Below, one piece after another: positions 1 through 64,000 of a stretch of DNA of 64,000 bases. This DNA comes from Nipponacmea schrenckii (Eukaryota > Mollusca > Gastropoda > Lottiidae). A program made the translations under genes and the position numbers. The stretch is taken from assembly GCA_030562195.1 (NCBI GenBank), contig CM060199.1, positions 9,506,338 to 9,570,337 on the forward strand, given 5' to 3'. Below the pieces are notes generated by a model. It saw nothing but the letters and a program-made list of their open reading frames with translations. It did no database searches and was not told where the DNA came from. Position 1 is the first letter of the stretch, and each line of letters begins with the position of its first letter.

Positions 1-810
1 TTAGTGTGAATTGAGACCTTGACACCTAGTTCTACAGGTCCACCTAGCTTCCAGCTGATCAAGTACATAAAAACCAATACACACACCCTTCATTGTTATA
101 AAACCTCGACATTTTTTTTTTTACATATTGCCCCACCCCCAAAATAGATCTGATTATCACCTGTCACAGCAACACCTGGAATATAAAGGTTTTGTGGCAG
201 GCGGCAGATTCTGATTACCTCCCCTGTTTTAGGTAACAGTAGCTCCATTGTGCTGTATTTCTTTAAGGCATCTTCTGTGTATAGATTGGCTAGAATCATT
301 AAGCCCTGTTCATACAGCATACCTTTCCACGGAATTAGATTTAAATCCATTTCCTGTTGTCGATTTCTTAACATGTAATTATATTGAAGGACTCTGAGAG
401 TTATTTGAATTTCAGGACTGTTGTTTAAACTTGTATTTTTCTCAATTATAAAACATAAATAGAAGGAACTGATATTGGCAAATCGAACACAATTAAGGAC
501 GTCTACGAGATGTTTATATCGGGAGTCCATATCTGTCTTTAATAATCTCCACCAGTTTATCAGCAGGAAGGAGACAAAACTCCTGTTGATGACACAGGGT
601 TGAAATTTGAATGTTGATCATTTCTTTGGCTTTTGAAGCCAAAACTTCACATTGATGAGCTTTCGCAAAAAAATAAATTCCGATACAGTTACTAACGGTT
701 ATGTGATTCATCATAAACTGAGCACAGCCATTACGGAGTGAGAGAAGTTGAAATAGATTAGACGCTGATAATAGATTCTGGACAGTTTCCTCTGTGAGTA
801 CAACTTTTCC

Positions 811-822
811 ATTGTAGATATA
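811..822. repeat. Target site duplication, left copy
   Basis: ATTGTAGATATA, identical to 2574-2585. In the uninterrupted Kelch-like frame it encodes the YIYN that ends the BTB segment, so removing one copy plus the insert rejoins DYIYN to GKVV. Confidence 0.85.
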
Positions 823-872
823 TATATGCACAGCTTTATGGAACAACAATCACTGGTTAAAGTTTATGCTAC

Positions 873-902
873 GTTTCGGCGTGTTTCCCCCGCCGTCCTC
901 AG
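873..902 (-). ncRNA. Candidate hammerhead ribozyme core (left arm)
   Basis: Exact inverted copy of the motif at 2455-2484, at the equivalent place in the other arm. The CTGAGGA, GGCG/CGCC and GAAAC elements are unchanged. The same caveats apply. Confidence 0.45.
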
Positions 903-1325
903 GCACAGAATGACAAGACATGATAGGCAACGATATATATACAATTGTACTTATTATTAAAATAACACAAGAGATAAAATATTTTATTATTGCAACTACA
1001 TTAATGTTAAAAGGTAAGATAAAAAGGAAAATTCTTAAAATAACATACAATTCTGATTCAATTAAGAGGGGTTATAATTAAAATAACACAAGAGATAAAA
1101 TGTTTTATTATTGCAAATACATTTATGTTTAAAGGTATGATAAAAAGGAAACTGATACTTAAAATAACATACAATTCTGATTCAATTAAGGGGGTTAATT
1201 GAAGATTAAGTAAATAATTGTTTTATTAATAGTGAATAACTATCATATAAAAAATAACTATTGATTGGGAAGTGAAGTGTTTTATTTACCAAATATGAAT
1301 AAATTTATGCAAATTAATAATTCAG

Positions 1326-1832
1326 TCAGATAAGTTTGTCATATGCATGTGAAATTCTGACACCTTCATCTCTGTTTAGGTCTGGCTGGTATCTTCTGAT
1401 GTTGATGGCTTCATGAAGTCTCCTGGTTTTATCAATATGCTTATTTAATGTCAGTATGTTGGTATTTTCAAAGTTTACTTTTGGTCCTGTTTTTCTCCCC
1501 ATAGCAAGATGTTCAGCTACAGCTGATGTTCCTTCATTGCCAGGTTTGTCTTGGTGGTCTTTTAGACGAACATCAAGGGGTCTTTTGGTTTCCCCAATGT
1601 AAGAGCTTCCACAGGAACATTCAACTCGGTAAACGCATCCCTTAGGCTTTTGGTTGTTGGAGGGATTCAATTTTCCATTGGCTTTGAGTAAGTCTTTAAG
1701 TGTTGTATTACCCGAAAACACTGTTTCAATACCAACCGACTTCTTTAGGATCTTCTTAATTTGGTATGATGCCTTTCCAAAGTTATGTTCGTGTAAAAGA
1801 CCACCAAGACAAACCTGGCAATGAAGGAACAT
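1326..1832 (-). pseudogene. Penelope-like GIY-YIG endonuclease fragment (left arm)
   Basis: The open frame holds the C-terminal end of a Penelope-like protein: a linker (IKKILKKSVGIETVFSGNTT, LKDLLKANGKL), then the GIY-YIG nuclease GCVYRVECSCGSSYIGETKR with RLKDHQ, and the helical tail ending NIRRYQPDLNRDEG. The CxC before SSYIGET and the arginine and histidine that follow are typical of this branch. The reverse transcriptase domain is missing, so this is a 5'-truncated, inactive copy. The reading before about 1788 runs into the other arm and is not native. Confidence 0.8.
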
Positions 1833-2032
1833 CAGCTGTAGCTGAACATCTTGCTATGGGGAGAAAAACAGGACATAAAGTAAACTTTGAAAATACCAAC
1901 ATACTGACATTAAATAAGCATATTGATAAAACCAGGAGACTTCATGAAGCCATCAACATCAGAAGATACCAGCCAGACCTAAACAGAGATGAAGGTGTCA
2001 GAATTTCACATGCATATGACAAACTTATCTGA
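1788..2032 (+). pseudogene. Penelope-like GIY-YIG fragment (right arm)
   Basis: Inverted partner of the left-arm frame. It begins at VKDHQDKPGN, so the catalytic YIGET part is missing, and it shares the rest of the tail down to NRDEGVRISHAYDKLI and the stop. Differences from the left copy are few (for example TGPKV versus TGHKV), so both arms derive from the same or very similar source copies. Confidence 0.75.
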
Positions 2033-2454
2033 CTGAATTATTAATTTGCATAAATTTCTTCATATTTGGTAAATAAAGCACTTCACTTCCCAATCACTAG
2101 TTAGTTTTATATGATATTATTCACTATTAATAAAACAATTATTTACTTAATCTTCCAATTAACCCCCTTAATTAAATCAGAATTGTATGTTATTTTAAGT
2201 ATCAGTTTCCTTTTTATCATACCTTTAAACATAAATGTATTTGCAATAATAAAACATTTTATCTCTTGTGTTATTTTAATTATAACCCCTCTTAATTGAA
2301 TCAGAATTGTATGTTATTTTAAGAATTTTCCTTTTTATCTTACCTTTTAACATTAATGTACTTGCAATAATAAAATATTTTATCTCTTGTGTTATTTTAA
2401 TAATAAGTACAATTGTATATATATCGTTGCCTATCATGTCTTGTCATTCTGTGC

Positions 2455-2484
2455 CTGAGGACGGCGGGGGAAACACGCCGAAAC
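2455..2484 (+). ncRNA. Candidate hammerhead ribozyme core (right arm)
   Basis: CTGAGGA, one extra C, a possible stem GGCG/CGCC closed by a purine-rich loop, then GAAAC followed by GT. This matches the hammerhead core order (CUGANGA, helix II, GAAA), and Penelope-like elements are known to carry such motifs in their terminal regions. Caveats: the extra C before helix II is non-canonical, and pairing of helices I and III was not established. Confidence 0.45.
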
Positions 2485-2573
2485 GTAGCATAAACTTTAA
2501 CCAGTGATTGTTGTTCCATAAAGCTGTGCATATATATCGTACTCACAATTGCTAAATGCCATTTAAAGACTTT

Positions 2574-2585
2574 ATTGTAGATATA
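2574..2585. repeat. Target site duplication, right copy
   Basis: ATTGTAGATATA, the partner of 811-822, bordering the Penelope-like insertion on its right side. Confidence 0.85.
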
Positions 2586-2921
2586 GTCTAATATTAAACT
2601 TAACGTCTGGGAATCCATGTCATTTAGAGTTATCTTCTCTTGTTGACTTTCGGCCATGTAGTTTGAAAACATGGCCAAAAAATAAGGGCTGAAAATAGCC
2701 AAAACATTTTTATGACATGGATATTCTTTACCTTCTACACATAATATCACATCCACAAATTCATGATTTTCATAAAGTTTTGAGAATCCATTGAGAAGAT
2801 TGTAGGCTCTGTCCTTATCTATAAATTTATCTTCCTCAATACAGGAACAAGCATCACTAGTTGGCGAAACCACACTCTCGGTTTTAAAACTTCCTGTATC
2901 TGACAACTTAGAGTCCATCAT

Positions 2922-3461
2922 CTTATTTTAATCTGTTCAATTCTACTTCAATGAAAACAATCTCACATTCAAGCTTGGAATAAGGGCAGGTTTGATACAG
3001 AACTAACTAACTCTTAATATAAGCTACAAATTGAGCACAACTTATGTGCAACTTTCTAAGTGATGAGAAATCAGGCCCACCAATTAAAACCTAGAAACAA
3101 AGGATTTAGTTTAAGGTTCAAATCTCTTGAATACTATTAATAAACTGAGAGTGAGAACTAATCATTCCCAATCAAGAAATAAACAAAATCTCTTTCTGAA
3201 TCATTTTTTTATGATTTCCAGCGTTTCGCCAGGCAAATTAAATACATCCTATCGTTAATACAAGGTCGATTTGAATATTTGTTCATCCAAAGAAGCATTT
3301 CTAAGTACAGAACTAAGCTAGAAACTTTTGACAGTTGAAAACGAAAGTAATATACTGTCAAATTTGCACATGCGCATTTCCTTATAAAATTGTAAACTTC
3401 CGGTTATGAAACTTCACCACACGTGTGCAATAATTCTGTAAACCTATAGCATTGCCTTATA
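2922..3461. promoter_or_regulatory. Divergent promoter between Kelch-like relic and DHX29
   Basis: A 540-bp interval between two outward-facing start codons. Close to the DHX29 ATG there is an NRF1-like GCACATGCGCAT (3366-3377), an ETS/GABPA-type ACTTCCGGTT (3396-3405) and a palindromic E-box CACACGTGTG (3418-3427). This combination is common in housekeeping promoters, which suits a translation factor. Transcription start sites are not determinable here. Confidence 0.5.
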
Positions 3462-6400
3462 ATGGCATCAAAAAATAAGAAAAGTGCCAAGCAGGACGGT
3501 TAGTGTGTTAATCTATTGAGACACGTTAAAAGCAAAATAAATGTCCCAATGACTATGAACGTCTCATTCAATCTTAGTACCGGTACTCCAATTATCACCC
3601 AGTTGTTCCAATGTTAGAAGAGCTGCCAAGTTGGACAGAATAATACCTGGAGTCTTTGCGAGGGCGAAGCGTTCACCCAAGGCTTGAGGTCTAGGGCCCA
3701 GCCGCTGCAGGACTACAAATGCTCAGACATGCATTTGGAACATTTTGAGACAACAAAATGACATCAGAGATAACACACTTTCATAAAAAAAAAGCAGACA
3801 AATTTCTGAATTACAGCCATTTTAAAGAGAAAATTATTTAAAAAACTGCTCAATGTCTGATTTTTAAAAAATAAATTTTGTTTTTTTAACGTGAGATTTG
3901 CATGCGCTACCGTGAGGTCACTCTAAATATCTCGAGACTCACAGTCAATCTGTGAGACTTGGCAGGTCTGTGTTAGGTCTATGTTAGAAGTAGGCAATAC
4001 TGTTACCAGTAGGCCTACTATGTATTCTCATTTTTACATGTAAACTCCTCTTGTGCCAGGGCTTTCTGTTGAATAGTTACTTGTTACCTTTCAACCTCCC
4101 TAATCTCTCTCTGAAATTGTTGTTTAGTTGGTTAGTGTTCACTTCACTTCACTTTCATTTAACAGTTAAATAACGAAGGAGTTCAGTATAAAGGGTGTAT
4201 ATTTGTTGTATATAATTGAAATTGATGATATAGATTAACCATAATTCTGTTATCCTTGCACAGTTGCAGCCTTGGTTGATTATTTTATGATTCTATTTCT
4301 AAGTTCTTATCTACAATGCTTAGTTGTAATACATTAGGCAATAATTAATTGGTTAATTGAACATAGATTATCCTATAATATTGTTATCCTTGCACAGTTA
4401 TAGCCTTTAATACTAGGCCTATATCTGCAATGTATACAGAACCGAATTTTGCCAATCATTTTGGTATGATTTAAAGTTCTGTACCAGTCTTAGATTCACA
4501 CTATGCCCTCACTGGCCCAGTAACTGGACATTAAGATTTGATGGTAAAAGACTATCTCAAAATTTCCTTTCCTTTAGTTATACCTAAAACATACAAAAGT
4601 GAAACAACAGGAAATGTAACTAATGCTGTTGAAGAGGCAGAGGAACATTTAAAGGTATGTATGTTCTGTGATTTTTATAGAAATCTTGTGAAGGGGCTTT
4701 AGGGACCACAGAATTGTCACGGGGGACTATACACCAATAACTAGGTATGTTTTTGGTATATTATGCACTATTGTCAGTATCAGTATTCTGTATTTAATAA
4801 TATAATATTTTTTTAGTCTCTAAATCAACAACATAGTTGTCTATATTATGTACAGAATAAGAATATGAAACTGTAGCTTTAAGGCCATCTATCATGTACT
4901 TTTCATTTTGAATTTTTTTTTTTCCACCTTTATACGTAAAATCATGCGTTCATTTTTCATAATTCTTGTTATAGGTCGGCATTCCAAAGAAATTAGAAAG
5001 TGATATATTAACCCTAATTCAAGAACACAACGACCAAACCAAAAGTTATGGTGAATTATCAAAGAGGCTCACCTCAAGGAAACTCACTGTAAGTATTATA
5101 AGCTTATAAGATAAGTAATAGTCATAGCACAGTTTTCACGAGTTCACACCAAGCTGATTTGCGAGTTTAATTAAACTCCTCCAGTCATATATTTACAGTT
5201 TTCTATTGACTGAAAGTTTCCTTTTGTGGAAAAATTCAATATTTAACAACTAGATGTTAAATAGCCAATTCTATCCATGTAAATATTTGTATTTCTAGGA
5301 TGTTTATAATAGTTTATCAGATGCTGGTTTCACCCAGAAGCAAATAGAAAACACAATGAATAATACTATTATGAAAGGTGGTGATTTAATTACAGCTCTA
5401 GATTGGCTATGTTTAAATATTTCTAATGGTATGTAAATTTAGTATGTTACTTTTTTTTATTAATCTGATTAACCCATTTCTCAATCATTATTATAAGATT
5501 TCAATTGTCGTATTGATACATCCCAGAATTAGAAAAGGCATCTAAATAGTCTGGATGATAGAATAAGATGTTTGATTTATTACTTAGTAAAATGGATATA
5601 TCGTATTATAGAGATTCCATTCTTTAGTTACGACACCTTGTAGTCCAAGTGATGAATATACTATTATTGACCAAGTTTGAGACAAATTCCATGTCAATAT
5701 TCAAACTCAGTAGTTGTCAGAAGTGATATGGAAATATATAAATTCCATGATGATATTCTGAGATTTATTATAGCACTGAGCATTAAGATTGTTGCTTTAA
5801 TATTTCATTAATTTTCTTCATTCTCAGACCAGTTGCCTGCAGGGTTCTCAGAAACTTTATTACGAGAAGAAGAAAAGAAACGAAGGCAACAGTTTGATCA
5901 ATCTTTACAAGTACAGAAATCACATATTGATGATGTAGTTGAAACACAATCGTCAAAATCACAGAAAAAGGTATGTGCAATTTTTAAATAGAATATTTCT
6001 TACAGAATTCAAGCATGCAATTGAATGGGTGCTAAATTGAATGATTAACTACTTGAAGGGAATATTAAGAGGTTTTGTAAACTTTTTGAATTTCTGGAAT
6101 CAATCAATCAATTTGCACCATTCACATATAGTCTGGATTCTTAAATTCGATAAGGACCTTTTAATGATTGTGACAACTTATGTTGCAAATCGGTGCTATC
6201 AGTGTCCCTTATGCACATGCATTTTGTAGAAAATCTCTAAACAATTCCTTTCAAATGGAATATTTAATAATAATATGTGTGTCCTTTATGGATTGTTCTC
6301 ATTGATCAAATCAAATTTCAGAAAAAAAAGAAAAAATCTGGCGGTGGTCAAAACAAGGGAGGTAACATGAAGAATTGGATCTTACAATATGCCAATATGA

Positions 6401-8224
6401 GCTCTTCAGAGTCAGAAGGTGAAGATGGTCCTAAAGAATTTGATCCAGTAAGTATGTCATATCACAAGTTAGACTAATGACATTGCTGGTATGTAAGGGT
6501 TGTTACAGGGTTGTTCATTGAAATTGAAACAAAAAAAACGTTTTGAAGATTTAGCCTTAGTTATTTCCATCAATTTGCTGTAGGGCTAAATAGGCATAGA
6601 GTTTGGTTTTTTACCCTCCAGCTTCCACATGAAGTGTGAAGCAAATCATCACTGGACACTTCCTTGTCTACAAGGACTTTTCTGTCCTTGCAGGTTTTAA
6701 TGGGGGTTGACCTACAGCCATGCTATATGGTACAGCTGAATAAGTAAGGAAAATTTGTCTTTGCTTGTCAGTTCATTTTAAATCAACTAATCTACCAGTG
6801 CTATTGCCGCCATCTTGACATCGCAAAGGCAGAATAAGGGGAAATTACCTAGGCTAAAACATAAAACCTTTTTTGTGTTTCAATTTCAATGAAATTTATT
6901 ACAGTCAACATAGATCTATGTATAAGAAAAAAATTAAGACAAAACAACCCACAGACATAATTTATTATTATAACATAATTAAAGAACATTTGATTAAAAA
7001 AGTACATCATATAAAACGTCTCCTTTTTTTTACCTTCACCAAGAATGCCTTTTTTTAACCTACCAGTAGTTCTAATTATCCAGACGTCTTTCTGCTGTTG
7101 GGCAATTTTGTGCGTTTTACACTTACAGTTTTGAAAAGAGATGTCACATTTCATGTCGTCTCTTTGCCAATTTCTCTCTATGCCAATTAAATATTTTCTG
7201 CATCTATTATTTTTTTGAAACATATGAATGGCATTCTGAACCAATTCGAATTTGTCCGATTTTCTTTATTACTGCAATGCTCAAAGTTACGTTGATACTT
7301 AGTCCTCTAACATAAAACTGACCATGGGCTGATGTGTAATGTTTTTGCTGTAGTTTTATTGCTTCACCTACCTCTACAATACATGTAATTCAAGCCTAAT
7401 TTGCAAACAATCTGTCCAAATATTTGTCAATCATGTTCTATTGATATTTACACTATAATTGTATATGAATATAATATACTATAAGCGTATGGTGCTCAGT
7501 CAAGTTTTTACCATAAAAAGGGTTTTTAAAACAATCTGAAGAAATTGAATTTATTTGCATTTTAGAATTCTAAATACTTATCTCTGCATGAGAAACTTGA
7601 AGATGTGAAGGAACAGGCAAGTTTAGCTAAACAACAGGGCAAGGAATCCATTCATAAAAAACTGTCAAAAACAATACGTGAAATGACTGTCGGTAAGTAA
7701 AATTAGGGGGCGGACTGAAGGAGTTTTAAGGTTTAAGGATGTTTTAGATCCAGGAGACTGACATGGAAAATAAAGAAATGGTCTATGTTTGCTATGCATG
7801 TGAAAGATCTGCCATTGATTGTTTGCAGTAATGGACAGAACTGACTGTAAGGCAGCTTTTCCCTTATTTTCCCATCGTCCAATCAGGAGCAGAAAGGTTT
7901 TTTGGAGTTTTAAATAAATAATGATTATTAAATTTTATCAATATATTTTACAATTTATAACATGTTTATGATTGATAATATTTTCAGAAATGAATGCCTT
8001 AGAAACATTTCCTGGCTTTGATCCAAGCATCAAGCCTGCTCCAACCCCAAAAGAGACAAAGGTGGCACCTAATTCGGCAGAGGCTCCCAAAGCTGAAAGT
8101 TTACCCAGTTCCAGTCAGTCTATTTCTAGTACCAGTGGTGAGAAGGTAAAGAAACAAGAAACGGACATGGATTTTGTTTGTTTTGATGCTCTAGAAGAAC
8201 ATGCTGTGAAGTCTTCAGTACAAG
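3462..8224 (+). CDS. DHX29: DHX29 exons 1-8: N-terminal ribosome-contact region
   Basis: Encodes residues 1-330. It starts [12 protein letters not shown], with a lysine-rich head. Exons 3-4 carry a UBA-like segment with [16 protein letters not shown], the best conserved stretch of the family's N-terminus. Exon 5 gives [20 protein letters not shown], exon 6 a basic run then [10 protein letters not shown], exon 7 a helical, probably coiled-coil segment, and exon 8 a low-complexity Ser/Pro/Lys linker. The ATG at 3462 is chosen because it precedes the lysine-rich start typical of DHX29 and splices in phase (1) to exon 2. Confidence 0.9.
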
Positions 8225-11200
8225 GTAGAGATAATAAAAATAGTTTATTCCTGTGATAATTTTCATAAGGCATATTTTAAAGGAGAATACAAATATATAT
8301 ATAATATATAGATATTGCATACAATTCAATACAATACAAAATTATTCAATTTCATACTAAATTATAGAAATTAGTAGAATAAAAATTTTTATAAAAAATG
8401 ATACAATTAAAAGCGATGTATGTTATACAATTCAATACTAAATTATACAATTCCATACAATATTATGTTTTCAATTATAAACAGTTCTATCCATGGACTA
8501 AGAATAACAGTATTTTTGATTTCTTGGCATGATGAGGTATGTCAGCTTGTGATACCAATGAATCAAAATGTGTCTGGATGCCAGAATTATACCTGACCAA
8601 GGATGGTAAATGATTTTGGCAAATGAAAGCACCAAGCAAATAACCCATTTCAGCACACTGTCCCTTGGAAGAATTTTTATCTGTAGCATAAGAAGATATA
8701 AATTGTGATTCTCAACAAAACTCCTGGATGTGTTAGAAATAGATTGAACTCATGGATGCATTAGAGACAGATTGAACTCAGGGATGTATAAGAGAAATAT
8801 TAAACTCAGGGATGTTTTAGAGAAAGATTGATCTCAGAGATGTATTAGAGGTAGATAGAACTCTGGGAAGTATTGGAGAAAGATTGAACTCAGGGATGTA
8901 TTAGATATAGATTGAATTCAGGGAAGTATTAGAGAAAGATTGAACTCAGGGATGTTTTCGATATAGATTGATCTCAGGGAAGAATTGGAGATAGATTGAA
9001 CTAAGGAATGTATTAGAGAAAGATTGGACTCAGGGTTATATTAGAGAAAGATTGGATTCAGGGCTGTATTAGACGAAGATTGAACTCAGGGATGTATTAG
9101 ACAAAGATTGATCTCAGGGAAGAATTGGAGATATATTGAACCCAGGGATGTATTAGAGAAAGATTGGACTCAGGACTGTATAAGACAAAGATTGAACTCA
9201 GGGATGTATTAGAGAAAGATTGGACTCAGGGCTGTATTAGACAAAGATTGGACTCAGGGATGTATTGGAGAAAGATTGGACTCAGGGATGTATTAGACAA
9301 AGATTGATCTCAGGGAAGAATTGGAGGTAGATTGAATTCAGGGAAGTATTAGAGAAAGATTGAACTCAGGGATGTATAAGATATAGATTGAAATCAGGGA
9401 AGTGTTAGAAATAGATTGATCTCAGGGATGTATTAGAGGTAGATTGAACTCAGGAAGTATTGGAGATAGATTGAACTCAGGGGAGTATTGGAGATAGATT
9501 GAACTCAGGGAAGAATTAGAGTAAGGTTGAAATCAGGGAAGTGTTAGAAATAGATTGATCTCAGGGATGTATTAGAGGTAGATAGAACTCTGGGAAGTAT
9601 TGGAGATAGATTGAACTCAGGGAAGAATTAGAGAAAGATTGAAATCAGGGATGTATTAGAGATAGATTGAACTCAGGGAAGTATTGGAGATAGATTGAAC
9701 TCAGGGAAGAATTAGAGAAAGATTGAAATCAGGGAAGTGTTAGAAAAAGATTGAACTCAGGGATGTATTAGAGGTAGATTGAACTCGGGGAAGTATTGGA
9801 GATAGATTGAACTTAGGGAAGTATTGGAGATAGATTACAGTATATGCACTGAGACGGCTTTGGGATTCCTCCAGGTTTGCTGTGTCCTTCCCAAGTCACA
9901 AGATTATCTTCTAAAGTATATTCTCTAAAATCTACAAAACCTTTATGTTTCAGTTTTCTCAGTTCATGTAGATTCACATTTTCAGTGTAGAATATTTCAA
10001 CTTTTAAATGGAGTCCATGGGAAACAAAAAACTTTTTTGAATTCCTATTTCTATAGAAAAATGGATTATCATTTAAGTCAAGTTGGACCAGCCTGTTGTG
10101 GCAATAGCGGTCCTCTTTACTATCTATTTTAGTTAAAACTAGTGTGATATAATGAGATTTCCCATGAACACAGGTGAAATCAGCGAGGTAAAGATGACAA
10201 CCCTGGACAAGATAGTCTGGGGGAATCATTATTCTATAGTTACCAAAACTACTATCTTCTGGTATATCTCCAGACATAGTTTTTGCATTAGCCAAGAAAA
10301 ATAGTCCGTTGATTTTGTTGTTTATGCTTAAAGCAGGATCTCCATTGTTGTCTTTAATATATTTCTCCATGACTCCAGTTACTTTTGCTTTGCAAATTGT
10401 AGGATGGTCTTTAGGTTTGTTGCGGTACAAATGATAACAATTTGCTTCAATGGATCCAATTCTTTTCAAATGTATTTTAGCCAAAGTTAAAAGATCTCTA
10501 ACATCTGCTTGTGTGTTGTCTTAAAAAATAAGGGAAAAGGTTTGGAATTTGAGTTGAAATTTTTAATTTTGGGGGTTTATAGTTTTGTTTTGAAATTTAC
10601 AGTTTTGGGTTGGGTATTGCTTTTATTATGATATATATTTCTAGAAATTCAACCAGAACCTTAAACATGAAACTCAAATTTCATGCTGTGCAATCTTCAG
10701 ACAACTGACCTTATTCAGCCTATTTATAAGACTTGAAAGATTTAAGTCAAACATAACACATTATATTAAAATCACTAACATGATGGCATTGGTAGAAGTA
10801 ATAATTTTAAACTTACGAGATACTATTGATGAAATATTAGTTTGTTGAATGACAGTAAATTGTCTAGATTGTTGTTGGACCTTGTAGAGTACATATTGGT
10901 ACCTTTGTCTTGACTTCAGTAAAATACAGGAACTTATAGCAGCAGTGGTAGTATGTAATAGTTCAAGATATTGAACACCAGTAGATTTCTCAGTTAGAAA
11001 TAAAATATAGTAATTGGTATTCAGTTGGCAATGTTTTGGTACAAACTGAAGAGTTAATATGTTTGGTGCTGGAACAATTTGGTTAACTTCTACATCAATG
11101 TGATCTATATTTTGTACCTGAAAAGGTCTATCGTAGCTAGTTAAACAGAACTGTAGCTCGCTAACCTTGAACCTTGGGGTCCGATAAAGGTTGAGATGAA

Positions 11201-11989
11201 CTTTGGGATTTCCGACTGGCAGTTATGCAGGTTGGATTGGCTGACATGTAAGAAGCATCTTATTGTTCGGATTAGGTCCTGGGTGATAGACAGTTTATAA
11301 TCATAATAGAGCAGACTAGTGCCAATGTCTTGGCAAAATATCCATCATTGCCCCTGTGTGATGTGCCAGACGTCTTCATTAACCTATTAGGTGCAGAAGA
11401 AGACTCAGGTTATTTCATTCATCGTAGTGATACGATTTTATAGAGAATATGCGAGCAATAGTGGTATTATACCATAAAACAGTTTTGAGTGAATAACAAT
11501 TAAATGGTTCTTACTATATGTCTGTCATTCTTGTCTTTACAAGTACATCTACATTCATAATTATTAGTATTATCTATACTTATTCTCATGGACATATTGT
11601 TGATTTCGTTATTTTCAGAAAGTTTGTAGAATGTGATTACAAAAGGATAGTAAGGATCTTCATTTTCCATCAACCACTCTTCATTCACATTGAAAAAATA
11701 GTAATTTATTCTATTTAATTTATGGTTGTGGATGCTGATAGCATATTTAGCTACATTCTGTATATTGTGTGTAGTGTAGATGAAGTTCTCATGTCCGATA
11801 TACACTGTCTTCTAAAAAATTAATTAATTAAGTTAAATTTAAACTTATACAATTTTCTATATGCTGACAGTTTCAAGCTGTAAACATCAATAAACCAGCT
11901 AATTCAGCTATACACTGTATAACCAAAATACATTGCATATACAGTATACATGATTATATGAAGTCATTACCCGAAAGTGAAAGTGAATC

Positions 11990-12022
<33 letters not shown>

Positions 12023-15000
12023 AAACTCTTTATTTTACATGGGTCAGAATTAGGCCCTGATGTTCAAAAAGAGAGTGTGAATTTGGGAATCCTAAAGCAA
12101 TTTTGTATCCCAACTTTAACTATGATATCAAATAAGAAAGAAAACACATTTAAGATAGACTAAGCTTGTTATTCTGCTTTCATCAAAAAGGGTGTCTTCT
12201 TACTTCCTTTATTCAACAACAATATTGAACAAAACACAGTGAAGCAGCATTACATATTTAAATAATATAAAATATTTTACTTACAGTATTCATAGTAATC
12301 AATGTTGGATTGAATAATTAATGTCTTTTCCATTAAATATTTTACACTGAATTTTTTGAAAACGAAAGTAAAATTAAATTCTTTTTTTAATGGGGCTGCA
12401 TAATGGGTATGTCATTCAACACTAAGTTAATAACAAGATCAACAGACAACTGAAAATTGGAAATCAATATTTTAGATACCCTGATACTTAAATTTAGCCA
12501 ACCTCTCTACAATTCCTTTAAACATATATTCATTCCATTTGATATATAATAAATGTGTGGCTATTGTTGCAATACAATTATAACAGGAAGTCTTATTTAC
12601 TATTCAGACTCCATGCATAACAATCACATACTAGAATATTGACAATTATAAAACGCTTATATTATACAATTCATATAACACCTTTTTAAATTTAATCTTA
12701 ATCAATATTTAATTTATCATGTGATATTAAAAGTAGCATTACCTAAAACATTTGATCCAATTTATTTTGTGAGAAGAACTGTCAAGGAGGCCTTGTAGAC
12801 AATCTTACATAGGTGAAATGATAAGAAATTTGGGAGGAGGGGAAATGGTGCTGTGGCATTTCTAGAAATCATTTAGCAGAAGGGATAATAAGGGGCCACA
12901 GAATTACCAAGGAGAGGGGCTAACTGATTTAATGATATCAAGTTAAAACTAGGGAGGCCAATGCTGGACCAGTCTGTTCTGGTCCTGCGTAGAAACATCA
13001 TTGATGCTAGGCCTGTCTCAGTTCTCAGTTGAAACACAATTGTTAATTGGTGTAGCCCCCTTTTTCACTTGCAAACAGGTTGCCAGTCATTTATTTGACA
13101 CCCCTTATACTTTAGTGTAACTATCTCTCAATATTATGCAGTGGAAAGTTTTTCAAGTTCATTTCCTAGTTCAGGATGTTTTTTTTTTGGCGGGTTTCTT
13201 TATTCTCAGCCTAGTAGGTACTTCATTTTAAATTTTGAGCAGTTTTAATCTCAACATGTCTTGAAAGAAATAAAGACCATTACAAGTTATTCTTCCTTTA
13301 ATAAAAATAAGTAATATTCTTTTTTTGAAAATGAAAGTACACTGTATATCCTATTAATTATTCTTGGAAAATATAAATACATGTCAATAGTATCTTATTA
13401 CACTGTGAGTATACTCCAATTTACTTTAAATATTTTGAACTATATAATACTTTTTGATTTTTCAACTTATTTCTGAGACAATGATATGAGTGGTCAAACA
13501 GATGAAAACCCTGTCATATATAGAAAAAATAAATAAAGCAATAATATAGAAATACTAAAGTAATAGTTTGGGGTATTTTGAACGAATTATGTGATTTTCT
13601 TTAACATGAGAAGAAAATCCACAGGTTTACCAAGATCCGGCCCCTGTGCAGTAATTAGTAATCAAAAAACTCTGATAGTCCTCACTGGAGTTGTCGACCC
13701 GACCCAGGTTGGGCAGTTAAAGTTGCCAGATGGCTACAACCACATTATTGGTTGCCCAGGCGTCACTGAAATTGCAATCTAGCAGACTGTCCTTGACTGT
13801 AAACAGGGCTCTGGATAAATATAGTATAGACATAGATTCTTCACCTGCTTTGCTCTTTCCTACATTGTAGCTAAACCAGGAAAAACAAAAGTAGTAGAAG
13901 ATGTAAGAAAATTTGAATATACAAAACAACAATGGACTGGCAAGGCTCCAAAACAGTTTCTTATAGATTGGGTACGAAAACATCTCCCAAAATCTGATCC
14001 TCCAAAATATTCCAAAATTCAGCTTAAAATGAACAGATTTAAAAGCAAGTAGGTGGAAATGTTTTAATTTTTAACTTTATTTCCACTTTTATATAACACT
14101 ATTTAAAAACAAAACCAGTTGTCATTGTTCAAAAGTAGGTGAAATTCGCTGGCCTCCTATTGGACTAATCAAGTAGCCATTAAATTTCTAAAAAAGGAAG
14201 AATTTTTTTTATAGGCTCTCATCTCGGTGAGAGTTTCAATTACTTTATGTGGAATATAATTTTAGAGTTCGTATTGATAGAAAGAAAGATGGTGGAATGC
14301 TAGAATTAACACCTGAAATTTTATGTGAATCTGTAAAAGAAGCTGAACAACTGGCATCAACATTAGCTTTATATCATCTGTGTAAGGGCCAGGTAAAGTT
14401 GAAAAATAAACTTCACAAAAATGAATGAAATAGGGGGTTTCCTTGGTTATTTTTAAGTAAAAGCAACAGATTGCCTGATTTAAGAGCTGTAGGATAGTTT
14501 AGTTGATAGAATTTGGAATGTTTGACAATAAGGTGCTTTGGAGTTAAGTCCCCTTCAAGGTATATACAACAATTTCAAGTTGACATAATGTTTATGTGTA
14601 AAGAGTTAGCATATTTTTGTTTTCTATGGAAGTAATTGTTACAAAATCATTTTTCTATTATTTTAAAAAAAAAACGTACACTTTTAGTCGGTGCATCAAT
14701 TATTGCCTCCTCCTTTTCGTGATGTCTGGTTAGAATGGCTGGATGCTGAAAAAACTAAAAAACAAAATGCTATAGATAAGGAAAACAAGGTAAATTTGAC
14801 ATATATGTTCTATGATAGTTTGATCTATATCTAAGAGTGTTGAAAATTGTCAACTTGACCACATTACCTCTTTGCAGAAAAGTATGGGAATATTCTTGGA
14901 CCCCATATCCTGTATTTCCAAATGATCTTAGTGCATTTTTAACATTTTAATTTTCTACAATATCCTATTGCTTAGTTTGCTTCAAGAAACTTGGCCAGTA

Positions 15001-18000
15001 TATTACTTCAAAGCGAAAAACTCATAGTTTGTAGTTTGGATTCATAACAAACATGTTGTGACACATCTCCTATCATGTTCATAATGAGAAGTCTAGTTAA
15101 TATACTTTATAAAATCCATCTTTTAAAATTTGAAGTGATTGATAACAACACTAGGTGTCTATTACTTTTCTAGCCAAGAGACCAATATATATCAAAATTA
15201 ATGAAGAAATTAAAAATAGAAAATAAAAATACTGAAGATGGCGTTGAAGGAAAAGAAAACATTGAGGAGAAAGAATTGACTTGGGAAGATTTGGCTGATG
15301 AAGACATTGTAAGAGTACAATCTGTATAACATTGGCCTATCTCTTAAAAGCACTGGTCAAGACCTTTGCCCTTCTCAAGCCGTGGTATCAGAAATTTCTT
15401 ATCAATTGGAGGGTTTAAGCCCACAGCAACTTATTGCCGAACAGAGGCCAATCCAATCTGATTAAGTTGTGTAGGTGTATGTTTAATGGCAGCATAAAAT
15501 GAAACATTCATCAAAGGTCCTCTAGCGATTGTTTTTTTACTGTGGTTGACGTGCTTTACATCTTCTTTTTTTGGTCATATGATATATTCTACCAATCTAA
15601 TTCTCTGCTCAATGAAAAATTTCCCAATCATAATCATGATATATTAGCTCAGAATACCTGGTGTAAATATCTTGAAATTAAGAAATATGATGCTTTTTTC
15701 CCTAGGATATCAAACCAGAAATGAAGAAAAATAAAAAAGGAAAGAAAGTGAAATTAAAATTGAAATCTGATCAGATATACGATATACTGTCTAATAATCA
15801 GTCTAATGATATATACAGAGAATTATATAGTATACGAGAAAATTTACCCGTATACCAATATAGACAAGTCATTACGGATAAATTATTTCAAAATAACGTC
15901 ATAGTAATAGCTGGTGAAACGGGTAGCGGAAAAAGTACTCAAGTACCACAATTTATTTTAGAGGCAAGTAACTTTATAATACTTGAACATATGAATTAAA
16001 AATTCATTTAAATTATTGAACTGGAATATCATAGTTGTAGAGGTAATTAACAAAATTTATAATTCAATGTTTATTAAAGCAATCATGTCCTTAATAAAAA
16101 GGATATATACTGCTGATAATGATAATATTTTTTGAATATGTTGTTAAGATATTGTACAAAATTTTGGGATAATAATCCAGTAGGATTTCTGTTATTATTT
16201 AGGAACATGACAGTATTATTTCACCTAAATGCTGAATAGATACATTAATGGAAGTGTTTGATCATTTTAATGTCCATGTAAATTTTAATTTCCATATATT
16301 TATTCTTTTCAGGATATGATTCGCAAGGGAGAGGGTGAAAAATGTAACATAATATGTACACAGCCACGTCGTATCTCTGCTATCAGCTTGGCAACGCGTG
16401 TATCACAAGAACTTGGTGAAAATAATCTGGGTTCTAGAGACTCATTATGTGGCTATCAGATACGATTTGAATCTAAGAAAACTATGAATACCAAGTTATT
16501 ATACTGTACTACTGGAGTTATATTACGACAATTACAGAATCAACCAAATTTAGATGATGTTACACATCTTATTATTGATGAGGTCAGTGAGTAGTTTTAT
16601 ACAACCAAATAACTTAAAACCAATTCAAATTTGAATTGTTTTTAATGAAATTTTAATGGTGATTTATCAGTTTTGAAGACATTGATAGCATCGATTCCAC
16701 CATTTCAGTTTTCAGTTAGAATTAATTCTTACAATTTTACTTCAACTAGTAAGTCACAAACACTAAAACTCTTAGATAAATAGTAACCTTATTTTTCAGG
16801 GAATAACTAAAACCAAAGACTTCTGACTGGAAATTGGAATGATATATATTAATGTTATCAGTGTCCTCAATATACTTTTAAAAGTTTAGAAAATGTATTT
16901 ATTGTCCCTTTAATACATACGTTGGTCTGTTCTTTTCTAGGTCCATGAAAGAAGTGTGCAGTCTGATTTTCTATTGATAGTGGTTAAGAAGTTATTATGT
17001 ATTAGACTAGATTTAAAGATTATATTAATGAGTGCTACATTAGATAGTGAAAAATTTTCAACCTATTTCAACCATTGTCCTGTTATAAATATACCTGGGA
17101 GAACATTCCCTGTAGAGGTGTGTAAAATCTTTTACTCAACAACACAGGGCTTGTCCAATATTCTGGAACACTTAAAGGAATAAATATTCAATCGAACTAT
17201 GCGTAATGCCATCTGATAGGAACTCACATCTAGTTATCAATAGCACATTTCAGAATCATAATTTGATGTTCTGTTATCTTGCAATTACCTATTCAGATTA
17301 AAAAATCTTGAATTTTTCTTAGTTATGTTTGCTAGGCTCATTATTGTCAAATTTAACTGTATGAAATACTATAAGAATTTATTTAGATTTTCAATTTATA
17401 GGTGTTTTAAAATGTTTAAGATCTGTTCACCAAAAACAAGCTATTTATCAATGACTATTCCTATTTTATTTCAGATATTTCATGTAGAAGATGTTATAGA
17501 GAACTGTGGGTATATTGTAGATGATGATTCTAAATATTCTTATAATCCTAATCAACTAGTTCAGGTATATAGACATTAATCATTTAAAAATACAAGTTCA
17601 AGGCAAGCTGTAGTTTATCTCAAAGAACTAACAGTGTTCATAGGTTGGTTCGTAAAGTCGTAATGCAATTGAATAAGCCATCTTTTCTCATATTAACAGG
17701 TAGAGTCAGCCAGTTTAGAAGTCACAGTTAAAGGTGGGGAATCAACTAAAATGGGTGTCAATTGGACTAAAGAAAATATATCAAAGATTGATCACGTAAA
17801 TAGTATTTAATTTGATTATATTTTTATTATTTCTATATATGAGTTATTGCCCATGTTATATTTCGTATATGTATATATAAGGATGGATGTTTTGTTTCTG
17901 ATTTTACAAGTAGTGTCTGTAAGACCTGTGGTTCTTCGGGTTAATATTAATTTAAATATTATGAATTATTATTGATTATTTTGATTTATGTTCTAATGTA

Positions 18001-21000
18001 TTGTTTACAAGAAACTAATAATTATTATGTATTGTTTGTAGACAGATTTACCTGGTGATGTTTATAGTTTAAGAACAAGAAATGCCGTGACCAGATTAAA
18101 CCATAATAGAATCAATATGGATTTAATTGTGGTAAGATAATTTTAAGAATTTTCATTTTACTTATTGTCACAATATTTTCATCAAAATATCTGCTTTGTC
18201 TTCACCCAAGATTTATTGTGAAACAAGGCTTGATTTATAAGTAGTTTCATATTTAATTTAGAGAATTTCGTTATTGTAGGATTTGATAAAATATCTAGGA
18301 CACTGTGAACCATATGATAATATGGATGGTGCTATATTGATATTTCTACCGGGTCTCTCTGATATTCAAGAATTAAATGAAATGTTAACAACAGATAGGG
18401 AATTCTCTGATCCTAGAAGGTAAGTTGGTCCTTATTTATGTAATAACTAGAAGAGCTGTAGTATAGTAATTTAGATGTCAAATTGTGGCCATTCTTATAC
18501 TAGTTTGCCTATGAACGTCATTTTTCCTTATTATCTCTGTTGACCCAACAAGAAATTTGGTATAGTGAACAAGTTGTTATGCTTGTAAAATCTCTCTGTG
18601 CCTTTTTATGTCATCTATGATGTTATATTTTCAGGTATCAAATCCTGGCTCTACATTCAGTGTTGTCCTCTGGAGATCAGACTAGAGCCTTTACTATACC
18701 TCCCCCAGGTGTCCGTAAAGTGGTACTAGCTACTAATATAGCTGAAACTGGTATCACTATTCCTGATGTTATATTTGTTATTGATTCTGGCAAGGTGAAG
18801 GAAACCAGGTAAATTGTTTGGAAGATTTGATTTTGTCAGCTTTTTGAAAAAAAAAAAGCAAATGTTGCAGTCTTGGGAAAATTTGTTTCACTGCACACTT
18901 CATGGCATTTCTTAATACATGTATATGTATATATATGTTTAAATTGTAACTCTTGATCTGTATTATTTACAGATATATAGAAACCAAGCAGATGAGTTGT
19001 TTAGAGGAAGTGTTTATAAGTAAAGCTAATGCAAAACAAAGACAAGGTAGAGCTGGTCGAGTACAAAGTGGTTATTGTTTTAGACTGTTTACTAAAGCTA
19101 TGTAAGTGAAAACTCAGAAAAATTTCCTACTCCTCAACTGTATTTTAGTATTGTGTGGAGCACAGGTATATTGTAGAATAAATACTTATTAGAAGCAATT
19201 TATTTTCCAATTTAAAATACTTTTCACTTGTAGGTATAATGATTTTAAAGCGTATACTATACCAGAGATACTACGTGTACCATTAGAAGAGTTATGTTTA
19301 AATATCATGGTAGGTTATAATCTGATACACTTATTGTATGTATAATTTAATTGTGTTTAAATAGGTTATAATATGATTTACCTATTATTACTAAAAGTTT
19401 AGATAATAAACCTCTTTACAATTTTAATATAATAAAACTATTGTATGTATACTTTACTTGTGTTTAAATAGGTTATAATATAATAAACTTATTGTATGTA
19501 TTATTTACTTGTGTTTAAATAGGTTATAATATAATATACTTATTGTATGTATAATTTACTTGTGTTGTAATAGGTTATAATATAATAAACTTATTGTATG
19601 TATAATTTACTTGTGTTTAAATAGGTTATAATATGATAGACTTTTTATTACTAAGAGTTAAGATAACCTCTTTACAATCCCTTTAATAAGCTTTTTTTTT
19701 ACAGAAATGTAATTTTGGAAATCCTGTAGAATTTTTACGTGAAGGACTAGATCCACCTCAAGAATTATCTGTGATACGTGCCATGAATTTATTACGTGAT
19801 GTTGGAGCTTGTGAGGAGGAAGAAAATAAATTGACACCATTAGGTCACCATTTAGCATCCCTTCCAGTTCATGTCAGAATTGGTAAAATGCTGCTATATT
19901 CTGCTGTATTTGGCTGTTTAGAGCAAATTGTAAGTATTTTTCCTTAATTTTCGTTGAGTATTTTATGAAAAATGCTGAAGTGAAAAGCCTTTCTTTTACT
20001 TTTTCTTGTTGGTTATACAATATTATATTAATTAATGCAACTGTTGTTAAATAGGATTCTAAAACATTAAGCCAAGCCTGAAATATATTGTTACTCAAGA
20101 GTTTTCGCAGTTTGTAACTGATTGCAATATTGTTGACTTGTTTTAATTTTATTTTCTAGGCTGTAATAGCAGCTGCTATGACTGATAAATCACCATTTGT
20201 TGTACCATTGGGTAAACGTGAAGGGGCTGATCAGGCTAAACAAAATCTAGCCATGGCTGTTTCAGATCATTTTACTCTCTATAATGCTTATTTAGGGTAA
20301 GTTGACACCATTGGGTACTTATAATTATATAAAAATATTTGGTCTAAGTAGTTTCTGCCACGTACAATGTATAAATAATGTCACGACAGCGAAGTTCACA
20401 GTTGTCGATACCGAGTCGGAGTGAAGCAAAGCATGACCATATTTTAGGTTTTGATGGGAGAGGCAGACGCCATACTGGTTTTAAGTTTGAAACAAGTATG
20501 GCGGATAAGATTTTTTTATTAATTATTTAATTTAATTTTATAACGGGAGTTCAGCTTTAACATCATTTATGGGTATGCAAATATGTTAAGTCAGTACATA
20601 TTTTTGGGCTCTACAAAAATAGAACTACACATTTCCATCCTGTTGTTTATTACAATTATCAAATATAGTAATTCTTACTTTACTTCTCTGTTCAGGTGGA
20701 AACGAGCATCATATACTGGTAGGAATTCAGAAGAGTCTTATTGTAGACAGAATTTTTTAAAACGAAGCACTTTACTAGATATAGAGGTATTTATTCTATT
20801 AGTATAATTTCTTGACCTCATTCCAGATAACTGTTAAAACTATTGTATAATACATCTTAGTTATTTTGAAGTCATTATTGGAGACACAAAGCAAAACATG
20901 GCTATTTTTACAATTTTTTTGTAAATTAAAGTAGGACAATACAAATTTCATGATTTCAGTTAAGATTTGATTTTAATTATGATGGTATTTGAAAGTGAAC

Positions 21001-22612
21001 CACAGGTCAGTCTATTTAAGGTTGCATGGTTCTAAAGACAATGTGTTAGGTAAAAGGCAGTGTACAAGAAATTGTCATAGATGTGCCTTTTTCTTCCAGA
21101 ATGTAAAAGAAGATTTAATAAAGCTGGTAGGCTCTATAGGGTTTGATATCAATTATTCTATAAGTAAAGGAACTGAAAAGACTGATCCAGCAGTAATAGC
21201 TATGGTCAAAGCTATCATAACAGCAGGCTTGTACCCTAATGTTGGGAAAGTAACTCACACACCACTGCCTGATGCTGCTCTATATCCTGATAAAAAACTG
21301 TGTATTGTTGAAACTCAGTATGCTCCAATAGCCATCCACCCATCTTCAGTCAACAGATATATGGAAAATAATGGTTGGGTTATATTCCATGAAAAGGTAG
21401 GACATTTATTTTCTATATATTTGAGTATTTCAGTTTTCAAGCGTGATTATGAGCAGGATTTAAAGCTATTGTGTGATAATTCCCCCTCTTTTAAGCATGA
21501 ACAAATATACACAGACTAGATATTATTGTCAGGCAATAAAAACACCCCTTATAATACAAATGAACTCCTCCAATTATAAATGTTATGTTATTATATTGAT
21601 AGAAAGTATGCACATGTGGAAGAGTTCAATAATGTAAAGGGATGTCAAAAGTTGACGAACACCCTAAATCTAAAAAAATTTCCTGAATGACAAAATCTTT
21701 CAAAATTATGATTCTGAATGTGTTGTCTCTGTCAGGTTAAACTGTCGAGAGTGTATCTACGAGATGTAACTCTTATCTCCCCTTACCCACTCTTATTATT
21801 TGGAGGTGCAATTGATGTTCAACATACACAACAATTAGTTACTATTGACTCTTGGATCAAATTTAAGGTCAGTGAATCTAGTCCCTTAATAGTTTAACCT
21901 TATATAAAATGTAAGTTAAAAAAAAAAAATATCCTAAAAACTGTACTGAAAAGCTGAATGGCAAGATGCTTATAAAAGTTTAAAAAAAAAACAACAACAA
22001 TGTAGCCTACTAATAATCTGGATTGCAAATCGAAATTGAAAGTAACAGTTTGGCAATACATTGGATTCAGCAAATTATTCATATTAGAAAGTAAATCAAT
22101 CAAAATTATGGAAGTATTATATAATATTCTTTCACTTGTTGAACAAATTAGTAATGTCGTTAATTTTCTTTCAGACATACGCTAGAACTGGAGTTATATT
22201 TAAAGAATTACGAAATTTATTGAGTGATTTACTTCAGAAAAAACTAGAATCGCCATCACTTAATTTCTCAGGTGGGTTTAAGCTCTTTAAACATTCTTTT
22301 TGATATTTCTAGAGGTGCTGTATTCTCAAAAATGTAACTTATATACAATCCAGATTTTAGGAATTATTTTTCTTATTGGATAACAACCTTAAGCTTAATC
22401 TTTATTATTGATTGACACATGAATGTTTAAATCATGTTGTTTTTTGGGTATAAGGGAGGATTTGATTCTCCCAAATGTACATGTTCATTTCAAAACTAAT
22501 TTTAAGAACATTGAGAACTATTTTAACCATAAAAATATTTTGTTTTGTAGATAATGAATTGGTGTGTATGATACAGAAACTTTTACAAAGTGAACGAGCT
22601 ACAACAGTTTAA
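3462..22612 (+). CDS. DHX29: DHX29, ATP-dependent DExH-box RNA helicase (29 exons)
   Basis: DHX29 binds the 40S subunit and helps 43S complexes scan structured 5' leaders. Coding exons: 3462-3498, 4578-4654, 4975-5088, 5299-5428, 5828-5970, 6322-6447, 7566-7692, 7988-8224, 13871-14048, 14266-14392, 14688-14789, 15174-15308, 15706-15963, 16313-16582, 16941-17117, 17475-17564, 17700-17795, 18042-18131, 18280-18419, 18635-18808, 18973-19101, 19234-19309, 19705-19929, 20160-20296, 20696-20786, 21100-21396, 21736-21867, 22175-22271, 22551-22612. They sum to 4,074 nt: 1,357 aa plus TAA, close to the vertebrate length (about 1,370). All phases agree. All introns are GT-AG except intron 13 (GC-AG). 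Motifs: Walker [10 protein letters not shown] 581-589, DEVH 686-689, SAT 718-720, [12 protein letters not shown] 917-928, QRQGRAGR 965-972. No catalytic residue is missing. A poly(A) site was not fixed; one AATAAA lies at 23817. Confidence 0.95.
3600..3990. mobile_element. Possible non-autonomous element in DHX29 intron 1
   Basis: The segment is less AT-rich than the flanks and begins near 3620 with GCTGCCAAGTTGGAC. It ends near 3970 with a sequence whose reverse complement is close to that start (CTGCCAAGTCTCAC). It contains a short GC-rich run (agggcccagccgctgcag). Weak terminal symmetry only; no coding capacity. Confidence 0.3.
6056..6252. mobile_element. Palindromic MITE, family A (DHX29 intron 5)
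   Basis: Both ends carry inverted versions of a block ending in a 'tttgcacca' core, with outer ends like 'aaggga..attaagagg' and 'ctctaaacaattcctt'. It belongs to a dispersed family also seen at 16640, 31034, 44330 and 62952. Confidence 0.5.
8712..9838. repeat. 28-bp minisatellite, about 40 copies
   Basis: Unit close to AGATTGAACTCAGGGATGTA plus TTAGAGAA, 28 bp, repeated with frequent point differences (gggaagtattggagat, gggctgtattagacaa). The array lies in DHX29 intron 8 and, on the minus strand, starts inside the last codons of the nested PHYHIP-like gene and runs through its presumed 3' UTR. Confidence 0.9.
9813..12333 (-). CDS. PHYHIPL: PHYHIP/PHYHIPL-like gene nested in DHX29 intron 8
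   Basis: Four exons on the minus strand: 12333-12285, 11804-11515, 11117-10817, 10519-9813. They sum to 1,347 nt (448 aa plus TAA) with matching phases. The last exon resembles the C-terminal domain of PHYHIP and [84 protein letters not shown] and a final CxYCN. Exons 2-3 are beta-rich and sit where relatives have a fibronectin-III domain, but I cannot assign that fold. Vertebrate relatives are about 330-380 aa and bind phytanoyl-CoA hydroxylase; their function is poorly defined. The first exon is the least certain: the frame stays open for about 60 nt upstream without an ATG, and the exon 2 acceptor (gacag) was chosen to keep frame. Confidence 0.72.
12000..12024. repeat. (AAT)n microsatellite
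   Basis: About eight uninterrupted AAT units in the first intron of the nested gene. Confidence 0.9.
12334..13870. other. Rest of DHX29 intron 8, no gene seen
   Basis: AT-rich sequence upstream of the nested gene. The 63-codon frame at 13591-13782 and its antisense shadow at 13717-13983 show no recognisable family and overlap the start of DHX29 exon 9 on the other strand. Confidence 0.6.
13871..15308 (+). CDS. DHX29: DHX29 exons 9-12: dsRNA-binding-like domain and linker
   Basis: Residues about 331-511. Exon 9 begins after the 5.6-kb intron 8 and encodes [21 protein letters not shown], then VRKHLPKS; exon 10 completes the dsRBD-like fold with [14 protein letters not shown]. Exon 11 reads [22 protein letters not shown] and exon 12 [15 protein letters not shown] followed by an acidic tail. 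All are recognisable DHX29-specific blocks, which separates this gene from DHX36, DHX57 and DHX9. Confidence 0.9.
15706..19309 (+). CDS. DHX29: DHX29 exons 13-22: RecA1 and RecA2 helicase core
   Basis: RecA1: Walker [10 protein letters not shown] in exon 13, TQPRRISA in exon 14, the DEVH box split by the exon 14/15 junction (DE|VH), SAT in exon 15. RecA2: FLPGL in exon 19, LALHS and [14 protein letters not shown] in exon 20, QRQGRAGRV in exon 21. Exons 16-18 hold the poorly conserved insert between the two RecA lobes that is typical of DHX29. Exon 13 ends GAG then gcaagt, so intron 13 uses a GC donor; the next exon continues the frame ([15 protein letters not shown]). Confidence 0.92.
16640..16912. 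mobile_element. Degenerate MITE, family A (DHX29 intron 14)
   Basis: The left part has 'gacattgatagcatcgatt' and the right part its inverted relative near 16857 ('tgttatcagtgtcc'), ending in 'ttattgtccctttaa'. Both halves match family A. Confidence 0.4.
19310..19685. repeat. 51-bp minisatellite starting at the DHX29 exon 22 donor
   Basis: Units near 'aggttataatataataaact' plus 'tattgtatgt' and 'ataatttacttgtgtttaaat', about 51 bp, five to six copies, some degraded. The first unit contains the 5' splice site itself (ATG|gtaggttataat); later units read 'aataggttataat'. The array is followed at 19657-19685 by a family A MITE end (cctctttacaatccctttaa). Confidence 0.75.
19705..22612 (+). CDS. 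DHX29: DHX29 exons 23-29: winged helix, ratchet and OB fold
   Basis: Exon 23 encodes [19 protein letters not shown] and [20 protein letters not shown] (winged helix into ratchet). Exon 24 gives [13 protein letters not shown], exons 25-26 [11 protein letters not shown] and [12 protein letters not shown], and exons 26-28 the OB-like part with [22 protein letters not shown] and [19 protein letters not shown]. The protein ends ERATTV and the stop is TAA at 22610-22612. The open frame upstream of exon 26 (20989-21099) is intron read-through, marked off by a good acceptor (ttcttccag). Confidence 0.92.
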
Positions 22613-24839
22613 CCCTTTCACAGTAATAGAATCAAGAAAATTTAAATTATACATAGATTTGAGCAAAGGTAAAGTCCTGCAAAGATATTGAATTGTAAAA
22701 TTATTTATTGTAAGATAGTACATACATCCAAGTTTTTCCTTGGAGAAATTCATCTTTCTTTCTTTGTTATTTCATTAGATGATGGTTGGTTTTAGGGAGA
22801 AAAAATCTGACTGAATGCAATTTGAAGAATTTCAGGACAATGATAGTCAAATAACTTGATTTAGTGAAACAAGAAGCCTCGTGTTCATGAAAGTCTGTCC
22901 ACCAGTCCATGTAAAGCTTTTCACAGAAGGCATTGATTGTCCAATTTAGACAATCAGTTGAATATTGATCAATATTTTGTATCTTAAATACTGGAATCAC
23001 AGGATTATCTAAAAAATAGATCATCACAATATGGATTCTAAATCAGAGTCAAGTGTTCAACTGGGTACTGATAATCTGATACATGTACATCAACACAAGT
23101 GTTGTGGACTTATAAAACACAAAGCAGGAGTCATGAAAGAAAGGATTTAATGGATCTATCTACAAAAACATTGACACATACTACCACATTGTACATAAAA
23201 TAATAATCCCCTAAAATATAATGACTTGGACCTTTTGGCTAATCAATTTATATGCTGTTTGTATCTTGATCTTTGTTTTTTTCTGTTAAATACTTACATT
23301 TACAGTGCAAATTATTGGGACCTTGTTTATGCATGGTGGGGATTTTAAGTATCTACAGTGAAAAAATATGTTGCTCTATGAACAAAGCTATTCTTTAATA
23401 TAATGATAATTTTTTTTTGCTGAAAGTTAATGGGCAATGCAATGAACATATATTACGCGTTTTATAGAATTTCATAAACTATTTTAAATAGCCAAAATAG
23501 TTACAATACTACAAAAAAATATGAGCTTATTTCAAGTTTTCAATTAAAAGCAGAGAAGGACTGTAACACTTATAGCACAAACACCACAACTTGTAAGTTT
23601 TAATTAATCCAACTTTAGCATATTAAATTGATGTAGTGGTTGAAGTGAGGATTACAATAGGAATTCTATCAAGAAACTTAACACAATGATAATAGCATAA
23701 TTTTTGTATAAAATGTAATATTTACAATGAAATTACCCATTTTATGTACACATCTCATTATTAAGAAAATCAAGCAGAATTAACATGATAAACAGAAGAA
23801 CTTAACAATAAAATAAATAATATAATAACATTTCAAATAGTCAGAGGAATTTGCATATTTGTTTAATCTCAAAGAATTCTTGCAACTAGATCATAGTACT
23901 TAATATTCATATTGAGCAGTCTACAAAGTTTAAGCTATATTTGATCTTTCATTGGAACTCTCATTGCCTTAGGTCTCTTTAAATCATATACAAGGATATA
24001 GGCCCATTCTACTGTTGAATCGCTGTATATTGAATGCATTCGTGTCATTAAACAATTTTGAATTTCAGATTGAATTGATGATCAGATTTCTAGACAGTAG
24101 CCTACATGTTTCTATCAATATGTTTGTATGGTACAGAGAACACTGGACACATCAATTAGCACCATATCAATTTTCTAATTCAGACATCTGTGGTTCCTGC
24201 AATACCACTAGGCCCTAAGCAGACTTTGTTGAAGTTATCAGAAAAAGAAAACTTATATAGTGTATATTGATGTTACCAGTGTTCCAGATAAACATACAAG
24301 CAGATGCATAGGTAATAACAACGGCCCACACATGCCTTGTTTACAAATAATATTCATCCTAACTATACTTGATCTTACCCTTCAAGGTAGAGCCAGCTTG
24401 CAATATCACATTTTCTATTAAAATAGTAATTTCTCAAATTCTTTTGGACTGAGAATGAAATATAACTATATTTTATTATCATGTTACATTATACACCAAG
24501 TTGATTTGGTGAATATGAGCCAGTATTCTTCAGTCCAATACAACAATAAAACATTTGTTTCCTCTATAGTATACTACATATATACATTATTCCATATCTT
24601 ACAATAACAATTTTAAAACAAAAGATAAATAAAACTAACTTTCAAATCAAAGAACTTCAAATCAACTTACGACCCATGCAGTTGTTTATATATATCAAAT
24701 TGCTTTAGATTTGGACCAATCTTTTATCACATAATTGTATTTAAAGAATGCATATTAAGTATATTAATCACAAACCTGTGTAAAGAGTTTAAGATTTTTG
24801 TAAAATTACATTCAACACCTACTTTTAGAATTATATGAA

Positions 24840-25275
24840 GGCATGTCAATAAGTAACCAGACTCTCATTTACAATTATCTGTCACAATCAAGATTTTCGT
24901 GCCTTGTTTCAATACATGTTTTATACCTGGATACAAATTGCAAACATATTGAGTCATTCTTTGATAAGATATTGTATGTCAAGCATGGCTAGTGAGGCAA
25001 AGGTATGCTTTTCATCCAAAGTTGTTTTATTTCAACATGCAAACGGGAGAGTCGAGACTTTCAAAGTTGCAATTGATGCTGTAGAGCTAAAAATGTTTGA
25101 ATTATTACCACATCCCGTCTATCCTGGAAACAACCCTGACTTTTTTAGTTCTGGCCTGATGTCACTTGAACACTGTTTGTCTCAGTGCATCATATAAGAG
25201 GGCAATTATATAGAAAAAGAAGAGATCTGGATCTCAAATGGTTATAAGTTAGGCTGGTTACTTATTGACCCACCC
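24840..25275 (+). mobile_element. Internally deleted mariner-like element
   Basis: Terminal inverted repeats GTCAATAAGTAACCAG (24845-24860) and CTGGTTACTTATTGAC (25253-25268) enclose about 425 bp. The internal frame (24904-25197) contains a degraded mariner transposase C-terminal segment: VVLFQHANGRVETFKVAID, then FELLPHPVYPGNNPDFF, which corresponds to the family's LLPHPPYSPDL(A)PSDF block with the catalytic-region spacing damaged. The N-terminal DNA-binding part is absent, so it is inactive. Confidence 0.75.
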
Positions 25276-27439
25276 CCATAATATGTGTATATCTAAAGTT
25301 TTATTAATTATTTCATTGTTCAAATTAAGTGATCTAAATCCTTTCAACCTTAATATTATAAACCATTTAGATTTCTATATGATCTCAAATCTGAACTATA
25401 TTTATAAGATGTTCAAATTGCATATCACAAGAAACCAACAGATACAATATAACAAGTAACGATATTTCTGTAATATGTTTGATGATGACAAGTTAATTAA
25501 GAATAGATTACACTAGAATGGAATATTTCAATGGAATGTATCACTTAATACCAGAATACTTATACAAACAACATTGTATCTTTCATACTTGTTTACAAAT
25601 ATAATATCAGCTATTCAATCTATTCACCTTTATCATCTCATTCCATTCATTTGTTCATATTTATTTCATTTCTTTATCTTCATATATTTCATATTTATGT
25701 TGTGAGCATTTATTGGTCAAAATATAAGGCCACTCAATATTTACCAATATTGCCAATATAATACAATACATATCATAATACAAGGGTCATGATTATGAGT
25801 GGTTACCATCCACTGTCTTAAAAATAGTCACCAACAATTTAAGTCATGTTGGTGAGAATTATTTATGATTTCCGTCGTCTGGCGATAAAATATACCTATT
25901 ATATTGTGAATCAACAATAAATATAGTACCAGCACTAATACTTACTGTGGTAACATTATTGAACTTTTAAATTTTCATATCATTTATACACAGCAATATC
26001 AGCCAAAATATTGGAATGCATTGCATGATTATATATGTTGTGATGTTTTTTTGGCAGATATAATTTCAAAAGACATTGAAAGTGGCATTATATTTTGATC
26101 CAGTGCTGAGTGCGTATATCTTCACATATTCACATCATATTCTCACTGCTTTCTCATAATTCTGTTGGCTCTTGTATTAGCTCCATCCACCCTCACATTT
26201 AATGAGTCAGCCTATTAAAATAAGGATTGGAAAAAAAGAGAAAAATAAATAAACTAAATTGAAATGAAATAAACACAGGTAAAGAAAATCTGAAATGCAT
26301 AAACAGAAGAAAAGCTAAAATGTATAAACAAAAGAAAAAGGCAAGTTCAAAATGGTGAGATTCAATTTCTGAGATTACATTCCTGTTAATTTTATTGACT
26401 TGGGAAAAGATAGGGAAAGAAATCAAATCCAGGAGAATATTAGGTAAAAAGTATTAGACTCAATCAAAACAAAACTGAAAAGAAAGGAAACCAAGCCCAA
26501 AACTGAAAATAAAACATGCTGTGTGACCTATATATTGTAATAATAATAGCATGATATTATGATGATATCTATTATATGATGATTTTAATAGAAAAGCGAG
26601 ATCTAAGATTCATCTTATAAAAGCCTCATGTACAATGATAATCTACTCCTTGCTTATAAAGGCTATATCTCATACTGTTTCTCCTGAGGGCATCTTTACC
26701 ATGTAAAGCTATTACATACTTCATACTTATACCATGACTGTCATCTTTAAGGTATCTCAGCCAGTTTGTAAATACAGCAAGTGCTACAGAAACCAGGCAA
26801 TCAGCAATTGAAATGCAGTTTGTAAAAAATAAGCCATAATGTTACCTGGTTAAATTGTTGCATGCGTTGATACAAGAAAAGATGGGTATTGCAGTCAAGG
26901 AAATTAGTCTATGTTTTAAGTCTATATTTCTGAAATACATGTATTAGCTATACTGAATTCAAGGCTGTAATTTAGAACTTCAGACAATAGCCAAAAGATT
27001 TTAATCTTTTTTTCTATAAAGAAACAGTCAAAAGATATTCAAGTATTTCCATGATATTCATGTGGTGTTATCTAGTAATTCTCTAACTTAACTCAGATAA
27101 AGTTGGATAATAAAGTTTCTTCTGCATACAAAGAAAATTTTAATAACTGAATATGGAAAAAGAAGGTTTGGGTATGACACCTCTGTTGTTTTTACGTTCA
27201 TGCTTGGGCACGTATACAGTGGATATAGCCATTATAAGCAATTTTTATATACAATATTATTATTAAGCTAGTATATTAAGATGAATTATCAGCTTTATAT
27301 GAATAATACTTTAAAATTGGTCTCAAAATATCAACAAATAACAATAAGATCTCTATAGAAACCTCTTTCTCTTTATATATATTCTACCTAACAAAATCCA
27401 TTTTATTATTTTATATTTCATTTAATAGGTAAATTTGTA

Positions 27440-27445
27440 TTTATT
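27440..27445 (-). terminator. Candidate poly(A) signal of SNAP-25
   Basis: AATAAA on the minus strand, about 220 bp after the SNAP-25 stop codon. A second AATAAA lies close by at about 27403-27408. Which is used cannot be told from sequence. Confidence 0.35.
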
Positions 27446-27662
27446 GATAATTATTTTCTTTAAATTTCAATTCAACTAAACAATTTGATCTAAATTCAAA
27501 TAAATTTGATATCATCTTGATAAACTACTTTCAAAAAGCAAAATTTGTTCAAAGAAATGCATAAAAGAAAAAAAAAACAGTGGTTAAGAATTGAGAATCG
27601 TTTGTTGAAATTGTCCAAGTGTCCGTTCTAACAAGATTGAGTACATCTTATCACTAGCTGCT

Positions 27663-27728
27663 TTATGATTTGAGGATTTTGGTTGCCCGTTTATTAGCTT
27701 CTGAAATGCGAACTTCATTGGATGTGGC
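27663..27728 (-). CDS. SNAP25: SNAP-25 last exon
   Basis: 66 nt, acceptor ccctttacag. It encodes [21 protein letters not shown] and TAA at 27665-27663, the end of the Qc helix. Confidence 0.93.
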   Translation of the reverse strand, partial: ATSNEVRISEANKRATKILKS

Positions 27729-30700
27729 CTGTAAAGGGAAGACAAGCAATCGTTGATTAGTAACAAGCTTAGATTAGTGGAAGCAGGACTTTGTTTAACG
27801 TGCCCTTCACATGCTCTCACACCATAGTGATTACCAGTAGCATACTACCTCACACCATAGTGATTACCAGTAGCATACTACCTCACACCATAGTGATTAT
27901 CAGTAGCATACTACCTCACACCATAGTGATTATCAGTAGCATACTGGTTGTGGACATTCCCTCACACCATAGTGATTACCAGTAGCATACTGGTTGTGGT
28001 TGTCTACATTTGGAGTTGCAATCAAATGTCATGACTGTTAGTTTTAATTGACACCTTATGCTTCTGATGATTACTATGCTATGAGGGCTCCTAATGCTAT
28101 ATTTGATAGTTCATTGTTTCAGGTAAACAATGTTCATTAAAATGTGAACTATAATTTTTCTCTGGCAAGGTGATAAATTATGAGGTTTAATCGCAATCAA
28201 GAAAACATCAAGCATGACCTGTTGGAACAATCAAACTGTGCCGTAGGTTCAAGTAGATTTAAAGAAAATAAGTTCAGTTTTAATAAATGCTGCTTTGTTG
28301 TTCTGGAGTTTGGGATGTCTTGAGACAGCTCCTTTGCAGCAAATTAAGTTTCAAGCAACAAGCATTAGTTACATTCTGACTCAAATGGGGTTATCAGAGG
28401 AATTAAATGCAATATCACCCTTGCTAAATATAATATTAGTGGTATGACTGATTTATGATTATGTTAGGCAGAGGTTAGCAAGCTACAAAAGCATCATTGT
28501 TAATAGCATGAACAGAGCTAGAAATTTACAATTCAATTTTGACCTTGTTATTTGCCATACTGTATATACATGTATATCATTAAAACTACACCAATAATTT
28601 AGTTCTATAGCATCAAAACCTATATTAGGTTATAAGAAAATGATAAAAAGACGTAAAAAATATACCTTCTGGTTGATTCTGTCAATCTGTCGATTCTGAG
28701 AACCAATTTCACTACCCATATCAATTGCCATATTACGTAAATTACCAATCATACCACTGACTTCTGTCAAATTATCTTCCATTTCTGTTTCTCTTGCATC
28801 ATTTGTTACTCTACAATAATAGATACAGATTAATAGAGATCTTGTGGGTAGAGGTCATGTGGTTGGAGGTCATTTGGGTAGAGATCATCTCGATTGAGGT
28901 CATGTGGGTGTATGTCTTGTGGATAAGATGTCATGTGGACATATGTCACACGGATAGAGGTCATATGGATAGAGATGTGGTTGTAATTTGTAAATGAAAT
29001 GAAGGTTTTACGTTCTACTCTTCTGGACCTAGATGTGGTTCTAACTTGTAAGAGATGGCTTATAGCCAAGATAAACTAAACTAAAGATGGACTGATGGCT
29101 ACACAGCAGCTGATTAGGTGACCCAATGGGATATTATTGCCTACTTGCAGAAGCTAGCAAGTAAGCATGCAACTCACAGAGCCCCAATGGCTATATCCCT
29201 TACATCATCCACATTCAATTGATTTTTAAATCATCGTTCTGACATCAGATAGTGAGCTTTGTCACTGTGATGTGTCAATATAACCAGGACTATAGATATT
29301 AGTAGAAACATTATCCAGATGGACAATAAGTATGGATTATAATAAAGTTAATAAAAGTCTTGAGGGAGTAATTATTATCTCCTCCCACACAACCTTTATA
29401 TCTATTATAATAATAGTTTATTGTGTATGGTTTCACTAATTACTCCAACTACTTTCTCTATAATACACTAATCAAACAGGCAAACCGTCAATTTATAATA
29501 TTTTAGCATTTTGTTTTCTTTGAATAAGGTTACAGTGTGATTGTACTCTAGATTTTAATTATACGAATATCCAGAATTAAAGTATACATTAATAATAAAT
29601 TTGATAGTATACTACTCCAGAGTTTATTGAAAATGAAAACCTGAAAGATGTTGTTAATGTTTCACACTCAACAAACTTCCATCATTAATGGAGCTGAGCA
29701 CTAAGCCTTAAAGTGCAGATATAATAACAAGTATCACGTTTCAAACTTCAGCAGAGACACACACTGAAAAGGATCAGTAGTCTGAAGACAGCCCATCCAA
29801 ATTTTAGAACCAGAACAATTATTTTTGAGACACTTTTTCGTGTTAAACATCAACAAATCAGACAAATCAAAGTAAATCCCCCAACTCAAAACCTGCTGTG
29901 AGGAAAATTGTATGTACCAAAAACATTTTGAAGTCATAAGATCCATAATATATATTATTTCTGACCTTGTAATGAATCCACTAGACATGACAGCACCATT
30001 ACCACTATCAACTGTTATTCTAGGACCATTAGCATTAACTTGTCCATCTTCGTTGGCTTTCCATGTTTTATTGTAGTCAGAACCTTTCTCAAAATTCTTA
30101 GCTCTGTAAAAATAATGTTAAATATTATAGAATCTTAAGTGTAAAAATACTTACAAATGAATTAAGTCTACTTTGCTTAGGGTTATAGACAGGCTAAAAC
30201 ATTTTGTTAGGACAGAAGCATTCAACACTTAAAAAAAACTTCAACAATGTCTTGTCCACGCTTTGCTGGCACTGGGTAATACAAGGCATGATCCAATAGG
30301 AGTAAGCCAGTGAAATAGCAATCAGTATGACACATGAGCATATTGAGCAGCAAGTTTGTTATTATATTAACAATCATGTATGCAATTCTTCAGTTATTTC
30401 ATGGACCCAGTACCGGTATTTATGACTTATTTTTCATGGTTTACACCATTTAGTTTAGAAACAAAGTGACATCAATGTCACTGTCTGATATGTTTGTCAT
30501 CTTGTCTTTCTGTCTGGCCAGTGTGTGTCAGCTAAAGCTTTTGTGGACCTAGTACAACGAGGTGTATTACATTGTGTCATTTTCAGGCAAATTTCAACAT
30601 GTTTTATGTAGTCTGAAAACCAGACTATTTTCTTGCTAAAACCAGACAATGGCTTAAAGTACTAGTCCATGTCATGCTTATAGAATGCAGGCAAACTTAA

Positions 30701-33700
30701 ACAATGGACTTCTTGAAACAAAATAATTATTGAGCACAAAAGAAAATGTTGTTTGCAGAATTTTTCGATATATAAAACTTATTTCCATTCTCAATTATCA
30801 GACACTGCATAAATAAATCTTATATCACATGCTGCTTAATACATTAATCAAACTAAGCCAACTATTATATATGTGTTTTAGAATGTATAATTGGCCAATT
30901 GAAGTGTTTTCTAAAAGATTTATGAAGCTCAGCTAGAATTTTAAACGTAGAAAAGCCATTAAGATAAATAATAAATCTTCTGTCAAAGTAATTCATTCTG
31001 ACTTCTTCTAATGGAGATTTAAACATATCTTACAGGGATTGTAAAGAGATTTTCTGAACTTTTTATGTTTATCAGAGACACTGATAGCATCAATTTGCAC
31101 TATTCTAATTTTAAATTGAATGTCTGTGGTTCCTGCAACTTCAATAATTCTAAGCATTTTATGACTTCACTAATTGTAAAGGGGATTTTGGGATAAAAGC
31201 AGATTTTGTAATAGTGACATCATCAAAGAACAAGAACCACAGATGTCCAACTGAAAATTGGTGCAAACTGATTGTGATACACAGAAAAAGTAAGAAAAAT
31301 TTCTACAATTCATTTCAGAGAAAGCAAAGAACACAAAATCTTTTCTTTATAATATTTATTAAGATTTATAGGCCCTATATATCTCAATGATTTTAGACTT
31401 CTGTATTATATGGCTTTTGGATGATGTGAAACATTTATAATACCATTCCACAAAATATTTTTTTAAATAATATTTAATATATTATATTTCCAGATTATTG
31501 TTGTCTTTAGAAAAAAGAACATTTCTCAAATTGTTCCATATTGTCAACTGATATTCCAAACAGAAAGTCTAATGGAATTGAAAGGTCAAGGTGTGTAACT
31601 GCTAAAGCACTTCGACCAACAGATACAGGATAAAAATACGGGAATCATCTGCCAGTGTTATATGAGAAAAAAGAACATGCCAAGATCATAAAATTAGGGC
31701 TAAATATTTCCAAGTGCTTGTTAAAATAGTGATACTGATTCTTCATGATAAAAATAAACAATCCTCATCAGAAGGAGATCAAATTTTATAAACACGTATC
31801 CTTCAGATGGAAAGTGTGAAGGCTCTTACCTCTTCCAAGGTAAAACACACAGTCCACAACATTTCTCCATGCCTTCTAAATTCTTCTCAGCATCTCTCAT
31901 ATCTTGATTGATTTGATCCATTCCCTCATCAATACGATCCAATTGTTCTGAAAACAAGGACAGTTTGCATCACATTTCATAATCTTGTAATCAGAGGCTA
32001 GGTAAATCGACATGCCAACGGGCACCAGTAAGAAGGAACGATAACTAAATTAATAATCTTACATCTTATATAATAGAAATAAATCAGACCCAAAAAATAG
32101 AGGTTATATCCCCTATTTGATCCACAGATTATATGGATACTTTAAGTCATTTATATGGCATCATGTTGATTATGTTACAACCTGTAAGAGTCGACTTATG
32201 ATCTAAGGCAACAATCAAAATTGTCATTGAACATATATTTCAAATTGATCACAAGAAGTTGATGCTTTGACTCAGTAATATGGTAGTTAAGTTATGGGCT
32301 TATAAAGCACAGATCTGAAAACTAAGACAGAGAAATTTCTGCAAATGTCTTTTATTTGTTTGCTTTATTTATTTCTTTAGTTCCATATCTAAACTCACTG
32401 ATCGATCCACTGCTATTAACATTATTGTGGCATGGACATACTTTTTATTTTCTTATACTTTCTTTTCTTACTTTATTAATGTATATTGAAGGTTCAACAT
32501 GTATCAAAAGGTCATAATAACATTCTTTAGGGACTTCTAAAGGTCAAATATTCCATTAATGACATATAAATGATGATAGCCAAATCAAAGTGCATCAAGA
32601 ACAAATTCCTCTAAGACAATTTGGCTTTCAGTTAGGATTATTTCAAACAAAATTGAAAGCCAAATTACAACTTCCTTATAGCTGAATTTGGTTTTCAAGA
32701 TGATGTTTTAAGAAATCTTTATGTCATTCTGAGAGTTCACAAGCATATATTTCATGAAAACTACCCCAAAAAATACAGGAACAAAATTCTTTGTTACAGT
32801 TCAGAGTGATTTCTTAGAAAAACTATATTATTCTGAGAGTTCACAGGCATAATTTATATTACCGTTTCTACCAACAACAAAAAATCATTGCCTGCAGTAA
32901 TGGAGACGGGAATGATTTCAGCTGATAAGGGATTTCAGACTGTTTGATAAGAAAATTCTATATTTTTCTTCAAATTCAAATGCATAAAATTCACCTATGA
33001 ATCAAGAAAAATGTATTCTGAACTGTAGAATAATTTTAATGTCATTTTCTTCAGGAAAAGAGATGGGAATGATTTTGCCTTATAAAATATGTATGAAGAC
33101 AACAACTTGTCTTGTAAGCCATTCACTATGTTCAATCTCCTTTATCTTGTATGTGTCACACAAAGACTGCAAATAAAAACTGTTCATCTAAAAAGTAGCG
33201 ACTTTGAATTTTTATGAGCTTTCTAACATGGTTGTCTGTTTTACAAATATTTTAATTAATCAAATATGTTCAAGATCTGATTAAAGGGGTTGTAAAGAGG
33301 TTTTCTAAACTTAATATGCATCAGGAAAACAGAAATTATCAATTTAACATTTCAATTGTCAGTAAGATATGAGTGGTTCTAGCCATTCCAATAATAACTA
33401 GAGCCACTTGTGGCACAGAGTGGGACTTTGCTAACATCGCAAATTGCAACAAACAGGCCGAAACATCTGATTTTCTGGGAGAAAGTGGCCAAAGCAACGA
33501 GGTATCCGTGTGCAAAGTACTTTTTTGAAAAACATTATTTCCTACAGCCGTTATTCGCTGACCCATATAAATGGCAAATGTATATTCACAGTACAAATTT
33601 GAAGCTTGTACATCTAATGGATCACGAGATATACACACATACATTTCAAAAAGCGAAAATACTGCAAAATGTACCTTTATTTTCAAAAATCAAAAAATTC

Positions 33701-36700
33701 AATTTTCATTTTAAAAACTTTTATTATACATCGTTGGAAAGAGGTTAAAAAGCACCTTAAGAATCTGAAAAAATAACACTCTAAATTAATTAGGTCACGC
33801 TCTAGAGCAGTCCAAAGTTGCGAATTCTGCTGTTTTGAGGCAGCTATAAAACCGGAAGTTGATGTCTGAGGTCAAAGGTCAAAGTGTCAACTAATAGCCA
33901 AGGTCAATGACCTTTGACCTACTAAAGGTCAAAGTCACCAAAGGTCAAGATCACAAGAAATAAGCCCCCAAACTTCGAAAAAATTCAACCGGATGTTGCA
34001 AAATTGCAAAAGTGAAATTCAAAAAATCGGCTCCCACAGTTTTTTTCGAAATCGACTAAAGCTACAAGAAATGTAAACATCGCAAAAATTAGACATTACC
34101 CTGAGGCCCCATTTTGAGATTTACAAAAAAGTGACATTTCAAGATGGTGGCCAAACTTTCACTTCCGGTCCGGATTTTTTCTTCTTTGTTTTTTTGTCTT
34201 CTTATTTAATTAAGATTGACATAAATTTTGTTGCAATACATCAATTACAGCACAAGTAGGTCAACCGGAAGTTTAAACCCTTTTTACGTTGAAACCGGAA
34301 ATGAAGCAAAAATTTTGACTCTGCCTATGTTTTTAAATTCACGACACTTGAAGGCACCCAAATTTTCAGATCAATCGGTCTTAAAATAGCAAAGTTGCAA
34401 AAATGTGCAAAATACGGCAAAAAAATGTGTGCTACGTAATTTTCGAATTTCAAAATTTTTCAACTGCTATCTTGTTGGAAATTATTTCAAGTTTCTAAAA
34501 ATGCAAACCTGAAGAAAATCGATCAATAATTGCGACAGCTAGAGCCAATTTGCTACTTTTTAGACATGTTACAATACAGCACTTCCGGCTTTGCAAAAAT
34601 GTTCCATTTTATACTTATGCAACACGTAGCCACAACAGAAGGTGTAGAGAAGTTGTGACACTGTTGCAGTCTAGGCACACTGAGGTGTGTAAATTTCGAA
34701 AAAAAAAAAAAAAGACAAACCGAAAACAAACTAAGGCAAAGTCCCACAAAAAGTAAGCATTTTCTTCACTTCTCTATCACAAAATATGCTATTTACACAA
34801 AATATACAGCAAAAAATAGATATAGCCTCCTGATGTCAGATATCTTAATTTCAGATATATCATAGTCTATGTCAGCCTGCTGTATAGATATCATAATTTC
34901 AGATATTATCAAAGTACGTAAGTCAGAATGATATAAAATGTTAGATATCTTTCTTTCAGATACAAAGAATATACCGTAAGTTAGTCTTCTGAAAAATCGT
35001 CAGATATCTTAATTTCAGATTGTCAAAGCAAATAAGTCAGTTTGCAGACAAAATATTAGATATCTGAATTTCAAATACAGCAAAAAATATAAGTCAGTCT
35101 TCTGTAAAGATGTCAGAAATCTGAGTGTGAATGAACTATTAGAAATGCTTGATGTCAGAATCAGTCTAAATTCCCTGTAAGTTGATATCTAGCAAGGAAT
35201 CTTCTTTCCAGTTAATAAATCTACTAGGTTATCTTAAAGTTGGGCTCTCCCTTTATTTAGAGTCAAATCAAGCTTAGTAATTGATTTAATCAGTGTTTCT
35301 AATGAATAATCCATGTATTCTTAATCAATTAAACCATATGACCATTTAACTCTTCATATGAAGTCAAGCTGTATAAGAATTAATTTTCATACTTTGTTAT
35401 AATGAACTAAACCTATTTTAGATACGGGGAATTATAAGTGATTTAAATGAATTCATTACGGGTATGTTTTTGTTTACGTACTTACATAAATTCTTTCCTG
35501 TTGCTACAAATAATAAATGGAATAACAAAATACACAAGAGGAATGTGGGGAACTATGCATGCATGCATAATAAACTATGTCAATACTATGTTTTTTATGG
35601 TGTACATGGGCACGCTCTGGCGAAACGAAAAAGAGACTTAATGAAGTTTCTTGAGCTGGCCCACAATGGAAATTCTCTTCCTAGTTAGGCTAATAATCAG
35701 TTAATTATGGACTTATAAGAACCAGTATTTTCCCTGATCATTAGAACATCTTTCGATTGATGCAAGTATAAGCAGCCAATTATTGAATATATGTATAAAT
35801 AGAAAAAAGGCAAGACATCTTTAAACTCTAGTTGTGACATGAGTTCTCTTACCATTCATAGAAACTCTATCAGTCTTTTAATTCCACTGTCTTGACAATT
35901 AAAGATGGTATACCACTGAAAATAGCCACTTTATATATTACCCCCGGTATGCCTATTTCTTGACAATTAAATGGGGTATATCACAAGGAAATGATTGTTA
36001 AACAATAACATACTTTTTATATCCCATGTTTTTGATGACTTTACAATTTAAAAGGGGAACAACCACAATAAAATATAGTCTCAAATTTATTCAATTCCTT
36101 TCCCATCTTTTATTTCTGCATTGACAATTAAAGAGGTATACCATAATAAAATAACTTTTATTCATGTGACATATTCACTTTAAGCCTTGAATATTTTCTA
36201 GCAATGACTTGACAAGGGAGGGGTGCCACAAAAGATAAGTTCTCTTTCTTCCTTATGTAATGAAAACTCTAATGTATCATTTTAAAATCTCTGACTAGAA
36301 AGTTAAAGGTGGCATGAATGTCTAAGTCAGGTAAGTCATTATTGTGACTCATGTTTGTTTTCAAGGGTTGTCACAACTTTTGTTTCAATCTTTCTTCTTC
36401 TGATTTGCAAAGATGTAAAAGGCTGAACATCTAACAGGAATTGTATACTGCAAATTAACTGTCAAGAAATAATAGTTAGATTTACTAAATAAATCCTGCT
36501 TTTTGCAATAAGTCAACCTTATATACCAAGGTTAGGAAACCAGCAAACAATTTGAGTGAAAATTAAAAGAGCAAGGTTTTAATACAGATGTTTTTGTTTA
36601 TACGAAACAATGCATAAGGGCACTAGTTCCCTTATCTACATTTATACTCAACTGGTTCCCCTCCAAGTAAAGCAAGGTCACCAAAAGTCATAAATTGTTT

Positions 36701-39700
36701 GCACAGATGACAGGTGTGAATTTTCTGCTGATTTAATCTATTAACACTATAATTCAAATTTGTCTAAGACACGTCTTAGGTAACCTTTATGTACCAAGAT
36801 CTGAAAATTCCTTTCAATTTAAGCATTAAAAATTCCTTTTGAATCAGGCTAAGATCTCTTTGATTGATCGATTCATTTGTCTATATCAACAGAATCAATT
36901 TTATAAAAATAGTATATTTATCAGGACACAAGAGCATGTGTGTGGCTGGCAGGGCATTGTGTACATCATTTCACCTGAAGGTAGGCTACTCTGTGACTCA
37001 ACTTTAAACTACTTAAGACAGTCCACAAGACAGTCCACATAACAAAAAATGCCATTTTGGAATTGTTATTGATATCCACAAGACACAATATACCAAGTAA
37101 TCTAGACACCTAATAACAGTATTTTTAATAAAGAGATTGAAATTTTCCTGTCTATAATCGTGATGTAGTGACGTCAATGGAAGTTATAAATAGCCTGAGA
37201 GTGTATTGTCTTTGTGTAATATTATAATCCCACCCACTGAACCTGCCTTGATTAATACTATTATAATCTAAATAGTAGTACTTATCACCTATTTATTAAA
37301 CTTGTTCACAACAAACACACACTTATTCATCATCAAGGCTGATGTTCTAAATTAAATATGACATTCTGTCAATAAATTAACCAAGTACTAACAACCCAAA
37401 TCGAAAATAACATATTGGCAAAACATTAGTAGCAGCTAATGAACTGTTCACATGAAGAAGTAGATCAATAATAAGTGAGTTATTTTTCACAATGAAAAGT
37501 GGTATCAAATGTTTAGAAGAGTAAGCCTACCCTGCCTGGCACCAAACTCTATATATAAAAATCTCTAAAAGATTAATGGTTTGTGATTCTGATGACCAGC
37601 ATGGAGTATATATAATGCGCACCATATAATATATTATGGTCATCCACAATAGAACCTTTTGAACTCCATAATTCTAACATAGTTTTTCTTTTTTTTTCTT
37701 ATCAACTCTGCCTTCATAATCCAATTATAAATTGAAATTGTCAAAAATATTGCTGTGTGAACTCTCAATTATCTTTTTATTGCAATTAAATCATCCCTGC
37801 TTTTAAACAGAGATACCTGCAGCTAAATTATAAATTTCAAATAAAAATATAAGTTGAGTAATTTGGGATATGAGGCCTGACAAAGAATTTGATAGACAGT
37901 TAAAAAAGAATAATAGATAGGAAAACAGCATGAAAACAAAAATATTAATACAACAAACAGATGCCAAACCACAGTAAATGCATAATAAAACCACATAACA
38001 CCAAATGTAAAATAAAATTAGTAAAAGAATATTTGCAAATACAGATGTACGATGTGGCCATAGAAAGTCAGTTTGAAATTCAGTAAAAGTCCTAAGAGCC
38101 CAGATCCTTGCCCATTAACTTTCAGAATGATTTAAGGAAGTTCAGACAAATCTATATTGGAACAGTTGGAAGGGTTGTTCAGCTTGCCATTAGTTTAAGA
38201 CTAAGCTTGTATAAACTTCACTTCGTAGCAAGGAAATGCAGCAATTAGGTTAGATTGTTCTGATGAAAGTAGGGTCAATCATAATCCTTAACTCCATGCC
38301 AAGATGTTTACAGTCTGTCAAGTCCTCTGATTGGCTAAACTCCCTAGTGTACAATCCAACCAAGTCACTCCATTCCATGCTACAAGAAAGGTAGCTATTG
38401 CAGTCAAGGTAAAAGATTAAGTCTGTAATCAGTAGACATTGTCAAGATAAGAAATCTGAGATTCTAAAAGGCTCAAACAATGCTTTTCATTTAACACGAC
38501 CAACTTTAACAGTATAGATTCAGCTTCCCCTATTTTCTACCCATGTTTTAGAAAAGCAGCACACAGCCAAATAATGAATTAATTTTGTAACCTACCCCCT
38601 TGTTCATCCAACATAACAAGAGTTTTGACACCCACATCTTGGCTCTGAAATCATTGCAAATAACAACTGAACAGAAAGCATTACAATACATAACAAAAAT
38701 AATACTAAGGAGAGCAGTGCATATTTCATTTTCTAGATACATTGAAACTAAGTTTCAAAACAGAAAATTAATAATATTCATTTAGCAGCAGAAATAGACT
38801 ACCCTAGAACTGGGGCTGGCATAGATTTGCATCCCTGTTAAATTGCTTAGCCAAAATGACATGTGAGCCCCCTATAACAGTTCAGTGACACCCCTTCATA
38901 ATATTTATTAAACATCATGGTATAATCATGTGCACATCAAAGTAATGAAGTATGCAAAACAACTCCTTTAAAGTAAATTCTAAAATCATTGGACAACATG
39001 TTTATTTCTAAATTGAATATGTTCAAGTATTGGATTTAATGTTTGGTAGAAATAATGACGTTGTTTCGATTATTTAAGACCAAAATCAATAAGAGTGGAG
39101 GGAAAATGTGATATAATTTGACGAAGACATGTCAATTACAATGATTCGAGAAAAACTTGAAACTTGTGAGATGGTTATTAACTGACAAAACATGCATTAT
39201 GTTTATGTTAATGTAGAACACCAGATACTACAAAGAATCAAATACAATACAATATCGCTTTACAACAATTTAATAAAAAATTCAAATTATCAAATATCTG
39301 AATTGAAATTTATCATATCTCATTATTGGATATTTGAAAACAAAACAGGTTTTTATTTTTCGAAAAATCTCAATTTTTGATATTTAAAATATTCCCAAAA
39401 TTTTATGAATTTCAATGAAATTGTTAAAAGCCAACATATACTGAAAATACTGAAATAATAAAAGATGTAATAATCAATAACAAAATTAAGATCTAACATG
39501 CAGGGTTATGATGCAAACACTAATAACATTGAGTTTCAGCTGGTCGTTAAATAGGACCCTTCTTACCTCCTTGTTCATCTAACATAACCAATGTTTTGAT
39601 ACCAGCTTCCTTACTCTACAGTAGGCAATGAGTAGAAAAAATTTGTTAAAGGGCACGTAGAAATGAAAGGGGTCAAGACACCTTAAAAAATAAGGTGTTC

Positions 39701-42700
39701 AAATGGGATTTCTGAATCAAACATCAATTTTTTTTTATAATGTCCAAATTATACTAAATATTTCTTTCTTTCTTAGTGATGCCAAATTTGTCTAAGTGGT
39801 ATTTTGACAAAGTGATGACAAATTTGTCGTAGTAATCTTGGATCTGCTGAAATGGTAAACACAATTTAGGTTCAGAGCACTATCTTCTAACAAGTTAAAC
39901 CTATTTTAGAGTCATTTGTTAGCATACAAATTTCTTTTATTCACAAAAATTACGAGAGCTAAAAATATCTAGCATTGTAAATTCCTTTAAAAAGAGCTCG
40001 TCTTATTGATTGAAGTTTGGATTTTAAATTGTGTGAGAATAAGGCTTGAAAAGTTGAAATTTCATTGAGATTTCCAGTCTAGAAAATAAATTACAATTCT
40101 ATCTTTTATAGTCAGGAATATCAATATAGGACGTCTAAAGAGACTAAATATATCATCGGAAATAAGCCAAGAAATAAATCAACGCTATTTTCAGTCAATT
40201 TGAAGTTGATTCTTCAAAAAATATCATCAAATTTGCTGCTCATTAACCTAGGCTTATGTCTCTTTCAGACTTTATAAAGATTCCTTCTTAGTATAAAAAG
40301 TGAAATCAATGACGCGTTTGTTTGATAAGAAATGAATGGGTGGTTCAATAAAGAATAAATGTTTTAGTGCTGTAGACAGAAACCGAAATAGAATTCCAAA
40401 GACAAGTCACGCCATAAAAGGAAAAATAATTTATCTAAAATAGAAGATAGTTTAAGAATGTATATCATCACTGGGACCTACTCTACACCAATTACTAGAG
40501 TATTATCATCATCTAATGAACTTTTTATCACTTATAATTAAGGGTCTTCTTCAATTCTTTGGTAATTACCAAACTTAATTACAGATTTCATATCTGGCCA
40601 CCTCGTTTCATATTCACATTTTTAATTCTTTGTTTTCAAACATGAATGCTTCTAAATTCTAAACAATAATGCAGTAAATTACTTAATATTTAAAAAAAAC
40701 TAAAGGTGACCTCACACCATAGCGTTTACCAATAGCATATTGTTACAATAACTGTAAGCGGCTCTGATTGAAACTTCCATATCACTTAAAACTTATTCAC
40801 AACCATACATTCGTGTTTATTACCATGGTGAGAGGACAACTTTAATGACTTTGAAGACCAGCTTATAGATAAATAATCTTGGCACTACATTTAAACCCCA
40901 ATTTGTCTTGTATCTAGATTTCTTAATTAAGGCTTATATTAGACATACTAACCTCCTCACACATCTGCAGCATTCGCCGTGTACTTTCCAATGACTGAAA
41001 TATAAAAAGAAAATAATATGAATTTCAAAAGCAGAATGAACTTATAGGTTTTACTGTGACTGTGGGCAATATCATCTTTAAAAAAATTTGAAATACTCCT
41101 TACATTATGTACAATTCCAAAACTAAACCATCCAATGTAACGAAACCAAAGCTCTAATCCATAAAAGTGGATTATCCGACTAAATTGATAAAACATTGTT
41201 AAAATTCAAATGTATCAAATTAAGACTATTATGTGGACTCTCTTAGGTTTCCAAACCTGATCAGTTGATGATCTTAAACTTTGTCAAAAAAGGGGCATAT
41301 AATCTAATGAAATATTCACATTATCCAGTCCACTCAGCTGTAAATGGGTACGGTTAATTCGGGAAATATCAATGCCAAGAGGCTGGTAGAAAGGATCCCT
41401 GTCACAGCGGACTTGTGAACCTAAGTTGTTACCCTTGTAAAATATAGTTGTTTCTGTCTTTTTTCTTTTCTTTCTTAGGAAAAACCCTACTCTTGTATGG
41501 AATTTCAATATTTTGAATTTTCCCCAAAAAGAGTTCAGTAAGAGATTTGCAAAAACACTGAACAATCATTTTTCATTGTTATCATTTATATAATTTCAGA
41601 GCCACATGCCGAAGTCTATTACAAAATCATTATTTTAATAGAATATCATTTAATCATGAATTTCTTTAATTGGCTCCTTCAAATGATATTTACATATACT
41701 TCATCATCATCTCATTTTTAAATGGGGTTTAATTTATGATAAACTTGACTATTTAAAAAGAAATTTCTGCAGCATTCAAAAACGTCTGTAACACCAAAAG
41801 GGTAGTTTCAGTTTCTTAATAGCTTGACAATGTGAAGATGAAGAGAAACACATCTGAATATTCTCTAGCCTCCTGATTGGTATTTATTTATGGAGGGTGA
41901 ATATTGATAAAGTAGATGTATAGTAAATTTGTATATAATGAGTATATTTCTACAGTATTCCTACTATTATCTATATAACAATATTGATTAGATTGGTCTA
42001 GATATCAATATTAAAGGTCTATTGAGACTCTCTGGCCTATCTCTTACTCTACACTATATATACATTGAAATTATCAGGAGAATTCATACAAATTTTATTC
42101 CTATTGATCATTTCCTATTTACACCTCTTCTATTAAATAATTCCATAAAAGTGGACATGACACAAAACAGCAGAGAACAACAATCAGGGGGTGAGAATTA
42201 ATATGTGCGTTTTTTTTTAGCTATAAACCACTTTAATATGCCAGGCATATGCTTTTAATATAATATAGAATGACCTACTTGTGTCAACACTGTTGAATAT
42301 TTGAAAATAGTCTTCACAAATAGCTCTTATAAGCCAAGTTTAAAATTTTCATATTCTATGTTATTTCTAAGACCTATCATCCCTTTAAGACTGCATTAAA
42401 AATGGAATAATACCTTCAAATATACCTCATACTAGAAATTCTTTTTAATATATAGCGCAGTCTCAAGAAAAGATGAATTGTAATTCAACTTTCAAAAGCA
42501 GATAATTTTGGACTTTCGTGGATTTTTAATTTTGACAGTGAGCGGTGAATACTATAACTGATTATAAGATTTGCTAAAAAATGTGTTTCTGAGACTAAAG
42601 ATGTGTCAAATAAATGGCAAATCTGTCCCTTTAAGACAAATGTCAGCTTAGAGGACAAATTTTGTTCATATGACAAGTTAAAACCTGACAAAAAGCTTTT

Positions 42701-45700
42701 CACACATTACCAGATTAAAAGCAGAATTTGTTGTTAATATATTAAGATTAAATGGGTGCATTCATAAGGTCACTTCACTGGTGAGTCAGCACTTTCAGAA
42801 TATATATAACTGAAACATTGTCTTTGTCAGAGAATTATTCATCTCCACAATGACATTGTTAATGTCAAGCTATTAGAAAATCCTAAATAAATCTTTCAAA
42901 GAATAGTGTAGACTGCTTTCGGTTTCCCTATAATAAGGAACAGATCATTTATTCTTAATTCCAGAAATACCATTCTAATCATTGAATCTGGTTTTTTTTA
43001 ATTGCAGATCAATAACTTGGTAATACATTTCAGTATTTGATTGGTCCAAAAGAAAGACTTTTTGGTAGTTTTGAGAAAATGGAAAACATGCCTCAGAACA
43101 ATTTAAAGTATAATCCTTAAGCAACATTTAGGGGTAAAAAAATCACATTAAAAAAAGAACACAATGTTTCAAAAAAATACATTTTACCAGATGATGAAAA
43201 TTTTAATTGTGTACAATAAAACTTAGGAGTGGTATACCATAAAATTGTGTCCTGTCATGTAATCAAAATATAGAATTAGCCTTAGAATTGTCAGCGTCTT
43301 GTACAACAGTGAAGTCAGAAAATATTCACTATTCTATTGTTTTCTTTTGTCTTATAAGCGACGAATTACCTTATAAATATTTTAATTTCTTTCAGAAATC
43401 ACTCGGCTGGAAGAGGTTTTATGTTGAAGTTTTCAAAACCTGTTTTTCTTTCTTCTCTACAGGAATTGCCATGTTTGTTTAGAAAGAGATGCAGGAACTA
43501 GATTGTGGTTTCGTAATTTTTTACAAACCAAAGGAAAAATATATATATATCGAAATCATTGTCTCTTGAGCATGAGAAGAAACTCTGACATATTTGTACC
43601 AAGTTTCTCCTTAGCAGGTTAACCTAATATTAGGGACTGAGATAATAAATTTCATCATGTAACATGTTTTTTTTTTCCAAAACAGACCAATCTATATGCT
43701 AGCAATGTAGACATATAGGTTTTGCTTCTATATAGGCTATATATAAAAACACCTATGAAACATATGAACAATGAGTACTGGTAAAGGCATTCCCACTATA
43801 TAAAAAAGGTAGTTCTGTTTGGTTAAAAATCTCCATTTGAAAAAATAGTGAGTCACAGCCTGATCTATAATATATTGATAAGAGGCACAATAAGAAAAAC
43901 TTGCTGAGATACTGAAATATCTAAAAACTTTCACTGTTTTGATATTTGGTAAAGGTATGTGGTTTTTACCAACAATGATATGGAAATATGATGATACAAA
44001 TCGAAGTCTATTAGAACAACTAATCTCCTTATTATAATGGTCTGTAAATAGCAAGACTTATATAAACAATATAGTCAGATATTCCCAGACTAACATGCAT
44101 ACTTAATACATTGATTGGCTTACATGGTCGATATGACCCCAGTTTTCTTTAAGCTTTGTGTACTTTTAAGATAGAGGTTGAAAGTGCTCAATTAGTGGTA
44201 CATTTTCATTCAACTGCAATACATTTGTGGATACCAGGTAACATCCTTTAACTAGGTAACCTCTTTACTCAAGGAAAACTAACCCATGTTTAGCCTTAAT
44301 TTTTTTAGTACCTTAAATGGAGGGGACTCAGACTTCAGACATCTGTAGTTCCTGCAATTCAACTAAATCTAAGTGTTTGATGACGTTACTAATCACAAAA
44401 TATGCCCGTATTGCATTAGGCCCTTTGTGATCAGTAACATCATCAATCACTTAGTTTTAATGGAATTACAGTAACCATTAGTAATTTAAAATTAAACTAG
44501 TGTGTCCCTGATATATGAGAAAACTCTTTAAAATATCTTATAAACTAAACTTAGCCTAAGTAGGTGATTTCTTCATTCAAAAGGATTCTCAGAATATCCA
44601 ATGGTCTAAAGAAGGTCGACACGAAACAACAAGAACTTTGCATGCTGTACTTAACCAGCTTTTCAGTCAGAGTTGATATCATTTTATTGTTGTACAGCTA
44701 ACAGTATTAGTGCTGTATCATATAATTCTCTTTCAGACAACAAAATATCTATTGACTTGAGATTTAACCAGGAGAGATCAAAATATGAGCTGGTTTGAAT
44801 GTAAGTTCTAATTATCTACCTGCCTTTAGGGTCATCAATCACTTATTCTCAGCTGGATTTTTTTCTTTTTTAAAATTGGAAATTTTACCATTTTTTTATT
44901 TTATATTTTTTCTATAATATGTTATACGTTTACTTTTGAACATAAAATATAGAACTGGCTTTTAAAAAATACTTGATGTGCTTAAGGAGATATTTACAAA
45001 AGTTTTACTTTTGTTGAATTCAGATTACTAGTAGTTGTCTTTTCAATTTAATACCGGTACTTATTTTTGTTACTATTATTCATCAAACAGTCCCATATTT
45101 ATTCATCCAGGTCAGGCTCAAAATATAAACATGACCAGTCCATTTAATTTTGAGGTAGTCAAGTAGTAATATATACAACAGGAGTTTATTCTGTATAATT
45201 TCTAAAACTATTCATTATACCTGAAAATGAAGTAGACTGTATGAATTAGACCTAATATCACATTCTCAAGATATAAAGACAAGCCGATTACTTTATTCCT
45301 TATATAGATCAAATTGTAATTGAAACCTTGCATGTCAACTGTTCAAGTTATATAATTGGAAACATGGACTGACCTATAATGTATCTCTAATTGCTTATTT
45401 AGTCTCAGAAAGAAGATTTTTCTGATCCATATTGTGCATAGAGATAATGTATCATTGACTGAAGAAACCAGTATAGCGTATCCAATCCTTTATTTCTAAG
45501 AAATTTAAATGCATGACAGAAATAACTTGTGCCTGTATTACTGTGACCATATTACCATATATCCAAAATACTGTCACTACAATCCTGTTTCCTGTGACCT
45601 AAGGAAAGTAGTATGTACCCCCAATTTGTAAATAAAGATAAATTGACAGTCAAAACAGTAATTGACAGTCTGGACTTAGTCTTTAGAATTCTGGTTCAGC

Positions 45701-48700
45701 TTGGTCAGTAATCAGTTCATATTGTATTATCTTGAATCAAATAATTAAGCTTGATCTAGCAGCTAATGATTAATTTTGGTCTGCTATTAGTGGTCAAACT
45801 GACCTCTACTTATATTCAATATTGATCATACAACATGTCTATATCAATTATAGATCATATTTCTCGCTCATCTTTCATGTTACCATGTATTGATGAGAGA
45901 TTTCCAAAATAAATCATGTCTTGTCTTGAATCAGAGATCAATACCTGATTAATGAAACCTATCAATATCGTTTTATTTTTATGGCAACATTAAGTCTATT
46001 TCTGAAGCATAGAGTCAACATTGTTTCCAACTTGATCATTGAAAACATTGTCACACATTTTATTTTTGGTTTCATTGTTGGTTTTTAATTTACCCAGTTT
46101 TCCTTGTAATGGTTTGATTAATTTCAACTGCCCATAAAAAGATTGATCTAGGTAAGGTGTCTGCAATGTCATTTTTAGAATTTCATTATTATTCTAAACC
46201 ATTCTTTGTAATATACGTGGAAAGAACAAACTCTGACTAGGTAATACAATTCCTAAAACAATCTGGACTCTAGACTCTAAATTATAATTAGATATGCAAT
46301 ACAATTAGGGAAAATGATGAAATACAACTTCCAAGCAACAAAAGCTATGCTATAAATAAACCAAGTAGTCACTATCTGAACTTCAAAGCAAAACCCAAAC
46401 TTATACACTTTGATGGGAGCTTAAACAATTCTTATATATAATACAGTTATTAAAGGAACACCAAACTATGTAATTCAGTTATTAAAAAAAACATAAACTA
46501 TATAATACAATTATTAAGATAATGTAATTGCATGTAATATAAGAATATGTTACCGGTATATATAAGTCTTAGCAGAAACCCTGATCTATGAAATCAAATC
46601 AAAAATTTAAACACAATCCAGAAACGGGTTGAGATCACATTACAGTTTTGTAAAATCATAAATCATATCTATTATCACAAAGAGAAAATCATTTAACCAA
46701 ACCTAATAGAATTGTAATATGATAATCAAAAAATATCTCAAAGTTAAAATCATATCATAACAATAGATATGTTCCTATATTCAATTTCAACCTTCAATTC
46801 CTAGTTATAAGATCTTTTTCAAACTGTGTTAAAGTTCATGATTCCCTCTAATGCTGGGATGGAAAAACCATCCTTTGTGACTGAAAAATAGCTCACACAG
46901 TAATGAGATGGATTGGTGTCTGCTAGGCAATTGGTACCAAGAATGAAATCCTTTCTTTAAAGGGGCACAGTCTTTAAAGGGGCACAATCTTGATTTTAAG
47001 GGGTCGTTTTGGGCCTTTGTTACATTTAAACAGTCCTCAGAAATACTCAAGCTCTAAGAAAATCGCAAAATACCTTGAAATATACCTCAAAAATTTCACT
47101 TTTTATTTTTTTTCCGTGCTGTACGCGGCTGGTCTTCAGTCAGTCTGAAAATTGTGTGTCCTGTTGACAAAATCTACAATTGTTATTACATGTACTTTCT
47201 TTTTGTTTTATCAGTGTGGGCCTGCGCAGTAGTCTATTTATAACTCTTTGATTTTCCAATATGGCGGGACGTTCATAATATCTTAAGACATTATGATTTT
47301 CCATCACGGATAAATATGTTTACCCATGGATTTGAAGGCTCAAATTTCAAAGGTAAGCTCTGTAGACTATGTCTGATTAACTAAACAAAAGATTTCATGT
47401 GTTTGAGGCTGTCGGATGATTGTCCGAAACAAATCAAGCCTGTGCCCCTTTAAGAAACATCCCAATGTCTGCTTCACCCCCTCTCACAATAAATCAACAA
47501 TTTTAATACCAAGCATTTTTTAATAAACATTAGTTTGACCACCACTCCCAAAACATTTGAACTTCTGAAATTAAATAGAATTTAACAAATTTGCACATGT
47601 TCACTGAACCTCATCAAACAACGTTTCAGGAAGCGCTATTTCAGTGACTTTGATGGTTGCTTATGGTTCAATCCCTGCTTAGTTTTAGATAAATCTTGAA
47701 TTTTTCAATAACATGTAAGAGAAGAGAATCATTTAGTGTAGATGTAGTGTAGCTCTTGTAAACGTTACAGATAAAGAAATACTATTGTTATCTCTAATAC
47801 CTGCAAATAATATTATACTATTTTAATTAACTGATTGATCACAATGATTATTGATCACTAATTAGCAGGATACACTGAGAAAGTTATACAGATCATAATC
47901 TCAAATGTTTCCATTCAATTCCCTATATGGCTATTGTTTCTCATTCATTTATATTTGTTTGGTGCTATTATTGACCTATCTGCAAAATGTCAAGCTATTA
48001 TGAACTTCATACTCAATCAATGACTGCAATAGCCATTATTCTTGTATCACTATATGCAGTGATTTGGTTGCATTGCACACCAGCAAATATAGCTAATGAG
48101 AGCCTTGACAGAAAGGCTGCTGAATTTCTATCAAGGCCTCGGATTGTCTCTATACGGTAGTATACAATCCAATCAAATTGCTTCATTAAAACTTCAACGA
48201 TACCATAGTTTGAATATATTGCAGTCAAGGTATATATATGTTGCCATTTCATTTCATTATGAATAGTTCTTATTTGAATAGTTTATTTGCTATATATTTA
48301 ATACAACATAGGTTCATATTTTAGTGACAAATTCAAAGATACCCGGTATCATGTAAGAACGGAGAAGGAAGGGGATTATAGTAATATTGATTGTAGTATT
48401 AGAATAGAAGGAATAGATTAGATCCTAATTATCACTATATTACAACATCTTTCAACTGGTCAATAATTCAATACTTCACATTACAGCAACTCGGAACAAT
48501 ACTGATTTTTAATAAGTGATACAGGTGGTTATCACTCTAGAACCTTGCTGGCAAAAAAATGCTTTTACTGAGGCCCTATGTTATGGGCTGTACACAATAA
48601 AGATCTATCAACAGTTGGAAAAAGAGAATACTAATGCCATTATCCTGCAAAAAAATCCTCATTGCACACAGAATTGTCTGTCTTCATTAGACCATACAGG

Positions 48701-51101
48701 AAGTATGTCCTAAAATTCCATTTTCTTTCCTACAAAAAAAGTGAAGAGCCATCATGTGTAACAATAAAGAATAGGACTTGACATTTGAAACTGTATCAGT
48801 TGCCATTGACTAGTAGCTTACATTTTGTCAATGAATAATTTAGTAGACTAAGCCATTGTTTCATCAAACATCGGCAGAAAATCTACAAGAATTGTCTGGA
48901 GATTTTACCAACTTTCTTTAAAACAAATTCAATGTATTGATAATAATTATTCAAGTCTATATCAAACAATACATGGCCAGTGGCCAATTAAACCATGCTT
49001 TTGTTTCTATTGATACTCCCCAGCCTTGGTATTTGTTATAAATGGTATTGACAGTAAGTTTATTGATGCAAACATTTATGTATAAACCTTGAAAATAAAT
49101 TCATTAAGTTTTTCATAGCATCACGGTATGGACAAAATTCCAAAATTACAGAGCTAATACCAAATCTTATTCTAAAAGCAACAACAGTTTAACTGATCAG
49201 ACCTTTCTATCTGACCATCCAACAGTAAATGTCTATGAAACCTTTCGAAAAACTTTACTTAGAGCTTAGTGCTCACACAAATGGTTTATTATCAATTATC
49301 AGAATTGATACCAATTCAAGGCTGCATCAGTTAAATCAGACCATTTTTTCTTATTACACACTAAAGATTTCAAACCAATTTCAAACACCATGAACCATTT
49401 TTGCATTCAAGATACCTGTAATTTAGACAGAATTTTATCAAGGATTATTTTATTTTCAAGCAAAATCTTTTCAGATGTTATCTATTCCACAATTCAAAAT
49501 CTTGTAAAACCTAAATTGTGCACAATTTCTAGACGACACAAATAGCTGTCAGAATCAATTAGACAACAATATGTACCTTATGTCATTACAAACTTTTACA
49601 TGTTTCTTCAGCTTGTAATTAGACAAATTAAAGTTGATGTGACTTGGCAGCTTTATCATGCGTTGTAGTTTAAATCACACCTTCTTTATCAATAAAGATA
49701 TCTTTGTATGAGGCAGTAACAAAAGAATTTTGCATATTGGTACCATAGCTGGTTCATTGCACTCGTATAATATTCAGTTAGGATAGGGCAGAAATTTGTA
49801 ATTTTTGAGATTTGCTAAGTTATATGTGTATTAAGACGGTTGATGATGAAATGTTAAAGCTTACTTTCATCCTTACTGATATTGCTACCTAGGTAATTAT
49901 CGGTAGTAGTTGGTAACGGTAGTTGTTTAAATGAGTGACTAAAACTTAAAACCAACTGAATATAATTCAATGAAGGCCAATAAGTTGGGCTCAACGTATC
50001 CCAGGTTCTTAAACAAAGCCAACTACACTTCATTTCATGAACGGTTTTAGAAAGAAAAAAAAACAACTTTAGTTCAAAAGGATAAAAACTTGAGCTTAAT
50101 CAGGCTCTTTATGATTTTAATGTATCAAAATGTCTATGTTTAGCACCGCCTACTATTTTAGTCTGCAATTATTTTGTAACTACTAGTGCATCTTGCCAAG
50201 TGATAAAGATCCCAGTTAGTGCAATTGTTCATTGAGGTGTTCATTTATTAGAAGTTTTATTCTTTGTTGTCAGTAGGAAACTGAAATGTCAAAGCCTGTT
50301 GCATGATGATATGCTTACTGAATTTTAATCAATCAAATTGAAGGAGAGCAGTGTTCATTTTCTCAAACACTGATAAATTCGTAATATTGAAATTTGTGCA
50401 ATATTGCAGTAACCATGAAAAGATGGAATAGTATCGTTAAAGGGGACATCCCAGATATTAAATACACCAAAGTGTTGCTTTTTTGGGATCAACTCCCATT
50501 AGTTACATTTCTATTATTTTAGTGTCTGTCAAACTAAAGAATTCAATTATTGTTAATGTAGAAATAGATTTGAATAATGATACTTGTTTGATCTCTTTTT
50601 GGTCTTATGATGATTGGTCTGATAGCCTTGATTAAGAAATTTTTTTACACTGTTTCATGGAGATTTGTACAATGTCTTGTTCTTTTATACTTGATTAAAT
50701 AACTAGAAATAAACAAAAATTAAAATCTAAACTGAGAAATGAAACTGAGATACTCATAATGAAAAGTGTTATCAAGTGTTAAGAAAAGCACCACACCCAT
50801 CATAGCTGCTAAACATACACAACAAACATGTTTCCATTCTGAAAACTGCCTTTAATCTTGCCAAGTTTTTTTTTTAATTGTCTAAATAAAAGTCTAAATA
50901 TTTACCAAGAATTCAGATCAACTAAAGCTTCTCAAAGAGCTTGTAGTTGGAAATAATCAAAAAATTACCAACAAAATGTTATGAAAAATTTCTAAAGAAA
51001 ATAATTACTTCATTTGTAGTATCTTCAATTCCTTTCATCAAGGCAGCATTTTCAGGATCAGGATTTTCAGGGATTCCATTGCTGACTGGTTCTGGATCCA
51101 T
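27663..51101 (-). CDS. SNAP25: SNAP-25, Qb/Qc SNARE of synaptic exocytosis
   Basis: SNAP-25 contributes two helices to the plasma-membrane SNARE bundle with syntaxin and synaptobrevin. Coding exons: 51101-51009, 40994-40953, then 39615-39567 or 38644-38596, then 31947-31830, 30103-29966, 28810-28666, 27728-27663. Either isoform is 651 nt (216 aa plus stop; vertebrates 206). The Qb helix spans about 25-90 with zero-layer Q60 in LDEQG; the palmitoylation cluster CCGLC gives C91, C92, C95; the linker is 96-146; the Qc helix spans 147-212 with zero-layer Q188 in NRQIDRI. The end is ATKILKS. The phases agree throughout. The N-terminus ([20 protein letters not shown]) is longer than in vertebrates and is species-specific. 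A 5' UTR exon may exist upstream but was not identified. Two alternative exons for residues 46-62 are described separately. Confidence 0.95.
27815..27998. repeat. 33-bp tandem repeat next to the SNAP-25 last exon
   Basis: Four to five units of 'cctcacaccatagtgattac' plus 'cagtagcatacta'; the last units differ (actggttgtgg). A related single unit occurs near 40711 (cctcacaccatagcgtttac), so this is probably derived from a dispersed element. Confidence 0.75.
28666..28810 (-). CDS. SNAP25: SNAP-25 exon: Qc SNARE helix
   Basis: 145 nt, phase 2 to 0, acceptor attattgtag and donor gtatat. It encodes [20 protein letters not shown], then [16 protein letters not shown] and [13 protein letters not shown], including the second zero-layer glutamine. 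Confidence 0.95.
28840..28985. repeat. Degenerate short tandem repeat in a SNAP-25 intron
   Basis: Seven to eight imperfect units around 'gaggtcatgtgggta', spaced about 17-20 bp, just upstream (in transcription) of the Qc exon. Overlapping small frames on both strands are artefacts of the repeat. Confidence 0.6.
29966..30103 (-). CDS. SNAP25: SNAP-25 exon: linker
   Basis: 138 nt, phase 2 to 2, acceptor atttttacag and donor gtcaga. It encodes the flexible linker ([20 protein letters not shown] through [10 protein letters not shown]), with the KTWK and SSGFIT marks common to invertebrate SNAP-25. Confidence 0.9.
31034..31318. mobile_element. Palindromic MITE, family A (SNAP-25 intron)
   Basis: Begins 'gggattgtaaagagatttt' with 'actgatagcatcaatttgca' and 'gtctgtggttcctgcaac'. 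The right half carries these blocks inverted (aagaaccacagatgtcc, ttggtgcaaactgattgtga) and ends in a decayed terminal repeat. One of the most complete copies. Confidence 0.6.
31830..31947 (-). CDS. SNAP25: SNAP-25 exon: Qb C-terminal half and cysteine cluster
   Basis: 118 nt, phase 1 to 2, acceptor ttgttttcag and donor gtaaga. It encodes [20 protein letters not shown], then [19 protein letters not shown]. This is the exon that is duplicated (5a/5b) in vertebrates; here I see a single copy. Confidence 0.93.
33420..34747. mobile_element. Element with 12-bp inverted ends, rich in ETS and DR1 motifs
   Basis: GTGGGACTTTGC (33420-33431) and GCAAAGTCCCAC (34736-34747) form a perfect inverted repeat. 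Inside, the base composition differs from the flanks. It holds AGGTCAAAGGTCA (33869-33881), TGACCTTTGACCT (33908-33920) and several CCGGAAGT-type sites (about 33851, 34160, 34266, 34583). The overlapping 110-codon frames on both strands at 33339-33748 show no recognisable family. Probably a non-autonomous DNA element; the ends are inferred. Confidence 0.45.
34810..35130. repeat. Degenerate tandem repeat, about 60-70-bp unit
   Basis: Around five diverged units built from 'gtcagtcttctg', 'gatgtcagatatcttaattt' and 'cagata', immediately beside the 33420-34747 element. Confidence 0.6.
38270..38410. mobile_element. Partial MITE, family C
   Basis: Contains a CCAAT-like 'tctgattggctaaa' and ends 'gctattgcagtcaagg', the terminal sequence shared with 48020-48230 and about 26900. 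It lies just downstream, in transcription, of SNAP-25 alternative exon b. Confidence 0.4.
38596..38644 (-). CDS. SNAP25: SNAP-25 alternative exon, copy b ([16 protein letters not shown])
   Basis: 49 nt, phase 0 to 1, acceptor tgatttcag and donor gtaggt, 922 bp downstream of copy a. By my count 37 of 49 bases and 12 of 16 residues match copy a. The last ten residues ([10 protein letters not shown]) are identical while several of their codons differ synonymously, which indicates selection on the protein. Including both copies or neither would shift the frame. Confidence 0.88.
39567..39615 (-). CDS. SNAP25: SNAP-25 alternative exon, copy a ([16 protein letters not shown])
   Basis: 49 nt, phase 0 to 1, acceptor cattgcctactgtag and donor gtaagaag. 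It carries the zero-layer glutamine of the Qb helix. First of two tandem copies in the direction of transcription. SKEAGI is closer to the general SNAP-25 consensus (SKDAGI), so this may be the ancestral copy. Confidence 0.9.
40953..40994 (-). CDS. SNAP25: SNAP-25 exon [14 protein letters not shown]
   Basis: 42 nt, phase 0 to 0, acceptor atatttcag and donor gttagt. Same size as the homologous vertebrate exon. It encodes the start of the Qb SNARE helix. Confidence 0.93.
44330..44535. mobile_element. Palindromic MITE, family A (SNAP-25 intron)
   Basis: 'acatctgtagttcctgcaat', then 'tgatgacgttactaatcaca', then its inverted form 'tgtgatcagtaacatcatca', then inverted outer blocks ending 'gtgtccctgatatatgagaa'. 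The central palindrome is well preserved. Confidence 0.5.
46961..47449. mobile_element. MITE, family B, with TTAA target sites
   Basis: Flanked by TTAA (46957-46960 and 47450-47453). The ends are AGGGGCACA(G/A)(G/T)CTTGAT inverted against ATCAAGCCTGTGCCCCT. The left end is duplicated in tandem (a second TTAAAGGGGCAC at 46974). TTAA targets and short inverted ends fit a piggyBac-type non-autonomous element. The interior has a YY1-like AATATGGCGGG (about 47259-47268) and GCCTGCGCAGT (about 47220-47230). A second copy starts at 63847. Confidence 0.65.
48020..48230. mobile_element. MITE, family C (ends TTGACTGCAATA)
   Basis: Inverted ends: TGACTGCAAT at 48021 and ATATTGCAGTCAAGG ending 48230. 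Internal 'cagtgatttggttgcattgc' and 'ccaatcaaattgcttcatt' pair as a second inverted block. The 79-codon minus-strand frame inside has no recognisable family. Confidence 0.5.
51009..51101 (-). CDS. SNAP25: SNAP-25 first coding exon
   Basis: 31 codons from ATG (51101) to the donor GAA|gtaatt, phase 0. It encodes [20 protein letters not shown] followed by [11 protein letters not shown], which leads straight into SLESTRRM of the next exon, as [10 protein letters not shown] does in other SNAP-25 proteins. The acidic, Pro/Asn-rich head has no counterpart I recognise. No obvious acceptor lies immediately before the ATG. Confidence 0.8.
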
Positions 51102-52917
51102 TTTGAATTATTTGAGTTGTATTTCAAAGAATAAATGATAAAGTTAATAAATCTAAGCTACATAACAAATTGAATGTTTTTATATTCACATTTGAAATTT
51201 GAAGCTAACTAAGTTTTCTTTCTTAGTAAAAACAATGCCATACTATTAAGCCTGCATTTCCATTAACTTAAGACCACTTTTCCATTTATTCAAGCACACA
51301 TATAACAGCGTTTAGCATAATTTCCTCAACAAATTGAATTCACAGCACAAACTTTCTTTTTATTCCAACAATAATTCCAAGTCATAAAAATTCCTGTTTC
51401 TTTGAAAAACTTTTAAAAAGATGGATCAAGAACTCTTCTATTTGCTATTCTGTTAGCAACACAACCAAATTTCAAATGGAATAGAGATTTTCATGTTAAG
51501 ATTTTTACATGATATTCTGTCAGCAACACAATTATATTTTAAATGTCACCAGTCTGATTTTTTTTTCTTTGACCAAGATTACTATTCTGTTACCAAACTT
51601 AATTACCACCTAAACTATCTCCCATACAAAGGTATATCCAGTAGATGTTATCACTAATTAGAAGAATTAAAAAGATTTAGACTAGATTAATGAAGTATAA
51701 CATGTTATCAGCCTCAGGTAAAAGAAGTTGATCAGATACTGTGAAAGTATCTAGAAATGATTGCTTTCTTCAGTCACAGACACAACATTTGAATGAAAGC
51801 AGAGATAAAATTAGAATTCACTTTCCGCTGGAGCTTCTATACATTATGACAGTTGACACTACTTGTTACAATATGATATACTGACAGTGTATCCACAGTG
51901 TTCTCTGCTATCTGTATAAACCACTCAATAATACACCACTGTCAATGAATTTTTCATGGCATTGTTTAAGCAAGTAGGAGTAACAGTACTGTAAATTATA
52001 TATACTATTTTGACTGTATACGATACACGGCTAATCAATCGTGTTTACCGTTCTTTTATTCTATTGATTGAATAAGTTCCTCTCCACTCAGAGATTGCTG
52101 TGAGAGGTTTCTGTGGTACTGGGACTCCCTAGTTACATGCTTTATGTTGTAATCTTTCTTCGTTAGAATGCTATTAAGGCCTTAGGCAGCATTCCTATAG
52201 GACATGTTATCTAAGTGCTATTGTATTTGAATTGTATTGTGTTGTAATAATACATAAGAATGTTAAAAACTGACAATCCATTGCAGACATCACTGATGTA
52301 AAAAAGCTCTACAATGTATAAGAATGTTCTAATTGAAAAAAAAATAAAATCGAATCACAATTAAAGTCATGTTAAGTCAGAAATAGGTTCTTTTTTACTT
52401 ATCTTGATAATGTTATAATTTTGTAGGTAATTGGTTAGCAAACAGAAGTCCATATTATAGATATTGTGTCTGAACAATTTGTTTCAAATAAAAGAAAAGC
52501 TCTGTTTGCACAAAACCTCTTTACTTTTTACAAAATATATTTTTTCATAGAAGAATCAAGTAGCAATTTAACTAACTAAATTTCAAAGAAATAAAAAGGA
52601 ACAAGTCATTCAAAATAACAGCTAATATCAAATAACTAGATTTCAAAGCAAGTCTACAGCTTTCTACCTAACAGCCAATCAAATAGACTGTTACTCCCAA
52701 TGCCTAAAAGGCATAAATTAATTGCTGTAATCAATGGTAATATATATGAAGCAGACTAAATTTCACTATTGAACAAGGCTTCTAACTGGTAACAGAACAG
52801 TGAAGCCTAGGGAAATGATAATTATAAATATTGTCAAGTTTGTTAACGTCATTCAAGCAGATTCAGCATGATTTCGCCATTAAATCAACTCCGCATTAAT
52901 TCTTCCCCTTTACACAA

Positions 52918-53070
52918 AATAAGACATCAAACCAGACTTAGCATTATTTTGACATCAAACCAAACTTAGCATTATTTTGCACAAACCAAACTTAGCATTA
53001 TTTTGACATCAAACCAAACTTAGAATTATTTTGCCCAAACCAAACTTAGCTTTATTTTGCCTACAAACCA
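52918..53070. repeat. 28-bp tandem repeat
   Basis: About five units of 'acatcaaaccaaacttagca' plus 'ttattttg', with weaker echoes to about 53240 and again at 53830-53900. Confidence 0.75.
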
Positions 53071-53335
53071 AGCTTCTATATAATCGTACCATAAAACTAA
53101 ACATGACTTTGTTATTAAACAAAACATTAGTGTTATTCAGCATGATCTACCATCAAATGGTTTGCCATCAATCTTATCTTCTCATGATGATGCCAATAAA
53201 ACCAAATTTTAATATGATTTAGCTATAAACCTAAATTTTGCATGACACTTCCATCGTTCAAAAATTACCTCCAAAGAATGACAAAATCGGTAGCAAATTT
53301 TCATTTTAAATAGAGTTCTATTTTGATAATTAACA

Positions 53336-53398
53336 ATGTGGGGACAGACGGACTAAGCAACGACAATATACACTCCACATTTCATGTGGGCCCATTAA
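53336..53398. mobile_element. Relic end of the GACG-tailed element
   Basis: 'gacagacggac', then 'acaatatac', then 'ccacatttcatgtgggc' matches the right end of the element at 58340-59157 with several changes. Confidence 0.45.
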
Positions 53399-56017
53399 AT
53401 GAGATGCAACCAGGTCAGTCTATGCCTCACCAAACAATTAGCCAAGATGCAAGAAACAGATCTGTCACACATGTCAAATAATGTAAGTAATCCCAAAGTC
53501 AAAACCAGACCTCTACCTAGAAAGTCTTTACAAATTGAACAAGCCCTGGAACAGCAAATGATTTTTGAAACGCAGATGCCATAAGTTGGTGCATGAGAAA
53601 GGTTAATACACATGAAAAGAAAAATTAACAATAGGAAAATAAAAGTTATCAGAATGTTTGTTATAAAATCTGACATAAAGAGCCCAATTGTTAACAATTT
53701 GGAAAAGCAAATTACAATACGTTTTCGCCAAAGTCGAAATAAGCTTACATAATAAGTAGACTTTAGTCTTATTATCAGAAGTATCCTTAATTTACAAATC
53801 TTCTAGGTAAATCTAAATTTCACACGATTCTGCTATTTTAACCAAACTCTTTCATAATTTTGCCAAAACAAAAACTATGCATGATTTTGCTGTCGAACAT
53901 CATGATATCAGAATAAATCAGCAGGCAATGGAATAGACAAGTAATACTATTATACAAGCATTAATATAAGCAGTTTAGTAATCTTGTTTTAGAAAACTAG
54001 TTGGCAATAAATCTACTTCCATCACATTACTAACTATCATTTTCCTATTTTCACCAGCAGAAAACTACCGGAGATAGCATAATAAATAAGGTTAATGAGG
54101 TCTCTTCTCTTTCAAATTTTATCTCTTATCAATGGACTTAAAAGGGAAATTACACTTCGATCAATTCAGACATAAATGTTGCCTGCCGTTCGTTTCCTTT
54201 CTATAGTTTTGAAATAAAAAATCTTCATTAACATGTTGAGTAAATGTGTCTATATCCATGGTTCCAACTTACAGGAACACATATACCAAGTACCAAGGCC
54301 CTTGGGATATTTTTATAAATGGACATTTTATGACAACATATTGTCAAAAGCATTGAAGAGACAAAAGATGAATCAAACAATTTCTCTGCTTACTATATCA
54401 GGTCTTAAAGTCTTAAAAGATTTAAATCTTTACTGTTCACAGGTTTGCAAATATAAAATTCTGGTTTTCCTGTTTTCTATTCATATAGCTTCAAAAACTA
54501 ATGTAAATTAATTCCTTAATCATTTGCCAACACATTTTGTGTATTAAATCTAGCAGTTTAACTCTTTAAGTCAATCTTTCCGAAAACTTCTATTAAGTGA
54601 CCTTATCAATTTAATTAAAAGTTTCACCTATATTCTCGCATATCACTTAATTCCTGAGATCACAGAAACCTTGGAAACTAACTAACTGCCATGAAAACGA
54701 TAATAGAATCGTTGAACAAAAACAGGAATTTTCTTAACACTTGAATGGATATTATGAGAAAAGTCAATTCAAATCTCAGGGTTAGACCATGGAAAGTTAT
54801 AAATAAACCTTTCTATTGACAAACTTGTAGACTTTTATTGATAATTTTATTCAATCTACCAGCAGATATTTCAAAGAAAATGAAACAATTACTATGTATT
54901 GTTAGGTAACATCTTGAGATAAATCTAGACTTTACAGACAGTCTAGACATACAAATCTTTCATAATGCAATAGATGCCACATTTTTCATAGATAACAATT
55001 GATACAATGACATATTTCTACCATGTTAAACTTTAACATATAAACCTAATATTTGGCACCAATATGTAATGAATATAAATGATGGGTATGGATGCCAATT
55101 TCTTCAGAGATAACCATTTTTACATTGTTTCTTCAACATGTTCTTAAAGGAATACTGTGTCTTAAAATGACATAAAATTGTAAAACTTGGCCAATAAGAT
55201 CATATATTCAATCATCAGATGATAAACTTGCTTATTATAAAACATAACATAACAGAATTCTTATATAATCCGATGAATCCAAAAAAACTTGGTAATTATC
55301 CATAATATACAATCAATTGTGGAAAAATGTTTAATAATTTTCTTAAGGATTTTGCAATAATTACTCACTTTTGTTAGTTATCGATATTTTAAGGGATTCT
55401 GTTACTTTATGACACAAGGTAAGTTTACTGATGAATATATACTCATGTTGACCATTCTGCGATGCAGTTTAACTGTAACTATGACATATTTTATACAGTG
55501 TTTTATTTCAACAGGTAAACCTCATCTCGAGTTTCGCGATAATAAATATTCATAATGTCACAAGATTTTCAAGCTGCATGTCAGATTGGTAGAAATTTTC
55601 TATGTGTTTTTAAATAGATCATGGCTCTGGTCAATGAAATAGCTTTGATTCCAAAGGCACACAGTATTGGAATCAGCTAATTGACCTATAAAGGTCGGAG
55701 GCTGATGTTTCCTGGTCAATTAACAACCAACAGACAACTATCTTAATCCACTCTGCAATAACATGTCAGTAGTTTGACCAATGCTGTATAATTTGAAGTG
55801 ACTGTTAATAAAGTTCTGAATTGGGTCAGTATAATGTTATGACATACTGGCCTTTGACATTTCTGATCAAGTCAAATCAGACTGACAAGGTGCTATTTAG
55901 TCTTCATTATGTTGGTAATTAGTCAGGTATTATTCTACTTCAACATTCATTGATCTAAAAGGAATCAGCTAAAAGATGAAGGAAGACATCACAAACGCAG
56001 AAAAAGGGATCCTTATT

Positions 56018-56612
56018 GAGCTACATTGAGAACAGGTAGAGCTACATTGAGAACAAGTAGAGCTACATTTAGAACAAGTAGAGCTACATTGAGAACAAGT
56101 AGAGCTACATTGAGAACAGGTAGAGCTACATTTAGAACAAGTAGAGCTACATTTAGAACAAGTAGAGCTACATTGAGAACTGGTAGAGCTACATTGAGAA
56201 CAGGTAGAGATACATTGAGAACTGGTAGAGCTACATTGAGAACTGGTAGAGCTACAATGAGAACTGGTAGAGCTACAATGAGAACTGGTAGAGCTACATA
56301 GAGAACAGGTAGAGCTACAATGAGAACAGGTAGAGCTACATTGAGACTTGGTAGAGCTACAATGAGAACAAGTAGAGCTACATTGAGAACACGTAGAGCT
56401 ACATTGAGAACAAGTAAAGCTACAATGAGAACAGGTAGAGCTACATTGAGAACAGGTAGAGCTACATTGAGAACTGGTAGAGCTACAATGAGAACAAGTA
56501 GAGCTACATTGAGAACTGGTAGAGCTACAATGAGAACAAGTAGAGCTACATTGAGAACAGGTATAGCTACAGTGAGAACAGGTAGAGCTACAATGAGAAC
56601 AGTTAGAGCTAG
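56018..56612. repeat. 21-bp minisatellite, about 28 copies
   Basis: Unit 'agagctacattgagaacagg' plus 't', 21 bp. Because 21 is a multiple of 3 and the unit lacks stops in several frames, long frames appear on both strands (Ser/Cys-rich on minus, RATLRTG on plus). They lack splice context and any family match, so they are treated as repeat artefacts. Confidence 0.9.
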
Positions 56613-56917
56613 GTATTACATTACAATATTCCACTTCTAATCTTTTCAACAAACAGGAATCAGATCATAAGATAAATAGTTGAGCCCAACCTGCACCAAT
56701 CGGGTTCTATTATATCTATTGTTATTGATCTACAGGACATAATGTTCAATTTGAAGGTATTTGCAGTAATTAGTCACAAAAAAGGAGAACAAGTGTTTCT
56801 TATTTCGCTAGTTCTAATGTTGAATTCAAATAACTAATCACAATCAAAAAATTTTTTTAAGAAAGTTCAACCATAGCTACTTGGATATTTTGCAGCTTAT
56901 TTATTTTTTTAGAAAGA

Positions 56918-56996
56918 ATTACAGCAATCTGATTGGCTAATAAAATTTTACTTAAAATTGATGTTGTTTATTGACCAATCAGATGGCTGCAAGAAT
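56918..56996. repeat. Short palindrome with inverted CCAAT boxes
   Basis: 'ttacagcaatctgattggct' faces 'gaccaatcagatggctgcaa' across about 30 bp. Probably a small MITE remnant. Confidence 0.5.
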
Positions 56997-57269
56997 AAAC
57001 ACATTTACCGGTACCTTTTGTAAGACATGCACCTGATTTTCTCAAGACATTTTAGGGAAATTGATGAATTCCTTAAAGTGAAAGTTGGACAAGTAGTAAC
57101 TGGTTACTGAAAGTAGCAATGATGACTCTTTGATGAAGAAGGTAAAAAGGTTGAGTTGTAAATGTCAGTATGACTGTGGTTAAGAGACAATTAAATCTTG
57201 AATATAAATAATTAATCACCATACTTGTTATCTTGACACTACTCTTCATCACAATTTCATTTCTTATTG

Positions 57270-58312
57270 TACAAGTCAAACTAAATTAGGTTACTTCATT
57301 GTTTTCAGAGTTGTAACTACCGGTAGCTATTTTTATACAGAACTTCCTTCTTTATCCGTAAAGTAAAAACTAAATTAGGTTACCGGTACTTCATTGTTTT
57401 CAGAGTTATGACTAGCTATTTTTATGCATTTTTATGCTAAGTAAAACTAATTTAAGGTTACTTCATTGTTTTCAGAGCTGTTAATTTGTATGCAGGAGTT
57501 CCCTCTTATCTGCTACGTAAAACTAATTTAAGGTTACTTCATTGTTTTCAGAGCTGTTAATTTGTATGCAGGTGATCCAATTTATCTGTTACGTAAAACT
57601 AATGTAAGGTTACTTCATTGTTTTCAGAGCTGTTAATTTGTATGCAGGATTTCCAACTTATCTGTTACGTAAAACTAATTTAAGGTTACTTCATTGTTTT
57701 CAGAGCTGTTAATTTGTATGCAGGAGATCCATCTTATCTGTTACGTAAAACTAAATTAAGTTTACTTCATTGTTTTCAGAGCTGTTAATTTGTATGCAGG
57801 AGATCCAACTTATCTCTTACGTAAAACTAAATTAAGGTTATTTATTGTTTTCAGAGCTATTAATTTGTATGCAGGAGATCCAACTTATCTGTTACATAAA
57901 ACTAAATTAAGGTTACTTCATTGTTTTCAGAGCTGTTAATTTGTATAGGAGTTCCAACTTATCTTCTACGTAAAAATAAATTAAGGTTATTTCATTGTTT
58001 TCAGAGCTGTTAATTTGTGTGCAGGAGATCAAACTTATCTGTTACGTAAAACTAAATTAAGGTTATTTCATTGTTTTCAGAGCTGTTAATTTGTATGCAG
58101 GAGATCCAACTTATCTGTTACGTAAAACTAAATAAAGGTTATCTCATTGTTTTCAAAGCTGTCAATTTGTATGCAGGAGATCCAACTTATCTGTTAGTAA
58201 AACTAAATTAAGGTTATTTCATTGTTTTCAGAGCTGTTAATTTGTATGCAGGAGATCCAACTTATCTGTTACGTAAAACTAAATTAAGGTTACTTCATTG
58301 TTTTCAGAGTAT
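57270..58312. repeat. 76-bp satellite, about 13 units
   Basis: Unit: 'acgtaaaactaaattaaggt', then 'tacttcattgttttcag', then 'agctgttaatttgtatgcag', then 'gagatccaacttatctgtt'. Spacing is 76 bp in the regular part; the first units (57270-57460) are more diverged and longer. Every unit has a pyrimidine tract plus TTTTCAG|AG, like a 3' splice site on the plus strand. 76 is not a multiple of 3, so it is not a coding repeat. Confidence 0.9.
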
Positions 58313-58339
58313 TAAAGATAGCTTGCCAGGCAAGGTAAC

Positions 58340-59157
58340 ATACGCCCACTCCAGCAAACAGAATATTCCATGTTTTTTCATTTAATCCAGGGCAATAACT
58401 CATAAACCGACATCTGGGATCGCACCATTTTTGAACTTGTCCGAGATACTATCAAGATGAATATACATACCAAGTTTGGACAAAAACTACAGGTTTTTTT
58501 CAATTTAGTCAAGGGCCATAACTCATAAACCGACATCTGGAATTGCGCCATTTTCGAACTTGTCCGATGAATATACATACCAAGTTTGGACAAAAACTAC
58601 AGGTTTTTTTCAATTTAGTCAAGGGCCATAACTCATAAACCGACATCTGGAATTGCGCCATTTTCGAACTTGTCCGAGATATTATTAAGATAAATACACA
58701 TACCAAGTTTCATTCAAATCAGATGAAAACTACAGCTTCTATTGCGTACACATGTAAATTTTAATGTTTTTCCATTTAATCAAGGGCAATAACTCATAAA
58801 CCGACATCTGGAATCGTGCCATTTTCAAACTTGTCCGAGATATTATCAAGATGAATACACATTCCAAGTTTCATTCAAATTGTATAAAAACTACAGCTTC
58901 TATTGCGTACACAAGTAAATTTTAAATTTAATCAAGGGCCCAAACTCATAAACCGACAACTGGAATCGTGCCATTTTCGAACTTGTCCGAGATATTATCA
59001 AGATGTATACACATAGCAAGTTTCATTCAAATCGAATAAAAACTCTGGCCTGTATCGCGTACACAAGTAATTGTTGACAGACGGACGGACGGACCGATGG
59101 ACCGACGGACGGACAGGGGTGATGGCAATATACGTCCACATTTTTATGTGGGCGTAT
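58340..59157. mobile_element. Compound element with internal repeats and GACG tail
   Basis: Inverted ends ATACGCCCAC (about 58340-58349) and GTGGGCGTAT (about 59148-59157). The interior has about five units (110-165 bp) marked by 'aactcataaaccgacatctg' and 'gaacttgtccgagatat', then a GACG/GGAC microsatellite at 59076-59116 and 'aggggtgatggcaatatac'. Such units are widespread in mollusc genomes to my knowledge. Confidence 0.6.
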
Positions 59158-62100
59158 AAAAAATATTCTTGTAAATATTTTCAATGGTTACATGAAATAA
59201 TATTCAGTGTTAAAGAACCCAAGAAATCAAATCTCTTTTTTTTTAAAGTTTTTTTAATAAATGTAATTGGTTGTCATGAAACATTGACTTTGTCCTTCTG
59301 AAATGATATGATTGGCTATTATATGAAGTCAACAGCCTAAACTGTTACAGAAGAGATGTGTGTCAGGAAACCACAGAGACAATTCTATTTCAATTTCAAA
59401 TATATTTAGAACCAGTAGTCATTTCCTGAAATATGATCCCTTAAAGTGGGCAGAAACAATGGAGTCGATTCAAGTCTTGAAATGGCATTTAGCATTTGAA
59501 AGATCCGTTGCCCCATGAAGCCGTGTCTATAAATTGGTGTGTCTAAGTTTAATTCATAAAGAAAATAGAGAATGAAATTGTGCTGAGAAGCTAAACCAGA
59601 AATACCAAAATAACTTGGAATCTCCCACTCTGATGCTGATATGGACAAGGAATATTAATTGTGTTTGAGAGAAATGAGTTCACTAACAATCATTCATGAT
59701 TTTATTTGTCATTTTCTAGTTGGAGAAAGGTTTAAAATCTGAAAAGTTCTGCTATCATAGATGAAACTGAGCTCTATAAATTTGTAAAGCATAGCATAGT
59801 CATAAATATATCTGACCAAATGATTTAAGAAAGAAAAGATATTTTAGTTCAACTTTCAACCTGTATTAGCTTTAAGATAGGTTAAAAAGACTTTATAGAT
59901 ATGAGCTGCACTATATAAGTTCTATAGAAGGTGTTGCAATAGCAACTGGGTTTTTACAACTGTGGATCCGTACTTGAGAATCTTGATTATTTGGTTTATT
60001 TATTACACACAAACAGGCCCACACAAACACCTGTAACCAATCTTAGTTTGGGTTTGTCAAATCTGCATTCATTTAACTAGTATATAACTAATATTGTTTC
60101 TTTGGTATATATTTATTACCTCACAAATGCTACCTTGCTAACCTAAACCAGTCACTTGAAAGAAAAGACAGGGCATATAATTCTCAAGGTGGGGGTCATT
60201 TAAATATTTAATCAGAAACAAACTGGTGACTTCAACACGTGGTAATTGAATAGAAACTTGACAAAGTACTTCTAGATGAAATCCCATAAAATATGTTTCA
60301 ATCTGAGTGGGTGGAAGCCACAATACAGTGCAAGACGGTTAGTTTTCTATTAATGGCAGCTGAGAAAAATCTTTATTTTCATGCCAATATCAGCTTATTG
60401 TATTAGACAGATGTTTTAATGTCACACTGTATTACAGCTGAAAGTAAAACGAAAAATATCAAGAGCCATGTTTCACCATTTTTTGGAGGTTCATTGTGTC
60501 TGGACTAGACATAATCTTCAGAAGTACTAGGATTTTATGAATATCAAATATTTTGTTATAAAATACCTCAAACTAGGAATTTTACACCTAGGTTCACAGT
60601 TAGGATCTTCTCTACCAGCTTTTTTTTCCAAAACTCTCGGCATTGATCTTTGAATGCCAAAACTGTCGCATTTAATGCTTTGAAGATGTATTTTGGAACA
60701 TCAGAAAGGATAAAAAAAATTTCTTGAAATTGTTGTTTAAATTCCATCCTAGAAATTAATTCCCTGGATAAAGATTACTTCTAACTTGGAGAATCTTATA
60801 TGTATCACCATAACAGGTACAAAATTATTAGAAACATAACGTGCAAAATATGCAAGTTTATTTCCCACCCACAACTTAAAACCAAGCGTATTTCAATCTC
60901 ATGGTTTCACATTGAAAACAAAGAAGAGATTTTGAACGTGCAGCCTTTAATTAAACATTTATAAAAAAACAACATACAAAGAGCTTTGGTACCCAGTTAC
61001 ACTTAACTGCATTTAAGGAAGCTAATGAACCAAAATTTTATTGCCTGTGGATTACAAAAAGTCTTGAGTTGAGAAGATGTCTCAAGACACTACCGATGGA
61101 AAAGGTTAAAATTTAAATTTGTCCACCCAGCCTACTCAGACGGTCGTAAAAAATATATGGAAAGTTGTAAAATCAATAAGCTGCTGTGACTGTCGAAGAA
61201 TATATACAAGATTACATACTCAATTATAAACGGAGATATATTTTATTCACCCATGTCTATACTTTGACAAGCGATCGTTTCTTATCATAAAATATAAATG
61301 GAAGGACCAGAATATTTCTTGACTCAATAAGTAATAGTACCATGAAGAAAGCTAGATTCCGTACTTTAACATCCACGGAAAAACCTCTTTAAAAACACAT
61401 TATCTCTGACTATGAACCAATAGTGCCATCATTAGAAAACACAGAAATAGAAGAAGCATTCATATTTTATAACCATTATTCTTATATAGAGACATTAAGG
61501 TGAAAGGACAAAGTACATTCCTGAGTGAGATTCTCAATACTATGGAAAATAGAAGCTAACAACACAACTCTTTCTTTCATGGCTTTAGGCGTTGCTTCCA
61601 AGATGTTTGTATGCAGTTTAAAATAGGAAGTATCAATTTACTTGCTACATTTTGATAGAACAATATAATAGATTAGCTCTGAATATATATTCCAAAAACT
61701 TTAGGGTATTATATAGTAATATATATAACAATATATATACCTATAAATTGTAATGATTACTACTCATATTTTAGGTGCACTGATCATGTCTTCAATCATG
61801 GATATAAACAAATTTTATCTCAATTATTACATCTTGGCTAAATTCTGTAGGTATGTTGAGATAACACCTTAAAATATAAGACAAATAACTCTATAATTTC
61901 CAGGGCCGGTACCTCTGAGACTTGATATCAGTTCTCATCATGTATTACTAGATTATATTGACAAGTGTTAATCCCAAAATAAAGAAATCCAAATAGGGCC
62001 AATTGAAACCTCATCTAGCAATATCAGAATAACTACAAAAAATCACGGAATAAATTCTTATTTTAGATGATAGACTATTGGTTTTCAATAACAATTCAGC

Positions 62101-62951
62101 AGATTAGATACAATTTGTCCTTCTATACAGTTGCAGTCTTAGACAGTATGCTTTTACAGTGAAAAGAAACTATGACAAAAAGAATGTGGAATATAACGTT
62201 TATAAGGTAAGTTTACTTTAAACAAAAGTTTTACTGCACAATATTTGTAAGACATATAGGGGTAGGAAGGTTCAATTAAAGGGACAGATTCACCATTTTT
62301 GAAAGTGAATTATTATTCTGTCTCAAAAACAGGAATAGTTCTGCTGAACAAATCAGTAAAAGTGTTCATAAGTTTAACGTTCCTATTCAAGTGTATCCAT
62401 AATTATCCATGTTTCGAGTTATTTTAAATCAAAATTATCATACAGCAACGTCACCGAAACTATCTATTATACAGACCTTATCAACAAAACATACAACTTT
62501 CAGATACCCGGTACCTCAAATTTCAACATCGTGATGAATGTGCGAAAGAAAAATATTAAAAGCTTTATATTTAGGTTGGGGTATTTTTGAAGGGTTTATA
62601 TGATTTTCTTGCATTTCTTGCACCTCTGAAATCTTTAAACATATATTTAAGGCCAAAATCAATCCTGAAAATAGAGAAACATGGTGTACCGGTATTCTCA
62701 GTATGCCACTTGAGAATACATGACAACTTTTCAGTCTACTTATATTGCATTCAGTGACAAGTCTTGTCATGGGATGGAAAATCCTTTGAACCTGTAGACC
62801 AAAAATTTTACACAATGATAACAAAAAGGGGGAAAATTTTGGTTGGGAATTGTAGGCAAAGTTTGGTTTCCAATTTATCAAAATCCATGTAAAAACTATA
62901 ACAATGGATATATTCCAAATTTCAAGCATTTTAACAGTGCAAGAATGAGCA

Positions 62952-63128
62952 AGATTGTAAAGAGGTGTTCTAAAAATGTATGTCTAATGGAGACACTGGT
63001 AGCATCAATTTACACCATATTAATTTTTTTTTTTGGTCTGTGGTTCCTGCAAGTAAGTGTTTCACTAATCTGGAAGTCCTTATTTGATAAAAGCATATTT
63101 TGAAACACAGACCTCTTTACAATCCCAT
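62952..63128. mobile_element. MITE, family A, with clear terminal inverted repeats
   Basis: Starts 'agattgtaaagagg' and ends 'cctctttacaatcc'. The left half has 'actggtagcatcaatttaca' and 'ggtctgtggttcctgcaa'. The right half is shortened, so the two halves are asymmetric. Confidence 0.65.
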
Positions 63129-63846
63129 TAAAGGCTCATTCTACATATAAAAGATGTTTATAAGTAAATAAATGTTTGGAATAATATAATATTTTATAAA
63201 GCAGTATTGAAGTTCATAAAGCAAAAATGAAATTGGCACAAACACAATTCCAACAAGAACCAAGCCATTCACAGTTATCTCCCATTTTCTCTTCAAATTT
63301 ATTACAAATGTCCTTTAAGGTCATTTGAAGACTTTAACCAAAAGGAAAAGAATAGGTTTGCATTTCAGGGTGCTGGAAATCAGACAATTCACTGCAAGGT
63401 CTGTACGTTGAAAAAGTAATGCAAGCAACATTTTAAACAGCCTGGAAACTGTGAATAATATTTATATATTGTCTTATAAACAAAAACAAAACAAACGTTA
63501 AAAAAAACTGTATAATAAACCATTGGCAGTTATCTCCCATTTGTCAGATAGTGAAGAAGAAATAACTGGAAATTTATTCAAGGTCATTAAAAAGACACAT
63601 CTTTATTCAATAAAATTATTTAAAACCTACGTCATGAAAATTGTGAAAGGGATTGTTAGGAGGTTTTCATATTTTTATACCCCATATAAATTTAAGAATA
63701 TATTAAAAAGGAATTATCGTCCTTGTTCCTTGACATATATTTGATTTTGGGCTCGTGACACTCTACAAGGCACAATTCTTCAGGTTTTTTTTTTTAAGAA
63801 ACTTGCTCAAATTTTTTAATTTCACTCAAGGATGAACCCTTCTTAA

Positions 63847-64000
63847 AGGGGCCCAGGCTTGATTTTTAGGGGTCATTTTGGGCCTTAGTTACATCTAAAC
63901 AGTCCTCAGAAATACTCAAGCTCTAAGAAAATCGCAAAATACCTTGAAATATACCACAAACAAAAAATTTCACTTTTCATTTTTGGTCTCCAGTCAGTCT
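63847..64000. mobile_element. MITE, family B, cut by the window end
   Basis: Begins after TTAA (63843-63846) with AGGGGCCCAGGCTTGATTTT and continues with the same interior as 46961-47449 (cagtcctcagaaatactcaa, aaaatcgcaaaataccttga). The right end is outside the window. Confidence 0.65.

Follow-up and report, generated by a model that had tools for sequence, protein, structure and literature searches.

What would be gained by carrying a single short exon of a SNARE protein twice, and what would change in the protein if one copy were spliced in instead of the other? The question is raised by a minus-strand gene of the limpet Nipponacmea schrenckii located in the window, which here means the whole analysed stretch of 64,000 nucleotides. 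The gene was identified as SNAP-25, a Qbc SNARE, from tblastn and from its spliced translation. The Qb and Qc SNARE motifs, the ionic-layer glutamine and the Cys-rich linker are all present in the limpet protein, and the N-terminal motif of SNAP-25 in the PDB was matched at an E value of 2.6e-29.

Structure of the gene and of the exon 4 pair

Exons were placed on the basis of homology and splice sites, and those given below for the window all lie on the minus strand. Exon 4a (39615-39567; 49 nt, encoding SKEAGIKTLVMLDEQG plus 1 nt) is the canonical SNAP-25-like copy and exon 4b (38644-38596; 49 nt, SQDVGVKTLVMLDEQG plus 1 nt) is the alternative one, with an intron of 922 nt between them (38645..39566). 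Both copies share exon 3 (40994-40953; 42 nt, SLESTRRMLQMCEE) as upstream neighbour and a single exon 5 (31947-31830; 118 nt) as downstream neighbour. These are followed by exon 6 (30103-29966; 138 nt), which covers the linker region, and exon 7 (28810-28666; 145 nt), which encodes the Qc SNARE motif. The two copies start in phase 0, leave 1 nt over and have GT-AG ends, with acceptor ctgtag/AG and donor GAG/gtaaga for 4a and acceptor tttcag/AG and donor GGG/gtaggt for 4b. They are identical at 37 of 49 nucleotides and differ silently at 4 of the last ten codons (4a/4b: ACA/ACT, TTG/CTT, TTA/TTG and GGA/GGG). A chance match as the source of the pair was ruled out by searching all of the window in six frames with 4a as query and BLOSUM scoring; the two copies scored 77 and 65 and the next best segment 19.

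Vertebrate SNAP-25 has a tandem duplicated exon of its own in this same family, the mutually exclusive 5a/5b, and according to PMC2581893 this duplication dates to early bony fish and is not described in Drosophila. The vertebrate pair is however the next exon downstream, beginning after LDEQG, and in the limpet that exon is single (222 against 13 for the runner-up in the window scan), which rules out a vertebrate-style duplication of exon 5 in the window. An earlier, sequence-only reading of this DNA had described two 49-nt exons 922 nt apart with equal phases and good splice ends, silent differences between them and an unduplicated exon at the vertebrate 5a/5b position; the coordinates, splice ends and codons given above agree with it on each point.

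Both copies are found in a close relative. Limpet 4a is identical to the Patella and Lottia gigantea proteins, and the counterpart of 4b in Patella isoform X1, SQEVGVKTLVMLDEQG, is one residue off limpet 4b, so that the expectation that copy b would be kept in a near relative held. Lottia gigantea is represented by one protein record, with 4a only; this record, P0004, differs from the limpet 4a/8b protein at 1 of 204 residues counted from MRTELQ on.

The gene has further alternative exons at both ends. The last coding exon is either 8a (27728-27663; ATSNEVRISEANKRATKILKS and stop), whose peptide is identical in Patella X3, or 8b (26211-26143; ADSLNVRVDGANTRANRIMRKQ and stop), whose peptide is identical in Lottia gigantea P0004. 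The two (SNEVRI type and SLNVRV type, respectively) alter the C-terminal end of the Qc SNARE motif, and ends of both types recur among the listed gastropod and bivalve proteins; P0105 and P0107, for instance, are identical over 173 residues and then have different last-exon types. There are likewise two alternative first coding exons, giving N-termini ending in ...NAALMKGIEDTTNE and ...MRTELQELQMQANLVTDE. Exon B lies at 51101-51009 (MDPEPVSNGIPENPDPENAALMKGIEDTTNE; with a tentative 5' limit), and the canonical exon A (...MRTELQELQMQANLVTDE) is found beyond the end of the window, some 7.3 kb after base 64000, at L001 7294-7398. Another first-exon candidate, ELQELQM... at 44360, was set aside in favour of these two because its frame meets a stop. 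Other gastropod isoforms have N-termini ending in ...NESLEST. With two choices each for first exon, exon 4 and last exon, 2x2x2 isoforms are possible from the limpet gene, and 6 of the 8 combinations are seen among the listed predicted isoforms of Mercenaria and of Pomacea. Two tandem repeats were also observed, one of 33 bp (3.9 copies, 98% matches; 27816-27945) in the intron just upstream of 8a and a degenerate one of 15 bp (9.4 copies; 28833-28974) directly upstream of exon 7. An open reading frame of repeated Cys/Ser/Thr units at 55969-56652 (minus strand) is probably no gene but an array of simple repeats.

Reading frame and choice of copy

The consequences of each exon combination for the protein were evaluated by splicing in silico. 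Inclusion of 4a alone or of 4b alone gave a protein of 216-217 residues with the normal stop, whereas inclusion of both led to a stop after 74 codons and skipping of both to a stop after 61 codons, as had been claimed in the sequence-only reading, by which exactly one copy keeps the frame. The last junction lies 409 and 350 nt downstream of these early stops, respectively. Stops far upstream of the last exon junction are expected, as a general rule, to bring about nonsense-mediated decay.

The exons of the pair are tandem and probably mutually exclusive, judging from their sequence and splice anatomy, and in this they resemble the mutually exclusive tandem exons of the human and Drosophila catalogues, which are of equal length and same phase, homologous, and present one per mRNA. 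As to how one copy might be chosen, the 922-nt intron between 4a and 4b argues against steric exclusion, and the ordinary GT-AG ends argue against incompatibility of splice-site classes. In a 4.2-kb AT-rich stretch of the limpet gene 19 imperfect inverted pairs were counted; the longest, 36 nt at 72%, has arms that flank 4a and, coming from an AT-rich and uncontrolled count, is at most a weak candidate for docking or selector pairing. By default we take it that recognition is regulated, such that splicing factors would pick 4a or 4b, and that wrong mRNAs with both copies or neither would be cleared by nonsense-mediated decay.

Exon 4 copies in other animals

The distribution of the two exon types was investigated by means of three protein searches, each with a b-type exon 4 in the query, from which the best 120 of 2414, 3183 and 1696 matches were used. 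The matches listed comprise 188 distinct proteins, one of which (P0138) has no exon-4 match. The 16-residue exon-4 segment was classed as a when it has both K40 and A42, as b when it has neither and as mixed when it has one. Searches of this design, with b-type queries and the best 120 of each, show presences and not absences.

Among the matches listed, b-type exon 4 was found in eight phylum-level groups, counted in named taxa as Mollusca 18 of 33, Arthropoda 21 of 21, Hemichordata 3 of 3, Echinodermata 5 of 5, Brachiopoda 1 of 1, Cephalochordata 1 of 1, Nemertea 1 of 2 and Cnidaria 1 of 1. No b-type was listed with these b-type queries for Annelida (0/3), Tardigrada (0/2) or Vertebrata (0/13). 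The missing b-type in annelids and tardigrades means little because only the best 120 matches to b-type queries were taken, and for the same reason the missing a-type in echinoderms, amphioxus and sea anemone means little. The two classes occur together in 11 of the 85 named taxa among the matches listed, namely Patella, Pomacea, Littorina, Physella, Mercenaria, Saccostrea, Aphis, Exocentrus, Cotesia congregata, Glandiceps and Saccoglossus, the b call in Cotesia congregata resting on an unusual copy, SEDVGANTLMMLDHQG. Pairs in hemichordates and insects, together with b-type exons in the other phyla, rule out a mollusc-only novelty, and the idea of a local molluscan innovation was accordingly given up.

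Sixteen pairs of isoforms that differ at exon 4, taken from 12 species, were picked by hand and compared over the rest of the protein. Fifteen of these have zero differences outside exon 4 and the sixteenth, from Saccostrea, has another last exon as well; the members of each pair are therefore isoforms from one gene. This bears out the proposal that the exons are tandem, probably mutually exclusive and distinct from 5a/5b. Gastropods, bivalves and acorn worms all have pairs that differ only at exon 4. Strict a/b pairs make up twelve of the 16, from 8 species, and the remaining four are of other types (Mya, Haliotis, Babylonia and Crassostrea). The named isoforms mostly look like automated predictions. 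In the Aphis, Exocentrus and Cotesia models one predicted protein reads through two exon-4 copies, and in the moth Choristoneura through two non-a copies, as expected for tandem exons. A further 29 b-type rows stem from short contigs, none longer than 3,990 bases, each of which encodes 193-220 SNAP-25 residues in one piece. Since limpet introns are kilobase-sized these are hardly genomic, and they were taken as spliced mRNA, the source labels being our assignment.

The scheme is not followed throughout. Pairs in Haliotis (two a-like), Crassostrea, Mya, Babylonia, Cotesia and Choristoneura do not fit it, and exon 4 is of mixed type in scallops and Dreissena. Further exon-4 copies were noted in a wasp (SEDVGANTLMMLDHQG; P0140), a moth (SEDAGGQALHMLSHQG; P0147) and an oyster (GKEAGIRTLVMIDEQG; P0095), besides the two a-like copies of abalone (P0045/P0028). 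This suggests clusters of more than two exon-4 copies, or conversion, in some lineages.

Residues that differ between the copies

Exon 4 corresponds to residues 39-54 of the rat protein, and counting by heptads from Q53 places core layers at 39, 43, 46, 50 and 53. By this count I67 comes out as layer +4, in agreement with PMC10911398. Residues were tallied in 64 rows of type a and 67 of type b drawn from the best-120 lists, with 9 mixed rows left out and 51 matches that were identical over the exon and its flanks merged. As these rows share descent the counts are not independent. The core positions were found to be near-fixed over the 131 listed rows of both types (Q53 in 131, G43 in 130, L50 in 129, T46 in 126 and S39 in 122). 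Variation at the ionic layer as the main point of the pair was rejected on this account, and with it the earlier suggestion that the pair serves chiefly to vary the SNARE helix there, Q53 being present in every a and b row.

The differences are instead located at positions that face outward. Position 40, which defines the classes, is K in a and in b is Q in 49 rows, H in 13, R in 3, S in 1 and E in 1. Position 42, likewise class-defining, is A in a, and in b it is V in 60 rows with others in the rest. At position 47, I or M is found in 25 of 67 b rows and 0 of 64 a rows, and at 48 a residue other than V in 15 of 67 and 0 of 64. Position 52 is acidic in all 64 a rows and in 36 of 67 b rows, leaving it non-acidic in 31 of the latter. 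Variation at position 44 is greater in b. At 45 the b rows have mostly K, and the a rows R or K. Limpet 4b differs from 4a by K40Q, A42V and conservative changes at 41 and 44, with L47, V48, D51 and E52 unchanged; in Mytilus, Pomacea and Saccostrea residue 52 is also changed in b.

Age of the duplication

In order to date the pair, 11 taxa with clear a and b copies were picked: the limpet of the window, six other molluscs, two insects and two hemichordates. The comparisons overlap and concern a segment of 16 residues only. Identity of same-type exons across phyla averaged 12.0 of 16 for arthropods and molluscs, 13.7 for hemichordates and molluscs and 11.8 for arthropods and hemichordates, as compared to 10.1, 10.9 and 10.2 between the a and b copies within species in the same sets. 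Same-type identity exceeded within-species identity in 32 of 32 comparisons (14/14, 14/14 and 4/4, respectively), a result favoured in part by the way the classes were drawn, namely on residues 40 and 42. The comparison was thus repeated over the 14 positions that remain when these two are removed. For hemichordates and molluscs the values were then 12.2 same-type, 10.9 cross-type and 10.9 within species, with same-type above within-species in 12 of 14 comparisons and 2 ties, and for arthropods and hemichordates same-type was above within-species in 4 of 4. For arthropods and molluscs the values became 10.5 same-type, 10.5 cross-type and 10.1 within species; same-type was the higher in 10 of 14 when set against within-species (4 ties) and in 6 of 14 when set against cross-type (2 ties). 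This weakens the age argument because the arthropod-mollusc signal vanishes on average. When the six non-fitting taxa were added, with all positions in use, same-type exceeded within-species identity in 35 of 44 arthropod-mollusc, 18 of 22 hemichordate-mollusc and 8 of 8 arthropod-hemichordate comparisons.

The exon 4 pair is thus probably much older than the molluscs. The hemichordate-mollusc match gives good support to a duplication before protostomes and deuterostomes parted, and the arthropod pair is likely to derive from the same duplication, mainly on residues 40 and 42. It may be argued instead that the exon was duplicated independently several times, once for example in arthropods, and that the b-type residues are convergent. 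The segment is short, the arthropod-mollusc link is gone on average without residues 40 and 42, and gains, losses or conversion do happen, as is seen in the two a-like copies of Haliotis and in oyster GKEAGIRT... and insect SEDVGANT... and SEDAGGQA... copies. The hemichordate-mollusc match nevertheless outlasts the removal of the defining residues, and same-type exons are closer in every comparison of the 11 selected taxa, even if selection on 40 and 42 favours that result; we consider repeated duplication unlikely, albeit worth bearing in mind.

The synaptotagmin interface

Important residues of SNAP-25 at its primary interface with synaptotagmin are K40, D51, E52, E55, Q56 and D166, and the published interface peptide spans residues 37-53 (PMC8967716), which is almost exon 4 (39-54). 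A K40A/D51A/E52A/E55A/D166A quintuple mutant was made to disrupt this interface (PMC9811660). V48 touches Syt1, and V48F desynchronises evoked release, increases spontaneous release and also alters association with partner SNAREs (PMC10911398). In SNAP-23 the differences at or near the interface are K40Q, L47I and V48T (PMC8967716), all three of which also occur among b-type exons, and in mouse neurons in which SNAP-23 replaces SNAP-25 release becomes asynchronous and is triggered by synaptotagmin-7 (PMC4244210). The interface data are for rodent proteins, and SNAP-23 and SNAP-25 differ outside exon 4 as well.

On this basis we hold it fairly probable that exon 4 is an old tandem pair used one copy per mRNA, forming a splice switch that tunes synaptotagmin coupling and not zippering. 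Exon 4 would supply the stretch of the Qb helix that contributes K40, D51 and E52 to the primary interface with synaptotagmin C2B. Both copies would zipper normally, given that the core-layer residues are kept in each, and in 4b K40 would be replaced, by Q or H in most cases, with L47, V48 or E52 replaced as well in many species. In this way 4b may weaken or re-direct binding of synaptotagmin-1, and the outcome would be another calcium-sensor pairing according to cell type, with synchronous release on one side and more asynchronous or non-neuronal secretion on the other. That the exon swap alters synaptotagmin coupling is most probably correct by analogy with the rodent data. In the limpet K40Q is the only named contact altered, so the effect of 4b may be small, and milder than in Mytilus, Pomacea and Saccostrea.

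Other functions of the pair were weighed against the same observations. If it mainly switched SNARE zippering, or the choice of syntaxin or VAMP as partner, at the Qb ionic layer, this would fit the position of exon 4, which by the heptad count holds Q53 and core layers -4 to 0, and also the changed partner-SNARE association of V48F (PMC10911398); the near-invariance of the core positions over 131 a and b rows makes it improbable. The early stops of both wrong combinations, well before the last junction, would also suit a scheme in which 4b is redundant and the splice choice sets the level of SNAP-25 via nonsense-mediated decay, the residue changes being nearly neutral. A poison exon need not however conserve a distinct protein sequence, and the b-type is recognisable in eight phylum-level groups among the matches listed, hence we regard this as highly improbable. 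Limpet 4b was judged from genomic DNA and from the proteins of relatives, which would leave room for a dead or drifting duplicate or an artefact of the assembly; yet its frame and splice sites are intact, its nucleotide identity to 4a is far from near-perfect and its Patella counterpart is only one residue different, and we give such an explanation hardly any credence.

SNAP-25 and SNAP-23 of vertebrates

The reading of 4b as a switch of synaptotagmin coupling invites comparison with vertebrates, in which SNAP-25 and SNAP-23 are two genes, whereas limpet 4a and 4b are two exons. The vertebrate SNAP-25 segment, SKDAGIRTLVMLDEQG, is a-type and is nearer a in 10 of the 11 two-copy taxa, the exception being Mercenaria. 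The SNAP-23 segment, SQDAGIKTITMLDEQK (1nhl_A), shares Q40 and I47 with many b-types, and against both hemichordates it matches b at 13 of 16 residues and a at 10 of 16. Of the 11 taxa, 6 place it nearer b and 3 nearer a, with ties in the other 2, and since it keeps A42 it is mixed by the class rule; to equate SNAP-23 simply with a b-type exon is therefore too strong. The limpet b-isoform scored 65.6 bits against SNAP-23 and the a-isoform 64.0, and against the SNAP-25 chain 6ip1_C the a-isoform scored 103.5 bits and the b-isoform 101.4. These similarities are only suggestive of a link between SNAP-23 and the b-type. It is a tentative possibility that the bilaterian ancestor had a SNAP-25 splice switch, with protostomes and hemichordates keeping the exons and vertebrates turning them into separate genes for SNAP-25 (a-like) and SNAP-23 (b-like).

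Significance

No description of a duplicated SNAP-25 exon 4 was found among the listed titles and abstract beginnings of open-licence PMC articles, a scope outside which lie subscription papers, supplements and genome browsers. In the portion of the PMC5740500 text consulted, 'SNAP25' occurs once, in the reference list; its datasets and those of Hatje and Kollmar 2013 lie outside that scope. The exon 4 pair may be unreported, though the supplements of insect exon catalogues could list it, and exon-4 isoforms are already in databases as predicted X-variants.

SNAP-25 is a central protein of neurotransmitter release, and according to the parts of the literature consulted its synaptotagmin contact has so far been probed with designed or disease mutations (PMC8967716, PMC9811660, PMC10911398). 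Here there appear to be two natural versions of that contact within one gene, in several phyla. If the proposed function is correct, snails and insects would use splicing to change how their release machinery is coupled to its calcium sensor. If the ancestral switch is real as well, the pairing with fast and slow calcium sensors would be an old property, set by splicing first and by paralogues later, and the split of vertebrate SNAP-25 and SNAP-23 would gain a possible origin.
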